This document shows, in pieces, positions 1-64,000 of a stretch of DNA of 64,000 nucleotides. The DNA is from Rhizobiales bacterium TNE-4. GTDB taxonomy: Bacteria > Pseudomonadota > Alphaproteobacteria > Rhizobiales > Beijerinckiaceae. Made by a program: the position numbers and the translations under genes. The notes under the pieces were generated by a model. It saw only the letters and a program-made list of their open reading frames with translations. It had not been told where the DNA came from and made no database searches. The stretch lies in contig JAHRCV010000005.1 of NCBI GenBank assembly GCA_019083985.1, positions 62,001 through 126,000 of the forward strand, given 5' to 3'. The stretch's first letter is position 1, and every line of letters starts with the position of its first letter.

Positions 1-812
1 GCGATGGCGTCTGGTACGGTCTTGAATAAAAGAGCGCTGAACAAGATCACCCAGAGAAGCTGGACGTAAGACAGCGGGGCTAAGCGCGACGCTGGCAAAT
101 AATGATAAGCCGCGACGATCAAGAGCTGACCGATCGATCCCGCGAAGGCAACCCCCATCAACGGCCAGACCATGCGGGCCGTCGGCCATGAAAAATCAAA
201 GCCGAGTGCAACGGTCGCACCCAGAAGCCCATAGAGCGCTGTGTAACACGCTGTCACGCGCCGGGATTCCGTCGCACTCATGAATTTGGTTGCGAGCAAA
301 GCCGCAGCCCATGTCGCCGCTGTCAGAATGGGAAAGAGCGCAGCCCAACCGAAGCCGCCTTCTCCGGGCCGCACGATGAAGAGCACGCCCGCAAAACCTG
401 TCATCGCCGCCACCCAATGCGAGCGCGATACCGCTTCTCCCAGAAGCAGCGACGAGAAAACCACGACGATGAGCGGCGCGACGAAGGCAATCGCCGACGC
501 GTTGGCAACCGGCACCCAAATAAGACCGATGGCAAACAAGAAGCTGGCGAGAAACACGCAGATCGCGCGCAACGCCTGAAGCCATGGCGCGCTTGTGCTC
601 CGCAATGAAACGGGTCGCCCCATGAACAAGAGTGGCACCGTAATCAGCGTGAATGCTGCGTAGCGGGCAAAAATCACCAGCCGCGGCGAAATTTCGCTCA
701 CCACATAGCGGGTTAGCGTGTCTGAAATAGCGAGCGAAAATGTAGCGAGGAGAATAAGCCCAACGCCGAACACGCGATTGCGGCGCTCGCCTTTTAGAAT
801 CGGAAAACCCAC
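1..812 (-). CDS. DMT-superfamily (EamA) transporter, 3' end cut by the window
   Basis: About 270 codons of a hydrophobic protein are visible and the reading frame runs off the left edge, so the C-terminus is missing. The deduced chain has a run of helices typical of drug/metabolite transporters of the EamA type: an N-terminal helix after a short basic start, then GRPVSLRS, a VANASAIAFVAPL segment and an LLGEAVSRSHWVA segment. The last pattern is a classic EamA helix 4/5 boundary. The start is GTG at 812, the only initiation codon between an upstream in-frame TAA (843-845) and the first conserved helix. The purine-rich GAGCGGGGC lies just before it. The gene follows ycjF by about 100 bases on the same strand and may be the tail of that operon. 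Substrate unknown; an inner-membrane exporter of small metabolites is usual for the family. Confidence 0.8.
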   Translation of the reverse strand, partial: MGFPILKGERRNRVFGVGLILLATFSLAISDTLTRYVVSEISPRLVIFARYAAFTLITVPLLFMGRPVSLRSTSAPWLQALRAICVFLASFLFAIGLIWVPVANASAIAFVAPLIVVVFSSLLLGEAVSRSHWVAAMTGFAGVLFIVRPGEGGFGWAALFPILTAATWAAALLATKFMSATESRRVTACYTALYGLLGATVALGFDFSWPTARMVWPLMGVAFAGSIGQLLIVAAYHYLPASRLAPLSYVQLLWVILFSALLFKTVPDAI

Positions 813-908
813 TGTCGCCCCGCTCGTCTCAACGCACCGAGTTTACCCTGCGCAAGGCGTTCGGGAACTGCCTCATCCGCGCGCCGGGGGCAGAGCTGTC
901 ATGCATTC

Positions 909-1895
909 TCACGCGTCGCTGTCTTTCGCGGGCGCGCTCTTAAAGAGATTGCTGGCAAGATCAGACAGGTTCGGCGGCGGCAAGGCGACAAAAGGTAAGG
1001 GTCGGCAGACTTCAATGGCAGCAAGCCCAACGCGCGCTGTCATCAGCCCGTTGATCACACCTTCACCAAGCCGCGCTGACAATTTCGCCGCGAGCCCCTG
1101 CCCTACCATTTGCTGCACGAGCGTGTCGCCAATCGCGATCCCACCCGTTACAGCAAGATGCGCAATGACCGCGCGCGCGACGCGCCAAAAGCCAATCAAA
1201 CCGAGCCCGGCCCCGTAGAGTTCGGCGATGCGGCGAATGAGGCGCAGTGATTGCCCGATAACAAAAGCAACATCGATCAAAGCGCGCGGTGAAACCGCCG
1301 TCACGACGGAGACGCGTTTGGCCGCTTGGATCACGAGCATGCGCGCTTCAGCATCAAGCGTCGTCATCAAATCACGCTCGACCACGGTGAGAAGGTCGCG
1401 TCCATCGATGACCGCCCCGCGTGTCGCCTCCACAGCCCGCCGCCCGCGCGCCGTATCAGGCCGCTTGGCATAGAGTGAAACAAGCGCATCGCGCACACTC
1501 CGCGCTTCGGCGGCATTGTCGGTATCAAGCACATCAAGCGCGCGCGCTTTCAGCTTGGCAAGACTGCCGAGCCGCCAGAGTGCGCCGAGCTCGCGACCGA
1601 CAAAACCCAATGCTCCAATGGCTGCCAGAATGGCGAGCGCCAACGCAACCCAGCCCAAGACCGGTTCGCGCGCGAAAAGGTCTACGATGAAACGTTCGAC
1701 CGAAATGCCTAATGCGAGAAAAGCGAGCCCCGAGATGGCGCCCAAAAACAGCGTGCCGAAGCGGCGTGGCTTGACGGGCGGCGGGACGATCACAGGGAGC
1801 GCAGCATCATCGGCCAGCGCCACCGGCTCCGGCAGTGTGCTGATTGTCACGCGCGGATCGTCTGGCGCAAAGGCCCGTGGCTTGATGGCGCTCAT
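909..1895 (-). CDS. YcjF-like DUF697 inner-membrane protein (TIGR01620 type)
   Basis: This 328-residue protein starts with a proline-rich cytoplasmic stretch (about 1-44). Two hydrophobic helices follow at about 46-66 and 78-100, then a long region rich in Ala, Arg and Leu with further hydrophobic segments near 210-280. This is the layout of the YcjF/DUF697 family, which almost always accompanies YcjX. Its start codon overlaps the end of ycjX by four bases (1892-1895), so translation is probably coupled. The family has no established biochemical role; it is associated with envelope stress responses in enterobacteria. The pairing with ycjX is the best support for the call. Confidence 0.85.
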   Translation of the reverse strand: MSAIKPRAFAPDDPRVTISTLPEPVALADDAALPVIVPPPVKPRRFGTLFLGAISGLAFLALGISVERFIVDLFAREPVLGWVALALAILAAIGALGFVGRELGALWRLGSLAKLKARALDVLDTDNAAEARSVRDALVSLYAKRPDTARGRRAVEATRGAVIDGRDLLTVVERDLMTTLDAEARMLVIQAAKRVSVVTAVSPRALIDVAFVIGQSLRLIRRIAELYGAGLGLIGFWRVARAVIAHLAVTGGIAIGDTLVQQMVGQGLAAKLSARLGEGVINGLMTARVGLAAIEVCRPLPFVALPPPNLSDLASNLFKSAPAKDSDA

Positions 1896-3334
1896 GGGAG
1901 CTGATCTCCGATGAGGAATTCGAGCGCGCGATCAAGGCGGATATGCGGCAGCGGAAAGCCGCGGTCCTGTGCTTCGATCAGCGGCGGCCGAAAACGGACG
2001 AATTGCATAGACCCTTTCGGGAAACCGCTATCGATCGCCAATTCAGGCTTGGCAGGCAAATCGCCGGGAAAGATCACGGCTTCGCGTATGCCATCGAAGA
2101 CCACATCGCCGATGACTTCCCCTTTGAGTGGCACCCCCGCAATCGCTGGCAGAACTGTGGAACCATCGCGCACATCTGCTTCGCGCGTCGCGCGCACAGA
2201 GGCGAGCGCAATCACATCGATACGCGCGCCGCTATCGCCGATCCGCCGCATCGAGCGCTCGACGATGAGCCGCAAAATCGCCTCCAACCGATCATGACTG
2301 ACAGAATTGAGGTGATCGGCTTTGGTCGCGGCAAACAACACGCGATCAATCTTCGGACGGAACCAATCGGTCCAGAAGGAATCGGCCCCTGTGCGGAATG
2401 CGCCGAGAATATCGTCAAGCGCGATGCGTAGATCGGCGACCGCGTCCGGGCCAGCATTGAGTGCATAAAGCACATCGACGAGAACGATCTGCCGATCGAG
2501 CCGCGCAAAATGATCACGGAAAAACGGCTTCACCACATGATCGCGATAGGCATCGTAGCGCCGTGCCATCATGGCAGCGAGCGTGCCACTCTTAATCTCA
2601 CCTGAGACAGGCAGAGGCGCAAAAGTAAGTGCTGGCGCGCCTTCGCGCTCGCCCTGCATCAGAAAATGGCCGGGGGCCAACCGTGCGATGATCGTCGGAT
2701 CATCACGCATGGCTACAAGGCTCTGGCGGAAAAGCTCTGCGATCCGCTGCGCCTCGATTTCATCCGCTTTGCCAGCGGCGCCCGCTTCAGCAGCCTGCAA
2801 AAAAGCGGTTGCGTGTTTCAAACGTTGCGGCGTGCGGCAGGCCGCAAGCGTGTGTCGTGACCACGTCGCATAATCCTGCTTCAGCAATGGCAGATCGAGC
2901 AGCCATTCACCGGGATAGTCGACAAGATCGAGCGTGAGACGTTTTGGTCCACGCCGCCAACCGCTCTTCGATTCATAATCGATGACGAGACGTAATTCGG
3001 CGATCGCCCGCGTTGAGTGGGGCCAATGCCGGTCTGCACCTAAGAAGGCATCAAGATGCGCCTCATAGGCAAAGCGCGGCACCTGATCATCCGGTTGCGG
3101 CGCGAGTTCTGCACCAGCAACACGACCTTCCGCCATGGCAGTGAGCACGGGAAACCGTCCTCCGGCCGTCAATGCATGCACGAGCGCGGTGATGAACACG
3201 GTTTTGCCTGCACGCGATAGGCCCGTCACACCAAGCCGGATTTTCGGCTCGATCAGATTGCCCGCTGCATCGCCAATGGCCCGCGCGGCCAATCCAGCTT
3301 CAAAGGCGAGATCGTCGAAAAATCCGCCGGCCAT
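1892..3334 (-). CDS. YcjX-like P-loop NTPase (DUF463)
   Basis: This 480-residue soluble protein has a Walker A motif GLSRAGKT at residues 38-45 and a likely Walker B in LTLDLVDYPGEWLLDLP, as expected for the stress-linked YcjX/DUF463 GTPase-like family. An ATKADHLN segment further on fits the (N/T)KxD guanine-specificity motif. Full family length is present. Its ATG shares one base with the sixA stop (3334), and its own end overlaps ycjF. It therefore sits in the middle of a five-gene overlapping run behind mccB. Function is not established; the YcjX/YcjF pair is generally thought to act at the cytoplasmic membrane. Confidence 0.88.
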   Translation of the reverse strand: MAGGFFDDLAFEAGLAARAIGDAAGNLIEPKIRLGVTGLSRAGKTVFITALVHALTAGGRFPVLTAMAEGRVAGAELAPQPDDQVPRFAYEAHLDAFLGADRHWPHSTRAIAELRLVIDYESKSGWRRGPKRLTLDLVDYPGEWLLDLPLLKQDYATWSRHTLAACRTPQRLKHATAFLQAAEAGAAGKADEIEAQRIAELFRQSLVAMRDDPTIIARLAPGHFLMQGEREGAPALTFAPLPVSGEIKSGTLAAMMARRYDAYRDHVVKPFFRDHFARLDRQIVLVDVLYALNAGPDAVADLRIALDDILGAFRTGADSFWTDWFRPKIDRVLFAATKADHLNSVSHDRLEAILRLIVERSMRRIGDSGARIDVIALASVRATREADVRDGSTVLPAIAGVPLKGEVIGDVVFDGIREAVIFPGDLPAKPELAIDSGFPKGSMQFVRFRPPLIEAQDRGFPLPHIRLDRALEFLIGDQLP

Positions 3335-3843
3335 CAGCGCCCCGGCATCGGCAGGCAGAAGCGATCAAGCCGCGCCATGTTGGGCTGAATGTCGTGCCAA
3401 TCCTCAATATCAAAATCGAGCACAGCCAAGGCTGCGGGCGCGAAATGGTCTTTCATCCGCGCATAAGCATAACGATCACCAAAGCCGACACTGGATGTCG
3501 CAAAATCTTCGATCCCGGGATTATGCGCACACACCAAAAGCGTCCGCTGCGTGCCACCGCGCGCTTTCACGATGGCGCGCAAACCTTCTGCGTCAGCATC
3601 ATACATCGCGTCATCAAAGACGGTGTCAACGGAACCCAAGGGTTGCGACGCCAGTGCCCATGTCTGCCGTGTCCGCAGCGCGGGCGAGACCAATGCAAGA
3701 TCTGGCCATAATTGCTCGTCTTTCAAATAGACGCCAGTGTCAGCAGCTTCCGCTTCGCCACGCGCATCTAGAGCTCGATCGAAATCGGGGGCCGCATCAT
3801 GCGGCACCGCCTTCGCATGGCGCAGCAGGATCAAGCGCTTCAT
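3334..3843 (-). CDS. sixA: SixA-type histidine phosphatase
   Basis: This 169-residue member of the histidine phosphatase (phosphoglycerate mutase-like) superfamily carries the catalytic RHAK motif at residues 8-11 (His9 is the phospho-acceptor) and the second conserved His in VCAHNPGIED. It also has the small size and acidic ALDARGEAEA helix of the SixA group. SixA removes phosphate from histidine-phosphotransfer (HPt) domains; in proteobacteria it acts on ArcB or on PTS-type phosphohistidines. The start overlaps the moxR stop by one base and the end overlaps the ycjX start by one base. A stand-alone Hpt protein is encoded at 23717-24121, but there is no sequence evidence that the two interact. 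Confidence 0.85.
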   Translation of the reverse strand: MKRLILLRHAKAVPHDAAPDFDRALDARGEAEAADTGVYLKDEQLWPDLALVSPALRTRQTWALASQPLGSVDTVFDDAMYDADAEGLRAIVKARGGTQRTLLVCAHNPGIEDFATSSVGFGDRYAYARMKDHFAPAALAVLDFDIEDWHDIQPNMARLDRFCLPMPGR

Positions 3844-4700
3844 CAGCCGCGCTCCCGCCTGTTCATGAAGGCGAGACGCTCGAACAAATGGACATCCTGC
3901 TCATTCTTCAAAAGCGCACCATGCAAGGGCGGGATGAGCTTTTTGGGATCACGCTCCATCAACAATTCTGGCCCGATCTCTTCCGACAGCAATAATTTCA
4001 GCCAATCAAGCAGTTCCGACGTCGATGGTTTTTTCTTAAGCCCCGGCACGTCCCGGATCTCGAAGAACAAGGCCAGCGCCTCAGCGACAAGGCGCTTCTT
4101 GATGTTCGGGAAATGCACCGCGACGATATCTTCCATCGTCTCGCGATCGGGGAATTTGATGAAATGGAAGAAGCAACGACGCAAAAACGCGTCCGGCAAT
4201 TCCTTCTCATTGTTTGAGGTGATGACAACGATCGGCCGCTGCCGTGCCTTGATCGTCTCACCGGTCTCGTAAACAAAAAATTCCATTCGGTCGAGTTCGA
4301 GCAAGAGATCGTTAGGGAACTCAATATCGGCCTTGTCGATTTCATCGATCAGCAAAACTGGCCGCGTCTCGCTCGCGAAGGCCTGCCAGAGCTTGCCCTG
4401 ACGAATATAATTTTTGATATCAGAGACACGCGGATCACCGAGCTGGCTGTCGCGCAAGCGCGAGACCGCATCATATTCATAAAGCCCTTGCGCGGCTTTC
4501 GTTGTGGATTTGATATGCCATGTCAGGAGCGGCGCGTTGAGCGCACGCGCAATCTCTTCCGCCAGCACAGTTTTTCCTGTGCCCGGTTCACCCTTGATCA
4601 GAAGCGGCCGTTCCAGCGTGATCGCGGCATTCACGGCGACTTTGAGATCGGGCGTGGCGATATAATTCTCGGTTCCGTCAAAACGCATCATTCGGTCCAT
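3843..4700 (-). CDS. MoxR/CoxD-like AAA+ ATPase
   Basis: This 285-residue AAA+ protein has Walker A GEPGTGKT at residues 37-44, Walker B VLLIDEIDKA at about 112-121, a sensor-1 segment VVITSNNEKELP and an arginine-finger region AFLRRCFFHFIKFP. This is the arrangement of MoxR-family chaperone ATPases such as CoxD. These proteins normally work with a von Willebrand factor A partner to mature metalloenzymes or insert cofactors, and the partner is usually encoded next door. Here the neighbours are mccB (one-base TAATG overlap at 4700) and sixA (one-base overlap at 3843). The only VWA/CoxE-like gene is 15 kb away at 19789-20964. Family assignment is firm; client protein unknown. Confidence 0.9.
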   Translation of the reverse strand: MDRMMRFDGTENYIATPDLKVAVNAAITLERPLLIKGEPGTGKTVLAEEIARALNAPLLTWHIKSTTKAAQGLYEYDAVSRLRDSQLGDPRVSDIKNYIRQGKLWQAFASETRPVLLIDEIDKADIEFPNDLLLELDRMEFFVYETGETIKARQRPIVVITSNNEKELPDAFLRRCFFHFIKFPDRETMEDIVAVHFPNIKKRLVAEALALFFEIRDVPGLKKKPSTSELLDWLKLLLSEEIGPELLMERDPKKLIPPLHGALLKNEQDVHLFERLAFMNRRERG

Positions 4701-6307
4701 TACATGCGGAACACGCCAAAGCGTGTGTCAGGAATTGGGGCATTGAGCGTGGCTGAAAAGGCCAAGGCCAGCACGCGCCGTGTTTCGGATGGCAGGATGA
4801 TGCCATCGTCCCACAAACGCGCGGACGCGTAATAGGGATTGCCCTCTTCCTCATATTTCGCGCGGATCGGTGCCTTGAAGGCTTCTTCGTCCTTGGCGCT
4901 CCAATTCTTGCCTTCGGCCTTGAGATTATCCTTGCGGATGGTCGCGAGCACGCTTGCCGCCTGTTCGCCGCCCATCACGGAGATGCGTGCATTCGGCCAC
5001 ATGAACAAGAAGCGCGGCGAATAGGCCCGGCCGCACATGCCGTAATTGCCAGCCCCGAAGGAACCGCCAACAACGAGCGTAATCTTCGGCACCTGCGCAG
5101 TGGCCACAGCGGTCACCAACTTGGCGCCGTCTTTTGCAATGCCGCCCGATTCATATTGGCGGCCCACCATGAAGCCGGAAATATTCTGCAGGAACAGTAG
5201 CGGAATTTTGCGTTGCGCGCAGAGTTCGATGAAATGCGCGCCCTTCACCGCACTCTCGGAGAAGAGAATGCCATTATTCCCGATGATGCCGATTGGCATG
5301 CCCCAGAGATGGGCAAAGCCGGTGACAAGTGTTGTGCCATACAGCGCCTTGAACTCATCAAATTCGGAGCCGTCGACAAGCCGCGCGATCACTTCACGAA
5401 TGTCATATTGCTTCTTGAGGTCGGTCGGGACCAAAGCCTCAAGATCGGCCGCGTCATACAGGGGCTCACGCGGATCGCGCAGCACCACCGTCTCAGGCTT
5501 GCGCGTGTTGAGATTGGCAACGATGGATCGCGCAATCTGTAACGCATGCGCATCATCCATGGCGTAATGGTCGGCAACGCCAGAGACGCGCGCATGCACA
5601 TCAGCACCGCCTAAATCTTCAGCCGACACTTCTTCACCCGTGGCCGCTTTCACAAGCGGCGGGCCACCAAGAAAGATCGTGCCTTGCTTGCGCACGATCA
5701 CTGTCTCATCCGACATGGCCGGGACATAGGCGCCACCCGCCGTGCATGAACCCATCACCACAGCGATTTGCGGAATGCCCATCGCCGATAGATTGGCTTG
5801 GTTGAAAAAGATGCGGCCGAAATGCTCGCGATCCGGAAACACATCGGTCTGATGCGGCAGGTTCGCACCACCGGAATCGACCAGATAGACGCAAGGCAGC
5901 CGGTTCTCGCGCGCGATCTCTTGCGCCCGCAAATGCTTCTTCACTGTCAGCGGATAATAGGTGCCGCCTTTCACGGTGGAATCATTGCAAACGATCATCA
6001 CCTCGCGGCCCGAGACGCGGCCAATGCCGGTGATCAGCCCTGCCCCGGCGATGGCCTCGTCATAGACGCCATGGGCCGCCAAGCCACCGAGTTCGAGAAA
6101 GGGCGCACCGGGATCGAGCAAATGGGCAACACGATCGCGCGGGAGGAGTTTGCCTCGCGCCACATGACGCTCGCGGGCTTTTTCTGGCCCACCCAAGGCT
6201 GTCTCAGCCCGCTTGGCCTTGAGATCGGCAGCCATCGCCGCCCATTCATTCCGATTGACCCCGGCATCGACGCGCGACGGATCGAAAGACGATGACAGAA
6301 CGGCCAA
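4700..6307 (-). CDS. mccB: methylcrotonyl-CoA carboxylase, carboxyltransferase (beta) subunit
   Basis: A 535-residue carboxyltransferase, the usual MccB length. The segments [48 protein letters not shown] and the C-terminal [16 protein letters not shown] match the methylcrotonyl-CoA carboxylase beta group rather than propionyl-CoA carboxylase beta. The enzyme transfers CO2 from biotin to 3-methylcrotonyl-CoA in leucine breakdown. The biotin-carrying alpha subunit (mccA) and the hydratase/lyase genes normally found beside it are not here. Isovaleryl-CoA dehydrogenase, the preceding pathway step, lies 4 kb away at 10462-11634. The gene leads a run of overlapping genes (MoxR, SixA, YcjX, YcjF). 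An inverted repeat lies about 150 bases upstream of the start. Confidence 0.92.
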
Positions 6308-6459
6308 GCTTATCCCCTACGCTGAAGGCTATACCCGGATATTGCCCGATCGAGCAGCGGACGACAAACGCTCTCGTGCCTGCCGGTTCCTTTATCGCAA
6401 GTTAGACCACATCGCCGCATCTTGCCGTCCAAAGCATTGGCGATGGCAATAAGCTCTTA

Positions 6460-6497
6460 GTTATTAAATCAAGCCGGACGGCGCTTGATTTAATAAC
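6460..6497. promoter_or_regulatory. perfect 15-bp AT-rich inverted repeat between rhodanese gene and mccB
   Basis: Arms 6460-6474 and 6483-6497 are exact reverse complements (GTTATTAAATCAAGC) around an 8-base spacer. The arms are strikingly AT-rich for this GC-rich region. The element lies 153 bases upstream of the mccB start and downstream of the rhodanese gene, both read on the minus strand. No T-run follows in either direction, so a factor-independent terminator is unlikely by the usual criteria. A regulator-binding site or an RNA hairpin in the mccB leader fits better. The rest of 6308-6578 shows no gene. Confidence 0.55.
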
Positions 6498-6578
6498 CCA
6501 TTTTGTTGCTCTGCCGCCTAAATCAGCGAAAACTCTGCAGCGAAGCGCTGAGGCTGAAGCTTATGGCGTGGGCGCCTT

Positions 6579-6977
6579 TTAGGCACTGCCCTCTACAACC
6601 CCGCCCGCCTTTTTCCACGCGCCGAAGCCGCCCTCGATATGGGCGACCGGCTTGAGACCCATCTCTTGCGCAGCCGCCGCCGCCAGCGCCGAGCGCCATC
6701 CGCCACCGCAGAAGAAGACGAACTTCTTGTCCTCGGCGAAAATGGGCTTGTGATAGGGGCTTTCGGGATCAATCCAGAATTCCAGCATCCCGCGCGGACA
6801 ATGGAAGGCCCCGGGGATCTTACCCTCGCGCTCAAGCTCGCGCGGGTCGCGCAAATCGACGAGAACCACATCCTTCTGGCCGACCAGCGCCTTGGCTGCT
6901 TCAGTCGGAATCGTTTCAATCTTGCTATTGGCTTCGGCAACGAGGGCCTTGAAACCCTTGGTGATGGTCTGCGCCAT
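6579..6977 (-). CDS. rhodanese-like sulfurtransferase
   Basis: This single-domain 132-residue rhodanese has the motif VVLVDLRDPREL and an active-site loop starting at Cys90 (FFCGGGWRS). The loop sequence CGGGWRS is typical of a common alphaproteobacterial rhodanese group. Persulfide transfer from Cys90 is expected; the physiological donor and acceptor are unknown. There is no signal peptide, so it is cytoplasmic. It is a stand-alone gene, separated from mccB by 271 bases that contain the inverted repeat at 6460-6497, and divergent from the DUF599 gene at 7121. A second, different rhodanese is encoded at 43012-43335. Confidence 0.88.
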   Translation of the reverse strand: MAQTITKGFKALVAEANSKIETIPTEAAKALVGQKDVVLVDLRDPRELEREGKIPGAFHCPRGMLEFWIDPESPYHKPIFAEDKKFVFFCGGGWRSALAAAAAQEMGLKPVAHIEGGFGAWKKAGGVVEGSA

Positions 6978-7120
6978 AATTGTCTCTCCCCGGTTGCGGG
7001 TGAATGTGGGGTTGCCGAGCCAAACTGGTCAAGCGTTTCTCCCGTTCCGCCGGGGCCCGCAAATCCTTAGACTAACGCCCGAGACGGAATGAGATTCGGT
7101 CAAAGGAACTGGGCAAGCGC

Positions 7121-7840
7121 ATGGCAGAGATGGCAATCGGGTGGCTCGATGCGGCGGCGCTCGTCTTTTTCGTGGCCGCGTGGACGCTTTATCACAAGCT
7201 TTTGGAAAGCCGCCGTTTCGGCCGTCTCAGCCTGAACGCCCTGATGCATCGCTACCGGATGGCGTGGATGGACGAAATGCTCCACCGCGAGGTGCGGATC
7301 ATCGACACACAGATCATGGCGAGCCTGCAAAACGGCACCGCCTTTTTCGCCTCCACCTCGCTGTTTGTGGTCGGCGGCTCACTGGCATTGCTGCGCGCGG
7401 CGGACGATGTACTGCGCATTTTCGGCGATCTGCCGCTCTCCATCCCCGCAAGCCGCGCCGTCTGGGAAATGAAGGTCATCGGACTGACCGTGATCTTCGT
7501 CTACGCCTTTTTCAAATTCGCCTGGTCCTATCGGCTGTTCAATTATGCCGCGATCCTGATCGGCGCGACGCCCTCGGGCGACAGAGCCAAGACGCCCGAA
7601 GCGCGTCACCATGTTCTCAGAACAGGCGACGTCATCACCGATGCAGGCCGGCAGTTCAATCGGGGGCAGCGCGCCTTCTTCTTCGCGCTCGCCTATGCGG
7701 CATGGTTCATCTCGCCCTGGGCCATGATCGGCGCGACGGTCGCCGTGCTCTTTGCCATGCTGATGCGGCAATATCGCTCCGCCGCCCATGACGCTATCGT
7801 GGGCCTGTCGCATGGCAAGCCCGCCGACGAACCGGATTGA
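7121..7840 (+). CDS. DUF599 membrane protein
   Basis: This 239-residue protein has four predicted membrane helices: about 8-25, 70-90, 118-140 and 190-215. Between helices 1 and 2 lies a conserved basic segment (RYRMAWMDEMLHREVRIID), and a GDVITDAGRQFNRGQRAFFF segment precedes the last helix. These features are typical of DUF599 proteins, which are widespread in proteobacteria and have no known function. AAAGGA lies 14 bases before the ATG, a rather long spacing; the second ATG at 7130 is an alternative start. The stop overlaps the longer form of the next reading frame, suggesting a small operon with DUF3253 and YbaK genes. Confidence 0.8.
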   Translation: MAEMAIGWLDAAALVFFVAAWTLYHKLLESRRFGRLSLNALMHRYRMAWMDEMLHREVRIIDTQIMASLQNGTAFFASTSLFVVGGSLALLRAADDVLRIFGDLPLSIPASRAVWEMKVIGLTVIFVYAFFKFAWSYRLFNYAAILIGATPSGDRAKTPEARHHVLRTGDVITDAGRQFNRGQRAFFFALAYAAWFISPWAMIGATVAVLFAMLMRQYRSAAHDAIVGLSHGKPADEPD

Positions 7841-7890
7841 ACGACCGCAGCCCCTTGCGGCGCATGGCTCGCCTCTGGCAAAGCGGAGGC

Positions 7891-8166
7891 ATGACTGACG
7901 TGACCCCCTCTGCCGAACAGCTCGAAGAGACCCTCATGGGCCTCGCCGCCGCCCGTGGGCCGGACAAGACCTTCTGTCCGTCAGAAGCCGCGCGTGCCTT
8001 AGGTGGACCGCATCCTGACAGCTGGGGGCCCTTGATGGTCCCGGTACGCCGGATGGCCGTCCGCCTCGCCCATGAGGGGCGGATCGTGATTTACCGGAAG
8101 GGCAAGCCGGTCGACCCTGACGATTTCAAAGGCGTCTACCGGCTCGGCTTACCGCGCAGCGAGTGA
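7891..8166 (+). CDS. DUF3253 protein, small DNA-binding-like
   Basis: A 91-residue protein matching the DUF3253 family: FCPSEAARALGG, a WGPLMVPVRRMAVRLAHEGRI helix-turn-helix-like core and a GVYRLGLP end. The fold is predicted to resemble a winged helix, but the family has no defined role. The start is uncertain. ATG 7891 is preceded directly by GGAGG and begins where family similarity begins. An in-frame ATG at 7837, overlapping the DUF599 stop, would add 18 residues with no family likeness. The gene lies between DUF599 and YbaK genes in one transcriptional direction. Confidence 0.75.
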   Translation: MTDVTPSAEQLEETLMGLAAARGPDKTFCPSEAARALGGPHPDSWGPLMVPVRRMAVRLAHEGRIVIYRKGKPVDPDDFKGVYRLGLPRSE

Positions 8167-8172
8167 CACCCG

Positions 8173-8658
8173 ATGAGCCTTGAGAGCGTCCGCCAATTCT
8201 TCGCCACCCATGCACCCGATATTGAGGTGCTCGTCACCGAGGCGCGCTCAGCGACCGTGGCCGAAGCCGCCGCCGCCCATCACGCCAGCGAGGCGCAGAT
8301 CGCCAAGACGCTGTCCTTCTGGCAGGGCGACCAAGTGGTGCTGATCGTGATGGGTGGCATGGCAAGGCTCGACAACCGCAAATACAAAGATCGCTTCGCG
8401 ACGAAAGCGAAGATGCTCAACGCTGAGGACGTGGTGCAGTGGACCGGCCATCCCATCGGCGGCGTCTGCCCGTTTGGCCTGCCGCATCCACTCAAGATTT
8501 ATTGCGATGAATCGCTGAAGGCCTTCGACGAAGTCATCCCCGCTGCAGGGGCCATCAATGCAGCGGTCCGGATTGCGCCGCTGCGCATGGCGGAGCTCGT
8601 CGGTGCGGAATGGATCGACGTGACGCAGATCACAGCCCCCGCTGACGCTGGCGCATGA
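8173..8658 (+). CDS. YbaK/EbsC-family aminoacyl-tRNA deacylase
   Basis: This 161-residue protein of the YbaK/ProX editing-domain family contains the conserved AQIAKTLSFW lysine segment, LVIMG-like strand (VVLIVMGGMARLDNRKY) and GHPIGGVCPFGLPHPLKIYCD loop. Such proteins hydrolyse mischarged tRNA in trans (for example Cys-tRNA-Pro or Ala-tRNA-Pro). The exact substrate cannot be told from sequence alone. It begins six bases after the DUF3253 stop, so the two are probably co-translated. A hairpin starts within its stop codon, but the T-run of that hairpin faces the opposite strand. Confidence 0.85.
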   Translation: MSLESVRQFFATHAPDIEVLVTEARSATVAEAAAAHHASEAQIAKTLSFWQGDQVVLIVMGGMARLDNRKYKDRFATKAKMLNAEDVVQWTGHPIGGVCPFGLPHPLKIYCDESLKAFDEVIPAAGAINAAVRIAPLRMAELVGAEWIDVTQITAPADAGA

Positions 8659-8684
8659 AAAAGGCGGCCTTCCTCAAGGCCGCC
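8658..8684 (-). terminator. rho-independent terminator for the RraA-family gene
   Basis: Nine-base-pair GC-rich stem (8663-8671 with 8676-8684) and a four-base loop. On the minus strand it is followed by five T residues (complement of 8658-8662). It ends transcripts arriving from the gene at 8765-9469 and may also slow transcripts of ybaK from the other side. Confidence 0.75.
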
Positions 8685-8764
8685 TGAATCTCTGGTTGAA
8701 GTTCTTGAATCAGGCTCTCAATGCGGGAAAAAGAGTCTGAGATCAGAACCTTCCAAGTGATGAT

Positions 8765-9469
8765 TCACTTCTTGGTTTCAGCCTCGTAGCGGGCCTTCGT
8801 TTCCGCATTCGGCGGATAGAGGCCCGGCAACGGAAGGCCCTTGTCGACTTCCTTCATGATCCATTCTTCGAGCTTCTCTTGCTCGACAGCGGCATCAATG
8901 ACGGCTTCCAGCAGCGCGCGCGGGATCAGCACGGCACCATCGCCATCCGCCACGATGATGTCGCCGGGGAAGACGGCCACACCACCGCAGCCAATCGGCT
9001 CTTGCCAATTGACGAAGGTGAGACCCGCAACCGAAGCCGGTGCAGCCGCACCCTGACACCAAACCGGCAGGCCTGTTCCCAGCACGCCGGTAAGATCACG
9101 CACCACGCCGTCGGTGATGAGCGCAGCGACACCCTTCTTCGCCATGCGCGCGCAGAGGATGTCGCCAAAGATGCCAGCGGACGTGAGACCCATGGCGTCG
9201 ACGACAGCGATGCAGCCCTCAGGCATGTCTTCAATCGCGCCCCGTGTGGAGCGCGGCGAGGACCAGCTTTCCGGGGTCGCGAGATCCTCACGCATCGGCA
9301 CGAAGCGCAGCGTGAAGGCTTCACCGACGATGCGCTTGCCTTCGGCCGTCTTCAGCGGCATCGGGCCTTTGAGGTACGCATTGCGAATGCCCTTCTTGAG
9401 AAGGACGGTCGTCAGCGTCGCCGTCGTGACGGATTCGAGCTTGGATTTAATGTCAGCCGACAAGGCCAT
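8765..9469 (-). CDS. RraA-family protein (possible 4-hydroxy-4-methyl-2-oxoglutarate aldolase)
   Basis: This 234-residue RraA/MenG-fold protein has the family ligand motif TDGVVRD at residues 119-125 (Arg124, Asp125), preceded by GDILCARMAKKGVAALI. RraA-fold proteins are either inhibitors of RNase E or divalent-metal class II aldolases/oxaloacetate decarboxylases acting on 4-hydroxy-4-methyl-2-oxoglutarate. Presence of the Arg-Asp pair and a length above that of E. coli RraA favour an enzyme. The next gene in the same direction ends about 80 bases beyond a hairpin, so it stands alone. Annotation as a ribonuclease regulator would be by family name only. Confidence 0.8.
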   Translation of the reverse strand: MALSADIKSKLESVTTATLTTVLLKKGIRNAYLKGPMPLKTAEGKRIVGEAFTLRFVPMREDLATPESWSSPRSTRGAIEDMPEGCIAVVDAMGLTSAGIFGDILCARMAKKGVAALITDGVVRDLTGVLGTGLPVWCQGAAAPASVAGLTFVNWQEPIGCGGVAVFPGDIIVADGDGAVLIPRALLEAVIDAAVEQEKLEEWIMKEVDKGLPLPGLYPPNAETKARYEAETKK

Positions 9470-9553
9470 GAGAGGACTCCGGAAAAACGATCAGGCGGCG
9501 GACTTTAGGGCCCATCGCGCCGGTTGCAAGGCTCAGCTTGCAGCGATGCAGCC

Positions 9554-10390
9554 TTAATCCCAAGCCGGAGCGAAATCCGGCTTCACCAAGCGGCCTTCGC
9601 GGCTGCCAAGTGCAGTCAACGCGGCCATCTCGGCATCCGTCAGCGTGAAATCAAAAATATCGAGGTTCGACAGCATGCGCTCTGGCGTCACCGATTTCGG
9701 GATGGCGACCGAACCTTCATGCTGAACATTCCAGCGCAGCACGATCTGCGAAGCCGTCTTGCCATACTTCTTCGCGATCGCCGAAACGGCGGGGATTTCA
9801 CCATAGACACCGCGGCCAATCGGCGAATAGGCGGTGAAGATCATGCCATAACCACGCACAACGGCCCTCAGCTTCGCTTGATCGAGCGAGGGGTGCCATT
9901 CACATTGGTTGCACACGAGGGGTTCCTGCGTCAGCCGCCATGCCTCGTTGAGATGCGCGACCGTAAAGTTTGAGACGCCGATATGCTTGGCATAGCCGCG
10001 CCGCTTGGCATCGTTGAGAGCCGCAATCGACTCCGCGAGGGGGATCTCTGGGTTCGGCCAATGGATCAGCAGAAGATCGACCTGATCAACACCGAGCTTA
10101 CGGAGACTGTCTTCAGCCGAGCGCTGCAGATCGCCCTCACCAAGCCGGTCCCACCACACTTTGGTGGTCAGAAAGATTTCACTCCGCGGAACGCCTGAAC
10201 GGCGCAGGCCTTCGCCCACCGCTTCTTCGTTCTCGTAACGCGGCGCAGTATCGATATGGCGATAGCCATTCTTGAGCGCAAAACTCACCGCCTCGCTGCA
10301 GCCTTCGCCCTGCGCCAGAAAAGTGCCAAGGCCGATGGCGGGTATGGCCGCGCCATGGGCATGAACGAGCGGAGCAAACGGAAGCGACAT
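9554..10390 (-). CDS. aldo/keto reductase (2,5-diketo-D-gluconate reductase type)
   Basis: A 278-residue TIM-barrel oxidoreductase with the complete AKR catalytic tetrad: Asp47 and Tyr52 (RHIDTAPRYENE), Lys77 (TTKVWW) and His110 (LLIHWP). The AIPKSVTPERMLSNL segment near the C-terminus is the NADPH-binding loop. The closest subgroup by motif is DkgA/DkgB-like reductase, acting on 2,5-diketogluconate or methylglyoxal-type aldehydes. The start at 10390 follows GAGG and places the family N-terminus (MSLPFAPLV) first; the upstream ATG at 10408 would add six residues. Cytoplasmic. About 70 bases separate it from the ivd stop upstream, so both could share a transcript. Confidence 0.88.
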   Translation of the reverse strand: MSLPFAPLVHAHGAAIPAIGLGTFLAQGEGCSEAVSFALKNGYRHIDTAPRYENEEAVGEGLRRSGVPRSEIFLTTKVWWDRLGEGDLQRSAEDSLRKLGVDQVDLLLIHWPNPEIPLAESIAALNDAKRRGYAKHIGVSNFTVAHLNEAWRLTQEPLVCNQCEWHPSLDQAKLRAVVRGYGMIFTAYSPIGRGVYGEIPAVSAIAKKYGKTASQIVLRWNVQHEGSVAIPKSVTPERMLSNLDIFDFTLTDAEMAALTALGSREGRLVKPDFAPAWD

Positions 10391-10461
10391 GGACGGGGAC
10401 CTCACCACACAGGAACGGCCCGGAAGACCGGGCCGTAGACCAGAATATGGAAGAGCTTAGA

Positions 10462-11634
10462 TCAGGCCGTCTTCTCGAACAATTCACGCCCGATCAGCAT
10501 GCGCCGGATCTCGCTGGTCCCCGCGCCAATCTCATAAAGCTTGGCGTCCCGCAGGAGGCGGCCGGTGGGATAATCATTGATGTAGCCATTGCCGCCGAGG
10601 AGCTGGATCGCATCGAGCGCAATCTGCGTCGCCTTCTCAGCCGCAATCAGGATTGCACCCGCCGCATCTTCACGCGTTGTCTCACCCCGGTCGCAGGCTT
10701 TGGCCACGGCATAGACGTAAGCCTTGCAGGCATTCATCATCACATACATGTCGGCGACTTTGGCTTGGACGAGTTGGAACTCGCCAATGGACCGGCCGAA
10801 CTGCTTGCGCTCATGCACATAGGGCATGACCACATCCATCGCCGCCTGCATGATGCCGAGCGGGCCCGCCGCGAGCACGACGCGCTCATAATCGAGCCCC
10901 GACATCAGCACGTTGACGCCCTTGCCGACCGCGCCGAGCACGTTCTCTTCCGGGACTTCGCAATCCTCAAACACGAGCTCACACGTATCCGAGCCACGCA
11001 TGCCGAGCTTGTCGAGTTTCTGTGCCGTCGAGAACCCCTTCATGCCGCGTTCGATGATGAAGGCGGAAATGCCGCGCGCACCGGCTTCCGGATCGGTCTT
11101 CGCATAGACGATCAAGGTCTCGGCAACGGGGCCATTGGTGATCCACATCTTCGAGCCGTTGAGGATGTAGCGATCGCCCTTCTTTTCTGCCCGCGTCTTC
11201 ATCGACACGACATCCGAGCCTGCCCCCGGTTCTGACATCGCCAGCGAGCCGACATGTTCACCGGAGATGAGCTTGGGCAGATATTTGCGCTTCTGTGCCT
11301 CTGTTCCGTTCCGGCGCAGCTGGTTCACGCAGAGATTGGAATGGGCACCATAGGACAGGCCCACCGAAGCCGAAGCGCGGCTGACCTCTTCCACCGCCAC
11401 GCAATGCTCGAGATAACCCAAGCCTGTGCCGCCATACTCTTCCTCGACCGTGATGCCGTGGAGCCCCAAAGCGCCCATCTCGGGCCAGAGATCGATCGGG
11501 AAAGTGTTGGTCTTGTCGATCTCGGCAGCGCGCGGTGCGATCTTCTCCTGCGAGAAGGAGAACACGGTGTCGCGGATGGCATCCGCCGTTTCCCCCAGAT
11601 CGAAATTGAACGGCTTCGGCGCATTGGCAAGCAC
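10462..11634 (-). CDS. ivd: isovaleryl-CoA dehydrogenase
   Basis: A 390-residue FAD acyl-CoA dehydrogenase that oxidises isovaleryl-CoA to 3-methylcrotonyl-CoA in leucine degradation. The catalytic glutamate is in the isovaleryl-specific position, Glu250 in [15 protein letters not shown]. The region that holds the base in medium-chain enzymes reads [12 protein letters not shown], as in IVD. FAD/substrate segments MSEPGAGSD and MWITNG are present. The start is GTG at 11634: a near-ideal GGAGGG lies seven bases upstream, and the resulting length equals the family norm. A longer frame starting at 11769 adds 45 unrelated residues. Electrons would go to ETF. Its product is the substrate of the carboxylase whose beta subunit is mccB (4700-6307). 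Confidence 0.92.
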
Positions 11635-11778
11635 GGTCTGACCCTCCACTGAACTCTTAAGCCAGAGATTAGAGGGTGTGAGCCAGCGGGGGAAGCGGTC
11701 CCCGATGTGGCTATTGGTCGAGGGCGACAGCGGGAAGGCGGCTGCGGCGGCCTTACGCGCCGCAGGCACACACGATCA

Positions 11779-11829
11779 CCCCTCGCCCTTCGCGACGCAT
11801 TGCTGCGCAATGCTCCTCAGGATGAGGGC
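11779..11829. repeat. palindromic intergenic repeat, family A
   Basis: A CCTCGCCCTTCGCGACGC half and a GCTCCTCAGGATGAGG half flank an exact inner palindrome, GCATTGC (11797-11803) and GCAATGC (11807-11813). Two more copies of the same design lie at 17131-17253. Extragenic repeats of this kind are common in Hyphomicrobiales chromosomes. The copy is in the space between ivd and the GH25 gene; no gene is seen in 11635-12077. Confidence 0.8.
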
Positions 11830-11866
11830 TTGAGCGAACCCCAGCATAGATCCCGCTCTGCAAGAC

Positions 11867-11990
11867 AATGGATCGCCACGCGCCTCCGGCGCTCGCGATG
11901 ACGAGTCAAATTGAACCAGAATGCCTCTACCTGAGCACCACAACCTCGCTCGTCATTGCGAGCCTGCGCAGCAGGCGTGGCAATCCATGG
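11867..11990. repeat. inverted pair of intergenic repeats, family B
   Basis: Two units face each other. The left unit (about 11867-11906) opens with TGGATCGCCACGCG and ends CTCGCGATGACGAG. The right unit (about 11946-11990) opens CTCGTCATTGCGAG and ends CGTGGCAATCCA. They could fold into one long hairpin around a spacer of about 40 bases. A second inverted pair with the same termini is at 16464-16566. No transposase-like frame is nearby. Confidence 0.8.
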
Positions 11991-12077
11991 CGGGGATTAC
12001 GCTCTACAAAACGTTCGATTACTCCCGCCTGCGGCGCGCGCAAAGACGAGATCTGTGACAGCTCTCGCGCGCCGCGC

Positions 12078-12842
12078 TCAGCTCACCGGCAGATGGTGAT
12101 GGTGGCCATGGCCTTCATGCTGGTTCTTTTGCAGCCATTCCTGCCATTGCTTTTTTGAACCGAAGAACACGTTGCGATCGACGGGGCCTTCGATGCCCCA
12201 GGCGCGGCCCGTCGCGGTATATTGCCAGAACGCCCATTTGCGTTGGCCATAGCGAATGGTGGGATAGCCAGCGACGGAACGCACCCAGAGCGGATAGGTC
12301 TCGAACGCGCCAACCATCACATCGCGATAGAAATCGACCGTCACATAGATAATCGGCCGCTTGCCATAATGCTTCTCGACCATGTCGAGGAAAATCTGCA
12401 TCTCGCGGATGGCGATGTCGCGCTTCACCGTCTTGGGACACGTCTTGGAATGGCCGTTCCATTCCACATCAAGCACAGGCGGCAAGGCATCAGGATCTTT
12501 TGGCACGGTGGCGATGAACCACGCCGCCTGCTCATGCGCCGGGCGGCACCAATAATAGAAATGATAAGCACCCCGCGGCATCCCGGCTTCGCGTGCGGCA
12601 TTCCAGTTCTGCTCGAATAGACTGTCTTTGTGATCGCCGCCTTCGGTGGCCTTGATGAAGGCAAACGCAATGCTGCCCTCGATCGCTTTGCGCCAATCGA
12701 TCTGGCCCTGATATTTCGACACGTCGATGCCATGCACCGGGAAGTCCTGCGGCAGCGGGTATTCTTGCTTGTCGAACAGGGTGCAGCCCGCAAGGGCCGT
12801 GAGCAGCAGGGTACAGGCGAACAGGCGACGCAACGGGTTCAA
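12078..12842 (-). CDS. GH25-family lysozyme-like lipoprotein
   Basis: This 254-residue protein carries a lipoprotein signal (positively charged start, hydrophobic core, lipobox LAGC with Cys20 as the predicted lipid anchor). It is followed by a glycoside hydrolase family 25 domain. The catalytic acids are visible: Asp40 in HGIDVSKYQG and the Asp126/Glu128 pair in PVLDVEW. GH25 enzymes cleave the beta-1,4 bond between MurNAc and GlcNAc in peptidoglycan. The C-terminus is histidine-rich (HEGHGHHHH), possibly metal-binding. Expected location is the periplasmic face of a membrane. It is separate from neighbours, with repeats downstream and mgtE ending upstream. Confidence 0.9.
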   Translation of the reverse strand: MNPLRRLFACTLLLTALAGCTLFDKQEYPLPQDFPVHGIDVSKYQGQIDWRKAIEGSIAFAFIKATEGGDHKDSLFEQNWNAAREAGMPRGAYHFYYWCRPAHEQAAWFIATVPKDPDALPPVLDVEWNGHSKTCPKTVKRDIAIREMQIFLDMVEKHYGKRPIIYVTVDFYRDVMVGAFETYPLWVRSVAGYPTIRYGQRKWAFWQYTATGRAWGIEGPVDRNVFFGSKKQWQEWLQKNQHEGHGHHHHLPVS

Positions 12843-12911
12843 GCGGTGGCACTCCCTCAGCTTGAGGAAGTGTTAAGCCTGTCAAACCTTAACAAAGGGT
12901 AAGAACGCCGC

Positions 12912-14306
12912 TCAGAGATGGAACCACAGCGTCGCAATGCCTAGAAAGGCAAAGAACCCGACAACATCCGTGACCGTGGTGACGAACACGCCTGATGACA
13001 CGGCCGGGTCAGCGCGGAAGCGCTCAAGCGCCAGCGGAATGAGAATACCGCCAAGTGCGCCAGCCACCAGATTGACCGTCATGGCGAGCGCGATCACCGC
13101 ACCAATCCCGAATTCGCGGAACCAAAGCCCGGCGATGACGCCTGTGATGATACCGAAACCGACACCGTTCAGAAGTCCCACCGCCGTTTCGCGCAAGGTG
13201 ACGCGCATCGCATTGGCGGCCCCGAGATCACGTGTCGCCAGCGCGCGCACAGCAACCGTCATGGTCTGTGTCGCGGCGACACCGCCCTGCCCCGCCACAA
13301 TGGGTGCGAGCACGGCGAGGGCAACCATTTTCTGCAATTCGCCTTCGAACAGGCCAAGCACGGAAGACGCCAGAAACGCGGTGAGCAGATTGATGAACAG
13401 CCAGCCAAAGCGCGAACGCACCGTGTTCCAGACGGAATCGGACAATTCTTCGTCGGCCTTCACGCCGCCGAGCGCCTTGATCTCGTCATCCGCCTCGTCC
13501 TGAATGACGTCGACGATGTCGTCGATGGTGATGACGCCGACGAGCCGCTCGGCCTCGTCGACCACGGGCACAGACACAAGATTGTAGCGCGCGATGATGC
13601 GGGCGACTTCTTCCTCATCCTCGTCGACGCGGACGCGCAGCCGATCCGCCGCCATTAATTGATCGACGCGGACCTTGCGCGAGGACCGGACAAGCTTGTC
13701 GAGAAAGATATTGCCGAGAAAGCGATGGCCGGGATCGACGACGAACACTTCGAAAAAAGAATCCGGCGTGTCCTGATTATCCTGCAACTCATCGAGCACC
13801 TGCCCGGCCGTCCAGAATGGCGGCACCGCGATGAGATCGGTGCGCATAAGGCGGCCAGCGGAGTTTTCCGGATAATCGAGCGATTTCTGCAGCGCGATGC
13901 GCTCGCTCGCTGGCAAGGCTTCGAGAATCTCGGCCTGCTCATCCTTGTCGAGATCTTCGAGAATATAGACCGCGTCATCGGATTCGAGGTCTTTAACACC
14001 TTCAATAACGGTCTCGGGGTCGAGCTCGTCGAGAATTTCTTCACGGACATTGTCATCGACTTCCGTGAGCGCCGCGAAGTCGAAATCCTCCCCCAGCGTC
14101 TCAATCAGCTTGGGGCGTTCGTCATGGTCAAGGAGTTCGAGCAGCGCGCCCTGATCGGCCTCATGCAGGCCGCCGACGAGTTTGCGCAAGGTCGTGATAT
14201 TGTCAGCCGCCAGCGCTGCAGAGACGCGCTCGACATAAGCGGGGACGACTTCCCCTTCCTCATCGCGGAAGACAAGCGGCCGGTCTTTTTCCTCGACGTC
14301 AACCAT
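12912..14306 (-). CDS. mgtE: MgtE-type magnesium transporter
   Basis: A 464-residue MgtE channel. It has an acidic N domain (about 1-130, with repeated LxxLDxxE patterns), two CBS domains (about 150-265, ending in VITIDDIVDVIQDEADDE) and a five-helix membrane domain (about 285-464). The pore region is GGVAATQTMTVAVRAL. The channel passes Mg2+ down the membrane potential; the N and CBS domains sense cytoplasmic Mg2+. ATG 14306 gives the family N-terminus (MVDVEEKD). An open frame continues upstream to 15287 through the divergent deacetylase gene, but that extension is not MgtE-like and is discarded. Confidence 0.92.
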   Translation of the reverse strand: MVDVEEKDRPLVFRDEEGEVVPAYVERVSAALAADNITTLRKLVGGLHEADQGALLELLDHDERPKLIETLGEDFDFAALTEVDDNVREEILDELDPETVIEGVKDLESDDAVYILEDLDKDEQAEILEALPASERIALQKSLDYPENSAGRLMRTDLIAVPPFWTAGQVLDELQDNQDTPDSFFEVFVVDPGHRFLGNIFLDKLVRSSRKVRVDQLMAADRLRVRVDEDEEEVARIIARYNLVSVPVVDEAERLVGVITIDDIVDVIQDEADDEIKALGGVKADEELSDSVWNTVRSRFGWLFINLLTAFLASSVLGLFEGELQKMVALAVLAPIVAGQGGVAATQTMTVAVRALATRDLGAANAMRVTLRETAVGLLNGVGFGIITGVIAGLWFREFGIGAVIALAMTVNLVAGALGGILIPLALERFRADPAVSSGVFVTTVTDVVGFFAFLGIATLWFHL

Positions 14307-14363
14307 GGCCGTCGTCCATTCTGCGGGGAATCGTTGGAGTGGTTCTAGGGAGGGGGCACGCCC

Positions 14364-15236
14364 TTGGCAATGGAAGAAGCGCGATCTGCAAACCCGACCA
14401 CACGCATGACGCGCAGAAGCTTGATCGGCGCGGCCGTGCTCGCGCCTGTGGCGCCGCTCAAACTGGCCGCTGCCTGTGTGCCCGCCCCGCTTGGCACCGC
14501 ACATACGCTTCCCATCGGTACGGCGGGCGGGCTCTTCACCGGGTTCAAAACCTATCCGCGCGCTTTGCCCCTCGCACCGCGTGAAGTGATCCTGTCGTTC
14601 GACGATGGTCCGGCCACGACCACACCCGCGATCCTCTCCGCACTCGCTTGCGAAGACGTGAAGGCGACCTTCTTCATGATCGGTCGCAATGTGGCGGGAA
14701 ACCCCGGCCTCGCCCGCCGCGTGCGTGAGGCGGGCCATACGGTGGCGAGCCACTCTTGGTCCCACCCTTGGACATTTCGTAACCTCTCCGTCGAGGCGGG
14801 CAAGGCTGACATCGAGAAAGGCTTTGCCGTCCTGAACGAGACGGTGTTCAGCCTGCCTGCATCCACGCCACCACCCGTGCCCTTCTTCCGCTATCCCGGC
14901 TTTGCCGATACCCAGCCGTTGAACGATTGGCTCGCGGCGAAAAATATCGGCGTGTTCGGTTGCGACCTCTGGGCGTCGGATTGGAACGCGATGACGCCGC
15001 AGACCCAACTCAGCCTCACGCTCGAGCGCTTGGAGAAAGCCGGGCGCGGCCACATCCTGTTTCACGACACACGCGCGCAAACCGCCGCGATGTTGCCGAA
15101 TTTTTTGCGCACACTGAAAGAGCGAAATTATCGGATGGTGAACATGGTGCCCGGACCCGGTACAAGCGACACGCGCCCAGCGCCTGCCGGATGGACGAGC
15201 GAAACGGAAGCGATCATCGCGGGGAAGCGAGGCTGA
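14364..15236 (+). CDS. exported polysaccharide deacetylase (NodB/CE4 domain)
   Basis: A protein of about 290 residues with a twin-arginine-like signal (TRRSLIG followed by an Ala/Leu-rich stretch) and a NodB-homology domain. Motif 1 is LSFDDGP; motif 2 is HSWSH, whose two His with the second Asp bind the metal. Later segments FFRYPGF and GHILFHDTR are motifs 3 and 5. It should deacetylate an N-acetylated glycan, such as peptidoglycan or an exopolysaccharide, in the periplasm. TTG at 14364 has a strong GGGAGGGGG at seven bases; ATG at 14370 is the alternative. It is divergent from mgtE by 57 bases. The hairpin downstream serves mainly the opposite strand. Confidence 0.88.
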   Translation: MAMEEARSANPTTRMTRRSLIGAAVLAPVAPLKLAAACVPAPLGTAHTLPIGTAGGLFTGFKTYPRALPLAPREVILSFDDGPATTTPAILSALACEDVKATFFMIGRNVAGNPGLARRVREAGHTVASHSWSHPWTFRNLSVEAGKADIEKGFAVLNETVFSLPASTPPPVPFFRYPGFADTQPLNDWLAAKNIGVFGCDLWASDWNAMTPQTQLSLTLERLEKAGRGHILFHDTRAQTAAMLPNFLRTLKERNYRMVNMVPGPGTSDTRPAPAGWTSETEAIIAGKRG

Positions 15237-15240
15237 CAAC

Positions 15241-15278
15241 AAAAAAGGCGAAGGACGCGCCTGCGTCGCTTCGCCTTT
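15241..15278 (-). terminator. terminator of tRNA-Leu transcript
   Basis: A two-part stem: AAAGGCGAAG (15244-15253) pairs with CTTCGCCTTT (15269-15278), and inside it GACGC pairs with GCGTC around a GCCT loop. On the minus strand the hairpin is followed by six T residues. It lies immediately downstream of the tRNA gene and just after the deacetylase stop. Confidence 0.75.
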
Positions 15279-15298
15279 GATGAACATCAGTTCGAAGA

Positions 15299-15385
15299 TG
15301 GTGCGGCCAAGAAGACTCGAACTTCCACCCGTGTTACCGGACTAGCACCTCAAGCTAGCGCGTCTACCAATTCCGCCATGGCCGC
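15299..15385 (-). tRNA. tRNA-Leu, anticodon GAG
   Basis: The minus strand gives an 87-base cloverleaf with an encoded CCA end (complement of 15299-15301). The acceptor stem is GCGGCCA paired with TGGCCGC, the discriminator is A. The anticodon stem-loop has CTAGC and GCTAG around loop TTGAGGT, giving anticodon GAG, which reads CUC/CUU leucine codons. A long variable arm (class II tRNA) and a T-loop TTCGAGT are present. It is followed by the terminator at 15241-15278. Confidence 0.95.
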
Positions 15386-15466
15386 GGCGGCTTCCTTGGG
15401 GCAAAACCCCGAAGCGGCGCTCCGTGTAACAGATCGATCCCGGGGGGGCAAGCGCAGGGGCGACGT

Positions 15467-15733
15467 TCAGCCCGCGTTTTCTGCGGCTGCGTCGGCTTTT
15501 TCTGTGCGGCGGTAAAAATGCTTGATTTCCACAGCGATACGTCCCGAATTGACGACAATGACACCGCCCGCAACCGGCACGCCATTGGCCAGAATCTCGA
15601 CCTCGTCATCGCCCGGCTGTTCGAGCGCGATGACGGCGCCACGGCCAAGCCGCAGCAAATGGTGGACCGGCATCGTCGAGCGGCCTAACACCACGGACAG
15701 TTCAACGGCGACATGATTGAGCCCTGCGAGCAT
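15467..15733 (-). CDS. stand-alone FliN/SpoA-domain protein
   Basis: An 88-residue protein consisting almost only of the surface-presentation-of-antigens (SpoA) domain found at the C-terminus of FliN and FliM. The core pattern is LNHVAVELSVVLGRSTMPV, followed by LLRLGRGAVIALEQ and ANGVPVAGGVIVV. In flagella and type III secretion this domain builds the C-ring, but no other flagellar or secretion gene is in the window. ATG 15733 is chosen because GGAGGG stands four bases before it; the longer form from 15766 lacks a site. It is divergent from lipB by 42 bases, so the two may share a promoter region. Role here unknown. Confidence 0.8.
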   Translation of the reverse strand: MLAGLNHVAVELSVVLGRSTMPVHHLLRLGRGAVIALEQPGDDEVEILANGVPVAGGVIVVNSGRIAVEIKHFYRRTEKADAAAENAG

Positions 15734-15775
15734 CGTTCCCTCCGCCCCTCCACTGAGCATGATCATGGTTGACGC

Positions 15776-16423
15776 ATGGTAAAGGACACAATGCGCTGGA
15801 CCGTCTCAGACGGGCTGACAGCCTATCCCGATGCCGTCGCCACCATGGAGCGCATCGCGGCAGGCATTGCGGCGGGTACAGAGCCCGAGACGGTCTGGCT
15901 CGTTGAGCATCCAGCGCTCTACACGTCGGGCACCTCAGCCAAGGCCAGCGACCTGCTCGACGCGCGCTTCCCGGTTTATGAGACCGGGCGGGGCGGCCAA
16001 TTCACCTATCACGGCCCCGGCCAGCGCGTGGCCTATGTCATGCTCGACCTCAACCGGCGCGGGCGGGACGTGCGCGCCTTCGTCCAGAATCTCGAAGCCT
16101 GGGTGACGGCCGCGCTCGCCGAATTCAACGTGGTCGGCGAAACGCGCGAAGGCCGCGTCGGCGTCTGGGTCAAGCGGCCCGACAAGGGCGATGGCTATGA
16201 GGACAAGATCGCCGCCATCGGTATTCGCCTGCGCAAATGGGTGAGCTTCCACGGCATCAGCCTGAATGTGGAACCAGATCTCACGCATTTCTCCGGCATT
16301 GTGCCCTGCGGGATCGCGGAACAGAAGTTCGGCGTCACAAGCCTCGTCGATCTCGGCTTGCCGGTGACGATGGACGACGCCGATGTCGCCCTGAAGAAAA
16401 GTTTTGGTGATGTGTTTGAGTAA
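15776..16423 (+). CDS. lipB: octanoyl-[acyl-carrier protein] transferase
   Basis: A 215-residue LipB that moves the octanoyl group from acyl carrier protein to the lipoyl domains of 2-oxoacid dehydrogenases and GcvH. It has the signature [13 protein letters not shown] (71-83), the catalytic Lys144 in KIAAIGIR and the catalytic Cys178 in GIVPCGI. Length is normal. ATG 15776 is taken; a second ATG at 15791 (MRWTVSDG) is possible. Cytoplasmic. It faces the FliN-like gene divergently and converges on the GGCT-like gene, with family-B repeats in between. Confidence 0.94.
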
Positions 16424-16463
16424 TTCAATTCATCATCGCGCGAAGCGCACACAAGCCCTCAAA

Positions 16464-16566
16464 GATGGATTGCCGCGTCGGGCTTTGCCCTCCTCGCAAT
16501 GACGAGTTTTTTCTGAACAATTTCCGCTCGTCATCGCGAGGAGCGAAGCGACGTGGCGATCCATTC
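16464..16566. repeat. second inverted pair of family-B intergenic repeats
   Basis: The left unit (about 16464-16507) opens TGGATTGCCGCG and ends CTCGCAATGACGAG. The right unit (about 16526-16566) opens CTCGTCATCGCGAGGAGCG and ends ACGTGGCGATCCA. Termini match those at 11867-11990, while the inner parts differ. It fills most of the 200-base space between the convergent genes lipB and the GGCT-like gene, where it could act as a transcription-ending hairpin. Confidence 0.85.
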
Positions 16567-16626
16567 ATAAACCCGCACAGCGTCAAAGGCTGAGCGGCCG
16601 CCCGAGCTTTCGCGAGGCCCTAAAAT

Positions 16627-17088
16627 TTATAAGGGCGCTTTGAACAGGGGCGTGCCGGGTTTACGTGGCGGGGCGACACCATGCTCGATTTCGTAAACGT
16701 AATCCGCGGGCAAACCCGCGGCGCGTGCAGCAGCAACGACACCTTCTTTGTAACCGGGCTTCGGCTGGCCAGGCTTCGCTGAACGACCAACATAAATCAA
16801 CGCACGGCGTGCGCCGGCAGCCGCAATCACCGGCTGCGTCATTTTGGTGTAAAGCCCTGTGTGCAAACTCTCATACCGGTCGAGCGGCGGGATATCGCTC
16901 ATCGCAAGATCCCACAACACGCCATGCACGGTGCGGCGCGGATCGCGCACCACCGTCGCATAGCCATCCTCATTGATGAGAAAACGATGCCGCGGCAGCC
17001 GCGCAAGCCCGATCAACTTGGCATGCGGACAGCGCTTCGCCATCGCAGCCTGATCCATGTTCGAGCCATAGGCGAAGTAAAGGGGCAT
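16627..17088 (-). CDS. gamma-glutamylcyclotransferase-like protein
   Basis: A 153-residue protein of the GGCT/AIG2-like fold. It has the substrate-binding YGSN motif at residues 7-10 and a conserved glutamate in DRYESLHTGLY that corresponds to the general acid/base of the family. Also typical are the VHGVLWDL strand and the KPGYKEGVV segment. Enzymes of this fold cyclise gamma-glutamyl amines or dipeptides to 5-oxoproline, but many bacterial members have no tested substrate. Cytoplasmic. Repeats flank it on both sides. Confidence 0.82.
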   Translation of the reverse strand: MPLYFAYGSNMDQAAMAKRCPHAKLIGLARLPRHRFLINEDGYATVVRDPRRTVHGVLWDLAMSDIPPLDRYESLHTGLYTKMTQPVIAAAGARRALIYVGRSAKPGQPKPGYKEGVVAAARAAGLPADYVYEIEHGVAPPRKPGTPLFKAPL

Positions 17089-17130
17089 AGGCTTTCCACG
17101 TTGCGAAAAGGCGAAGCGATAAACTCAAGC

Positions 17131-17253
17131 CCTCATCCTGAGGAGCGCGGCATCGCCGCGCGTCTCGACGGAGGAAGGGCGATGTTCCCGCGCACATTGG
17201 TTCACCTCGTCCTTCGAGACGCGATGCGTATCGCATCGCTCCTCAGGATGAGG
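17131..17253. repeat. two facing family-A intergenic repeats
   Basis: The left copy (from about 17131) starts CCTCATCCTGAGGAGCGC and the right copy (about 17204-17253) ends CGCTCCTCAGGATGAGG, so they face each other. Each has its own inner palindrome: GCGCGG/CCGCGC on the left, and GCGATGCG (17221-17228) with CGCATCGC (17232-17239) on the right. They occupy the space between the GGCT-like gene and the end of pccA. Confidence 0.82.
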
Positions 17254-17276
17254 TGGCATGGGCGACGAAAATGCCG

Positions 17277-19280
17277 TTACGCAAATTCCATGATCACGGC
17301 ATCAACCGCAAGGCTATCGCCTTCTTTGGCGTGCAGGGCACTCACCGTGCCATCGCGTTCGGCACGCAGCACATTTTCCATCTTCATGGCTTCGACGATG
17401 CAGAGCGGCTCACCCGCCTTGATCTCTTGGCCGACCTTCACGGCGATCGATTTCACGAGACCTGGCATCGGGCAGAGCAATTGCTTGCCCGTATCCGCAG
17501 CGACCTTCTCAGGCATCAGGTGCGCGAGTTCTGCTTCGCGCTGCGTGTAAACGCGCGCATCCGCTTCCGTGCCCGCATGACCAAGGCGTACGCCGTTCAA
17601 GATCGGACGCACTTGGAACACATGCGTTGTCCCGTCGATCGTGCCCGTCCAGACCGGCTGGCCCGGCGCCCAATCGCTCTTCACATGATGGCGATGGCCT
17701 TCGCCGAACACGACGTCGAGATGACCATCATGGCGCTGCAAGCGCACAGGGAATTCGGTCTTGCCGAGCGTGACCACGCGATCATCGTCGAACGCGACCG
17801 GACGTGCCGAACGCATCTGACCCGAGATGCCGCGTTTGCGTCCATTGAGCGTGTGATCGATGGCGGCAGCCACAGCGGCGAAGCGATGCGCCACCTCGCC
17901 GTCCGGCGAAACGGGAGCAAAGCCTTCGGGGAATTCTTCCGCGATGAAGCCCGTCGACAAACGACCCGATTTCCAGCGCGGATGTTCCATCAACGCCGAG
18001 ACGAACGGGATATTGTGGCGAATCCCTTCGATCGCAAACGCATCGAGCGCACGGGATTGCGATTCAATCGCTTCAAGGCGCGTCGGCGCGTGCGTCACAA
18101 GCTTGGCAATCATCGGATCGTAATAGATCGAGATTTCGCCGCCTTCATAAACGCCGGTATCGTTGCGCACCGTCACATTGCCGAACACGCCTTCCTGCGG
18201 CGGACGATAGGTGACGAGGCGACCGGTGGAGGGCAGGAAATTGCGCGTCGGATCTTCGGCATAGACGCGGCTTTCCACCGCCCAGCCATTCAACTTCACA
18301 TCTTCTTGGCGGATGGAGAGTTTTTCGCCCGCCGCTACGCGGATCATCTGCTCGACGAGATCGATGCCGGTGATCAGCTCAGTCACCGGATGCTCAACCT
18401 GCAGACGCGTATTCATTTCAAGGAAATAGAAGCTCTTGTCTTGGCCCGCGACGAATTCCACCGTGCCGGCCGAATCGTAATTCACCGCCTTGGCCAGCGC
18501 GACTGCCTGCTCGCCCATCTTTTTACGGGTGGCTTCATCGAGCAAAGGCGACGGCGCTTCCTCGATCACTTTTTGGTTGCGGCGCTGGATCGAGCATTCA
18601 CGCTCGCCGAGATAGATCACATTGCCATGCTTGTCGCCAAGCACCTGAATTTCGATATGGCGCGGATCGACGATGAATTTTTCAACGAAGACGCGGTCGT
18701 CACCAAACGAGGAGGCCGCTTCCGATTTCGCGCGCGCAAAACCTTCCGCCACTTCATCAGCCGAATAGGCGATGCGCATGCCTTTGCCGCCACCACCCGC
18801 TGACGCCTTGATCATCACCGGATAGCCGATCTCATTGGCGATCTTCACGGCATGGGCCGGATCTTCGATCACACCGAGATAACCCGGGACGGTCGAGACA
18901 TGGGCGGCATTGGCGAATTTCTTGGATTCGATCTTGTCACCCATGGCCTCAATGGCCTTCGGGTTCGGACCGATGAAAACGATACCTGCTTGCTTGAGTG
19001 CTTCCGCGAATGCGGCACGCTCGGAGAGAAAGCCATAACCGGGGTGAACCGCTTCCGCGCCGGTCTGTTTGCAGGCGTCAATGATCTTATCGATCACCAG
19101 ATAGGATTGCGCCGCCGGTGCAGCGCCGATGAACACGGCCTCATCCGCCATTTCAACATGCAGCGCGTCCTTGTCGGCTTCGGAATAGACGGCAACCGTC
19201 TTGATCCCCATGCGGCGTGCGGTCTTGATGACACGGCAAGCGATTTCGCCACGGTTTGCGATCAGGATTTTCTTGAACAT
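17277..19280 (-). CDS. pccA: propionyl-CoA carboxylase, biotin-containing alpha subunit
   Basis: This 667-residue protein has a biotin carboxylase part (about 1-450), a BT linker domain and a C-terminal biotin carrier domain with the biotinylated Lys633 in VEAMKMEN. The ATP-grasp glycine loop ASAGGGGKGM and the EMNTRLQVEHPVTE motif are intact. Near-identity of long stretches to alphaproteobacterial PccA as I remember it favours propionyl-CoA over methylcrotonyl-CoA carboxylase. The enzyme makes methylmalonyl-CoA from propionyl-CoA. No pccB or mutase gene is nearby. MFKKILIANRG at 19280 is the family start; the frame extends to 19400 but adds unrelated residues. A different acyl-CoA carboxylase alpha subunit remains possible. 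Confidence 0.88.
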   Translation of the reverse strand: MFKKILIANRGEIACRVIKTARRMGIKTVAVYSEADKDALHVEMADEAVFIGAAPAAQSYLVIDKIIDACKQTGAEAVHPGYGFLSERAAFAEALKQAGIVFIGPNPKAIEAMGDKIESKKFANAAHVSTVPGYLGVIEDPAHAVKIANEIGYPVMIKASAGGGGKGMRIAYSADEVAEGFARAKSEAASSFGDDRVFVEKFIVDPRHIEIQVLGDKHGNVIYLGERECSIQRRNQKVIEEAPSPLLDEATRKKMGEQAVALAKAVNYDSAGTVEFVAGQDKSFYFLEMNTRLQVEHPVTELITGIDLVEQMIRVAAGEKLSIRQEDVKLNGWAVESRVYAEDPTRNFLPSTGRLVTYRPPQEGVFGNVTVRNDTGVYEGGEISIYYDPMIAKLVTHAPTRLEAIESQSRALDAFAIEGIRHNIPFVSALMEHPRWKSGRLSTGFIAEEFPEGFAPVSPDGEVAHRFAAVAAAIDHTLNGRKRGISGQMRSARPVAFDDDRVVTLGKTEFPVRLQRHDGHLDVVFGEGHRHHVKSDWAPGQPVWTGTIDGTTHVFQVRPILNGVRLGHAGTEADARVYTQREAELAHLMPEKVAADTGKQLLCPMPGLVKSIAVKVGQEIKAGEPLCIVEAMKMENVLRAERDGTVSALHAKEGDSLAVDAVIMEFA

Positions 19281-19494
19281 GCCGCCCCGGCCTTTCTGCA
19301 TAATCGGTGGCGGTTCTAAGGCTTTGCTGCAGGCGCGTAAAGCGCGCCCTTTGGATGAAAGCCGGGTCAAAATAGGGCAAGAAACAGGCAAAATCGCCAT
19401 GCGGGCGGTGGGCTTTCGGGCCCGGACGGGATGTCGCGCGGCCCTTTCCGGCAGCCGCTTTTACCCCCATATTGCGACCAGAAGGACCCAACCC

Positions 19495-19785
19495 ATGATC
19501 CGCTTCGCCATCAATGGCCCTAATGGCCCCCGTATCGTCACCGTCCCGCGCTGGGCGCAGGGTTTGGGCGTGGTCCTCGCCGCCTTTGCCGGCATTGCGC
19601 TTCTGGTGGTTGGCGCCGGGCTTGCGCTCATCGCCATCCCGGCCCTGATCGGCTTTGGCCTTTATGCCCGCTGGCGGCTTAAGAAGATGATGGCCGAGAT
19701 GCAGGCCCAAGCTCAGGCGGATGCCGACCGCCCGCCCCCCGGCGTCATCGATGCCGAATACCGCGTGATCGACGACCGGCGCTGA
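19495..19785 (+). CDS. small membrane protein of unknown function
   Basis: A 96-residue protein with a short polar start, one long hydrophobic region (about 22-58) that could form a hairpin of two membrane helices, then a basic KK stretch, a Gln/Ala-rich segment and a C-terminal DAEYRVIDDRR. I do not recognise a named family. AGAAGGA lies nine bases before ATG 19495; a longer frame from 19201 reads back through the pccA start and is discarded. It ends three bases before the CoxE-like gene, so the two are almost surely co-transcribed. Confidence 0.7.
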   Translation: MIRFAINGPNGPRIVTVPRWAQGLGVVLAAFAGIALLVVGAGLALIAIPALIGFGLYARWRLKKMMAEMQAQAQADADRPPPGVIDAEYRVIDDRR

Positions 19786-19788
19786 GCC

Positions 19789-20964
19789 ATGCTGCTCTCC
19801 TTCTTCACCGCGTTGCGCGACGCCAAGGTGCCTGTGAGCCTGCGTGAATATCTGACGCTGCTCGAAGGGCTCGAAGCCGATCTCGCCGACCGGTCGATGG
19901 AGGGCTTCTACTATCTCTCGCGCACGGCGCTCGTGAAAGATGAGCGCAATCTCGACAAGTTCGACCGCGTCTTTGCCGCCACCTTCAAAGGCATCGAGAC
20001 CATGGGCGAAGCCATCGACGAGGCTGAGATCCCCGAGGAATGGCTGCGCAAGCTGGCAGAAAAATTTCTGACCGACGAAGAGAAGGCACAACTCAAAGCG
20101 CTCGGCTGGGACAAGCTCTGGGAAACGCTGCAAGAGCGGCTCAAGGAGCAGAAAGGCCGCCATCAAGGCGGCAATAAATGGATCGGCACCGCAGGCACCT
20201 CGCCCTATGGCGCCTATGGCTACAATCCCGAAGGAATCCGCATCGGGCAGGACAAGAACCGTAATTTCCGTGCAGTGAAAGTCTGGGACAAGCGCGATTT
20301 CAAGGATCTCGACGACAGTCTCGAACTTGGAACGCGCAATATGAAAGTGGCGTTGCGCCGCCTGCGCAAATTTGCCCGCACCGGCGCGCCGGACGAACTC
20401 GATCTTGATGGCACGATCAAATCGACGGCCGAACATGGCTGGCTTGATGTGCAATTGCGGCCTGAGCGCCGCAACACGATCAAGGTACTTTTGTTCCTCG
20501 ATGTCGGTGGATCGATGGATTGGCACATCGAGCTCGCGGAACAATTATTCTCGGCTGCCAAAAGCGAATTCAAGCATTTCGAACATTTCTACTTCCACAA
20601 TTGTCCTTATGAGGGCGTGTGGAAGGAAAATCGCCGCCGCCATGATCAACGCATCGGAACGGCGGAGATCATCCGCACCTATCCCAAGGATTATCGCCTG
20701 ATCTTTGTCGGCGATGCCTCGATGTCGCCTTATGAAATCATGCAGCCGGGCGGCTCTGTCGAGCATTGGAACGAGGAAGCCGGACATGTCTGGATGGAAA
20801 GGCTGACCGGCCATTTCAACCGCCATGTCTGGCTCAATCCGGTGAAGTCCAATCTTTGGGGCTATACGCAATCGATCAACATCATGCAGCGCCTGATGGG
20901 CGGTGCGATGTTCCCTCTCACTCTTGACGGGCTCGAAGGCGCGATGAAAGCGCTGGGCAGGTAA
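19789..20964 (+). CDS. CoxE-like von Willebrand factor A protein
   Basis: A 391-residue cytoplasmic protein. The N-terminal half is helical and conserved in CoxE-like proteins (VPVSLREYLTLLEGL, FYYLSRTALVKDE). The C-terminal half is a VWA domain whose metal-ion-dependent adhesion site reads DVGGSM (238-243), with FVGDASM further on. Such proteins pair with MoxR/CoxD AAA+ ATPases as a chaperone unit for cofactor insertion or complex assembly. The likely partner is encoded at 3843-4700, not next to it. Three bases separate it from the small membrane protein upstream and ten from the membrane protein downstream, suggesting a three-gene operon. Confidence 0.9.
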   Translation: MLLSFFTALRDAKVPVSLREYLTLLEGLEADLADRSMEGFYYLSRTALVKDERNLDKFDRVFAATFKGIETMGEAIDEAEIPEEWLRKLAEKFLTDEEKAQLKALGWDKLWETLQERLKEQKGRHQGGNKWIGTAGTSPYGAYGYNPEGIRIGQDKNRNFRAVKVWDKRDFKDLDDSLELGTRNMKVALRRLRKFARTGAPDELDLDGTIKSTAEHGWLDVQLRPERRNTIKVLLFLDVGGSMDWHIELAEQLFSAAKSEFKHFEHFYFHNCPYEGVWKENRRRHDQRIGTAEIIRTYPKDYRLIFVGDASMSPYEIMQPGGSVEHWNEEAGHVWMERLTGHFNRHVWLNPVKSNLWGYTQSINIMQRLMGGAMFPLTLDGLEGAMKALGR

Positions 20965-20974
20965 ACAGATTTCC

Positions 20975-21547
20975 ATGCAAGCACTGGCTTACAAACAACG
21001 CCCACGCCCTTTTTCTGGCGAGGTCCTTTTCGCGCTGACGGATGATGCGCTCATCGTCGATAATGGCCGCAAGCAGGAAACGATTGCGCTGTCCGATATT
21101 GTCGCGCTGCGGCTTACCTTCGGCTATCGCAATGTTGGCACCGAAGTCTATATGGCGCGCATCCGGCGCATGAATGGCCGCACCGTCACGCTCTCCAATC
21201 TGAATTGGAAGGGCTATGTCGATTACGATGCACAGAACAAAGGCTATGCGATTTTCGTTCGGGAATTGGCGCTGAAAATCGCTAAAGCCAATCCGCATGC
21301 TTTGTTTGAAGGTGGCCGCCCGGCACTCGCTTATCTGGTGACGGCCATTGTCGGCCTGACGGCACTCTCAGGCTTTGCAGCAGCCACCATTTGGGGCTTG
21401 ATGCGGGGCAATTGGCTTTTGGCGACGATGGGCGTGATTTTCATGTTCCCGTTCGGCAAACAAGTGCATGGCATGCTCACGCGGAATAAGCCGCTGCTGT
21501 TCAAGCCGAACGAACCGCCACCGGCCCTGCTGCCAGCCGAGGCGTAA
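20975..21547 (+). CDS. uncharacterised membrane protein with an N-terminal PH-like part
   Basis: A 190-residue protein. Residues 1-95 are soluble and beta-rich (FALTDDALIVDNGRKQETI, IVALRLTFGYRNVGTEVY), resembling small bacterial PH-like domains, though this is only by eye. Two membrane helices follow at about 112-135 and 142-160. The C-terminus is proline-rich. It starts ten bases after the CoxE-like gene. I do not recognise a named family. A strong bidirectional terminator follows. Confidence 0.7.
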   Translation: MQALAYKQRPRPFSGEVLFALTDDALIVDNGRKQETIALSDIVALRLTFGYRNVGTEVYMARIRRMNGRTVTLSNLNWKGYVDYDAQNKGYAIFVRELALKIAKANPHALFEGGRPALAYLVTAIVGLTALSGFAAATIWGLMRGNWLLATMGVIFMFPFGKQVHGMLTRNKPLLFKPNEPPPALLPAEA

Positions 21548-21560
21548 TCGCAAAAACCAA

Positions 21561-21586
21561 AAAAGGCGGCGCGAAGGCCGCCTTTT
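21561..21586. terminator. bidirectional rho-independent terminator
   Basis: A perfect 10-base-pair stem, AAAAGGCGGC (21561-21570) with GCCGCCTTTT (21577-21586), and a six-base loop. Because the outer pairs are A-T on both sides, it presents a T-run in each direction. It separates two convergent genes, the PH-like membrane protein and the universal stress protein. Confidence 0.85.
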
Positions 21587-21606
21587 CCATTGCAATCACG
21601 CGTACT

Positions 21607-22032
21607 TCAAATTCGCACGACGAGCACAGAGCATGGCGCGTGACGGACAATCGTTGCTGCGTTCGAGCCGAGCAGATAGGTCGACATCGACGGGTGATGC
21701 GAACCCACAACGATGAGATCGCAGGATTTCTCTTCAGCCTCAGAGAGGACTTCGTTGTAAACGGCCCCCATGCGCACCGCGCTCGTCACCTTGCTCTTGT
21801 CAAAGGCGAGCCCGGCAACGACGTCCGCCATCTTCTTCTCGCATTCCGTCTGCTGCTCTTCATCGAAAGAAGGCGGCACATATTCCATGAATGTGACTGG
21901 CAAAATCGAACGCACATAAACGAGATGCAGACTTGCACCCGTCATGCTCGCAAGCGCGATCGCCTTGTCGAGCGCAGGCTTGACGACGTCCATTTCAGCC
22001 AGATCGACCGGTACGAGTATGGATTTGAACAT
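21607..22032 (-). CDS. universal stress protein, UspA family
   Basis: A 141-residue single Usp domain. It starts FKSILVPVDL and ends with the ATP-binding type pattern VVGSHHPS, LLGSNAATIVRHAPCSVLVVR, matching the G-2x-G-9x-G(S/T) signature loosely: the first glycine spacing is altered by HH. It therefore may or may not bind ATP. Usp proteins are cytoplasmic and induced by growth arrest or stress. It is a stand-alone gene ending at the bidirectional terminator. Confidence 0.88.
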   Translation of the reverse strand: MFKSILVPVDLAEMDVVKPALDKAIALASMTGASLHLVYVRSILPVTFMEYVPPSFDEEQQTECEKKMADVVAGLAFDKSKVTSAVRMGAVYNEVLSEAEEKSCDLIVVGSHHPSMSTYLLGSNAATIVRHAPCSVLVVRI

Positions 22033-22142
22033 GTGACCCTCCGGAGCCCTGATGACCCAACCAATTTAGGCGGGCTCAATCCTAGGCGCAATCATGACCG
22101 GAAAGGTCGCGCTCAACCTTGATCTAACGCAGAAAAGACGGC

Positions 22143-23222
<1,080 letters not shown>

Positions 23223-23287
23223 TTAGTGCACGCTCTCGCCCGGGCTTGCAACTCCGTAATCGGCCGGAAGGGCGCGAAAAATGCGGA

Positions 23288-23608
23288 TCAAGCCTGTCGC
23301 TCGGGCGTGGTAACCACGAGCCCATCGAGTTCTGGGCGGATGCGGATCTGGCAGGCGAGCCGTGAATTCGGCCGCACGTCATAGGCAAAATCGAGCATAT
23401 CCTCTTCCATGCTCTGGGGCGGCGGCAAACGGTCCTGCCAGCCCTCATCGACATAGACGTGGCACGTGGCGCAGGCGCAGGCGCCACCGCACTCGGCCTC
23501 GATCCCAGGAATGGCATTGCGCACAGCCGTTTCCATCAGCGTTGCACCATCGTCGGCGGCAACGGTACGGGCGGCGCCTTGCGCATCGATAAAAGTCACT
23601 GAGGTCAT
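23288..23608 (-). CDS. adrenodoxin-type [2Fe-2S] ferredoxin
   Basis: A 106-residue ferredoxin with cluster cysteines Cys40, Cys46, Cys49 and Cys86, the C-x5-C-x2-C...C spacing of the vertebrate-type/adrenodoxin family (ECGGACACATCH...RLACQI). MTSVTFID at 23608 is the family start; a longer frame to 23644 adds twelve unrelated residues. The gene precedes the TrxR-type FNR in the same orientation. Electron acceptors are not evident; cytochrome P450 or Rieske oxygenases are frequent users. A second ferredoxin with identical cysteine spacing is at 38107-38421. Confidence 0.9.
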   Translation of the reverse strand: MTSVTFIDAQGAARTVAADDGATLMETAVRNAIPGIEAECGGACACATCHVYVDEGWQDRLPPPQSMEEDMLDFAYDVRPNSRLACQIRIRPELDGLVVTTPERQA

Positions 23609-23716
23609 GATTGGCCTGGAAGCTGAGGTGGCGTTACGCCTCATTTAACGCATCCGCGCCCGGATTGAAGACCTCCCCTGCCGCTTTCGGCGGGTCACAA
23701 GGCCGCAGAAATCAAT

Positions 23717-24121
23717 TCACGCGGCGTCCTCGGCCAGAAGATGGGCAATCGCCGCCCGTGTCTGGGCGACTTGGGCATGCAACTCGGTGACGGCCTCAAG
23801 CCATTCACCTTCCGCCACATTCTCCGGCAAGCCCGCGATCATCGCCGCCGAAAGTGCGACGCCCTTGGCCGCAACCGCCAGAGCCGAACCCTCGAGCGCA
23901 TGGGCGGCAGCACGGCGGCTCGTCTGATCGGCTGCTTCGCGTAATCGTCTGAGAGCGAGGGCGGAATGGTCGAAGAACAGTGCTAAGAGCTCGCGAGAGA
24001 GCGTTTCATCGCCTGACGTAAGGTCATGCAGGCGTTTACGGTCGATGATATCGGCTGATGGGACATCCCATAGGGGCTGGCCACGCAGGGCCGCCGCTCT
24101 CGCCATGAGACTGTCATCCAT
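23717..24121 (-). CDS. Hpt-domain phosphotransfer protein
   Basis: A 134-residue protein built of one histidine phosphotransfer domain. The phospho-accepting His74 lies in AHALEGSALAV, close to the consensus AHxLKGSA (the Lys is replaced by Glu). ATG 24121 has AAGGA eight bases before it. The upstream longer frame begins inside the intergenic region and is discarded. It is transcribed away from the giant coiled-coil gene across a 371-base space. Cognate kinase and response regulator are not in the window. Confidence 0.82.
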   Translation of the reverse strand: MDDSLMARAAALRGQPLWDVPSADIIDRKRLHDLTSGDETLSRELLALFFDHSALALRRLREAADQTSRRAAAHALEGSALAVAAKGVALSAAMIAGLPENVAEGEWLEAVTELHAQVAQTRAAIAHLLAEDAA

Positions 24122-24492
24122 TGCTGTGTCCTTTTGCAGCAGCGGGCCCGTGCGCGAGCCCAGCTGTAGAACGCAAGCCTGCAACAAAGGGTTTCAAGAT
24201 GGAGAATTTTCGACCATAGTGCGGCGTCGCTTGCGGTTTCCGTCACGGAATAGCCACGGTGTTCGGCCTTTTGGCCGGCGTCCACCACGGAAACCAGGGA
24301 TCAAGCGGCAAACCCAGTGGCGTTAACGACGATTCAAGGTGATTGGCCCGCTCGGGTTTTCAGGCCCAGCCCCGGCCGGTACACTGCATTGGTTAATCAA
24401 AGCTTGCGCGAGCCCTGTCCGGGCGAACGCAACGAAGTGCCGTTCGGGCCTTTTCGGGCGGCACGGTGAGAGTTCAAAGGCACGGCATCCAG
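24122..24492. promoter_or_regulatory. divergent intergenic region between the Hpt gene and the giant gene
   Basis: 371 bases without a credible gene, the only long divergent spacer in this part of the window. Both flanking genes must take their promoters from it. No clear -35/-10 pair, operator or riboswitch can be named by eye. A GTG at 24466 could extend the giant gene by nine residues. Confidence 0.5.
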
Positions 24493-27400
24493 ATGGCGAC
24501 CCAGAAAAAAGCGACCGATCCGACCGAAATGGCCCTTTCGGCCATTGAGGAGGCGCTGAACCTGACGTCTGCGACGGGAACGACGGCACAAAAGCCAGCG
24601 CCCGTCCCCGTTTCCGAAACGCCGAAGCCACTCGACGAGCCATTGCTGCGTGGCCGTACCGAGCCGCAAACCGAGCCGACGCCTGAAAAGAAAGCCGAAA
24701 AGCCTGTCGAAAAGGCGGCCGACAAGCCTGCACCGACGGTTGCCACCCCGAAAGCCGAGATGCCGCGCACGGAAACGACGCGCCCGGTGAAGGAGAGCGC
24801 GACCTACGAGAGCGCTGCCGCAGCGCCGCGCATTGAAGATCAGGGCCTGCCCTTTACGCCGCCGGTCCCGGAGAAGCAGAAGCTTGAACCTGGCCGCCCG
24901 GCCAATGACGACCGCCGTGCCGTTGGCGAAATCCTCCAATCGATGAAAGTGCGCCCCGTCGCGTGGCCGACTGGCGCTGCGCTCGCGGCGTCCGGCGCCT
25001 GGATCGTCCTGATCCTCGCCTTTGCTTATGGCCAGTGGGGCGATGCGCTCCTCAGCCTTGAAGGTATCCGCAATGGCATCGGCCTGGCAGCCGCTGGTCT
25101 TCTGGCTGGCGTTGCCCTCTTCCCGCCAGCCGCCTTCTTCGTCCTCGCCTCGCTCTATGTCCGCTCGCTCGAAATGCGTCAGGTCTCGAGCACCATGGCG
25201 CAGGTCGCCGTGCGTCTTGCTGAGCCGGAAAACGTCGCGCTCGACGCCGTCGTCACCTTGTCACACGCCATCCGTCGCGAAGTGGCGGCGATGGGCGATG
25301 GCATTGAACGTGCGGTGGCCCGCACGAGCGAACTCGAAACCATCGTTCACTCGGAAATTGCGTCGCTTGAACGCGCCTATGGCGAAAACGAAATCCGCGT
25401 GCGCGGCCTGATCGAAGAATTGATCAACCAGCGCGAAGCGATCGTCTCAAACAGCGAGCGCGTCCGCGCAGCGATCGCTGGCGTGCATGAAAATCTCAAT
25501 GTCGATCTCGACAATGCAACGCAGCGTCTCTCCACCATCGTCAGCGCCGCGGGCGAAAAGATCACCTATTCGCTCGATGCCAAGACCTCGGAAATCACCG
25601 AAGTCCTCGGCAAGTCTGGCGAATCCATGGTGCGTGAAATCACCGCGAGCGGTGGCCAACTCATTGCGCGTCTTGATACGACCACGGAAGCCGTCAGCAG
25701 CCGCTTGACGGAAGCGACTGGCACAGTCACGGCCGCGCTCACGGGCAAAGTCTCCGATATCACGCAGGTTCTGTCGCAGACCGGCGAACGCCTCGCCGAA
25801 GAAGTCGCGCAGAGCGGCCGCCTGATGCGCACGACGCTCGAAGAAACGGCGACGAGCTTCAATACAAGCGTGGCGGAGAACGCCGAAAAAGTTCGCGCCT
25901 CCTTCTCAAGCGAAGCCAATGCGCTCACCGCACGTCTGGCCGAGGCCAGCGAAAAGCTTCGCGATGACATGGCAGGTCAGGGTGCGAAACTCGAAGATTC
26001 ACTGTCCGATGCTGGTTACCGCATCAATAGCCTGCTTGAAGAGCGCGTGCGCGAAGCCCGCACCATGCTGCAGTCGAGCGGCAACGACCTCGCCCATTCG
26101 CTCGACCGTTACACTGAAACTTTTGAACAGCGCCTCACGGGTGCCAGCGAAATCTTTGAACAGCGCCTTTCGGGTGCGACGCAAGCTGCAACGACGGCGA
26201 TGGCCAGCGAAGTCGATCGCATCAGCGGCACCATGGGCACCACGGCAGCGCGCTTCTCGACAGTGATCGAACAGCGCGGCAGCGAAATCGACACGATGCT
26301 GGGCGAGCATGTGGGCACGATCGAAGGCAAGCTTGCCGACCGCGCGCGCCAGCTCGACACCGTGCTCGGCCAGCGTGCTGGCCAGATCAACGCGACGTTC
26401 GAACAGCGCCTCAGCCAGATGGATTCGACGCTTGATGACCGCGCCACGCGGATCGAAAGCGCCCTCACCGACCGCATCGAAGCGCTCCGCGCGACGCTTG
26501 CCGAACGTGCTGGCCAGATCGAATTCGCGATCGGTGGTCGCGTACAGGAACTCGATCGCTCGCTCACGCATCACAGCACCGCGCTCGAATCCATCATGGA
26601 CAGCCGCGTCGATACGCTGCGCGAAGCGCTCGGTGGCTGGCGTGGCGAACTCGATCAGCTGATGAGCGGTCGCCTCACCGCCCTCAACGACACGTTCACG
26701 AACCGCACCTCCGAACTCGAACGCCAGATCGGCGAACGCGTGGCGGCACTCGACGTGCTCCTGCGCTCAAATGGCGCCTCGCTCGACGAGACATTGTCGA
26801 GCCGCATCGCCCTTCTGCGCGAGACCATCATCGAGCGTGGCGGCGAACTCAACGACTCCTTCTCGCGTCACCTGCAGGCGCTTGAAGAAACCGTTCTCAG
26901 CCGCGGTTCCGAACTCGTCGACCGGATCACGGGCGATACGCGTGCCTTCTCGCGCGTTGTGGAAGACCGCTTGGGCGAGGTCGAGTTCCTGCTCCGCACG
27001 CAAGGCGGCGCGCTTGCCGAAACGATTGGCGTCCGTGCTCGCGAAGCGGCCGATCTCATCGGCGGCAAGATCACCGAATTCGAAAACCGCACCACCACCA
27101 AGACCGACGAGATCACCGGCAAGCTCGACTACGTTTTCGAACGCATCGATCTCGGCCTCGACCAGCGCGCCCGCAGCGTCTCCGAGACGCTCGCGACCCG
27201 CGCGCTCGATATTGCCGCGACTCTCACCAATGGTTCGGAACAGGTCGCCAATGCGATCACCCAGCGTGCCGCAGAGTTCGAGCGCTTGATGCTCGAGCGC
27301 ACGCAGGGCTTTGGCGAAGTGATGACGGCGAAGGCCGATGCCATTCTCCGCCGCACCGAAGAAGTCTCGACGGCGATCACATCGCATGCCGAGACACTCG

Positions 27401-29352
27401 AAACCCGCACCGCCTCGATCACCGCCACACTTGGCCAGCGCGTGGCTGAAATCACGACGCTGTTCGACGAACGCGGCCAGGCGCTGGCGGAAACGCTGCG
27501 TCAGCAGAGCGAAGAAACGAACGCCACCCTTGCCCGCACGGGCGATACCGCGGCACGGGAGCTCATTGGCGTCAGCGAAATCGTTCTCCGCACGCTCGAA
27601 ACCCGCTCGGGCGCGATCGTCGAGGGCCTGCGCCGTCAGGGCGAAGAGATCACGAGCGCGGCTGAGCAGACATCGGCCTTGCTGCGTGAAGCAGTCGACA
27701 GCAGCGCAGGTCGCTCGCTCTCCGCTCTTGTCACGACGCATGACACGCTGTCGGGCGAAATGGGCACCCTGCTCACCCGCCTTGAAGAAACCGGCCGCAC
27801 GCTTGGCGCCATCGTCGAAAGCACGGGCCAGAATCTGCGTGACATCGAAACCGGCCTGTCGAGCTCGGCACAAGCGCTCGGCACATCGGCGGGCGTCATC
27901 GCTGAACGCGCAGGCGAAGCCGCCGAATTGCTCGCCGCCCAAAGCCGCGTCTTCAACGAAACCGCCAACGAAGTTCTCGGCCGCACCAGCGGGCTCGTCG
28001 CTCGTATGGATGAAGGCGCCCGCAGCATGGAACGCGTCTCGCACGAACATGCGCAGGTGCTCGAAGGCGCTGCCGCGCGGATGGAAACGGTGGAAGACCG
28101 CATCGCCTCGGGTCTCATCGAACGTCGCGACACGCTGGAAGGCGTCCTGGCGGCGCTCGAACAGCGTGCATCCGATCTCGAACGCATCGGCCAAGGTTTT
28201 GCCCACGCCGTGGGCGATCAACTGCGTGTTGCCGAAACGCGTGCCCGTGACATTGGCGTCATCCTCGCTCAAGCGAGCTCTGAGACGACGACGGCATTGA
28301 CCTCGCATTACGATGCGATCCGCGCCGCCAGCACGAGCGAGCGCGAACAGACGGCCGCGGCGCTATCGGCTGCCTATGAAGCGGCGACGAGCGAAATGGC
28401 CTCTCTCTTTGCCGCTGCCAATGATCGCTTCTCGCGCCTGGTCGGTGACATGCGCACCATGTCGGCCGCCATCCGCGACGAACTTGACATGACACGCGCG
28501 GAACTGAGCCGTGGCTTGGTCGAACTGCCGCGCGAAACACAGGAAACAACGCAGGCGATGCGCCGTGTCGTCTCCGACCAGATCAAGGCGCTCGGCGAAA
28601 TCACCGACATCGTGGCCCGCTCAGGCCGTATCGTCGAAGTACCGGCGGCACCCGCCCCTGCCCCTGCACCGGCGCCGGTCCGCCCGGAACCGCGTATCGA
28701 AACCCCGCGCGTCGACGCTCCGCGTGTGGCACCGCAGCCAGTCGCGCCCGCTCCGGCCCGTCCGATTGTTGCTCCCCGCCCGGCAGCGCCTGCTGCTGAA
28801 GCGCCGGCGCGCCCAGTCGCACCGCGTCCCGCCCCGCCGGCTCCGGCCCCCGCGCCGGCCCGCCCGAAGGTGGAAGAGCGTTATGCGCCGCAGCCTGCAC
28901 AATCGGCCCGTCAGGACCGTGGTCCGGGTTGGCTGAGCGACCTCCTCGCTCGCGCCTCGCGTGATGAGGAAGAGGCCGCTCCGGCGCCGGCTCCGGCCAA
29001 ACAGGCCCAATCGGGCGATTTCCTCACCAATCTGTCCGACACGATTGGCACGCTCGTGATGCATGACGATCTGGTCGACGCATGGGATGCTTATCTGCGT
29101 GGCGAAGAAACACCCTTCAGCCGTCCGCTCTATTCCCATCGCGGTGTAGAAACGTTCGAGGAGATCCGCCGCCGCTATGAGCGTGAAGCGCCGTTCCGCG
29201 GCATGATCGACGCCTATATCGCGAAGTTCGAAGAGCTCCTGCGCGAAGTCGCCCCGCGCGATCGCGATGCGGCGCTCTCCCGCTCGATCCTCGCCTCCGA
29301 TGAAGGCAAGGTCTACACGCTGCTCGCCCACGCTTCGGGCCGCATCAGCTAA
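24493..29352 (+). CDS. giant membrane-anchored hendecad-repeat protein, GPR/RgsE-like polar growth factor
   Basis: A 1,619-residue protein. Order: conserved start with ATDPTEMALSAIEEALNL, a Pro/Lys/Glu-rich segment (to about 150), two membrane helices (about 161-180 and 196-222), then a helical region to about 1380. A Pro/Ala-rich linker (about 1382-1475) follows, and a conserved C-terminal domain (GWLSDLL, LVDAWDAYLRGEETPFSRPLY, FEEIRRRYE). Residues 324-972 form 59 consecutive 11-residue repeats. This plan matches the Growth Pole Ring protein of Agrobacterium and RgsE of Sinorhizobium, apolipoprotein-like proteins of about 2,000 residues needed for polar growth; this one is shorter. ATG 24493 is preferred to GTG 24466. 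The homology is recalled, not computed. Confidence 0.8.
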   Translation: MATQKKATDPTEMALSAIEEALNLTSATGTTAQKPAPVPVSETPKPLDEPLLRGRTEPQTEPTPEKKAEKPVEKAADKPAPTVATPKAEMPRTETTRPVKESATYESAAAAPRIEDQGLPFTPPVPEKQKLEPGRPANDDRRAVGEILQSMKVRPVAWPTGAALAASGAWIVLILAFAYGQWGDALLSLEGIRNGIGLAAAGLLAGVALFPPAAFFVLASLYVRSLEMRQVSSTMAQVAVRLAEPENVALDAVVTLSHAIRREVAAMGDGIERAVARTSELETIVHSEIASLERAYGENEIRVRGLIEELINQREAIVSNSERVRAAIAGVHENLNVDLDNATQRLSTIVSAAGEKITYSLDAKTSEITEVLGKSGESMVREITASGGQLIARLDTTTEAVSSRLTEATGTVTAALTGKVSDITQVLSQTGERLAEEVAQSGRLMRTTLEETATSFNTSVAENAEKVRASFSSEANALTARLAEASEKLRDDMAGQGAKLEDSLSDAGYRINSLLEERVREARTMLQSSGNDLAHSLDRYTETFEQRLTGASEIFEQRLSGATQAATTAMASEVDRISGTMGTTAARFSTVIEQRGSEIDTMLGEHVGTIEGKLADRARQLDTVLGQRAGQINATFEQRLSQMDSTLDDRATRIESALTDRIEALRATLAERAGQIEFAIGGRVQELDRSLTHHSTALESIMDSRVDTLREALGGWRGELDQLMSGRLTALNDTFTNRTSELERQIGERVAALDVLLRSNGASLDETLSSRIALLRETIIERGGELNDSFSRHLQALEETVLSRGSELVDRITGDTRAFSRVVEDRLGEVEFLLRTQGGALAETIGVRAREAADLIGGKITEFENRTTTKTDEITGKLDYVFERIDLGLDQRARSVSETLATRALDIAATLTNGSEQVANAITQRAAEFERLMLERTQGFGEVMTAKADAILRRTEEVSTAITSHAETLETRTASITATLGQRVAEITTLFDERGQALAETLRQQSEETNATLARTGDTAARELIGVSEIVLRTLETRSGAIVEGLRRQGEEITSAAEQTSALLREAVDSSAGRSLSALVTTHDTLSGEMGTLLTRLEETGRTLGAIVESTGQNLRDIETGLSSSAQALGTSAGVIAERAGEAAELLAAQSRVFNETANEVLGRTSGLVARMDEGARSMERVSHEHAQVLEGAAARMETVEDRIASGLIERRDTLEGVLAALEQRASDLERIGQGFAHAVGDQLRVAETRARDIGVILAQASSETTTALTSHYDAIRAASTSEREQTAAALSAAYEAATSEMASLFAAANDRFSRLVGDMRTMSAAIRDELDMTRAELSRGLVELPRETQETTQAMRRVVSDQIKALGEITDIVARSGRIVEVPAAPAPAPAPAPVRPEPRIETPRVDAPRVAPQPVAPAPARPIVAPRPAAPAAEAPARPVAPRPAPPAPAPAPARPKVEERYAPQPAQSARQDRGPGWLSDLLARASRDEEEAAPAPAPAKQAQSGDFLTNLSDTIGTLVMHDDLVDAWDAYLRGEETPFSRPLYSHRGVETFEEIRRRYEREAPFRGMIDAYIAKFEELLREVAPRDRDAALSRSILASDEGKVYTLLAHASGRIS
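25462..27408 (+). repeat. coding array of 59 uninterrupted hendecad (11-residue) repeats
   Basis: Cut into 11-codon units from Val324 (25462), the protein shows a hydrophobic residue at position 1 and usually at position 5 of every unit, with Arg very common at position 8 in the middle of the array. No insertion or deletion occurs until a three-residue step (TAS) after residue 972, beyond which four more units follow. Sample units: LDTVLGQRAGQ, INATFEQRLSQ, IESALTDRIEA, LERQIGERVAA. DNA copies are diverged, so this is an old protein repeat. Confidence 0.9.
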
Positions 29353-29370
29353 GAGCAGACATTCGAAAAC

Positions 29371-29398
29371 AAAAAGGCCGCCTCCGGGCGGCCTTTTT
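29371..29398. terminator. strong bidirectional terminator after the giant gene
   Basis: A perfect 12-base-pair stem, AAAAAGGCCGCC (29371-29382) with GGCGGCCTTTTT (29387-29398), and a TCCG tetraloop. It offers five T residues in each direction and separates the giant gene from the convergent Mla-type operon. Confidence 0.9.
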
Positions 29399-29423
29399 CA
29401 TGCGCAGCTTCAACCGAAGAAAA

Positions 29424-29996
29424 TCAGCCGCGCGCGTTGGCCCAGCGCACCACTTGGCCGAGCACATCCTGCAACGCACGATCAAGCGCGGAGGCCACCT
29501 GCCCGGCATTGTCGCTGCCGACCGGTTCCGTCGCGCGGAACACTTGCGCCGCAATGATCCGGCTTGTCGTCGCATCGACGAGCCGCGCCGAATATTCGAC
29601 CACGACCTCGCCGCGCCCGCCATCAAGATGGAAAGCGCGCAATTCGCCAATCAAAGCACGGTCGCCATTGATCCCGGTGCCGGCCCGGCCCACCGCGCGG
29701 CCGGTATTCTCAAAAGCTTGGACGAGGCGGAACTGGACGAGGCGCGGCAGCCGGTCTGACCATTGCGCGCCGCCGATAAAGCTCACCGTATTATCGGCGC
29801 CCTTGACCAGGATCCGCTCAGAGTCGAGCTGCTGTAGCGCCGAAGGCTCCGCGACGACCAATTGCGAACGTCCCGGTGAGGCCCGCCCGACGCGATCAGG
29901 GATCGTGAGGTCAAACGTCGTCGGCGCCGGACCGCCGCTGCATGCCGCCGTCAAACCCGCAAGGACAACAATCGAAACCGTTCTCAAACGCCTCAA
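29424..29996 (-). CDS. ABC-type transport auxiliary lipoprotein (PqiC/YmbA-like)
   Basis: A 190-residue lipoprotein: basic start, hydrophobic core, lipobox LTAAC at residues 15-19. The mature part matches the auxiliary lipoprotein family that accompanies MCE-type lipid transporters (TFDLTIPD, VVAEPSALQQLDSERILV, WSDRLPRLVQFRLVQAFE). It is the last gene of an MlaE-MlaF-MlaD-lipoprotein operon, 44 bases after the MCE gene. It presumably sits at the inner leaflet of the outer membrane or in the periplasm and helps lipid transfer across the envelope. Confidence 0.87.
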   Translation of the reverse strand: MRRLRTVSIVVLAGLTAACSGGPAPTTFDLTIPDRVGRASPGRSQLVVAEPSALQQLDSERILVKGADNTVSFIGGAQWSDRLPRLVQFRLVQAFENTGRAVGRAGTGINGDRALIGELRAFHLDGGRGEVVVEYSARLVDATTSRIIAAQVFRATEPVGSDNAGQVASALDRALQDVLGQVVRWANARG

Positions 29997-30040
29997 GGCA
30001 AATACCCTTCCCCGGCCAGACGAATCGTCACACCAGCCCC

Positions 30041-31360
30041 TTACCGGCTTCTATTGTATTCTGGGATACCCGGCCTGCTCCCGAAAAGGATCTGCTGCGG
30101 ATTCCTGTTGAAATCCGACAGGGTCCGGTTGATCTCGCTTAGGGTACGGCGGGCTTCGGCGGTCAACACGTCGAGATCGCGCGTTCCCGTCCCAGCCACG
30201 CGGTTGAAGCTCGCCGCCATTTCGGCCGTCCGCTTGTCGAGGTTCTCCGCGAGCTTGCGGATTGATTGCGCCGTGTCGGCGAAGCTGGCCGCCGCCTGCT
30301 TGCCATCATCCGAGCCAAGGAACCCCTGCAGGCTGCTCATCAAGCCCTCCACCTTATCGGCGGCACGGTTGAGCTTGGCCGTCAGCTCATTGGTGTTTCT
30401 GAGGATCTGGTCGGTATTCTGCGTGTTGTTGCCGAGCGCGGTCGAGAAGCGCTCGAAATTATCGACTGCCTTGCCGATCTTGGCAGGGTCGATGGCCTTG
30501 GCCACGCCACCCACATCGGCGAGCACGCCATCGAGCTTCACGGTCGCGTCATTCAACCTTTTGGCAAGCACTGACACGTCCTTCATGAACACTTTGATGT
30601 CATCGCGCCCATCCGCCACCGTGCTTGAGATCTGCTGAAGATCAGACACGATCTTCGACACGTCGGCCGGATTCACCGCGCGCACAATCGTATCGAGATT
30701 GTTTGACAGTTTTTCCATCGTCACAGCGAGCGCGGAAATCTTGTCGGCCGCATTGCCTGTCGACGACAGGAATTTGCCCACGCCATCGGAGTTCTCGGCC
30801 AAGGATTTCGAGAACATTTCGACATTGCGCACAGTGGCATTGATCGCGCCGGCATTGACCGCAAACAGGCGGTCAGCCTGCGTCAGGACGTCTTCCGCCT
30901 TCTTCGCCAAGCGCTGCGCACTTTCAAGCAGATCCTGGAAGTCGGAGCGGTCGGCATAGATGATCGGCGGCTTGCCCGGATCATTGCTGACCAATGGCTG
31001 CGCGTTTGGCCCACCGCCCGACAATTGGACGGACGCGACACCGGTCAGCCCCTGAAATTCGAGACGGGCTTTAGTGTCGGTATTCATCGGCGTCGAGGAA
31101 TCGACCGTCGTCACGGCCACCACACGGCTCGGATCATCCGGCATCAAAGAAAGCGACGTGACCTCACCGACTTTGAGGCCATTATACATCACGAGCGAGC
31201 CCTTCGAGAGGCCGGACACGGACCCCGTGAAAACGATGCGATAATTCGTCGTGTTGCCGCGCCCATCCGAGCCGCGGAACCAATATACGAACGCAAAGGC
31301 AGCCGCGATCACAAGAAGCGTGAAGCTTCCGATGGCGACATAATGGGCACGCGTTTCCAT
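30041..31360 (-). CDS. MlaD-family MCE-domain lipid-binding protein
   Basis: A 439-residue protein: one N-terminal membrane anchor (about 8-28), an MCE domain (about 38-118; YRIVFTGSVSGLSKGSLVMYNGLKVGEV) and a long helical tail with repeated Asn/Asp/Leu patterns. MCE proteins form hexameric rings or tubes that carry phospholipids through the periplasm. It lies ten bases after the ATPase gene in the same operon. The long helical extension is usual for alphaproteobacterial and chloroplast (TGD2-like) members and longer than E. coli MlaD. Confidence 0.9.
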   Translation of the reverse strand: METRAHYVAIGSFTLLVIAAAFAFVYWFRGSDGRGNTTNYRIVFTGSVSGLSKGSLVMYNGLKVGEVTSLSLMPDDPSRVVAVTTVDSSTPMNTDTKARLEFQGLTGVASVQLSGGGPNAQPLVSNDPGKPPIIYADRSDFQDLLESAQRLAKKAEDVLTQADRLFAVNAGAINATVRNVEMFSKSLAENSDGVGKFLSSTGNAADKISALAVTMEKLSNNLDTIVRAVNPADVSKIVSDLQQISSTVADGRDDIKVFMKDVSVLAKRLNDATVKLDGVLADVGGVAKAIDPAKIGKAVDNFERFSTALGNNTQNTDQILRNTNELTAKLNRAADKVEGLMSSLQGFLGSDDGKQAAASFADTAQSIRKLAENLDKRTAEMAASFNRVAGTGTRDLDVLTAEARRTLSEINRTLSDFNRNPQQILFGSRPGIPEYNRSR

Positions 31361-31370
31361 GGTCCCGTCC

Positions 31371-32186
31371 TCACAATTTGGCGTTCATCGCCTCGGCGCG
31401 CTTGCCGTGGAAATAGGTTTTGACCCAAGGCTGTTCCGACGCAAGCATATCCTTGATCGTGCCTTGCGCGACGATCTTGCCTTGCCCGAGCGCAGCAATG
31501 CGGTCGCAGACTGAATAGAGCGAGCCGAGATCATGGGTGACCATGAACACGGTGAGCCCCAGTGTTTTCTGGAGCGTCGCAATCAGATCATCGAAATCGC
31601 CGGCACCGATCGGGTCGAGACCCGACGTCGGCTCGTCCAGAAAGAGAATATCGGGATCGAGTGCCAGAGCGCGCGCGAGCGCCACACGCTTGATCATGCC
31701 GCCGGAGAGTTCAGACGGCAGCTTGTCCCCAACGTCAGGGGTAAGCCCGACCATCTGGAATTTCATCGCCGCCAGCTCATCCATCAGATTCTGGCTCAGC
31801 TTGAGATATTCGCGCATCGGCACTTGCACGTTCTGTCGGCAATTCAGCGACGAGAACAAAGCGCCTTGCTGGAACAACACACCCCAACGCCGTTCAACGG
31901 CGCGATGCTGCACATCGTTGAGCGTATCGAGATCGTGACCGAAAACTTCAATCGTCCCGGCGCTCTTTTTGTTCAGCCCGAGAATGGTGCGGGTCAGGAC
32001 GGATTTGCCTGCGCCAGATGGCCCAATGAAGCCGAGAATTTCACCGCGATAAACATCAAGGCTAAGCCCGTTCAGGATCGTCTTGTCACCGAACGCGACC
32101 ACAATATCCTTCGCCGCGATGATTGCATCGCGTGCGGGCGGCGCCTCTGTCGGCACATCGGTGGGCGGGGACACAACCTGATCCAT
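31371..32186 (-). CDS. MlaF-like ABC transporter ATP-binding protein
   Basis: A 271-residue ABC ATPase with Walker A GPSGAGKS, signature LSGGMIKR, Walker B ILFLDEP and an H-loop MVTHDLGS. The signature variant GGMIKR is characteristic of MlaF/TGD3-type lipid transport ATPases. It powers lipid movement with the permease encoded immediately before it (gap of seven bases) and the MCE protein after it. A Pro-rich N-terminal stretch of about 20 residues precedes the domain. Confidence 0.92.
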   Translation of the reverse strand: MDQVVSPPTDVPTEAPPARDAIIAAKDIVVAFGDKTILNGLSLDVYRGEILGFIGPSGAGKSVLTRTILGLNKKSAGTIEVFGHDLDTLNDVQHRAVERRWGVLFQQGALFSSLNCRQNVQVPMREYLKLSQNLMDELAAMKFQMVGLTPDVGDKLPSELSGGMIKRVALARALALDPDILFLDEPTSGLDPIGAGDFDDLIATLQKTLGLTVFMVTHDLGSLYSVCDRIAALGQGKIVAQGTIKDMLASEQPWVKTYFHGKRAEAMNAKL

Positions 32187-32193
32187 TCCGCCC

Positions 32194-33393
32194 TCAATAC
32201 TTGATCGCGGCGAAGAACATGGCGAAAAGCCCGTCCACCACGATCACCATAAAAATGGATTTCACCACCGACGATGTGACCTGCCGGCCGAGGGATTCCG
32301 CCGAACCCTTCACCGCCATGCCTTCGAGCGAGGCGATGATGCCGATGACGAGCGCCATGAAAGGCGCTTTGATCAGGCCGACCAGGAAGGTGTTGAGCGC
32401 AATGGCCCCTTGCAGACGCGACAGGAAAACATCGGCGGAAATACCGCCATAAATCATCGCCACGACGGCCCCGCCCAGAAGGGCCGCCATATCGGCGACA
32501 AAGGTCAGAAGCGGCAGGCCGATCATCAAAGCAAGAACGCGCGGAATGACGAGGATTTCGACGGGGTCGAGACCCATCACGCGCAGCGCGTCGATTTCCT
32601 CGCGCATTTTCATCGAGCCGATTTCAGCCGTGAAGGCCGAACCCGAGCGGCCCGCGACCATGATCGACGTCAGCAATACGCCCAATTCGCGCAGGACGAG
32701 AATGCCGATCAAATCGACCACGAAAGGCGTCGCGCCAAAACGCTGCAATTGGAAGATGCCTTGCTGGGCGATGATGCAGCCAACCAGAAACGAGATCAGC
32801 ACAATGATCGGCACGCCGCGCAGCGCAACCTGATCAAGCTGAAAAATGATGGGCGTCAGGCGGATGCGCCAGGGCTGCAGCAAAAGCCGACCAAGTGCGG
32901 ATACGATGGCGCCCAGATAGGACAAGCCCCCGACCATGTCCCGGCCTGACCCGACGACGTTCTCGCCAATGCTGGCCAGCGCGAGGATGACAGCCGGACC
33001 ATCGGTCTTCTCATGCGGCGCATCGGCATCGTGCGAGGCGACTTCCTGCATCAGGATGTGCGCTTTCTCGCTCACTTGCGCGAAAACGATCTGATCCTTC
33101 GCCGCATTCTGCTGCAATCGGACAAGCACCAAGGCGCCAAGCGTATCGAGGCGCGGAATGCCACTGCAATCGAGCGTGAGCTGACCTTGCGCGGGAATGC
33201 GCGCCGCAATTGCGCCGCGTGCGTCTTCGACCGCTTGCGAATGGTCCGACGTCCAATACCCTGACAGCCGCAATACACCATCGCCCGCCGCCTCGACCTT
33301 GGGCGGCGCGGTTTCGAGCGCAGTAAAGGCAGGCGCTTGAGCCACTTGCGAAAGTCCGGTTACGGGCGGTTGAGACCCGCCTTTGAGCGTCAT
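32194..33393 (-). CDS. MlaE-family permease with fused N-terminal STAS domain
   Basis: A protein of about 399 residues. The first part is a STAS domain (about 35-125; LTLDCSGIPRLDTLGALVLVRL), normally supplied by the separate protein MlaB. The second is an MlaE permease with five or so helices, including GVPIIVLISFLVGCIIAQQG and the conserved LREELGVLLT-like segment followed by EIGSMKMREEIDALRVMGLDP. It forms the membrane part of the lipid transporter. ATG 33393 is favoured; the open frame extends to 33459, which would run into the divergent epimerase gene. Confidence 0.9.
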   Translation of the reverse strand: MTLKGGSQPPVTGLSQVAQAPAFTALETAPPKVEAAGDGVLRLSGYWTSDHSQAVEDARGAIAARIPAQGQLTLDCSGIPRLDTLGALVLVRLQQNAAKDQIVFAQVSEKAHILMQEVASHDADAPHEKTDGPAVILALASIGENVVGSGRDMVGGLSYLGAIVSALGRLLLQPWRIRLTPIIFQLDQVALRGVPIIVLISFLVGCIIAQQGIFQLQRFGATPFVVDLIGILVLRELGVLLTSIMVAGRSGSAFTAEIGSMKMREEIDALRVMGLDPVEILVIPRVLALMIGLPLLTFVADMAALLGGAVVAMIYGGISADVFLSRLQGAIALNTFLVGLIKAPFMALVIGIIASLEGMAVKGSAESLGRQVTSSVVKSIFMVIVVDGLFAMFFAAIKY

Positions 33394-33430
33394 AACGTCC
33401 GAATCAGGCGGGGTCGAGACGGAGGCAAGG

Positions 33431-34420
33431 ATGACAAGGCGGACAATCGGGACGGCCATTCAATCTTGGCCCGTGGCTGGAAGTTTCACCATCGCGCGCG
33501 GTTCGCGCACAGAGGCGGTCGTCGTCTCGGTGACGATCGAAGACGACGGCTTTCACGGCCATGGCGAGTGCACGCCCTATGCCCGCTATGGCGAGACGCC
33601 GCAGACCGTGCTGGCGCAGATCGAAACCGTGGTCGACCTGATCGAACAAGGTGGCACCCGCGCGGATCTCATCGGTGCGCTCAAGGCGGGCGCGGCACGC
33701 AACGCGCTGGATTGCGCGCTATGGGATCTCGAAGCCAAAAAGACGGGCGTGCCGGCCCATGTGCTCGCCGGGATCGACCGGCTCTCGCCCGTCACCACCG
33801 CCTTCACGATCTCGCTCGGTACACCGGCCAAGATGGCGGCTGATGCCGCCGCGGCCGCCGACCGCCCGATCCTGAAAATCAAACTCGGTGGCGGCACAGA
33901 TGATACGGCGCGGATCGCCGCCGTTCGCGACGCGGTGCCCGATGCAACCCTGATCGTGGATGCCAATGAGGGATGGACGCCCGACGACCTCATCCGCAAT
34001 CTCGATGCCTGCCTCGATGCCGGGGTGGATTGCGTAGAACAACCCCTCCCCGCCGCGTCCGACGATGCGCTGTTCGGGCTCGACCATAAAGTGCCGCTCT
34101 GTGCTGATGAAAGTGCTCATGGCATCGCAGAGCTCGATCGGCTCGCCGCGCTTTACGACATGATCAACATCAAGCTGGACAAGACTGGCGGGCTCACCGC
34201 CGCACTGCAGCTTGTTGAAGCCGCAAAAGCGCATGAATTGGGCATCATGGTCGGGTGCATGCTGGGCTCATCGCTCGCGATGGCACCGGCGTTCCTGCTG
34301 ACGCCGCAAGCCCGCTTCGTCGATCTTGATGCGCCGCTCTTGCTTGCTAAGGATCGCGAGCCCGGCATGCATTACGAGGGCAGCATCGTCTATCCGCCGT
34401 CGCGCGCACTCTGGGGCTGA
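33431..34420 (+). CDS. dgcA: L-Ala-D/L-Glu (dipeptide) epimerase, enolase superfamily
   Basis: A 329-residue enolase-superfamily protein with the acid/base lysine in LKIKLGG, metal ligands in VDANEGW (Asp), EQPL (Glu) and CADES (Asp), and the second catalytic lysine in INIKLDKTGG. These define the muconate-lactonising subgroup that epimerises L-Ala-D/L-Glu, a dipeptide released from peptidoglycan. ATG 33431 follows GGAGGCAAG directly and is chosen over 33383. Cytoplasmic; fits murein peptide recycling. Its last 31 bases overlap the end of the convergent MFS gene. Confidence 0.88.
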   Translation: MTRRTIGTAIQSWPVAGSFTIARGSRTEAVVVSVTIEDDGFHGHGECTPYARYGETPQTVLAQIETVVDLIEQGGTRADLIGALKAGAARNALDCALWDLEAKKTGVPAHVLAGIDRLSPVTTAFTISLGTPAKMAADAAAAADRPILKIKLGGGTDDTARIAAVRDAVPDATLIVDANEGWTPDDLIRNLDACLDAGVDCVEQPLPAASDDALFGLDHKVPLCADESAHGIAELDRLAALYDMINIKLDKTGGLTAALQLVEAAKAHELGIMVGCMLGSSLAMAPAFLLTPQARFVDLDAPLLLAKDREPGMHYEGSIVYPPSRALWG

Positions 34421-35547
34421 CGCCAATAGGCAAAAACCGCCAGCGCGACACCTGCGAGCGCAAGCGGCACCATCGCCCAGAAACCGCCTGCACCCGTGTG
34501 CTGGAACAGCCAGCCCGAGCCGAGCGTGAGCAACGCATTCATGCCGCCAGAGATCGCGCTCATCATGCCTTGGGCTCTGCTCCGCGCGCCTTCAGGTGCA
34601 AAGCGCGCCAGCAAGGCAATACTGCCAAGATGCGTTGCGCCGAAACTCAGCGCATGGCTCACCTGACACAGCGCGAGGACGATCGGGCCGGGCGAGAACG
34701 CCATCACGACCCAGCGGAGCGCGGCAATGCCGCCGCCCAGAATGAGAAACGCAAAAGCCGGGAAACGCGGCCCCACCGCCGAGCCAAAAAACCAGAACAG
34801 CAACACTTCGCCGAGAATGTTGAACGCCCAGATCACACCGATGATCTCAGCGCTATACCCCTCCGCCTTCCACAGGAGCGAGCCGAAGGCGTAGAGATAG
34901 GAATGGCTCGATTGGATAAAGGACGCCGCCACCAAAATCACGAGCAAGAATGCACCAAGCGGCACGCGCGTGGCCGGCGCTTTCTCGATCCCACCTCCCA
35001 AAGCGCGCAAAGGCCACGCGAGCGGAACGACGCTCAGCATGCATAGCGCAATGCCCAACGGGACGGCGACGATCCCGAATTGCGCGATCAGCAAGCCCCC
35101 AACCAGATTGGCAATGAAAAAGGAAATCGATCCGCCAAGCCGAATACGGCCATAATTGAGGCCCGCGAAATTCTGTGCCGCCTTGATGGTGAGCGCATCG
35201 GAAAGAGGAATGCTGGCCGATTGCAAAACCGCGATGAGTGCGGCGAGAAGGAGAAATGCCGGCATGCCGGTGGCAAGGGCAGTGCAAGCGAACAAAAATG
35301 CGATCGCACCATGTGACAGCGCCAGAAACAGCGCCGGATCAATGCGCCGGTCAGCGAGCCCTGTGATGAAGGGTGCTGCGGCTGCACGAATGACAATCGG
35401 CACGAACAGCACAAGCGCAATTTCATCAGGCGATAAACCGCGCCCGGCAAGGAACACCGGAAAGAACGGTAGATAAAGCCCCAACCCCGCGAATAATCCC
35501 GCGATCAAGAGAGCAAGCCGGATGGCGAGGGAACGCGAAGCGGACAA
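34390..35547 (-). CDS. MFS transporter, PPP-like (HcaT) subgroup
   Basis: A 385-residue, 12-helix carrier. The loop GLADRRIDPALFL after helix 2 is the family's DRR-type motif, and GLNYGRIRLGGSISFFIANL in helix 4 to 5 resembles HcaT/phenylpropionate permease-like (MFS_1-like) proteins. Substrate unknown; nothing nearby suggests aromatic acid use. It converges on and overlaps the 3' end of the epimerase gene. Confidence 0.83.
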   Translation of the reverse strand: MSASRSLAIRLALLIAGLFAGLGLYLPFFPVFLAGRGLSPDEIALVLFVPIVIRAAAAPFITGLADRRIDPALFLALSHGAIAFLFACTALATGMPAFLLLAALIAVLQSASIPLSDALTIKAAQNFAGLNYGRIRLGGSISFFIANLVGGLLIAQFGIVAVPLGIALCMLSVVPLAWPLRALGGGIEKAPATRVPLGAFLLVILVAASFIQSSHSYLYAFGSLLWKAEGYSAEIIGVIWAFNILGEVLLFWFFGSAVGPRFPAFAFLILGGGIAALRWVVMAFSPGPIVLALCQVSHALSFGATHLGSIALLARFAPEGARSRAQGMMSAISGGMNALLTLGSGWLFQHTGAGGFWAMVPLALAGVALAVFAYWRQPQSARDGG

Positions 35548-35622
35548 GGGCCAACGTCCGTAACGATTTGGAAGGTTGATGCTCTAGACTGCTTGGGCGA
35601 TTCGCGCGCGGGAGGCGAGCCT

Positions 35623-35895
35623 ATGATGAGCGAGAAAGACTTTGCAGCCATCGAGGAAGCGGTGCTGTCGACCGCCCGCGGCCGCTGGTTTCTGGCTGAG
35701 TATGCCCGCCGCATCCGCGCCGGCGAGACCGACCGCATCCTTCTGGCCCTCGCGGGCCTGGCCGCCCGGCTCGAAGCGACTGGGCCCCAGAATGCGCATG
35801 CGACGCTCCCAGCCAAACACGCCGACCCTTTTGCCATTGCATTGGCGGATATTGATGCGCTCCCTCTGACCGAGCGGCTGAGACTGACGGGCTAG
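35623..35895 (+). CDS. small conserved alphaproteobacterial protein of unknown function
   Basis: A 90-residue soluble protein. It opens with MMSEKDFAAIEEAVLST and continues ARGRWFLAEYARRIRAGET, a segment I have seen at the start of many hypothetical alphaproteobacterial proteins. ATG 35623 has GGAGG seven bases upstream, a good site; an ATG three bases later is equivalent. The second half is Ala/Leu-rich with no motif. It is probably a real gene because of the ribosome site and the familiar N-terminus. No function can be offered. Confidence 0.7.
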   Translation: MMSEKDFAAIEEAVLSTARGRWFLAEYARRIRAGETDRILLALAGLAARLEATGPQNAHATLPAKHADPFAIALADIDALPLTERLRLTG

Positions 35896-35958
35896 CCATG
35901 CACGGAACAATGTACCGCCTCCCTGCATCGTGACTGGCGGCGCAAGGCTCGCAATGGT

Positions 35959-36894
35959 TTGATCCCCGCCCGAAAGGCGGTTCCGGCGTTGAATACGGTT
36001 CTTGGCATCTTCCTGAAAGTCGCAGCGACGCTGGTTTTCGCGTTGATGTCACTCACCGTGAAATGGCTGTCGAACGATTTCCCGACGGGCCAGCTCGTCT
36101 TTTTCCGTTCGGCCTTTGCGCTCATCCCGCTGATGATGTGGATTGGCTGGACCAGCGAACTACGCGATGCATTTTATACCAAGAATTTGAAAGGCCACAT
36201 TCTGCGGAGCCTTGCCGGTGTCGGCGGCATGTTCATGAGTTTCGGCGCGCTGCATTATCTGTCGCTGCCGGATGCCACCGCCATCACCTACATCACGCCC
36301 TTGTCAGTGACGGTACTTGGTGCCGTCTTGCTCGGCGAGACGGTGAGGGTCTGGCGCTGGACGGCCATCGGCGTTGGCTTCTCAGGCGTGCTCATCATGC
36401 TCTCGCCCTTTCTCGGCGCGAGTGGCGGCCCCGATGTCGCTTTCGGTGCCATGCTCGGATTGATCGGCACTGTGTTTTCAGCCTTTGCATCAATCGCGAT
36501 CCGCAAATTGTCAGGCACTGAAAAAACCGGCGCGATCGTGTTTTATTTCTCGCTCATCACGTCGCTGTCCGGGCTTCTCACCATTGGCTTCGGCTGGAAG
36601 ATGCCCACCACAACGCAATTTGGATTGCTCGTACTCGCCGGATTTTTAGGCGGCGTCGGCCAGATCCTGCATACGGCGAGCATTCGTTTTGCGCCGGTCT
36701 CGGTGGTTGCGCCCTTTGAATATGTCACGCTGATCTGGGCCACCTTGTTCGGCTATGTCGTGTTTGGCGATGTACCTGCACCCGCTGTTTTGATTGGTGC
36801 GAGTATCGTCATCGCTGCAGGCTTGTTCATCGTCTATCGTGAGAGGCAGCTCGGCATTGCTGAGCGACGCGCGCAAGATTCCACCGCAGAATAG
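35959..36894 (+). CDS. EamA/DMT-family transporter
   Basis: A protein of about 300 residues with ten membrane helices in two EamA halves. Typical segments are SLPDATAITYITPLSVTVLG, LLGETVRVWRWTAIGVGFSG and a C-terminal ATLFGYVVFGDVPAPAVLIGA. The start is uncertain: TTG 35959 (MIPARKA) is the longest; TTG 35989 is an alternative near the first helix. Substrate unknown. It lies four bases before the MFS gene and is probably cotranscribed with it. Confidence 0.83.
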   Translation: MIPARKAVPALNTVLGIFLKVAATLVFALMSLTVKWLSNDFPTGQLVFFRSAFALIPLMMWIGWTSELRDAFYTKNLKGHILRSLAGVGGMFMSFGALHYLSLPDATAITYITPLSVTVLGAVLLGETVRVWRWTAIGVGFSGVLIMLSPFLGASGGPDVAFGAMLGLIGTVFSAFASIAIRKLSGTEKTGAIVFYFSLITSLSGLLTIGFGWKMPTTTQFGLLVLAGFLGGVGQILHTASIRFAPVSVVAPFEYVTLIWATLFGYVVFGDVPAPAVLIGASIVIAAGLFIVYRERQLGIAERRAQDSTAE

Positions 36895-36898
36895 GCCG

Positions 36899-38110
36899 AT
36901 GCTGACGCCCCTCAACCGCGCCCTTCTCGTTCTGTCGGTGACACAGATCATCGCATGGGGCGCAATGTTTTATGCGATTGCGCTCTGGGGTCCGCGTATT
37001 GCCGCCGAGACAGGCTGGCCTGATCTTGTGATCTATGGCGGGTTTTCGTTAGCGCTTGTTGGCTCCGGCTTATGGTCGCCCTTTTTCGGTCGTCTCATTG
37101 ACCGCTATGGCGGCCGTTTCACAATGACGATTGGCTCGCTCATCAGTGCCGTCGGCCTCGCGCTTTTGGCCAGCGCACGCCACGAAATCATCTACGCGGC
37201 CGCATGGGCGATTATGGGCTGCGGCATGGCCGCATGCCTTTACGACCCCGCCTTCGCCACGCTCGCACGGATTTCTGGGGACGCACCGGCTCGCACACGG
37301 CGCGCGATTTCGTTTCTCACCTTGCCGGGCGGCTTTGCCTCAACCGTCTTCTGGCCGCTCACGCTCTTCCTGCTGCAATCCTTTGATTGGCGGCAGACGG
37401 CCTGGATGTATGCGGGATTTCTTTTGTTCATTTGCGCGCCGCTGCATCGCTTTGGCCTGCCCGGCCCACACGAACAAGAACCGCCACCCGCACCTGAAAA
37501 AGAGGGCAGCGAAACCCAGCCAGAAAAACCACCCCTGACCGACAAGAATGCGCGGCGAACCGCGTTCATCCTGTTTGCACTCGTCATCGCTGCGCATGGC
37601 TTCCCGACCTCGGCCTTGTCGGTCCATGTCGTGCGATTGCTCGATCTTCTCGGTCTGACTGAAGGCCAAGCGGTGGCAGCCGCCGCCTTGGTGGGCCCAT
37701 CACAAGTTGGCGCACGAATCTTGGAATTGCTGTTCGGCAGGCGGCTATCGGCGATCGGCCTTGGGCTTGTGGCCACTGCACTCCTGCCCGTCGCTTTCTT
37801 GATCCTGCTCGGCGTCACCGTCTCGCCTGGTGCGGCCATGATCTATGGCCTCGTCTATGGCGCTTCGAACGGGCTTGTGACGATCGCGCGTGGCATCGTC
37901 GCCCTCTCACTCTTCGGTCGCGAAGGCTATGGCCGCACCTTGGGGCTAATCGCGGCTCCCGCGCTCGCCATCAAGGCGGCAGCCCCGCCGGTCTTCGCCT
38001 TGGGACTGGCTGCTTTCGGCCCCCATGCAATGCTCTGGGTGTCACTCGCGCTCGCCTGCCTTGCCTTCGGTGCAATGGCGCTGCTGGCGAGCCATAGGGC
38101 GCGGGACTAA
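36899..38110 (+). CDS. MFS transporter
   Basis: A 403-residue, 12-helix major facilitator. The cytoplasmic loop after helix 2 reads GRLIDRYGGR, a version of the MFS A motif. A charged Pro/Glu-rich loop (about 195-225) divides the halves, as is normal. ATG 36899 begins four bases after the DMT stop; a longer frame from 36794 overlaps that gene and is discarded. The stop overlaps the end of the convergent ferredoxin gene by four bases. Substrate unknown. Confidence 0.83.
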   Translation: MLTPLNRALLVLSVTQIIAWGAMFYAIALWGPRIAAETGWPDLVIYGGFSLALVGSGLWSPFFGRLIDRYGGRFTMTIGSLISAVGLALLASARHEIIYAAAWAIMGCGMAACLYDPAFATLARISGDAPARTRRAISFLTLPGGFASTVFWPLTLFLLQSFDWRQTAWMYAGFLLFICAPLHRFGLPGPHEQEPPPAPEKEGSETQPEKPPLTDKNARRTAFILFALVIAAHGFPTSALSVHVVRLLDLLGLTEGQAVAAAALVGPSQVGARILELLFGRRLSAIGLGLVATALLPVAFLILLGVTVSPGAAMIYGLVYGASNGLVTIARGIVALSLFGREGYGRTLGLIAAPALAIKAAAPPVFALGLAAFGPHAMLWVSLALACLAFGAMALLASHRARD

Positions 38111-38421
38111 GCCTCAGGCGCCAGCGTGACAGTCAGCCCGTCGAGCTCGTCGGTATAGAGGATCTGGCAGGAGAGCCGGGAGTTCGGCTCGACGATGGGC
38201 AGTTGGTCGAGCTGGTTCTCTTCCTCGTCGCGGGCCGGAAACAGCTTGGGCAGCCATTCGGGCGCGACGAAGACGTGGCACGTGCCGCACTCAGCCGAAC
38301 CGCCACAGAGGCCTTCCATCGGCAGGCCCCAATCGCGGATGATTTCCATGATCCGCCAACCCTCAAGGGCCTCTAGCGTGTGGGTCTTGCCCTCACGATC
38401 GATCACATTGATCACGCCCAT
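38107..38421 (-). CDS. [2Fe-2S] ferredoxin
   Basis: A 104-residue ferredoxin with Cys39, Cys45, Cys48 and Cys85, the same spacing as the ferredoxin at 23288-23608 but a distinct sequence (LCGGSAECGTCHVFV, SRLSCQI). The start at 38421 (MGVINVIDREG) gives the family length; the open frame to 38682 overlaps the divergent regulator and is discarded. It is divergent from the XRE-cupin gene. Its electron donor and acceptor are not evident. The nearby cytochrome and molybdenum enzyme genes make a redox link thinkable. Confidence 0.88.
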   Translation of the reverse strand: MGVINVIDREGKTHTLEALEGWRIMEIIRDWGLPMEGLCGGSAECGTCHVFVAPEWLPKLFPARDEEENQLDQLPIVEPNSRLSCQILYTDELDGLTVTLAPEA

Positions 38422-38550
38422 TGGCGGTCGTCCCCGTCTTCCCCCGTCTGCCACGCCCCCATGGCTTGCATCTCCCGCAAGGAGCGTGAGAGAAGCAGAC
38501 GCAGCACGCATAGGCGGTCCGGCCGCCATGGGGAAGAGGTAATTCAACGG

Positions 38551-39168
38551 ATGGGCATCGAAGGCAAAGAGCGGACACGCGACCTTGAGACCGGGGCGCA
38601 AGCCCTGTCGGGCCAGCTCGGCAAGACGGTGCAGCGCCTGCGTAAGGCCTATAACCTGTCCCTGAGCGAGCTCGCCGAGCAATCCGGCGTCGCCAAATCC
38701 ATCATCAGCCAGATCGAACGCAACGAGACCAACCCGACACTCGCCACGATCTGGCGCCTATCGCAAGCGCTCGATGTCTCGATTGAACGCGTCCTCTCCT
38801 CGAGTGAAGACGAACCCTTCATCGAGAAAGTATCACGCGGTGATACGCCACTCCTCGTCTCTGACGACGGCAAGGTGAAACTCGCCATTACCGGTTGGAT
38901 CAAGACCGTCGAATGGCTGCAAACCTATGATGTCATCGCCGAAGCCGGCGGCGTGCTCGAAAGCGACGCTCATCAGCGCGGCTCCGTCGAAGCGCTTTCG
39001 GTGATGGAAGGCGAATTGGAAGTCGAGATCAACGGTGAAATCGAGACCGTGAAGGCGGGCGAGACCATCCGCTATCGTTGCGACCGACCACACATCGTCC
39101 GTAATGCGACGAAAAAACCCGCGCATGCAACGATGATCTGCATCCTTAAAGCAGCGGTGATGGACTAA
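38551..39168 (+). CDS. XRE-family transcriptional regulator with C-terminal cupin domain
   Basis: A 205-residue regulator. The N-terminal HTH is clear (LSLSELAEQSGVAKSIISQI, NPTLATIWRLSQAL), followed by a linker and a cupin domain (about 120-200; VLESDAHQRGSVEALSVMEG, VKAGETIRYR, RPHIVRNA). Proteins of this layout commonly control amino acid, polyamine or sulfonate metabolism and sense small ligands with the cupin. ATG 38551 is used; the longer frame starting at 38380 has no similarity upstream. Divergent from the ferredoxin gene (129-base spacer), which is the most likely target along with itself. Confidence 0.9.
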   Translation: MGIEGKERTRDLETGAQALSGQLGKTVQRLRKAYNLSLSELAEQSGVAKSIISQIERNETNPTLATIWRLSQALDVSIERVLSSSEDEPFIEKVSRGDTPLLVSDDGKVKLAITGWIKTVEWLQTYDVIAEAGGVLESDAHQRGSVEALSVMEGELEVEINGEIETVKAGETIRYRCDRPHIVRNATKKPAHATMICILKAAVMD

Positions 39169-39201
39169 CGCCTCATCACTATAAGGCGTCGATGATGGCG
39201 G

Positions 39202-40146
39202 TCAGGGCTTTTTCGGCCGCGGCGGCGTTTCAATCGGCGGCAGCGATTTGATGTAAACGGCCATCGCGGCACGATCGGCATCCGACAGACGCGATGTGTT
39301 TTTGATCACGGGCGCCATCGATCCACCGACGGAATCGTAATCCGGCGTAAAGCCCGTCTTCAGCAGTTCGGCAATATCGGACGCCGACCATTTTGCGAGC
39401 CCATTCGGGGCTTGCGTAATGTTCGGGACAAAACCCTTGCCTTCAGGATCAGGACCACCAGCAAATCGTTGCGACGGAATGATCGCACCCGCCGCATTGC
39501 GCGGTGAATGGCACTCGGCGCAATGGCCGGGGCCATTGACGAGATAGGCGCCCAAATTCCATTGCGCATCGCGCGCCGGATTTGGCGTGAACGGCTTGCC
39601 ATCCAGAAAAGCGAGCTTCCACAAACCCAATCCGCGCGTGATGTTGAATGGGAAATTCATCTGATGCGGTTTCGACGCATCACTGACTTTGGGCAGCGAT
39701 TTGAGATAGGCGTAAAGGTCCGCCACATCGTCCGGTTTCATCCGTTGATAGGATGTATAGGGAAAGGCCGGATAATAATGCCGCCCTTGCGGCGAGACGC
39801 CTTCGCGCATCGCGCGTGCAAAATCACCCAGCGACCAATTGCCAATGCCGACCGCGGGATCAGGTGAAATATTCGGCGCGTTCAACGTGCCAAAGGGCGT
39901 GTGAAACGCAAGCCCGCCGCCAAGTCGCGCACGATCATCCTGTCCCGGCGTCGCATGGCAGGATGCGCATCCGCTTGCATCGAAGAGGCGCGCACCATTC
40001 GCGAGATCGGGCGTGCGTTTGTCGGCTACGATGGTCGCACCGCGTGCCATCCGCCATGTCTCTGGGGCAGAGAGCAGATAGAAACCGAGCACGCCGCCAA
40101 GAGCGAGCGTGCCCAGCGCCAATCCAACGGCGACGCCGCGCCGCAT
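39202..40146 (-). CDS. diheme cytochrome c
   Basis: A 314-residue protein with an N-terminal membrane anchor or signal (about 5-25) and two cytochrome c domains. Heme sites are C60-A-S-C63-H64 and C209-A-E-C212-H213. Distal ligands are probably Met residues in later segments such as GGSMAPVI. This is the diheme type that accepts electrons from periplasm-facing dehydrogenases such as alcohol or aldehyde oxidoreductases. It follows the cytochrome c' gene by seven bases, in line with an operon of the molybdenum enzyme and two cytochromes. The Pro-rich C-terminus ends PRPKKP. Confidence 0.9.
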   Translation of the reverse strand: MRRGVAVGLALGTLALGGVLGFYLLSAPETWRMARGATIVADKRTPDLANGARLFDASGCASCHATPGQDDRARLGGGLAFHTPFGTLNAPNISPDPAVGIGNWSLGDFARAMREGVSPQGRHYYPAFPYTSYQRMKPDDVADLYAYLKSLPKVSDASKPHQMNFPFNITRGLGLWKLAFLDGKPFTPNPARDAQWNLGAYLVNGPGHCAECHSPRNAAGAIIPSQRFAGGPDPEGKGFVPNITQAPNGLAKWSASDIAELLKTGFTPDYDSVGGSMAPVIKNTSRLSDADRAAMAVYIKSLPPIETPPRPKKP

Positions 40147-40153
40147 AATGGCC

Positions 40154-40588
40154 TTAGCCCTTCTTCACACGATAGACTTCGTGGCAAGAGCCGCAATTCT
40201 TCAAGACATTCGGGAAGTTCGCTTTGAAGCTCGCCTCGTCCTTGATGGCCGACGCTGCCGCATTGGCATCAGCGGCGAATTTGTCGAACGCCGCTTTGAA
40301 GCCGGCAGCATCTTCCCAAATCTTCGGGGAAGCGGATGTATCACCACCCGTTTGCGTGCCAGCCGGATAGAGCCCCGGCATCGTCTTGGCCGAATCTGCG
40401 TAGATGGCGAGCGAGCGTTGCACCTTGGCGAGATCGAAAGGCTGTTCGCCCTTGAGCATCGCGCCCGGATCGCGCGTTGCGCCACCAACGGCCTTCATAA
40501 TGTCGCGACGCTGCGCAATCGCATCCTGCGCAATGACAGCACCAGCACCAAGCGCCAGAGCAAGACCAGCCAAAACAAACCGCTTCAT
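40154..40588 (-). CDS. cytochrome c-prime/c-556 family protein
   Basis: A 144-residue exported protein with a cleavable signal (about 1-20, cleavage near IAQ) and a four-helix cytochrome c' fold. The heme site is C-terminal, C132-G-S-C135-H136 followed by EVYRV, as in class II cytochromes. Met31 (RRDIMKAVGG) is the expected sixth ligand of the low-spin c-556 type. ATG 40588 has GAAGGGGA before it. It sits between the molybdenum hydroxylase and the diheme cytochrome genes and could carry electrons from the former. Confidence 0.9.
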   Translation of the reverse strand: MKRFVLAGLALALGAGAVIAQDAIAQRRDIMKAVGGATRDPGAMLKGEQPFDLAKVQRSLAIYADSAKTMPGLYPAGTQTGGDTSASPKIWEDAAGFKAAFDKFAADANAAASAIKDEASFKANFPNVLKNCGSCHEVYRVKKG

Positions 40589-40655
40589 ATCAAATCCCCT
40601 TCGAAGATCGCGTAACGCAGTGTCGTCACGCTTTATGTTGAAATCGTGAACGTCT

Positions 40656-42974
40656 TTACGCCGCCGTAGCAAGCTTGGCCTTGGCAATGATATCGAACAC
40701 GCGTTGTGGCGTCGCCGGCATATCGATATCACGCACGCCATAGGCGCGATCGAGCGCATCGACGATGGCATTCATCACCGCCGGGCAAGAACCGATGGAA
40801 CCCGCCTCGCCTGCCCCCTTGATGCCAAGCGGATTGGTTGTCGAGGGCACGTTCTTCGTCTCAAAATGGAAGGACGGCACATTGTCCGCGCGCGGCATGC
40901 AATAATCCATAAAGCTCGCCGTGATCAGCTGGCCCTGCTCGTCGAATACGACGCGCTCAAACAAAGCCTGTCCGACGCCCTGCACGATCCCGCCATGCAC
41001 TTGGCCCGCGAGCAGCAGCGGGTTCACCGCAATGCCGAAATCATCGCAGATCGTGTAGCGGACGATGTCCGTCACACCGGTATCCGGATCGATTTCAATT
41101 TCAGCGATATGAGTACCATTCGGGTAGGTCGCATCCGGCGGCACGAAATCGCCCGACGCCTTGCGCTTGTCTTCAGTCACGCCCGGCAGATTGGCGATCT
41201 CGGTGAAGGCGATGCGCTTGTCAGTCCCCACAACGCGCACAGCCCCATCGGCAATTTCAAGATCCTTCACGCTGGCTTCGAGCTTGCCCGACGCGAGTTC
41301 CTTGATCTTCTCCGACAGGTTCTTGGCCGCGATCGAAGTGGAGACACCACCGACGGGGATCGAGCGCGAGCCGCCCGTGCCATTGCCCGTCGCAACCACA
41401 TCGGTATCGCCTTGAATGACGCGGATCTTGTCGAGCGGCAAATCGAGATGCTGCGACGCGAATTGCGCATAGGCCGTCGCATGGCCCTGGCCGTTCGATT
41501 GCGTGCCGGAGAAGATCGTCACTGTGCCATCCGTCTCGAGACGGATTTCAACATCTTCGCCGCTGCCCCATGCCGTGCATTCGATATAGGTGGCAAGCCC
41601 AATACCCCGCAGCTTGCCATTCTTTTTCGACGCTTTCAGGCGATCCTTGAAGCCGTTCCAATCAGCCGACTGCATCGCTTGATCCATATGCTGGGCAAAA
41701 TGCCCCGTGTCATAGGTGCGGTCGCCAATCGGCGTCTTGTAGGGCATCTGTGCCGGCGTGATGAAGTTCTTCTTGCGGATCACATCGGGCTTGATGCCAG
41801 TCTCGCGCGAAACGCGATCGACAAGGCGTTCCAAAAGATACGCGGCTTCCGGACGGCCGGCACCACGATAAGCATCGACTGGCATCGTATTCGTATAGAC
41901 GCACCGCACACGCACATGGATGTGCTTGGTCGCGTAAACACCCGTCACCATGGTTGCGCCGAGATACGGAATATAAGGCCCGTATTGCGAGGCGTAGGCA
42001 CCGAGATTACCGACAATGTCGAAACGCATCGCCAAGAATTTACCGCTCTTGTCGAGCGCCACTTCAGCACGCGCCAGATTATCGCGACCCTGTGCATCGC
42101 CAATGAAATGCTCGCCACGGTCGGCAATCCATTTCACCGGGCGCTTCAAGCGCTTCGCCGCTTCCAGAACCAGCGGATATTCACGATAGGCAAAGGTCTT
42201 TGTGCCAAAGCCGCCGCCGACATCTGGCGTGATGACACGCAGCTTGTCAGGGGAAATCTTCATGCATTTGGCTGCCACGGTATCGCGCACACCGTGCACG
42301 CCTTGGCTTGAAATCGTCAGCGTGAATTGCTTTGTCGCAGCGTCATACTCACCAATGGCACCACGCGTTTCCATGTAATTGGTGATGAGGCGATTGTTCT
42401 CGATATCGATGGCAACGACGCGGTCTGCCTTCGCGAAAATGTCGTCGACCTTGGCCTTGTCGCCCATCTCGGTGTCGAGGGCGAGATTGTCAGGCGCTTT
42501 CTCCCACACATGATGGGCGCCTCTGGTGATCGCCTTGCGCAGATCAGCCATGGTCGGACGATCTTTGTAATGCACCGGAATTGCTTCCGCTGCATCCTTG
42601 GCCTGATCGATCGTCTCAGCGACGATAAACGCCACCGCATCGCCCACATGCTTCACCGTCTTTTTGCAAAGAACCGGTGTATGCGCGACGAAGCTTTGTG
42701 AGCCATCCTTGTTCGGTAAGGGCGCGAGGCACGGCACATCGCCGAGATGTTCGATATCGGCAGCGGTGAGGATAAGCTTGACACCCTTCATGCCGCGCGC
42801 GTCCGTGAGATCGCCAATATCGAAATCAGCATGCGCATGCGGGCTCCGCAGCACATAGCCGACCAGCGCGCGATCGGGCTGCACATCAGCAAGATACTGA
42901 CCATTGCCGGTAATGAATTTCTTGTCTTCGACGCGCTTGAGCGGCTGTCCGACACCGAACTTCTTGAGAGCCAT
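40656..42974 (-). CDS. xanthine dehydrogenase/CoxL-family molybdopterin-binding subunit, form II
   Basis: A 772-residue large subunit of a molybdenum hydroxylase. It shows GGGFG (253-257), the active-site loop AYRGAGR (368-374) and the catalytic Glu723 in KGAGEAG. AYRGAGR marks form II proteins; true CO dehydrogenases have the Cys-containing AYRCSFR. A substrate such as an aldehyde or N-heterocycle is therefore likelier than CO. The medium FAD and small [2Fe-2S] subunits normally encoded beside it are absent. Instead a rhodanese lies upstream and two cytochromes c downstream. No signal peptide is visible. Substrate cannot be deduced. Confidence 0.9.
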   Translation of the reverse strand: MALKKFGVGQPLKRVEDKKFITGNGQYLADVQPDRALVGYVLRSPHAHADFDIGDLTDARGMKGVKLILTAADIEHLGDVPCLAPLPNKDGSQSFVAHTPVLCKKTVKHVGDAVAFIVAETIDQAKDAAEAIPVHYKDRPTMADLRKAITRGAHHVWEKAPDNLALDTEMGDKAKVDDIFAKADRVVAIDIENNRLITNYMETRGAIGEYDAATKQFTLTISSQGVHGVRDTVAAKCMKISPDKLRVITPDVGGGFGTKTFAYREYPLVLEAAKRLKRPVKWIADRGEHFIGDAQGRDNLARAEVALDKSGKFLAMRFDIVGNLGAYASQYGPYIPYLGATMVTGVYATKHIHVRVRCVYTNTMPVDAYRGAGRPEAAYLLERLVDRVSRETGIKPDVIRKKNFITPAQMPYKTPIGDRTYDTGHFAQHMDQAMQSADWNGFKDRLKASKKNGKLRGIGLATYIECTAWGSGEDVEIRLETDGTVTIFSGTQSNGQGHATAYAQFASQHLDLPLDKIRVIQGDTDVVATGNGTGGSRSIPVGGVSTSIAAKNLSEKIKELASGKLEASVKDLEIADGAVRVVGTDKRIAFTEIANLPGVTEDKRKASGDFVPPDATYPNGTHIAEIEIDPDTGVTDIVRYTICDDFGIAVNPLLLAGQVHGGIVQGVGQALFERVVFDEQGQLITASFMDYCMPRADNVPSFHFETKNVPSTTNPLGIKGAGEAGSIGSCPAVMNAIVDALDRAYGVRDIDMPATPQRVFDIIAKAKLATAA

Positions 42975-43011
42975 GAGAATGCCCGTTCCTTACATGCGTA
43001 GTGATGACAGA

Positions 43012-43335
43012 TCAGAGACCGGTTTCGACGGGACCGCCTTGGCCAGCCCAATCGAGGAAACCGCCGGCGAGATGGGCGTGAGCGGGCAAGCCCGCCTCCT
43101 GCAAAAGCGCGGCTGCGGTCAGCGAGCGTTTGCCTGAACGACAGCTGAGCACCAGCTGGCGTCCGGCAAGGGCGGGCAGCGCGTCGGGATCGAGGGCGGA
43201 GAGTGGCAGAAGGATCGAACCGGGGATGTGGCCCGCGACCCATTCATTCTCTTCGCGAACGTCGACCAGCAGGATGGTGCCCTCATCGAGCCCCTCACGC
43301 ACTTGATCGACCGTCCAATCCTCGACTGCCTGCAT
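43012..43335 (-). CDS. rhodanese-like sulfurtransferase
   Basis: A 107-residue single-domain rhodanese with LLVDVREENEWVAGHIPGS and the active loop CRSGKRS (Cys65). It is cytoplasmic, 37 bases upstream of the molybdenum hydroxylase gene in the same orientation, so co-transcription is likely. Molybdenum hydroxylases need a terminal sulfido ligand on Mo, and a sulfurtransferase in the operon could in principle feed it, though XdhC-type proteins usually do so. It differs from the rhodanese at 6579-6977. Confidence 0.88.
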   Translation of the reverse strand: MQAVEDWTVDQVREGLDEGTILLVDVREENEWVAGHIPGSILLPLSALDPDALPALAGRQLVLSCRSGKRSLTAAALLQEAGLPAHAHLAGGFLDWAGQGGPVETGL

Positions 43336-43549
43336 TGGCTTACCCCGTAGTCTTGAGTCTTAGTCGATATTAGAGGATGCCACCGGCGCGTCCATGCCCA
43401 AACGTCGGCCCAACACCCTTCGTCACCGCCCGTTCTGACCTTTTTGCCGCGCCGCATGCTGTCATCCTAGCGCCGCGGCTCCGTTGCAGCGTCTGGAGCG
43501 CTGCTTTAGGGTCGCACCCGCTCTGAAACCCCGTGCTGCGCCCGTGCCG

Positions 43550-45775
43550 ATGACCTTCTCCCGCTGCCTATCTGGCCTTGCCGCCCTGTCCCTTTTGGCC
43601 TCGGTCTCGCTGTCCGGTGCTTGGGCCCAATCACCGCGTGTCGAAAAGCTGATCGGCCAGATGACGCTCGAGGAGAAGATTGGCCAACTCAATCTTCTCT
43701 CCGGCCACCATGCGGTCACCGGCCCCTATGCCACACAGGATGTCGAGCAGGCGCTCCTCAAAGGCGAAGTCGGCGGTCTCTTCAACGTCTATGGCGCGGA
43801 ATACACCCGCAATCTGCAGCGGCTTGCCGTTACCAAAACACGGCTCGGGATTCCGTTGCTGCTCGGCTATGACGTGCTGCACGGCTATCGCACCATTTTC
43901 CCGGTACCGTTAGGCCAAGCGGCCAGCTTCGATCTGGCCGCGATCGAACAAGCCGACCGGATCGCCGCACGCGAAGCTTCCGCGGCGGGTGTGAATTGGA
44001 TCTATGCGCCCATGCTCGATATCACGCGCGATCCGCGCTGGGGCCGCATCGTCGAAGGCCCGGGCGAAAGCACCTGGTGGGGCAGTCGCATTGCTGCAGC
44101 GCGCGTGCGTGGCATGCAGGGCCTCTCGCTTTCTTCACCCGATAGCGTGCTGGCATGCGCGAAACATTTTGCCGGTAATGGCGCCACCGAAGGGGGGCGC
44201 GATTATTCGGGCACCGAACTCTCCGAGCGTGCTTTTCGCGAGGTGCATCTGCCGCCGTTCAAAGCAGCGGTCGATGCAGGCGTGAAATGCATGATGACAG
44301 CGTTCAACACTGTCGACGGTGTGCCAGGTGTTTCCAACGAGAAACTCATCGAAGGTACGCTGCGCAAGGAATGGGGCTTCAAGGGCATTGTCGTCAGTGA
44401 TTTCGGCGCGATTGGCGAACTCGTCAATCATGGCGTTGCCGATGATCCGGCAGAAGCGGCGTTATTAGCGCTGCGTGCTGGCGTTGATATCGACATGCAG
44501 GGCAAGAACTTCATTACCGATCTGCCGAAGCTGGTGAAGTCGGGCGCGATCCCTGAAAAGGCAATCGACACGGCCGTGCGCCGCATCCTGACCGCCAAGG
44601 AAGAACTGGGCCTGTTCGACAATCCTTATGGCCGCAGCGATCCTGCACGCGAAGCGGTTGTGATGGCGTTGCCCGAACATCGCGCCGCAGCTCAAGCGAT
44701 GGCGGAAAAATCACTTGTTCTGTTGAAGAACGACAATGTGCTGCCTCTGTCGAACAAGCTTCAACGCATTGCGGTGATCGGTCCGCTCGCTCAGGCCAAA
44801 GCCGATACGCTTGGCCCTTGGGCAGGCCACGGTGATCCGGACGAAGCGGTGACCGTGCATGACGGCATCAAGCGGCTTGTGCCGCTAGCCGAACTTCTGC
44901 ACGCCACTGGCGGCACGGTCACCCGCTCGTCGAGCGAGGACATTGCCGCAGCCGTCCGCACCGCTGCAAAAGCAGAAGTCGTGATTTTAGTGCTGGGCGA
45001 AAAATCGACGATGAGCGGGGAAGCGGCTAGCCGCTCTAATCTCAATCTCCCCGGTGATCAAATGGCTCTGGCGCGCGCCGTGCTCGCGCTCGGCAAGCCG
45101 ACCGCCGTCGTGCTGATGAATGGACGGCCGCTCACCATCGAAGATCTGCACAATGAGGCCCCGGCAATTGTGGAGGCCTGGTACCCCGGCACGATGGGAG
45201 GCCTTGCCGTCGCGCGCCTTCTGTTCGGCGAGATCGAACCCTTGGGTCGGCTGCCTGTCACCTTCCCGCGCAATGTCGGACAAATTCCGATCTATCACGA
45301 TCAATTGCCAACCGGTCGACCTGCTGGCGAGAAGTCGCAGCCCTATACGAGCACGTGGCTCGACGTGCCCGCGACGCCGCTCTACCCGTTTGGCTACGGC
45401 CTGACATGGACGAAATTCGAAGCGTCCGCCCCGCGTGTCGATAAACCGGTCGTCCGCCCCGGCGATGTCATGCTGGTCAGCGTCGATGTCACAAACACCG
45501 GCAAAGTTCAGGGCACAGCGCAGATCATGCTGTTCCTACGCCAGAAGAGCACGCGGATCTCGCGCCCCGTGCGTGATTTCAAAGGCTTTGCCCGCGCGTC
45601 CATCGCGCCCGGGAAAACGGTGACGCTCACCATCCCAGTGCGCGACACCGACCTGTTCTTTGCCCGTTCGGACGGCACCTTCGGCCCGCCTGAGGCTGGC
45701 TTCATCGATGTGCAGACGGGCTTTGATGCAGGTGCGACGAAATCGCTGAAAGTCGATTGGCGCCCAAAAGGCTGA
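43550..45775 (+). CDS. bglX: periplasmic beta-glucosidase, GH3 family
   Basis: A 741-residue enzyme with a signal peptide (cleavage after GAWA, residue 26), a GH3 TIM-barrel domain, a C-terminal GH3 sandwich domain and a fibronectin type III-like tail. The nucleophile is Asp284 in GIVVSDFGAIG; KHFAGNG binds substrate. Length and order match BglX. It releases glucose from beta-linked oligosaccharides in the periplasm. ATG 43550 gives the signal peptide; the longer frame from 43484 is ignored. The stop abuts the stop of the convergent small gene without a spacer. Confidence 0.92.
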   Translation: MTFSRCLSGLAALSLLASVSLSGAWAQSPRVEKLIGQMTLEEKIGQLNLLSGHHAVTGPYATQDVEQALLKGEVGGLFNVYGAEYTRNLQRLAVTKTRLGIPLLLGYDVLHGYRTIFPVPLGQAASFDLAAIEQADRIAAREASAAGVNWIYAPMLDITRDPRWGRIVEGPGESTWWGSRIAAARVRGMQGLSLSSPDSVLACAKHFAGNGATEGGRDYSGTELSERAFREVHLPPFKAAVDAGVKCMMTAFNTVDGVPGVSNEKLIEGTLRKEWGFKGIVVSDFGAIGELVNHGVADDPAEAALLALRAGVDIDMQGKNFITDLPKLVKSGAIPEKAIDTAVRRILTAKEELGLFDNPYGRSDPAREAVVMALPEHRAAAQAMAEKSLVLLKNDNVLPLSNKLQRIAVIGPLAQAKADTLGPWAGHGDPDEAVTVHDGIKRLVPLAELLHATGGTVTRSSSEDIAAAVRTAAKAEVVILVLGEKSTMSGEAASRSNLNLPGDQMALARAVLALGKPTAVVLMNGRPLTIEDLHNEAPAIVEAWYPGTMGGLAVARLLFGEIEPLGRLPVTFPRNVGQIPIYHDQLPTGRPAGEKSQPYTSTWLDVPATPLYPFGYGLTWTKFEASAPRVDKPVVRPGDVMLVSVDVTNTGKVQGTAQIMLFLRQKSTRISRPVRDFKGFARASIAPGKTVTLTIPVRDTDLFFARSDGTFGPPEAGFIDVQTGFDAGATKSLKVDWRPKG

Positions 45776-45985
45776 TCAGGAACATTTCTGGCGCGGCACG
45801 TGGACATAATTGCCCGTGCGCGCGCTCTTCTTCTGCACATAAGTTTTCTTGCAAGTCTTTCCGTCCGGTGTCTTCGTGACACTGGACGAAGCTGCGGCGG
45901 GAGCAGCGGGTTGCTGCGCGTTGGCAGGCATCACAGCGAGATTGCAAAACGCCGCAAGCGACAGGGCCAGAGCAAGACGGATCAT
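45776..45985 (-). CDS. small secreted protein with a conserved-looking Cys pair
   Basis: A 69-residue protein with a clear signal peptide (IRLALALSLAAFCNLA, cleavage after NAQ or close by), an Ala/Pro-rich mature start and a basic end TPDGKTCKKTYVQKKSARTG, finishing RQKCS. Two cysteines in the mature part could form a disulfide. ATG 45985 has AAGGAG six bases before it; a longer frame to 46024 is less likely. I do not recognise a family. It is the last gene of a minus-strand run. Confidence 0.65.
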   Translation of the reverse strand: MIRLALALSLAAFCNLAVMPANAQQPAAPAAASSSVTKTPDGKTCKKTYVQKKSARTGNYVHVPRQKCS

Positions 45986-46044
45986 AGGCAGCTCCTTACA
46001 CACATGAATCAAACCATAGCCCATTTGCGTTGACCCTAACAGGC

Positions 46045-47283
46045 TTACGCCTGCGGCATTCGCCCCGCTGCGACATCGGCCACCAAACGCAATTGTGCGG
46101 GTAGACAGATGGTGCGCAGATCATAGCCCGCCACCGCATCGCGCCGGGCCTGCTGCCTGAGCGCATCGAATGCTCCACGGTTCGCAAGCGCGTCTGACAC
46201 CGTCACGGCCATCGCCTTGGTATCGAAGAAATCGACCAGCAGCCCATTCTCACCATGACGGATTGCCTCACGCACCGGCGCTGTATTGGAGCCGACGATC
46301 AGACATTCCATTGCCATGGCCTCGATCAACGACCATGACAGCACGAAAGGATAGGTGAGATAAACATGCACGCTTGAAATTGCGAGCAGTGACAGAAAAT
46401 CGCCATAGCCGATATTGCCGAGAAAATGGATCCGGCTCATGTCGAGCGTATCTTTGACTTCATTGAGGTAATGCTCTTTCCAGCTCCCCTCTTTTGGTGG
46501 ACGCCCGTAAGACACACTGTCACCCCCCACAATCAGCGTGATCGCCTGCTGACGCTGGCGTTGAATCTCCGGCAGCGCGCGGATGAAACTGTGCCAGCCG
46601 CGATGGGGTTCGAGATTGCGGTTGACGAAGGTGATCACTTCATCCGCGCCCGTGAGCCGCTGCTTCTGCGGTCCGACATCCAAAAAAGCATCGGGATGAG
46701 GCTGCACATGCTGCGTGTCGATCCCATCATGGATGACGCTGATACGTTCACGATAAAGCGCGGGTACGGTATCGGCCTGAAACCGGGTTGGTGATACGCC
46801 CCAATCCATCGTCTCAAGCGCGAGAATGTTGTTGGCATTCTTGGCGCGCAGTCGCGCATGAGAGGCAAACCCTTCGTCGGGGAATTCCGGATCAAATCCC
46901 ATATCCGCCCCTTGTGTGCGGTAATAGAATTCGATGAACAACAGCATCTTCGCGTCAGGATACACATCGCGCAGAAACAGGGTCTCGCCCCAGCCTGGAT
47001 GCCCCAGAATGATATCCGGCTTGAAGCCACGCTTGCGCAATTCATGAGCGGCGAGCCCGGCCGCTTCACCACGGATCACTTTGGTTTCAAAATCGGACGC
47101 GAAAGGATGGATGTTCGGTGTCGAGCCGCGCTGCGGACGATAGCCAACAACGTCGACACCGGGAATCTTCGCAGGAGGTTTGTTGATCGTCAGCGCGACG
47201 CAGCGATGACCAAGCTGCGCCAACGCCGGCGCAAGATGTTTATACTGCCCCGGAAAATTCTGGTGCACGAACAAAATATTCAT
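46045..47283 (-). CDS. glycosyltransferase family 4 protein
   Basis: A 412-residue GT-B enzyme. The N-terminal half opens ILFVHQNFPGQYKHLAPALA. The C-terminal half has the donor-binding pattern NRNLEPHRGWHSFIRALPEI and the E-x7-E motif region SWSLIEAMAMECLIVGSN with PVREAIRHGENGLLVDF. Donor and acceptor are not deducible; surface glycan synthesis is the usual role of GT4 proteins of this length. It starts 11 bases after the cytochrome c stop, so it belongs to the run beginning with the HTH gene. Confidence 0.88.
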   Translation of the reverse strand: MNILFVHQNFPGQYKHLAPALAQLGHRCVALTINKPPAKIPGVDVVGYRPQRGSTPNIHPFASDFETKVIRGEAAGLAAHELRKRGFKPDIILGHPGWGETLFLRDVYPDAKMLLFIEFYYRTQGADMGFDPEFPDEGFASHARLRAKNANNILALETMDWGVSPTRFQADTVPALYRERISVIHDGIDTQHVQPHPDAFLDVGPQKQRLTGADEVITFVNRNLEPHRGWHSFIRALPEIQRQRQQAITLIVGGDSVSYGRPPKEGSWKEHYLNEVKDTLDMSRIHFLGNIGYGDFLSLLAISSVHVYLTYPFVLSWSLIEAMAMECLIVGSNTAPVREAIRHGENGLLVDFFDTKAMAVTVSDALANRGAFDALRQQARRDAVAGYDLRTICLPAQLRLVADVAAGRMPQA

Positions 47284-47294
47284 GGCCTCTCCCG

Positions 47295-47600
47295 TTAGGG
47301 TTTGAGCGCCGTGTAATAGGCTGCATAAGCCTCAATTTCGGCGTCCGTCATGGTTCTTGACATGAAACGCATGTCCGGGTGGCGGCGTGCGCCAGACCGG
47401 AAGGCCCGCAACTGGTTAACAAGGTAGGCTTCATTCTGCCCGGCAAGATTGGGCACTTCTGTGTCGCGCGCAATCCCTTCTTCGCCATGGCAACGCGCAC
47501 ATTGCTCGAGATCAGCTTTTAACGGCTTTTTCTGAGCGTAAGCGGGAGCGACGACAAGCGCCGCACCCAAAAGCAAACATAGGGTGAGAGCGCGGCTCAC
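47295..47600 (-). CDS. class I monoheme cytochrome c
   Basis: A 101-residue exported cytochrome with a signal peptide (cleavage after AYA, about residue 22), heme site C34-A-R-C37-H38 and a methionine ligand in HPDMRFMS. The fold resembles c4/c5-type small cytochromes. Its first four bases overlap the stop of the core-MetE gene (47597-47600), a strong sign of coupled translation. A cytochrome so tightly joined to a cytoplasmic methyltransferase is unusual. Confidence 0.9.
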   Translation of the reverse strand: MSRALTLCLLLGAALVVAPAYAQKKPLKADLEQCARCHGEEGIARDTEVPNLAGQNEAYLVNQLRAFRSGARRHPDMRFMSRTMTDAEIEAYAAYYTALKP

Positions 47601-48655
47601 GCACCCACTTCCGCACGCATGAGCGCCGCACCTTCAGCAAGCGCCTTCAGCTTCGCCATGGCCACTGGGCGCGGTAGAGGTGCCATGCCGCAATTGGTGC
47701 ACGGATAGATCCGCTCCTTCGGCACATACTGCATCGCGGCACGAATAATCGATGCCACCTGCTCCGGTGTCTCAACCTCTTGCGTTGCGACATCGATTGC
47801 GCCGACAAGCACATCCTTACCCGTGAGCAAGCTCATCAATTCCATCGGCACTTTCGAATTGGCGCATTCGAGCGAAACTTGCTGAATGGAGCTTTTCGCC
47901 AGCGCCGGAAACGTTTCCTCATAATGGCGCCATTCGGCACCGAGCGTTTCCTTCCACTTCACATTCGCTTCGATGCCATAGCCGTAGCAAATATGAACAG
48001 CGGTCGTGCAGGTAAGGCCCTGCGCAGCGCGCTCAAGCGCAGCCACGCCCCATTCCGTCACTTCCTTCATGTAGACGTTGAAAGCGGGTTCATCGAACTG
48101 GATCACGTCAATGCCGAGCGCCTGCAATTCGCGCGCTTCCTCATTCAGCAATTCCGCAAACGCAAACGCCATCTTCACGCGATCGCCATAATACCCGTCC
48201 GCGATGGTATCGATGATCGTCATCGGACCGGGTAAGGTGAACTTCAACTTCTTCTTCGTATGCGCGCGTGCAATCTTCGCTTCGAAGGAGTGGACGGGAC
48301 CCATGCGGGTCAACTTGTCCGTCACGGTGGGCACAAGCGCTTCGTAGCGATTATTGCGGATGCCCATCTTCACGCGCCTGTCGAAATCGACACCGGCGAT
48401 GCGATGCAGAAAGCCATGCACGAAGTGCTGGCGCGCCTGTTCGCCCTCGGTGACGATATCGATGCCCGCGTCTTCCTGCTCTTTCAACGCAAGGATGGTC
48501 GCATCGCGCTTGGCTTCATCAAGCGCCGCGCCTTCCAGTTTCCAAGGCGCCCAGAGCATCTCAGGCTCGGCAAGCCAAGAGGGTTTCGGGAGACTGCCAG
48601 CCAGCGTGGTTTGGAACATGAACGGATCCTCGAATCGGAAGGAATCCGTCATCAC
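47597..48655 (-). CDS. core-MetE-type methionine synthase / methylcobalamin-independent methyltransferase family
   Basis: A 352-residue protein equal to the C-terminal catalytic barrel of MetE; the N-terminal half of classic MetE is missing. Zinc ligands are visible: His221 and Cys223 (VHICYGYG), Glu263 (SLECANS) and Cys322 (CTNCGM). IQFDEPAF with Asp188 binds homocysteine in the family. It may transfer a methyl group to homocysteine. Short MetE proteins fall into several groups with different methyl donors, including the MesD group, which needs MesX; no MesX gene is here. The start is ATG 48655 or, closer to the conserved part, 48619. It lies 36 bases after the HTH gene. Confidence 0.82.
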   Translation of the reverse strand: MMTDSFRFEDPFMFQTTLAGSLPKPSWLAEPEMLWAPWKLEGAALDEAKRDATILALKEQEDAGIDIVTEGEQARQHFVHGFLHRIAGVDFDRRVKMGIRNNRYEALVPTVTDKLTRMGPVHSFEAKIARAHTKKKLKFTLPGPMTIIDTIADGYYGDRVKMAFAFAELLNEEARELQALGIDVIQFDEPAFNVYMKEVTEWGVAALERAAQGLTCTTAVHICYGYGIEANVKWKETLGAEWRHYEETFPALAKSSIQQVSLECANSKVPMELMSLLTGKDVLVGAIDVATQEVETPEQVASIIRAAMQYVPKERIYPCTNCGMAPLPRPVAMAKLKALAEGAALMRAEVGA

Positions 48656-48691
48656 CTATCGGCAGCGTGGATGCAACCGCTGCCGTTGGCC

Positions 48692-49159
48692 TCAGCCCTC
48701 GCGGCGGAAAATCCGGACCGCGCGCGTCCAGCGTTCAACATCGGCGACGACATAGCCACCGGAGACCCGCTGTACGAGGCCGAGTTCCTCTGCATCGGCC
48801 ATGCGCCGGCGTAGTGTTTCCCGGTGGAGACCGGTGAGCTGGCTCAAATCACGCAGACTGGAAGGGCTGACGACAGGGAAATCCGGCGATGAATCGGCGA
48901 AGGATCGCCCGCCGACGAGGAGATAGATCATCAAGACTTCAACGGTGGCCTTATGCTGTTCAGCACATTTGAACAGTTCCGCGACCTCCGTAACGATATT
49001 TTTGGCGCGCGACGCCAAATGTTCGAAAGCCATGGTTTGATAAGACAAAATGAAGTTCCCGTGTCCAAGAAGACGTAGCGGAAACATTGCGCTCTGTGCG
49101 GTGAACGTCAATTCGGGCTTCAATGAGTGAAGGCCCAAAACAGGCATGTTGCAGTGCAT
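48692..49159 (-). CDS. winged-helix transcriptional regulator (Crp-type HTH)
   Basis: A 155-residue frame whose C-terminal part has a clear HTH (SLRDLSQLTGLHRETLRRRM, then EELGLVQRVSGGYVV as the wing). A helical N-terminal part (AFEHLASRAKNIVTEVAELF) precedes it. The first 42 residues are not obviously protein-like, and ATG 49033 (MAFEHLA) is a good alternative start, giving 113 residues. No cyclic-nucleotide domain. As first gene of the run HTH, core-MetE, cytochrome c, GT4, it may regulate that run. Upstream 49160-49324 is AT-rich and noncoding, probably the promoter. Confidence 0.7.
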   Translation of the reverse strand: MHCNMPVLGLHSLKPELTFTAQSAMFPLRLLGHGNFILSYQTMAFEHLASRAKNIVTEVAELFKCAEQHKATVEVLMIYLLVGGRSFADSSPDFPVVSPSSLRDLSQLTGLHRETLRRRMADAEELGLVQRVSGGYVVADVERWTRAVRIFRREG

Positions 49160-49324
49160 GCGTGAAGTTGAACCTGAATATGCTGATTAAACTTAGGCAA
49201 TTCACCGCTTGAAATATATCACAGGGTCAAAAAAGAACCATTTCCGAGGGGTTTTCGACGCTTTGGATGCCGCAAAGTGTTTTTAGCTCTCACGATGTCG
49301 CATAGATGTTATGCGCGCTCGGAT

Positions 49325-50095
49325 TCAACCAACAAGACCCGCTGCGAGCCCTCGGCGAAAGCCACCTGACGCATCGAGAAGCGTCTGCGTATAGGGGTGC
49401 TCCGCTTTAAGGCTCCGGAATCGGCTGGAGGGTGCTTCCTCAACGAACACGCCGCTTTGCATGACAGCGACCCGCTCACACATATGGGCAACCACGGCCA
49501 GATTATGGCTGACGAGAAGCATCGTCATGCCGCGCTCGGCGGCGAGCCGTTTCAACAGATTGAGAACTTCCGCTTGGATCGAAACATCCAGCGCAGAAGT
49601 CGGCTCATCAAGCAGAAGGATTTTCGGCTCCAGGATCAGGGCGCGCGCAATCGCGACGCGCTGGCGTTGGCCGCCTGAAAGCTGATGCGGATAGCGAAAG
49701 CGGAAGCCACGGCCGAGCCCAACAGCGTCGAGCGCCTCCTGGATGCGGCGCTCGCCGTCCCCCAGCCCATGAATGGCAATCGGCTCCGCCAATGCGCGGT
49801 CGACCGTCTGCTTGGGATGCAGGCTTCCGAACGGGTCCTGAAACACCATCTGCACAAGGCGACAGAAGGCGAGATCCCGCTTGGCGCCGAGCCTTTTCCC
49901 GGCGACATCGATTGTGCCACTGCGGTCGGTCGCCAGACCGGCAATCGCACGCAGCACGGTCGATTTGCCCGACCCAGACTCCCCGACAATGCCAAAGCTG
50001 TCGCCCGGATCGAGGGAAAAGGAAACGCCATCCACCACGGCACGGCTGGAATAGCGCACCACGAGATCACGGACGTCGAGCGCCTTTTCGGTCAT
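49325..50095 (-). CDS. dipeptide/oligopeptide ABC transporter ATP-binding protein (DppF-like)
   Basis: A 256-residue ABC ATPase. Walker A GESGSGKS, the Q-loop in VFQDPFGSLHP, signature LSGGQRQR and Walker B ILLLDEP are intact. ATG 50095 overlaps the stop of the preceding ATPase gene by four bases (ATGA); an ATG at 50104 adds three residues. With its partner ATPase it powers the permeases encoded upstream. It is the last gene of the five-gene Dpp-type operon; the usual C-terminal oligopeptide-binding extension is short. Confidence 0.9.
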   Translation of the reverse strand: MTEKALDVRDLVVRYSSRAVVDGVSFSLDPGDSFGIVGESGSGKSTVLRAIAGLATDRSGTIDVAGKRLGAKRDLAFCRLVQMVFQDPFGSLHPKQTVDRALAEPIAIHGLGDGERRIQEALDAVGLGRGFRFRYPHQLSGGQRQRVAIARALILEPKILLLDEPTSALDVSIQAEVLNLLKRLAAERGMTMLLVSHNLAVVAHMCERVAVMQSGVFVEEAPSSRFRSLKAEHPYTQTLLDASGGFRRGLAAGLVG

Positions 50096-50928
50096 TTCAA
50101 CCACTCCGGATCACGCGTGAAGACGGGCAGATTGGCATCGACCCGATCAAGGCGTGGCAAGCAGTTCAAAAGCCCTTTGGTATAGGCGTGCTGTGCATGA
50201 TCGAGATCGCGCGCATTCAAAGTTTCCATCACCGCGCCGCCATACATCACAATGACGCGATCACAAAAAGACCGCACGAGATCAAGATCATGGCTGATGA
50301 AAATCAGGCCGAGACCGCGCTGGCTGACAAGATCATCCAGAATGGCCAGCACCTGCATCGACACCGTCACATCGAGCGCCGATGTTGGCTCATCCGCGAT
50401 GATGAGGTCGGGATCAGCCACAAGCACCATCGCGATCATGACACGCTGGCCCATGCCGCCTGATACTTCATGCGGGTAGAGATCATAGACATGTTTGGGA
50501 TCACGAATGCGCACCGCATCCAACATGGCCAATGCGCGTTCGCGAGCTTGTCCAGCTTCACCGGGATTGTGGATGCGCCACGTCTCGGCAATCTGCTCGC
50601 CAACCGTCATCACCGGATTGAGCGAATATTTCGGATCCTGCATCACCATCGACATGCGCGCACCACGCAGCGCACGACGCTCGCGATGCGGCATCGAGAG
50701 AAGATCAAGCCCCATGAACGCCATGCGCTTGGCGGTCACTTCACCCGGTGGCGGCACGAGATCAAGGATGGCGCGCCCGGTCATCGATTTGCCTGAGCCG
50801 GATTCACCCACAATGCCCAAGCGCTCACGGCCGAGCGTGAACGACAGGCCACGCACCGCTTCCGTATAGCCGCTCAGACCGGGGAAGCGGACGCGCAGAT
50901 CCTCAACATCGAGAAGAATATCGCTCAT
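50092..50928 (-). CDS. dipeptide/oligopeptide ABC transporter ATP-binding protein (DppD-like)
   Basis: A 278-residue ABC ATPase with Walker A GESGSGKS, Q-loop VMQDPKYSLNP, signature VSGGMGQR and Walker B LIIADEP. The signature is slightly altered from LSGGQ but is typical of DppD-type proteins. Overlaps DppC-like gene at its start by four bases and the DppF-like gene at its end. Substrates of such importers range from peptides to nickel, opines and glutathione; the receptor gives no obvious specificity. Confidence 0.9.
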   Translation of the reverse strand: MSDILLDVEDLRVRFPGLSGYTEAVRGLSFTLGRERLGIVGESGSGKSMTGRAILDLVPPPGEVTAKRMAFMGLDLLSMPHRERRALRGARMSMVMQDPKYSLNPVMTVGEQIAETWRIHNPGEAGQARERALAMLDAVRIRDPKHVYDLYPHEVSGGMGQRVMIAMVLVADPDLIIADEPTSALDVTVSMQVLAILDDLVSQRGLGLIFISHDLDLVRSFCDRVIVMYGGAVMETLNARDLDHAQHAYTKGLLNCLPRLDRVDANLPVFTRDPEWLK

Positions 50929-51830
50929 CGGGCATCCAGCGCGTCACGCACGCCGTCTCCCAAGAGATTAAAGCCCAAAGCGACAATGCAGATCGCAAGG
51001 CCCGGAAAGGTCGCCACCCACCATTGGTCAAAAATCTGTTCGCGGCCAGCAGCAATCATGGCGCCCCATTCGGGCGTCGGCGGTTGCGCGCCAAGACCAA
51101 GAAAGCCCAAGCCCGCCGCCGTCAAAATCACGCCAGCCATATCGAGCGTCGAACGCACGATGACGGACGGCACGCAGAGCGGCACTACATGCAGCATGAT
51201 GATGCGCAGCGAGGAGGCGCCCTGCAATTTTGCAGCAGCGATGTAATCAGAATTGCGGATCACCATCGTTTCCGTGCGGGCGACGCGCGCATAAGGTGGC
51301 CATGAGGTGATCGCGATGGCGATGATAGCGTTCTCGAGCCCTGGCCCAAGCGCGGCGACGAAGGCCAATGCCAAAATGAGCTTCGGGAAGGCGAGCACGA
51401 TATCGGTGACGCGCATCAAAATGCGGTCGACCGCACCGCCATAATAACCTGCAACGCAGCCGAGAATGAGGCCGAGTGGACCGACCGTAACCACAACAAG
51501 CCCGACGATCAGCAGCGTGACACGCGAGCCATAGACGATACGGCTAAAGATATCGCGCCCGAGCGAATCCGTGCCGCACCAATGCTGCCACGACACGGGC
51601 TGCAGGCGTTGCGACAAATTCTGCGCCAGCGGATCGTAAGGGGCGATCCATGGTGCAAAAATCGCCATGCCGATCAGGGTCAACACAATCACGAGACCGA
51701 CGACACCGAGCCAATTTTCAGTGAACCCGCGCCAACGGCGATAGGCTTGTCCAGCCCGCGCCTGCGCGCGCGATTGCGGCGCTTCGCTGAGAAGCCAGTC
51801 ACGCCAGCTTTGAGACGTCGCGGCCCTCAT
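50925..51830 (-). CDS. ABC transporter permease (DppC-like)
   Basis: A 301-residue inner-membrane permease with about six helices and the inner-membrane component EAA-like loop GLGLQ... seen here as AAKLQGASSLRIIMLHVVPL. It starts with the cytoplasmic helix region RWRGFTENWLGVVGLVIVL of DppC-type proteins, and the GTDSLGRDIFSRIVYGSR motif is diagnostic. ATG 51830 overlaps the DppB-like stop by four bases; the open frame to 51980 is an extension into that gene and is discarded. Confidence 0.9.
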   Translation of the reverse strand: MRAATSQSWRDWLLSEAPQSRAQARAGQAYRRWRGFTENWLGVVGLVIVLTLIGMAIFAPWIAPYDPLAQNLSQRLQPVSWQHWCGTDSLGRDIFSRIVYGSRVTLLIVGLVVVTVGPLGLILGCVAGYYGGAVDRILMRVTDIVLAFPKLILALAFVAALGPGLENAIIAIAITSWPPYARVARTETMVIRNSDYIAAAKLQGASSLRIIMLHVVPLCVPSVIVRSTLDMAGVILTAAGLGFLGLGAQPPTPEWGAMIAAGREQIFDQWWVATFPGLAICIVALGFNLLGDGVRDALDAR

Positions 51831-52849
51831 CGTGTCCTCGGATCGAATACGCGCGCCATGATATCGGCGAACAGGTTGAGAGAGATGAACACGACGCCGA
51901 CGACGACCGTGCCGCCCAGCACCGCATTCATATCCGCCTGCAACAGGGAGGCGGTGATATAGCGGCCGAGACCGGGCCACGCAAAGATCGTTTCCGTCAA
52001 CACCGAGCCTTCCAGGAGCCCGGCATAGGAGAGCGCAATCACGGTGGCGAGCGGCGCGGCGGCATTACGCAAAGCGTGCCGCCAGATCACGCGCGTTTCC
52101 GAAGCACCCTTCACCCGCGCGGTCAGGATATAGGCCTGCGATAATTCGTTGATCATGAAACTCCGCGTCATGCGGCTGATATAGGCAAGGCTGAAAAAGC
52201 CGAGCACGCTCGCAGGCAGGATCAGATGGGAGAATGCATCGCGCGCGACCTCCCATTCACCCTCGAGGATAGCGTCGAGAATGAGCACGCCGGTTTTCGT
52301 CGTCACCAGATCATCAAAGGCGACCGAAACACGCCCCGGACCTCCCACCCAACCCAGATGAGCGTAGAACAGCAACAATCCCATCAGACCGAGCCAGAAA
52401 ACTGGGATCGAATAGCCAAAGAGGCCGAGAATGCGGACGAGGTTATCCGGCCAGCGCCCTTTATAGACCGCAGCCGCAACACCAAGCGGAATGCCGAGCG
52501 AAACGCCGATCAACGTGCCCAAAGTCGCCAGTTCGAGTGTGGCCGGGAACACGCGCTTAATGTCGAGGATAACAGGATTGGACGTCATCACTGACGTACC
52601 AAATTCACCGCGCGCCACTTGACCGAGATAGGTCAGGAATTGTTGCCAAAGCGGCTTATCAAGCCCAAGCGCGATGCGCGCTTTGTCATAGACATCGGGT
52701 GGCGCACGATCGCCGACCACTGCCAGAACCGGATCGATCGGGATGACGCGACCGATCAGAAACGTCACCAGCAAAAGCCCGAGCATCGTGATCGCGAAAG
52801 TGGTCACTTCCGCCGATACGAGTTTTGCCGTGCTGCGCGCTGAAGCCAA
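51827..52849 (-). CDS. ABC transporter permease (DppB-like)
   Basis: A 340-residue inner-membrane permease with six helices, the periplasmic loop after helix 1 and the cytoplasmic coupling segment TARVKGASETRVIWRHALRN. The RVIPIDPVLAVVGDRAPPDVYDKAR segment near the N-terminus is typical of DppB. It is followed by the DppC-like gene with a four-base overlap and preceded by a hairpin and the receptor gene. Confidence 0.9.
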   Translation of the reverse strand: MASARSTAKLVSAEVTTFAITMLGLLLVTFLIGRVIPIDPVLAVVGDRAPPDVYDKARIALGLDKPLWQQFLTYLGQVARGEFGTSVMTSNPVILDIKRVFPATLELATLGTLIGVSLGIPLGVAAAVYKGRWPDNLVRILGLFGYSIPVFWLGLMGLLLFYAHLGWVGGPGRVSVAFDDLVTTKTGVLILDAILEGEWEVARDAFSHLILPASVLGFFSLAYISRMTRSFMINELSQAYILTARVKGASETRVIWRHALRNAAAPLATVIALSYAGLLEGSVLTETIFAWPGLGRYITASLLQADMNAVLGGTVVVGVVFISLNLFADIMARVFDPRTR

Positions 52850-52872
52850 AATTCACCTCGATAAAACAGAGT

Positions 52873-52899
52873 GCGGCCGGGCGGATGCCGCCCGGCCGC
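52873..52899 (-). terminator. attenuator-like hairpin between receptor and permease genes of the Dpp-type operon
   Basis: A perfect 12-base-pair GC stem (52873-52884 with 52888-52899) and a three-base loop. On the minus strand it follows the receptor stop (52918) by 18 bases and precedes the DppB-like start by 23 bases. A short TTTT appears 6 to 7 bases beyond the stem, so termination would be partial. Such a hairpin usually allows more receptor than permease mRNA. Confidence 0.7.
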
Positions 52900-52917
52900 C
52901 GATCATATCCGCGAAGA

Positions 52918-54507
52918 TCAGTTCTTCACGATATTGGCGTAGAGGTTCGTGTCGCTGTTCGGGCCGATCACGAGACCATCGACATTCTTGCGGCGCGCCG
53001 CGACTTCCGTCTGCTGGAACATGATCACGAAGGGCGAGACCTTCATGTGTTCACGCTGCAGATCTTCGTACATCTTCTTGCGCTTGTCGGAATCGCGCTC
53101 AAGAACCGCGGCCTGTGTGACCTTGGTCATGTCCGGGATCGCCCATGCGTTACGCCAAGCAAGCGGCTTGCTTTTCGCATCGTCCGAATTGTCGGTGTTG
53201 ATAGCGAACGTATCGGCATTGGTGTGCGGGTCCTGATAGTCCGGGCCCCACTGGCCGATATAGATGTCATGCTGGCGCGCACGATATTTGGTGAGCGTCT
53301 GCTTGCCATCGCCGGGGATGAGTTCGAGCTTCACGCCTGCCTGACCCCATGTCGACTGGATAGCCTGCGCGATATCGGTGATCGGCGGGATCGAGCGCAC
53401 ATCCATCGTCACCGTGAAACCGTTCGGCAGACCGGCCTTGGCGAGCAGTTCCTTCGCCTTGGCGACGTCGAGCTTGTAGGGCTTGTCGTCGATCGCGCCG
53501 AGGAAGCCCTTCGGCAGGAAGGTCTGGTGCGGCGTATAGGTGCCTTCGACGATGTTCTTCTCGATGCCCGTGTAATCGACCAGATACTTCAGCGCCTCGC
53601 GCACTTCAGGCTTCGCGAGGTTCGGGTTTTTCTGGTTGAGGCCGAGATAAAGGATGTAGCCCTTCGGGCCGCTGTCGATCACGACATTCGCATTCGACTT
53701 AACGGCAGCGAGCTGATCCTTCGTCAGATTGCGTGCGTAATCGACGTCACCCTTTTCGAGCAGGAGACGCTGGGAGGCCGCTTCCGGAATATGGCGTACG
53801 ACGACGCGCTTATTCTTCGGCGTGCCACCCTTCCAATTCGCATTGGCTTCGAGCGTGTATTGCTCATTCGCCTTCCATGTGCGCAGCGCATAAGCGCCCG
53901 AACCGGCCGAATTCTGCTTCAGCCACGCATTGCCCCAATCGCCATCCTTTTCATTCGCTTTGACGAGCTTGCTGTCGACGACGGAGGCAACCGCAGCGGT
54001 CAGGCAGTTGAGGAAGAAGGTCGGCGCGTAAGGCTTGTCGACCGTGATGACAACCGTATCAGGACCCGTCGCCTTGATGGTGTCCTTGATGTTATCCTTG
54101 GTGAAGCCAAACTGCGTCAGGATGAAACCCGGCGACTTGTTGAGCGCCACAGCACGCTGCAGCGAATAAGCCACGTCATCCGCCGTGATCGCATTGCCCG
54201 AGGCGAATTTCAGGCCCGGCTTCAGCTTGAACGTATAGGTCTTGCCGTCATCGCTCACCGTCCAGCTGGCCGCGAGGTCACCATAGAGCTTGGATGGGTC
54301 CTTAATGTCGAAAGCGATCAGCTTTTCATACATGTTGGCAATCGCTTCGATGCCTGAAAATTCGAACGCCTCAGCCGGATCAAGCGAGATGATGTCGTCG
54401 ATCTGCTTGGCCATGACGACCGTGTCTTTCGGCGTCTGAGCGTAAGCCGGCGTCATGAACGCCGCGACGCCATACATGAGAGCGCCGGCAACAGAAAGTT
54501 TGCGCAT
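52918..54507 (-). CDS. Dpp-type ABC transporter substrate-binding protein
   Basis: A 529-residue periplasmic receptor of family 5 (SBP_bac_5). It has a signal peptide (cleavage after PAYA) and the family start VVMAKQIDDIISLDPAEAFE. Other typical segments are YTFKLKPGLKFASG and AVALNKSPGF. It captures the solute for the DppB/C/D/F-like proteins encoded downstream on the same strand. Peptides, nickel or opine-like compounds are possible ligands. ATG 54507 gives the signal peptide; the longer frame from 54615 is discarded. It begins 77 bases after the TRAP large permease stop, so read-through from the TRAP operon is possible. Confidence 0.92.
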   Translation of the reverse strand: MRKLSVAGALMYGVAAFMTPAYAQTPKDTVVMAKQIDDIISLDPAEAFEFSGIEAIANMYEKLIAFDIKDPSKLYGDLAASWTVSDDGKTYTFKLKPGLKFASGNAITADDVAYSLQRAVALNKSPGFILTQFGFTKDNIKDTIKATGPDTVVITVDKPYAPTFFLNCLTAAVASVVDSKLVKANEKDGDWGNAWLKQNSAGSGAYALRTWKANEQYTLEANANWKGGTPKNKRVVVRHIPEAASQRLLLEKGDVDYARNLTKDQLAAVKSNANVVIDSGPKGYILYLGLNQKNPNLAKPEVREALKYLVDYTGIEKNIVEGTYTPHQTFLPKGFLGAIDDKPYKLDVAKAKELLAKAGLPNGFTVTMDVRSIPPITDIAQAIQSTWGQAGVKLELIPGDGKQTLTKYRARQHDIYIGQWGPDYQDPHTNADTFAINTDNSDDAKSKPLAWRNAWAIPDMTKVTQAAVLERDSDKRKKMYEDLQREHMKVSPFVIMFQQTEVAARRKNVDGLVIGPNSDTNLYANIVKN

Positions 54508-54584
54508 GGGTATTCCCCTATTTTGAACGGCCTTTCGGCCTCCCCCGAAGGGCTCCGCCCAAAAGCGAAGCCTTGAAAATGAGA

Positions 54585-55880
54585 TTAGCCCCCAAGCATC
54601 TGGCTCGGCAACCATGTCGCGAGCCCTGGGAACGCGACGATCAACGCCACAGCCACCACCATGAGGAAGAAGAAGGGCAGCGAGACCTTGCCGATCCAGA
54701 AGATGTTCCGCCCCGTCATGCCCTGCAGCACGAACAGGTTGAACCCTACAGGCGGCGTGATCTGGGCCATTTCAACGACCAGCACGATGAAAATGCCGAA
54801 CCAGACAAGATCGAAGCCAGCCGCCTGCACCATCGGCAAGAGCACCGCCATCGTCAGCACGACCATCGAGATACCATCGAGGAAGCAGCCGAGAATGACG
54901 AAGAACACCGTCAAGGCGGCAATCAGCATCAGCGGGCTGAAATTCTGAGCCTTCACCCAAAGGGCAAGGTCGCGCGGGAGGCCCGTAAAGCCCATCGCGA
55001 TCGTCAGAAACGCGCTGCCGGCGAGGATCAGCATGATCATCGTCGTCGTACGCGTGGCGCCCATCAATGCGGCAAAGAAATTCTCCCGCGTCAGCGAACC
55101 TTGCGCCGCCGAAAGTGCAAGTGCACCGACAACACCAATTGCCGCGCTTTCCGTCGCCGTGGCGATACCGGCATAGATGGAGCCAAGCACCGCCATGATC
55201 AAAAGCACAGTCGGGATCAGACCGCCCGATTGTTTCACCTTCGCCATGAAATCGAGACCGGCGAAGTCATCCTTGGGCACCAGCGTCGGATTGCGCCACG
55301 CCCACCACGCGACATAACCGCCAAACAGCAAGGCCAGCATGATGCCGGGAATAACACCGGCAATGAAGAGGCGTGCAATCGACACGTCAGCCGACACGCC
55401 ATAGACGATCATGATGATGGATGGCGGGATCAGCAGCCCGAGTGTGCCGGAACCTGCCAACGAACCAATCGAGATTTCATCGGGATAGCCGCGCTTTTTG
55501 AGTTCAGGCAGCGTCATCTTGCCGATCGTGGCGCAGGTCGCAGCAGAGGATCCTGAGATCGCCGCGAAAATGGCGCAACCGATCACGTTGGTTTGAAGAA
55601 GGCGGCCAGGAACTCGGCCCATCCATGGCGCGAGCGCGCGGAACATGTCCTCCGACAATTTCGAGCGGAAGAGAATTTCGCCCATCCAGATGAAAAGCGG
55701 CAGTGCCGTCAGCGTCCAGCTCGAGAGCGCGCCGAAGACCGTCACCGCCATCGCATCGCCCGCGGGGCGCGGCGTGAACATTTCCATGCCGATCCAGGCA
55801 ACGCCGATCAGCGAGAGACCGATCCAGACGCCTGCGCCGAGCAGCAGGAACAGGATCGCGAGAAAAATTGCGACTGCCAT
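54585..55880 (-). CDS. TRAP transporter large permease (DctM-like)
   Basis: A 431-residue membrane protein with about 12 helices. Conserved TRAP signature segments are GSSAATCATIGKMTLPELKKRGYP and GTLGLLIPPSIIMIVYG; the last is followed by VARLF-type region SIARLFIAGVIPG. The Na+-driven permease moves an organic anion delivered by the DctP receptor. It lies one base after the DctQ-like gene. End of gene at 54585 precedes the Dpp receptor gene. Confidence 0.92.
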   Translation of the reverse strand: MAVAIFLAILFLLLGAGVWIGLSLIGVAWIGMEMFTPRPAGDAMAVTVFGALSSWTLTALPLFIWMGEILFRSKLSEDMFRALAPWMGRVPGRLLQTNVIGCAIFAAISGSSAATCATIGKMTLPELKKRGYPDEISIGSLAGSGTLGLLIPPSIIMIVYGVSADVSIARLFIAGVIPGIMLALLFGGYVAWWAWRNPTLVPKDDFAGLDFMAKVKQSGGLIPTVLLIMAVLGSIYAGIATATESAAIGVVGALALSAAQGSLTRENFFAALMGATRTTTMIMLILAGSAFLTIAMGFTGLPRDLALWVKAQNFSPLMLIAALTVFFVILGCFLDGISMVVLTMAVLLPMVQAAGFDLVWFGIFIVLVVEMAQITPPVGFNLFVLQGMTGRNIFWIGKVSLPFFFLMVVAVALIVAFPGLATWLPSQMLGG

Positions 55881-55881
55881 G

Positions 55882-56391
55882 TCAGCGATCCGTCCGTGCG
55901 TCCGATTGATCTTCCGGCACCGGCAAGCCCATCAAGAGGCAAACAAGCCGGTCGACCATGGCGATGAAGAAGAGCGTGCAGCCGATCCCCATCGCGCTTT
56001 GCGGAATCCAGAGCGGCAACGGAATGATGCCTTGGCTCAAATCGTTCAGTTGATAACTCACAATGCAGAGCTTCATGCTGTAATAGGCCATGAAGCCAGC
56101 GAAGATAACACCGACAAGCGTCGCGAAAACTTCAAGCGCATGGCGCATCTTGCCATGGAAAAACTGCAGAATTAACGCCATGCGGATGTGTTCGCCCGAC
56201 CGCAACGTGTAGGCGAGCGCAAGAAAAGCGCTGGCGGCCATACAATAGCCGGCGAACTCATCGAGGCTGCGTGTGACGAACCGGAAAACGCTGCCTGCAA
56301 CCGCAGCAAGGATCAGCGCGCAGGTCATAAACAGGAAGAAGGCGCCAAGGACGCCGCCTGCGAGATACAATCGATCGAGAAATTTGCGCAT
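55882..56391 (-). CDS. TRAP transporter small permease (DctQ-like)
   Basis: A 169-residue membrane protein with four helices and the family's conserved stretch FAGYCMAASAFLALAYTLRSGEH-like region (helix 2 followed by HIRMALI). It holds the membrane domain together with DctM. It follows the receptor gene after a hairpin and is separated from DctM by one base. Confidence 0.88.
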   Translation of the reverse strand: MRKFLDRLYLAGGVLGAFFLFMTCALILAAVAGSVFRFVTRSLDEFAGYCMAASAFLALAYTLRSGEHIRMALILQFFHGKMRHALEVFATLVGVIFAGFMAYYSMKLCIVSYQLNDLSQGIIPLPLWIPQSAMGIGCTLFFIAMVDRLVCLLMGLPVPEDQSDARTDR

Positions 56392-56398
56392 GGGAAAA

Positions 56399-56418
56399 GG
56401 GGCGGCTTCCGCCGCCCC
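56399..56418 (-). terminator. attenuator-like hairpin between DctP and DctQ genes
   Basis: An eight-base-pair GC stem (56399-56406 with 56411-56418) and a four-base loop. On the minus strand TTTT follows directly, then the DctQ-like start within a few bases. Partial termination here would favour receptor over permease mRNA, as in the Dpp-type and Tct operons of this window. Confidence 0.7.
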
Positions 56419-56426
56419 GCCTTATC

Positions 56427-57395
56427 TTATTTCTTGTAGGTCTGAAGAAGAGCGGCACCATCAGCACCGGCTTTCTTTTCCCACTCTTCAGTCATCGTCT
56501 TGCCGATCGCGGTCAGACCGTCCTTCAGAGCGGGCGACGGCGGAGCCACCTTCATGCCATTGGCAGCAAGTGTCGCCTTGGTGTCGGCCGTCACTTTTTC
56601 GGATGCAGCCCAGCCGGCTTCTTCTGCCTTCTTGGCTTCAGCCATCAAAAGATCCTGCGTCGGCTTGTCGAGCTTGTCGAACGCAGCCTTCGAGATGATG
56701 ACCATGTTCTTCGGCACCCAAGCCTGCGTGTCGTAATAGAACTTGATCTGTTCCCAGACTTTCGAATCGACGCCCGTCGCCGACGAGGTCATCATCGCCA
56801 CGACCTTGCCGCTCGACAAAGCCTGCGCGAGTTCCGCCGCCTGCACGGTGACGGCCTGCGCCTTCAGAAGCTCGCCAATGCGCGCAGTGGCAGGGCTGTA
56901 GGCGCGCCACGGCACGTTTTCGAGGTCCTTCGTCGAGTTAACTTCCTTGCCGGAGAAAATGCCCTGCGGCGGCCACGGCACGGCGTAGAGCAGCTTCATG
57001 CCCTGCGCGTCGAGGATCTTCTCAACATAAGGCTTCTGCGCGGCGTAGAGCTTCTTGGCGTCGGCATAGGACGTCGCCAAGAACGGCACGCCATCGATTT
57101 CAAAAATCGGGTTTTCGTTGCCGAGATTGACCATCAGAATTTCGCCAGCCGGAACCTGACCGGTTTGCACGGCGCGCTTGATTTCATTGGCCTTGTAGAG
57201 CGAGCCATTCGGATGAATGACGATGTCGAGCTTGCCGCCCGAACCCGCTTTCACCGCATCGGCCATCTTCTGCAGATTCACGGTGTGGAAATTGCCCACC
57301 GGATAAGCCGTCGGCAGGTCCCATTTGGTCTGCGCGGTCGCAGCCCCTGCCATCAGCCCGAAGGACAATGCAGCCAGTCCGAAAAGTCGACGCAT
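56427..57395 (-). CDS. TRAP transporter substrate-binding protein (DctP-like)
   Basis: A 322-residue periplasmic receptor with a signal peptide (cleavage after AATA, about residue 21), the start WDLPTAYPVGNFHTVN and the DctP-family segments AGEILMVNLGNENPIFEIDG and WPPQGIFSGKEVNSTKDLEN. The conserved arginine that binds carboxylates is likely in ENVPWRAYSPATARI. Ligand unknown. ATG 57395 has AGGGGAGA before it. It is first gene of the receptor-small-large permease order. Confidence 0.92.
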   Translation of the reverse strand: MRRLFGLAALSFGLMAGAATAQTKWDLPTAYPVGNFHTVNLQKMADAVKAGSGGKLDIVIHPNGSLYKANEIKRAVQTGQVPAGEILMVNLGNENPIFEIDGVPFLATSYADAKKLYAAQKPYVEKILDAQGMKLLYAVPWPPQGIFSGKEVNSTKDLENVPWRAYSPATARIGELLKAQAVTVQAAELAQALSSGKVVAMMTSSATGVDSKVWEQIKFYYDTQAWVPKNMVIISKAAFDKLDKPTQDLLMAEAKKAEEAGWAASEKVTADTKATLAANGMKVAPPSPALKDGLTAIGKTMTEEWEKKAGADGAALLQTYKK

Positions 57396-57540
57396 GGAGA
57401 TCTCCCCTGATCCAGTCACGTTGGGCTGGCATTTGGCCAACCCGGGGCCTTCGCCCTTATAGGACCGGGATGAGACAGCGCATGGGCGTCGCGGTCAAGC
57501 GCAAAGCCTGAGCTTCGCGGCCCCAGATACAGGCTTTTGA

Positions 57541-59040
57541 TCAAGCGAGGGGCAGCGGCTTCCCGCCCCGGATCCTTGTGATGATGGGTGGCAACGCCAC
57601 AGCGGCAAGCGCAATCAGCAAGAGCGCCAGCGATAGCGGCTTCTGCAGGAAGATCATCGGATCCCCAGCGCTGATCGTCATCGCACGGCGGAACTCTTGT
57701 TCCAGCAACGGGCCGATGATCATGCCAATGATCACAGGCGATGTCGGAAAATCGAACCGGCGCATGAAATAGCCAAGCACGCCCACCGCATAGAGCAGAA
57801 CCAGATCCACGACCGAGCGCGAAATCCCATAGGTGCCGATCGTCGCGAAGACGAGAATGCCGCCATACAACATAGGAGTAGGGATCTTCAGGATCTTCAC
57901 CCAGAGGCCCACCAGCGGCAGGTTGAGGGCGAGCAACATCACATTGCCAATGTACAGCGATGCGATGAGGCCCCAGACGAGTTCCGGCTGGCTTTGCATC
58001 AATTGCGGGCCCGGATTGATGCCATAGCTCTGGAACGCCGAGAGCATGATGGCGGCAGTGGCCGACGTGGGCAGACCGAGCGCAAGCATCGGCACAAGAA
58101 CACCTGCGGCAGAGGCGTTGTTCGCCGCTTCTGGCCCAGCGACCCCTTCGATCGCGCCCTTGCCGAACTCCTCGGGATGGTCGGACAGTTTCTTCTCGAT
58201 GGCATAGGAGAGGAAGGTTGGCACTTCCGCACCGCCCGCAGGCATGGCGCCTATGGGAAAGCCTAGGAAAGATCCGCGCAGCCACGGCTTCCACGAACGC
58301 TTCCAATCGGACTTGCTCATCATCAGCGAGTCCGACACTTTGAGCACATCATCATGTTGCAATTTGCGCGAGGCGAGCCAGAGCGTTTCGCCCACGGCGA
58401 ACAAGCCCACCGCCACAACGATGACGTTGATGCCGTCGAGAAGTTCGGTCACGCCGAACGTGAAGCGCCCCTGCCCCGTCTGCAAATCAATCCCGATCAA
58501 GCCCAAGAAGATGCCGAGCGCGAGCGCCGTGATCCCGCGCAATTCGGAATGGCCCAGAACCGCCGAGACGGTCAGGAGGGACAGGACCATCAGCGAGAAA
58601 TATTCCGCCGGTCCGAACTTCAAAGCAAAATCAACGACAGGCCCAGCGATGAACGTCAGGCCAATCGTGCCAATCGTTCCGGCTACGAATGAGCCGATCG
58701 CAGCGGTAGCGAGCGCAGCGCCCGCACGTCCGCGCTTGGCCATCTTGTTGCCTTCAAGGGCCGTCACGATCGTTGCGCTCTCACCGGGTGTATTCAGCAA
58801 GATCGATGTCGTCGAGCCACCATACATGGCGCCGTAATAGATCCCGGCAAACAGGATGAATGCGCCTGTCGCTGGCACTTGAAAGGTAAGCGGGAGCAAA
58901 AGCGCAATCGTAAGCGCTGGGCCAAGTCCGGGCAGAACGCCAATCGCGGTGCCAAGCGTGACGCCAATGGCAGCGAACAAAAGATTGATCGGTGTGAGCG
59001 CGACAGAAAAACCCTGCGCAAGTTGAGCGAGCGTATCCAT
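57541..59040 (-). CDS. tripartite tricarboxylate transporter permease, TctA-like
   Basis: A 499-residue membrane protein with about 12 helices. Family segments include [20 protein letters not shown] near the N-terminus, [34 protein letters not shown] and [20 protein letters not shown]. This is the large permease of a TctCBA system; it takes up citrate or other di- and tricarboxylates or unrelated acids. It is preceded by TctB-like and TctC-like genes in the same direction (gaps of 7 and 64 bases). Confidence 0.92.
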
Positions 59041-59047
59041 GATGGCC

Positions 59048-59509
59048 TCAGATCAGCGCTTCGATCAGGCCGGAGCCGATCTTGTAGCCTAACAGACGGT
59101 CAAACCCGACATAGGAGATGAGCGCAATCGCGAATCCGACACCGAGGTCGCGTGGCCAATTGCGACTGCCAAAGCCGCGCGCAACCATGGCGAACATGAC
59201 CGTCGACGCGATGATGAACCCAGCGTCGTCAATCAGAATGAGATTGGCGATCAGGCCACCGCCAACCCAAAAGAGCTGACCTTTCTGAAGAGGCTCCTGT
59301 TCCTCTTCGCCGGTCCAACCGCCGCGGAGACCTTGGATCGTCAAGAGAACGCCGCAAATGACGAGCAGACCCGTCACAGCCCACGGAAACAGGCTGGGGC
59401 CTACGACAGCCCAAGAACTTGTGGGGATTGATGCCGCACCGAAGGCCGACAAGATCCCAAACGCGACAATAAACAGTCCGGCGCCGGTTTCAGGCCAAGC
59501 GATGCGCAT
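59048..59509 (-). CDS. tripartite tricarboxylate transporter small permease, TctB-like
   Basis: A 153-residue membrane protein with four helices. It fits TctB: N-terminal helix [18 protein letters not shown], then [20 protein letters not shown], and a C-terminal pair. ATG 59509 is preceded by GGAG at eight bases and is chosen over ATG 59530, which adjoins a hairpin. It works with the TctA-like permease. Confidence 0.83.
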
Positions 59510-59530
59510 CGGAAAATCTCCATAAAGCAT

Positions 59531-59553
59531 GAACCCCGCTGGAGGCGGGGTTC
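59531..59553 (-). terminator. attenuator-like hairpin between TctC and TctB genes
   Basis: A nine-base-pair stem, GAACCCCGC (59531-59539) with GCGGGGTTC (59545-59553), and a five-base loop. On the minus strand it lies 21 bases after the TctC-like stop and just before the TctB-like gene. It has no T-run, so it may instead stabilise the 3' end of processed receptor mRNA. Confidence 0.6.
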
Positions 59554-59573
59554 ACGTCTCACTTCAAATCGTA

Positions 59574-60545
59574 TCAGGCAAGTCCGATATCTTTGAGGAT
59601 GCCTGTGATGCGTGTGATCTCAGCATCGATGAACTTAGCGAAAGCTTCGCCGGACAGATAAATCTGCGTCCAATCGCGCTTCTCACACTCTGCTTTCCAG
59701 CCAGCGCTCGCGTTCAACTTGTCAAACAACCCGATGAGCGCCGCACGCTGTTCATTGCTGATGCCCGGAGCACCGAACACGCCGCGCCAGTTGAACAATT
59801 CGACATCAATGCCCTGCTCTTTCAGGGTCGGGATATCGATGCCCGGCAGGCGCTTGTCAGACGACACAGCAAGGGCGCGCAACTTGCCCGCCTTGATCTG
59901 CTCAACGAATTCGCCAAGACCCGAAATACCGCATGACACCTGATTGCCGAGGAGTGCGGCCTGAGCCGGTCCGCCACCGGCATAAGCCACATAGCTAACC
60001 TTCTTGGCATCGAGGCCAACAGCCTTGGCAATCATGCCCGCCAAAATATGGTCGGTGCCGCCTGCCGAGCCGCCAGCCCATGACACTTTCGCGGGATCGG
60101 CTTTGAACGCCGCGATCAGATCCTTCATCGTCTTGAAGGGTGAATCATTCGGCACAACGATCACTTCGGCCTCACCCGTGAGACGGGCGAGCGGCACGGT
60201 GTCCGTCATCTTGACCGGCGATTTATTGGTAATCAGCGCGCCGACCATGACCATGCCACCAACCATGATGACATTGCCCTGACCCTTGCGCGCACCAAGG
60301 AACTTGGGCAATCCGACGGCGCCGCCTGCGCCCGGCGCATGCTCAAGCTGGAAATTCTCAACGAGCTTCTCAGCCCGCATCACTTGTTCGATGGAGCGCG
60401 CTGTCTGATCCCAACCACCACCCGGTGCTGCAGGAACGAAGATATCGAGCTTCGTGAGAGCTTGGGCAAAGGCGGTCTGCAATCCGAGCGCAGCAACGGA
60501 TGACGCACTGATACCTGCAAGCAGAAAACCACGGCGGTTGAGCAT
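59574..60545 (-). CDS. tripartite tricarboxylate transporter receptor, TctC/Bug family
   Basis: A 323-residue periplasmic receptor. It opens MLNRRGFLLAGISASSVAAL, a Tat-like signal, and has the Bug-family segments IFVPAAPGGGWDQTARSIEQV and EHAPGAGGAVG. Ligands bind to the bug fold through backbone contacts, so specificity cannot be read. First gene of the TctC-B-A operon; a short upstream region 60546-60900 should hold its promoter. Confidence 0.92.
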   Translation of the reverse strand: MLNRRGFLLAGISASSVAALGLQTAFAQALTKLDIFVPAAPGGGWDQTARSIEQVMRAEKLVENFQLEHAPGAGGAVGLPKFLGARKGQGNVIMVGGMVMVGALITNKSPVKMTDTVPLARLTGEAEVIVVPNDSPFKTMKDLIAAFKADPAKVSWAGGSAGGTDHILAGMIAKAVGLDAKKVSYVAYAGGGPAQAALLGNQVSCGISGLGEFVEQIKAGKLRALAVSSDKRLPGIDIPTLKEQGIDVELFNWRGVFGAPGISNEQRAALIGLFDKLNASAGWKAECEKRDWTQIYLSGEAFAKFIDAEITRITGILKDIGLA

Positions 60546-60924
60546 GTCTTTCTCCCGTTAAAAACGGCCGTTGAGCCGGCCTGTTGTGCATACCCGCATT
60601 TAACGAGGGCCGACGCCACTCGTCAAATCACCGCACATTTTATGCACCCTCAACAGGGGTGCGCCCGGGCGCGCGTGCTCAATCCGACGGCATCATCTCG
60701 AGAGCGTGCGGACAAACAACGCGCGATTCGGAACAAGGCCTCATCAAAAAAACGTTGTGACGCAACGACATTTATCACTTAAAGCAACGCACGAAGTGAC
60801 ATGGAGAGAGCTTGAAGCCTTTCTTTTCAACGGAAAATCGCATGCCTATGCCAGAAACCCTGCGATTTTGCGTTGAAATACGATAAAGTAGCTTTGTTAA
60901 ATGATTCGGGAGGGATTTTTCCCC
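60546..60924. promoter_or_regulatory. divergent intergenic region between tctC-like and HU genes
   Basis: 379 bases with no credible gene. Its right part is AT-rich and near 60869-60895 carries TTGCG and GATAAAGT elements that could be a promoter for the HU gene. GGGAGGGA at 60908-60915 is the HU gene's ribosome site. A small inverted repeat (CGTTG and CAACG near 60750-60765) is seen. The left part must serve the tctC-like gene. Confidence 0.45.
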
Positions 60925-61335
60925 ATGGCTAAAGCGACTAAAACTGCTGCAAAGAAGGCCCCGGCGAAAGCCAAGGCTGCTCCGAAGACAGCCGCCAAGG
61001 CGGCTCCGAAGGCTAAGGCGGCTCCGAAGGCTGCTGCTGCTGGCGCGAAGGTGAAGACGGTGACGTTGAGCCTGCGTCAGCTGGCTCACGAAATCGCCGA
61101 AAAGCAGGAGCTCGCCAAGAAGCAGGCTGTTGCGATCTTCGAAGAAATGGTGGGCGCTGTGACCCGTCATCTCAAGAAGGGCTCGAAGGTCCGTATCAAC
61201 GGCCTCGGCACGCTCCAGATCCGCAAGCGCGCTGCTCGCATGGGCCGCAACCCGCGCACGGGCGAGCCGGTGAAGATCAAGGCCAGCAAGAAGGTGGCGT
61301 TCCGCGTCGCCAAGGAACTCAAGGAAGTCATCTAA
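60925..61335 (+). CDS. HU-family DNA-binding protein with a histone-H1-like N-terminal tail
   Basis: A 136-residue nucleoid protein. Residues 1-45 are almost only Lys, Ala and Pro in repeated KAAPK units, like histone H1 tails. Residues 46-136 are a complete HU/IHF domain with the signature GRNPRTGEPVKIKASK, preceded by INGLGTLQIRKR; it binds DNA as a dimer. ATG 60925 has GGGAGGGA nine bases upstream, predicting high expression; a GTG-less longer frame from 60901 adds eight unsupported residues. It is a single gene, ended by its own terminator. Confidence 0.9.
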   Translation: MAKATKTAAKKAPAKAKAAPKTAAKAAPKAKAAPKAAAAGAKVKTVTLSLRQLAHEIAEKQELAKKQAVAIFEEMVGAVTRHLKKGSKVRINGLGTLQIRKRAARMGRNPRTGEPVKIKASKKVAFRVAKELKEVI

Positions 61336-61364
61336 GACTCCTTGGTTCGCTCTTGCGACCGATG

Positions 61365-61391
61365 AAACGGGGTGCTTCGGCGCCCCGTTTT
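61365..61391 (+). terminator. rho-independent terminator after the HU gene
   Basis: An 11-pair stem with one G-T wobble (61365-61375 with 61380-61390) and a TTCG tetraloop. It is followed by TTTTC on the plus strand (T-run 61388-61391 partly in the stem). It lies 30 bases after the HU stop. Confidence 0.85.
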
Positions 61392-61527
61392 CATTTGGTG
61401 CTGCCTTTTATCAGTCTTCCCTGCGCACGCGATGCAACCAATGCAGGCCAGCCTGCTTGGAATGCGCCTCGACGGCAGAGGATGCGTTTGGCACAGTCGG
61501 CCTCCCTTCTCCCGGTGGCAGCGTGAT

Positions 61528-62769
61528 ATGAATCAGGACATTGATGGTTTTGCAGCGTGGATGCGTCTCGCCGCTGCGCTTCTGATTGGCACGCTCGGCG
61601 GCGTCGGCATGTGGTCGGTCGTGGTGGTACTCCCGGCCGTTCAAGCCGAATTCGCTGTCGATCGCGGAGCCGCCTCCCTGCCCTATTCGCTGACCATGAT
61701 CGGCTATGCCGTTGGCAGCGTGTTTATGGGCCGCTGGACGGATCGCGTTGGCGTGTTCCGTCCGGTCGTCGCCGGCGCGCTCGCGCTGGGATTAGGGTAT
61801 GTCGCGGCGGGCTTCGCGCGTAATTTGATTGAATTCGCGCTGGCACAAGCCGTGTTGATCGCCGCGATCGGAAGCTCACCCCTGTTCGGCCCTTTGATGG
61901 CGGACGTATCATGGTGGTTCCGACGTTATCGCGGTTTTGCGCTCTCTGTCTGCGCAACCGGTAATTACTTTGCCGGCACATTGTGGCCGCCGGTCATCAA
62001 TTATTTCATGCAAGCGCATGGGTGGCGCGCGACGCAGATCGGCATGGGTATTTTCCTCATGATCGTGATGCTGCCGCTGGCTTTCCTGTTCCGCAGACCC
62101 GCACCAGCACAAGATGCACCGATCGTCACGACTGTTGTGACATCGGCACCTCAACGTGATCTGACGCGCCCCTTCGGCCTCTCGCCCAACATGGCGCAGG
62201 TCTTGATTGCTTTTGCCGGCGTTGCCTGTTGCGTCGCTATGTCGATGCCGCAAGTGCACATCGTCGCCTATTGCAGTGATCTGGGTTATGGCGTCGCGCG
62301 CGGCGCGGAAATGCTGTCCTTGATGATGGGCTTCGGCATCGTCAGCCGCCTCGCCTCGGGCTATATCTCCGACAAGATCGGCGGTCTGAATACGCTGCTG
62401 ATTGGTTCGTTTTTGCAAGGCGTCGCGTTAGCGCTTTACGTCATCTTTGACGGGCTTAATTCGCTTTACGTCGTCTCCGCCTTGTTTGGCCTGTTCCAAG
62501 GCGGCATCGTGCCCAGCTATGCGATGATTGTGCGTGAATATTTCCCGGCCAAAGAGGCCGGAACGCGTGTGAGCATCGCGCTCACAGCCACCATGCTTGG
62601 CATGGCCCTTGGCGGCTGGCTCAACGGCGTCATCTTCGATTGGACGAATTCCTACGACATGGCCTTTTTGAACGGGCTTGCGTGGAACTTCCTCAACCTG
62701 TCGATTACCGTCTTCCTGATCATGCGGGCGCGCGCGATCATTGCGCGCGCCACGCCAGTGCGTGCGTGA
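61528..62769 (+). CDS. MFS transporter (oxalate/formate antiporter-like)
   Basis: A 413-residue, 12-helix carrier. It has the pattern WMRLAAALLIGTLGGVGMWSVVVVLP, the motif-A loop MGRWTDRVGVFRPV, and SRLASGYISDKIGGLNTLLIG in the second half. This resembles monocarboxylate/oxalate-formate type MFS proteins (OFA/MCT-like). ATG 61528 is chosen as family start; the longer frame from 61372 crosses the HU terminator. Its stop is immediately followed by that of the convergent receptor gene (62769/62770). Substrate unknown. Confidence 0.85.
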   Translation: MNQDIDGFAAWMRLAAALLIGTLGGVGMWSVVVVLPAVQAEFAVDRGAASLPYSLTMIGYAVGSVFMGRWTDRVGVFRPVVAGALALGLGYVAAGFARNLIEFALAQAVLIAAIGSSPLFGPLMADVSWWFRRYRGFALSVCATGNYFAGTLWPPVINYFMQAHGWRATQIGMGIFLMIVMLPLAFLFRRPAPAQDAPIVTTVVTSAPQRDLTRPFGLSPNMAQVLIAFAGVACCVAMSMPQVHIVAYCSDLGYGVARGAEMLSLMMGFGIVSRLASGYISDKIGGLNTLLIGSFLQGVALALYVIFDGLNSLYVVSALFGLFQGGIVPSYAMIVREYFPAKEAGTRVSIALTATMLGMALGGWLNGVIFDWTNSYDMAFLNGLAWNFLNLSITVFLIMRARAIIARATPVRA

Positions 62770-63768
62770 TTACTCGATCTTGACGTTTGCATCCTTCACG
62801 ACCTTACCCCAGCGGGCTATTTCGGCCGCGAGGAAAGGCGAGAAGGCGGGGCCGTAAAGATCGGGTATATCCGAACCGTTACGCTGCCACGCATCCTTGA
62901 TGGCTTGCGTTGCAAATGCGGCTTTCATTTCCTCGATCATGCGGGCGACGAGATCTGGCGGCGTGCCTTTAGGAGCCCACACCGCATACCATGTCGAGAC
63001 AACATAGCCGTTCAACCCCGCTTCCGCGGAGGTTGGCACGTTGGGAAAAGCCGGCACGCGCTTGTCGCTCGCGATGGCGAGCGCGCGCAACTGGTTCGAT
63101 TGGATGCGATCCGCCGACGAACCGAGGCCGTCGAACATCATGTCGACATGCCCTGCGACAAGATCCTGCATGGCCGGGCCGGCACCGCGATATGGCACAT
63201 GGGCGATGTTCGTCCCAGTTTGCAGCTTGAACAATTCACCGGCCAGTTGATGCGTCGTGCCATGCCCAGCCGATGCGAAATTGAGCTTGCCCGGATTGGC
63301 TTTTGCATCCGCGATCAAATCCTGCAGCGTCTTCACATTCGGCAGCTTGATCGGGCTCACGACCACGACTTGCGGCACGTTCGACAGAAGGCCGACGGGT
63401 ACGAAATCGGTTTCGATATTGTAGTCGAGCTTCGGATAGAGCGCGGGCGCAATCGCGTGATGAGCGGCGCCGATGAAAAAGGTATAGCCATCGGGTGCCG
63501 CTTTCGCCGCAAAGGACGCACCGACCGTACCGCCAGCCCCGGCCTTGTTTTCAATGATGAAGCGTTGGCCGAGCTTATTTTCGAGATGGGATGCGAGCGG
63601 ACGGGCAAAAGCGTCCGTACCACCGCCAGCGGCAAACGGGACAACCAGCGTCACCGGCTTTTGCGGCCATGAAGCCGCATTTTGCGCGGACAGAGAATGC
63701 GGCATCAGCAGGCTAGCGCTGAATGCAGCAGCGCAAGCCGCCCAAAGGCGGCGATAACTGTAGGCCAT
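62770..63768 (-). CDS. Bug-family tripartite tricarboxylate transporter receptor
   Basis: A 332-residue periplasmic receptor with a signal peptide (cleavage near LSAQ), WPQKPVTLVVPFAAGGGTDAFAR and IIENKAGAGGTVGA, the typical Bug start, and later IAHVPYRGAGPAMQDLVAGHVD. A permease partner is not adjacent downstream; the truncated membrane protein at the right edge could be one. Ligand unknown. Distinct from the TctC-like receptor at 59574-60545. Confidence 0.92.
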   Translation of the reverse strand: MAYSYRRLWAACAAAFSASLLMPHSLSAQNAASWPQKPVTLVVPFAAGGGTDAFARPLASHLENKLGQRFIIENKAGAGGTVGASFAAKAAPDGYTFFIGAAHHAIAPALYPKLDYNIETDFVPVGLLSNVPQVVVVSPIKLPNVKTLQDLIADAKANPGKLNFASAGHGTTHQLAGELFKLQTGTNIAHVPYRGAGPAMQDLVAGHVDMMFDGLGSSADRIQSNQLRALAIASDKRVPAFPNVPTSAEAGLNGYVVSTWYAVWAPKGTPPDLVARMIEEMKAAFATQAIKDAWQRNGSDIPDLYGPAFSPFLAAEIARWGKVVKDANVKIE

Positions 63769-63864
63769 GGTCGTTCTCTCCCTCAGGCCGGGCGCAGGCT
63801 TCTGCCTGTCTCAAATCCGGCCTGTCTGGAAGGTAATGCAGGGCGTGATCTTGGCAATGGCGGC

Positions 63865-64000
63865 TTAGACCTCTGCCTTCGTGGCGGGAGGCTCGCCCGG
63901 CCCATCCGTTCTTGTCCCGCCACGGACCAAAAAGGCCCGGAACTGCAGCTGCAAGGCCAACAACACGGCAAAGCCCACCGCTTGAACCATCAAGGGCTGC
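63865..64000 (-). CDS. C-terminal end of a membrane protein (window edge)
   Basis: 45 codons, including the stop TAA, enter from the right edge. The visible part is one hydrophobic helix (MVQAVGFAVLLALQLQFRAF) followed by a polar tail RGGTRTDGPGEPPATKAEV. It is transcribed toward the Bug-type receptor (97 bases away), so it could be a permease of that system, but no family motif is visible. Confidence 0.55.
   Translation of the reverse strand, partial: QPLMVQAVGFAVLLALQLQFRAFLVRGGTRTDGPGEPPATKAEV

Follow-up and report, generated by a model that had tools for sequence, protein, structure and literature searches.

The proteins GPR and RgsE are central to the one-pole growth of Rhizobiales, and the working model of their action is built on an apolipoprotein label. 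The group is characterised by a position at the growth pole, or a ring there, and by rounded cells upon loss of the protein. GPR is reportedly a lipid organiser at the pole, an idea resting on the match of its helical region to Pfam PF01442. GPR of A. tumefaciens (Atu1348, 2115 aa) and RgsE of S. meliloti (SMc00190) each have two N-terminal membrane helices, a very long helical region that matches PF01442, a Pro-rich linker and a conserved C-terminal domain, and RgsE, with a reported size of 2089 aa, has been called a homologue of A. tumefaciens GPR (PMC7327166). Deletion of parts of the array or of the C-terminal 221 residues breaks function and polar foci in A. tumefaciens (PMC8262873), results that fit either a rod or a lipid model. 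The extended helical region of GPR, of 1,700 residues, was estimated at 600 nm (PMC8262873); at 0.148 nm per residue, an alpha helix with this number of residues would span about 250 nm. Similarity between Caulobacter TipN and GPR has also been stated (PMC8546619). Hendecad coiled coils are a further point of reference, since the tetrabrachion stalk and the families surveyed by Martinez-Goikoetxea and Lupas (2023) are, like the array described here, mainly 11-residue with heptads interspersed.

We analysed a stretch of 64,000 nucleotides from Rhizobiales bacterium TNE-4, hereafter the window. An open reading frame at 24493-29352 on the plus strand encodes a protein of 1619 aa (P0001), which was assigned to the GPR/RgsE family by homology to S. 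meliloti RgsE. A GTG start 27 nt upstream of the ATG would give 1628 aa, and the ATG was preferred because relatives share a conserved MATxKKxxDPxEAALSAIEEALNL start. In an alignment of 49 proteins, the conserved N-terminal motif MATQKKATDPTEMALSAIEEALNL (24493-24564, plus strand, as are all features of the protein) is followed by a Pro-rich disordered stretch. Two membrane helices are predicted at residues of about 161-185 and 198-225 (24973-25167) from hydrophobicity and a low-confidence model, and this hairpin is also present in relatives. The segment after the second helix, residues 226-330 (25168-25482), is the best-conserved part of the N-terminal third in the same alignment. The 59 in-register hendecads, supported by Fourier analysis and a hidden Markov model (HMM), occupy residues 324-972 (25462-27408), and the helix goes on without proline through residues 973-1345 with mixed hendecad and heptad spacing (27409-28527), residues 246-1345 making up 1,100 Pro-free residues. 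A Pro/Ala-rich linker, recognised by alignment and composition (28528-28998), leads to a conserved C-terminal helical domain, residues 1503-1619 (28999-29349), defined from relatives and AlphaFold2. A sequence-only reading of this DNA had proposed two membrane helices before the array and a conserved domain after it, and both were confirmed by hydrophobicity, alignment and models.

Aligned with S. meliloti RgsE, the protein showed 36% identity at its N end (339 columns, E 1.3e-47) and 46% at its C end (151 columns, E 2e-37). S. meliloti record CP090106.1 yields a 2089-aa protein whose N and C ends match the window protein; since this protein has the size of RgsE, and RgsE is a GPR homologue, the window protein is, judged from sequence, a GPR/RgsE orthologue. 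The membership suggested earlier is thus borne out by both ends, together with the common gene neighbourhood described below. Note that CP090106.1, whose title reads S. meliloti pSymB, has a length of 3.7 Mb and contains rgsE together with cytochrome bc1 genes, so that the label is probably an error for the chromosome; its annotation calls the rgsE product "kinesin". A search of the window's own genome with the C-terminal domain gave one match, the C-terminal 135 residues were matched in 57 of 60 relatives, and of the 289 class genomes sampled, 107 carried the domain. Genomes with the family code of the window's genome include one whose protein is identical to that of a Salinarimonas MAG and a close relative of Microvirga, which makes Beijerinckiaceae in the GTDB sense the most likely family. 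The window protein is an ordinary-sized new member of a known family, although shorter than GPR and RgsE, and it has one clean 59-unit array instead of several segments; the array of RgsE consists of hendecads with heptad shifts (period 3.654).

The nearest gene on the upstream side of the GPR gene, divergent and Hpt-like with an HxL-E/K-G motif (23717-24187, minus strand), was recognised by a profile match, the window copy giving no Pfam match at E 0.001. An Hpt-like gene was upstream and divergent in 104 of the 118 order loci with enough flank, and directly upstream in 11 of 57 loci outside the order. Hpt is annotated at the corresponding place in Sphingomonas parapaucimobilis and in S. meliloti, where rgsE has this divergent neighbour in the same gene order as in the window. 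By virtue of the Hpt-like neighbour, a phosphorelay link to the polar scaffold is possible. In 112 order loci a ferredoxin gene likewise lay upstream in divergent orientation. Directly downstream lies a convergent Mla-type phospholipid transport operon (29424-33459, minus strand) that encodes an ABC_trans_aux lipoprotein, MlaD, MlaF and MlaE; MlaD lies no more than 5 kb from the GPR gene at 82 of the 128 order loci and at 10 of 57 others.

The periodicity of the array was tested by Fourier analysis of hydrophobicity over residues 324-972 (59 x 11) against 200 shuffles. A single dominant period of 3.667 was obtained with a power of 100.9, compared with a mean maximum of 7.1 and a highest value of 12.7 in the shuffles. 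Harmonics at 5.5 and 11 accompanied this period, and acidic residues shared it. Periods 3.5 and 7 were empty, so that the 11-residue pattern dominates and no heptad peak is seen in this segment. An independent phase tracker, an HMM trained on the family, returned one unbroken in-phase segment at residues 315-965 (59.2 units), followed by a phase shift and 12.3 further units; past residue 973, the dominant period of 3.608 is the value expected for hendecads mixed with heptads. The 59-unit array of the sequence-only reading is therefore confirmed by both methods, with a weak fit of the last two units (951-972), in which position 5 is Thr and Ala. Its claim of a hydrophobic residue at position 1 and mostly at 5, with Arg at 8 in the middle, held as well: ILVMFWY occupies position 1 in 95% of the 59 units (100% counting Ala) and position 5 in 95%, and Arg occupies position 8 in 22 of 59. 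As a single helix, the array would be about 96 nm long (0.148 nm per residue), and its 649 residues include no Pro and no Cys and carry a net charge of -31. The units are old. Their mean identity is 0.15, they share a mean of 12 of 33 nt, and no 22-residue super-period was detected, unit similarity at lag 2 (0.175) equalling that at lag 1 (0.172). The youngest visible pair, FEQRLTGASEI/FEQRLSGATQA (26122-26187, plus strand; 24 of 33 nt identical), is the most alike of adjacent units, and the alignment with a congener lacks one unit here.

We consider it probable that the protein is a hendecad coiled-coil rod, anchored in the membrane and serving as a scaffold of the growth pole, its phase being selected and its unit number drifting. 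Specifically, the hairpin of two membrane helices would anchor the protein in the inner membrane with both ends cytoplasmic, and behind this anchor some 1,100 residues would make up an almost unbroken alpha helix about 160 nm long, the 59 units forming its pure 11-residue-repeat stretch. The helix would pair with a second or a few copies in a hendecad coiled coil, right-handed to almost straight, and so give a presumably stiff rod bearing the conserved C-terminal domain via the flexible Pro-rich linker. Such a rod may collect, as scaffold or tether, the machinery that builds wall and membrane at the growing pole; polar localisation and a scaffold role would be expected from the orthologues, GPR of A. 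tumefaciens and RgsE of S. meliloti. Selection would act on the helical phase, holding the interaction stripe to a single face, and unit number would drift through gain or loss of whole 11-residue, sometimes 7-residue, pieces.

In 24 pairs of relatives, with no protein used in two pairs, positional identity peaked at hendecad positions 5 (0.938), 8 (0.936) and 1 (0.913), which are the core positions e, h and a; the remaining core position, d, stood at 0.858. Identity was lowest at positions 3 and 10 (about 0.75; 0.745-0.773 for positions 3, 7 and 10) and intermediate to high at the flanking positions 2 and 9 (0.88-0.89), so that conservation forms a smooth wave round the helix. Position 8 is mostly polar, and its Arg was retained in 97%. 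In coiled coils generally, polar residues conserved within the core typify specific pairing of helices, and the pattern as a whole points to a protein-protein interface. Between the window protein and its congener, position 8 was identical in 58 of 58 aligned units, above the hydrophobic positions. AlphaFold2 modelled residues 160-1345, as a single chain, as helix nearly throughout, the longest being 444 residues, with a mean pLDDT of 55, at which the helix neither proves a rod nor shows pairing. Hendecads have been described as hard targets for AlphaFold (PMC11676326).

The alternative that survives best is that the array is an apolipoprotein-like amphipathic helix on or around lipid, and that the protein organises polar membrane lipids; an apolipoprotein-like membrane-lying helix had also been offered by the sequence-only reading. 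PF01442 matches with 182.5 bits over eight stretches against a cut-off of 90, among PDB sequences apolipoprotein A-IV matches best (E 4e-10), and the gene is convergent to the Mla operon in the 82 of 128 order loci given above. However, the PF01442 score survives a column shuffle, in which residues are permuted within each of the 11 columns and unit order is lost but the rhythm kept: three arrays shuffled in this way scored 142-152 bits, compared with 167 for the original array and the same cut-off of 90, and one full shuffle and one register-broken array gave no PF01442 match. The "apolipoprotein" label is thus largely a periodicity effect. Note that a true apolipoprotein ancestor with the same unit would also pass the column shuffle, so that kinship is not disproved by this control; the score itself gives no evidence for such kinship. 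The array shares 11-residue amphipathic periodicity with the apolipoprotein A1/A4/E family but differs from it in several respects. Two of these speak against kinship: it has no proline punctuation, with none in 649 residues against six in the 136 residues of the matched A-IV segment, and it has no 22-residue unit. Its strongly hydrophobic positions are only 2 of 11, making a narrower stripe. It is also acidic, the net charge amounting to about -0.9 per 18 residues, which argues against lying on an anionic membrane, and arrays were acidic in 117 of 117 measured (-1.8 to -8.6 per 100 residues). The lipid-binding discriminant was 0.04 for the array and 0.32 for the A-IV segment, and the polar position at the stripe edge is conserved as strongly as the hydrophobic ones. 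Core-position conservation that includes the polar Arg, together with the acidic array, speaks more for a coiled-coil rod than for a helix lying on the membrane, and a lipid-lying array is, on the charge, narrow stripe, lack of proline, polar core and shuffle control, unlikely. The shuffle control and the conservation make the choice between lipid organiser and rigid scaffold a directly testable question.

For the coiled-coil rod, the length and phase of the array were compared across the order. The earlier suggestion of strong selection on both was upheld for phase and not for length. Among 120 family members of the order (910-2994 aa), the longest unbroken array ran from 7.5 to 150 units with a median of 54, so that 59 units are ordinary and unit number is not conserved; array length differs even between congeners, by +11 and -22 residues within the array for the window protein and its congener. 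On the other hand, in-array gaps in alignments of the 25 closest pairs were multiples of 11 in 31 of 38 cases, the remainder being 7, 18 (11+7) or aligner-split 44s (4+40, 29+15), whereas indels outside the arrays were mostly 1-8 residues. In pairs above 75% identity, whose alignment is least ambiguous, all in-array events were multiples of 11 when split gaps were joined. Coiled coils combine 3- and 4-residue steps so as to give heptad-sized phase shifts. In line with this, 843 of 848 phase shifts between segments within single proteins (99.4%) were one to four inserted heptads and the mirror shift, a 15-residue step, was nearly absent (4 against 400), in a comparison where the HMM tracker and the aligner both tend to keep hydrophobic positions together and position 1 resembles position 5, a bias that leaves the asymmetry of +4 and +7 shifts unexplained. 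Helical phase is tightly kept while unit number drifts between species.

The quantised indels could partly come from repeat-mediated slippage instead of selection, though the units share little DNA identity. In a stronger form, the repeat would be upheld mainly by mutation, through tandem duplication of 33-bp units with little structural selection. The young duplication at 26122-26187 and the occurrence of indels as whole units speak for this, but the units are old and dissimilar in DNA, core positions are clearly constrained, and 7- and 18-residue steps, not expected from in-register unit exchange, occur; we regard a mainly mutational origin as very unlikely. A molecular ruler, in which a selected unit number fixes a distance at the pole and which the sequence-only reading had raised with a "perhaps", could draw on the exact register across 649 residues and on the near-constant helical regions of five homologues from several family groups outside the order, but it is rejected on the unit counts and the congener differences given above, a ruler by absolute length being largely refuted in the order and the idea as a whole most improbable.

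The membrane hairpin, the Pro-poor helix and the C-terminal domain are also present in alphaproteobacterial homologues from outside the order, several of which match the N-terminal part too. Periods were read for 59 homologues outside the order and 125 proteins inside it. Outside, 50 of 59 lay at 3.54-3.59 and seven at 3.61-3.64; inside, 118 of 125 lay at 3.64-3.68. In the outside-order examples examined, autocorrelation peaked at 25 and 50 and harmonics of 25 residues were present, so that most of these homologues have a 25-residue repeat with a period of about 3.57 and not an 11-residue one. Indels of 25 were seen in a few close pairs of such proteins. From coiled-coil geometry, the supercoil would be right-handed at a period of 3.667 and slightly left-handed at 3.57. 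A tree of the C-terminal domain, built on few columns and with weak branches, largely separates the two period groups, with a few short proteins from the order falling between them. It is conceivable, though we hold it only tentatively and as rather doubtful, that the family switched repeat length and supercoil sense between orders, from 25 to 11 in the polar-growing Rhizobiales, helping the scaffold to organise the growth pole rather than mark it. If it stands, the order-specific repeat length would be an unusual case of a family changing its coiled-coil periodicity as a whole. In five 25-residue-repeat homologues from several families the helical regions measure 1119-1121 residues, in contrast to the window's order, where lengths drift, and helical-region length may be constrained among them.

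In the open-licence literature searched, we found no earlier account of family-wide phase quantisation or of the apolipoprotein score as a product of rhythm, and no description of arrays of up to 150 units or of an order-specific repeat length. No hendecad description of GPR was found either, which, coming from open-licence papers only, is weak evidence of novelty; the hendecad survey of Martinez-Goikoetxea and Lupas (2023) may already cover the GPR family or phase quantisation.

In addition, kinship with ZorA of the Zorya defence system was considered and rejected. A ZorA profile matched weakly in the tail region (40.6 bits, E 1e-10), far under the NCBIfam cut-off of 190, and a column-shuffled array kept 29.8 of 43 bits, so that the likeness to the ZorA tail reflects composition and periodicity, not membership. 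The C-terminal domain gave a confident six-helix AlphaFold2 model (pLDDT 83.7, pTM 0.72) with no PDB match at Foldseek E ≤ 0.001; the best VIA-align Z of 5.7 (1tm9) has little meaning for a small helical domain. Finally, the disordered Pro-rich linker contains a conserved motif, GWLSDLLARAS (28927-28959, plus strand), that many relatives carry and that, from its sequence, looks like a docking motif.
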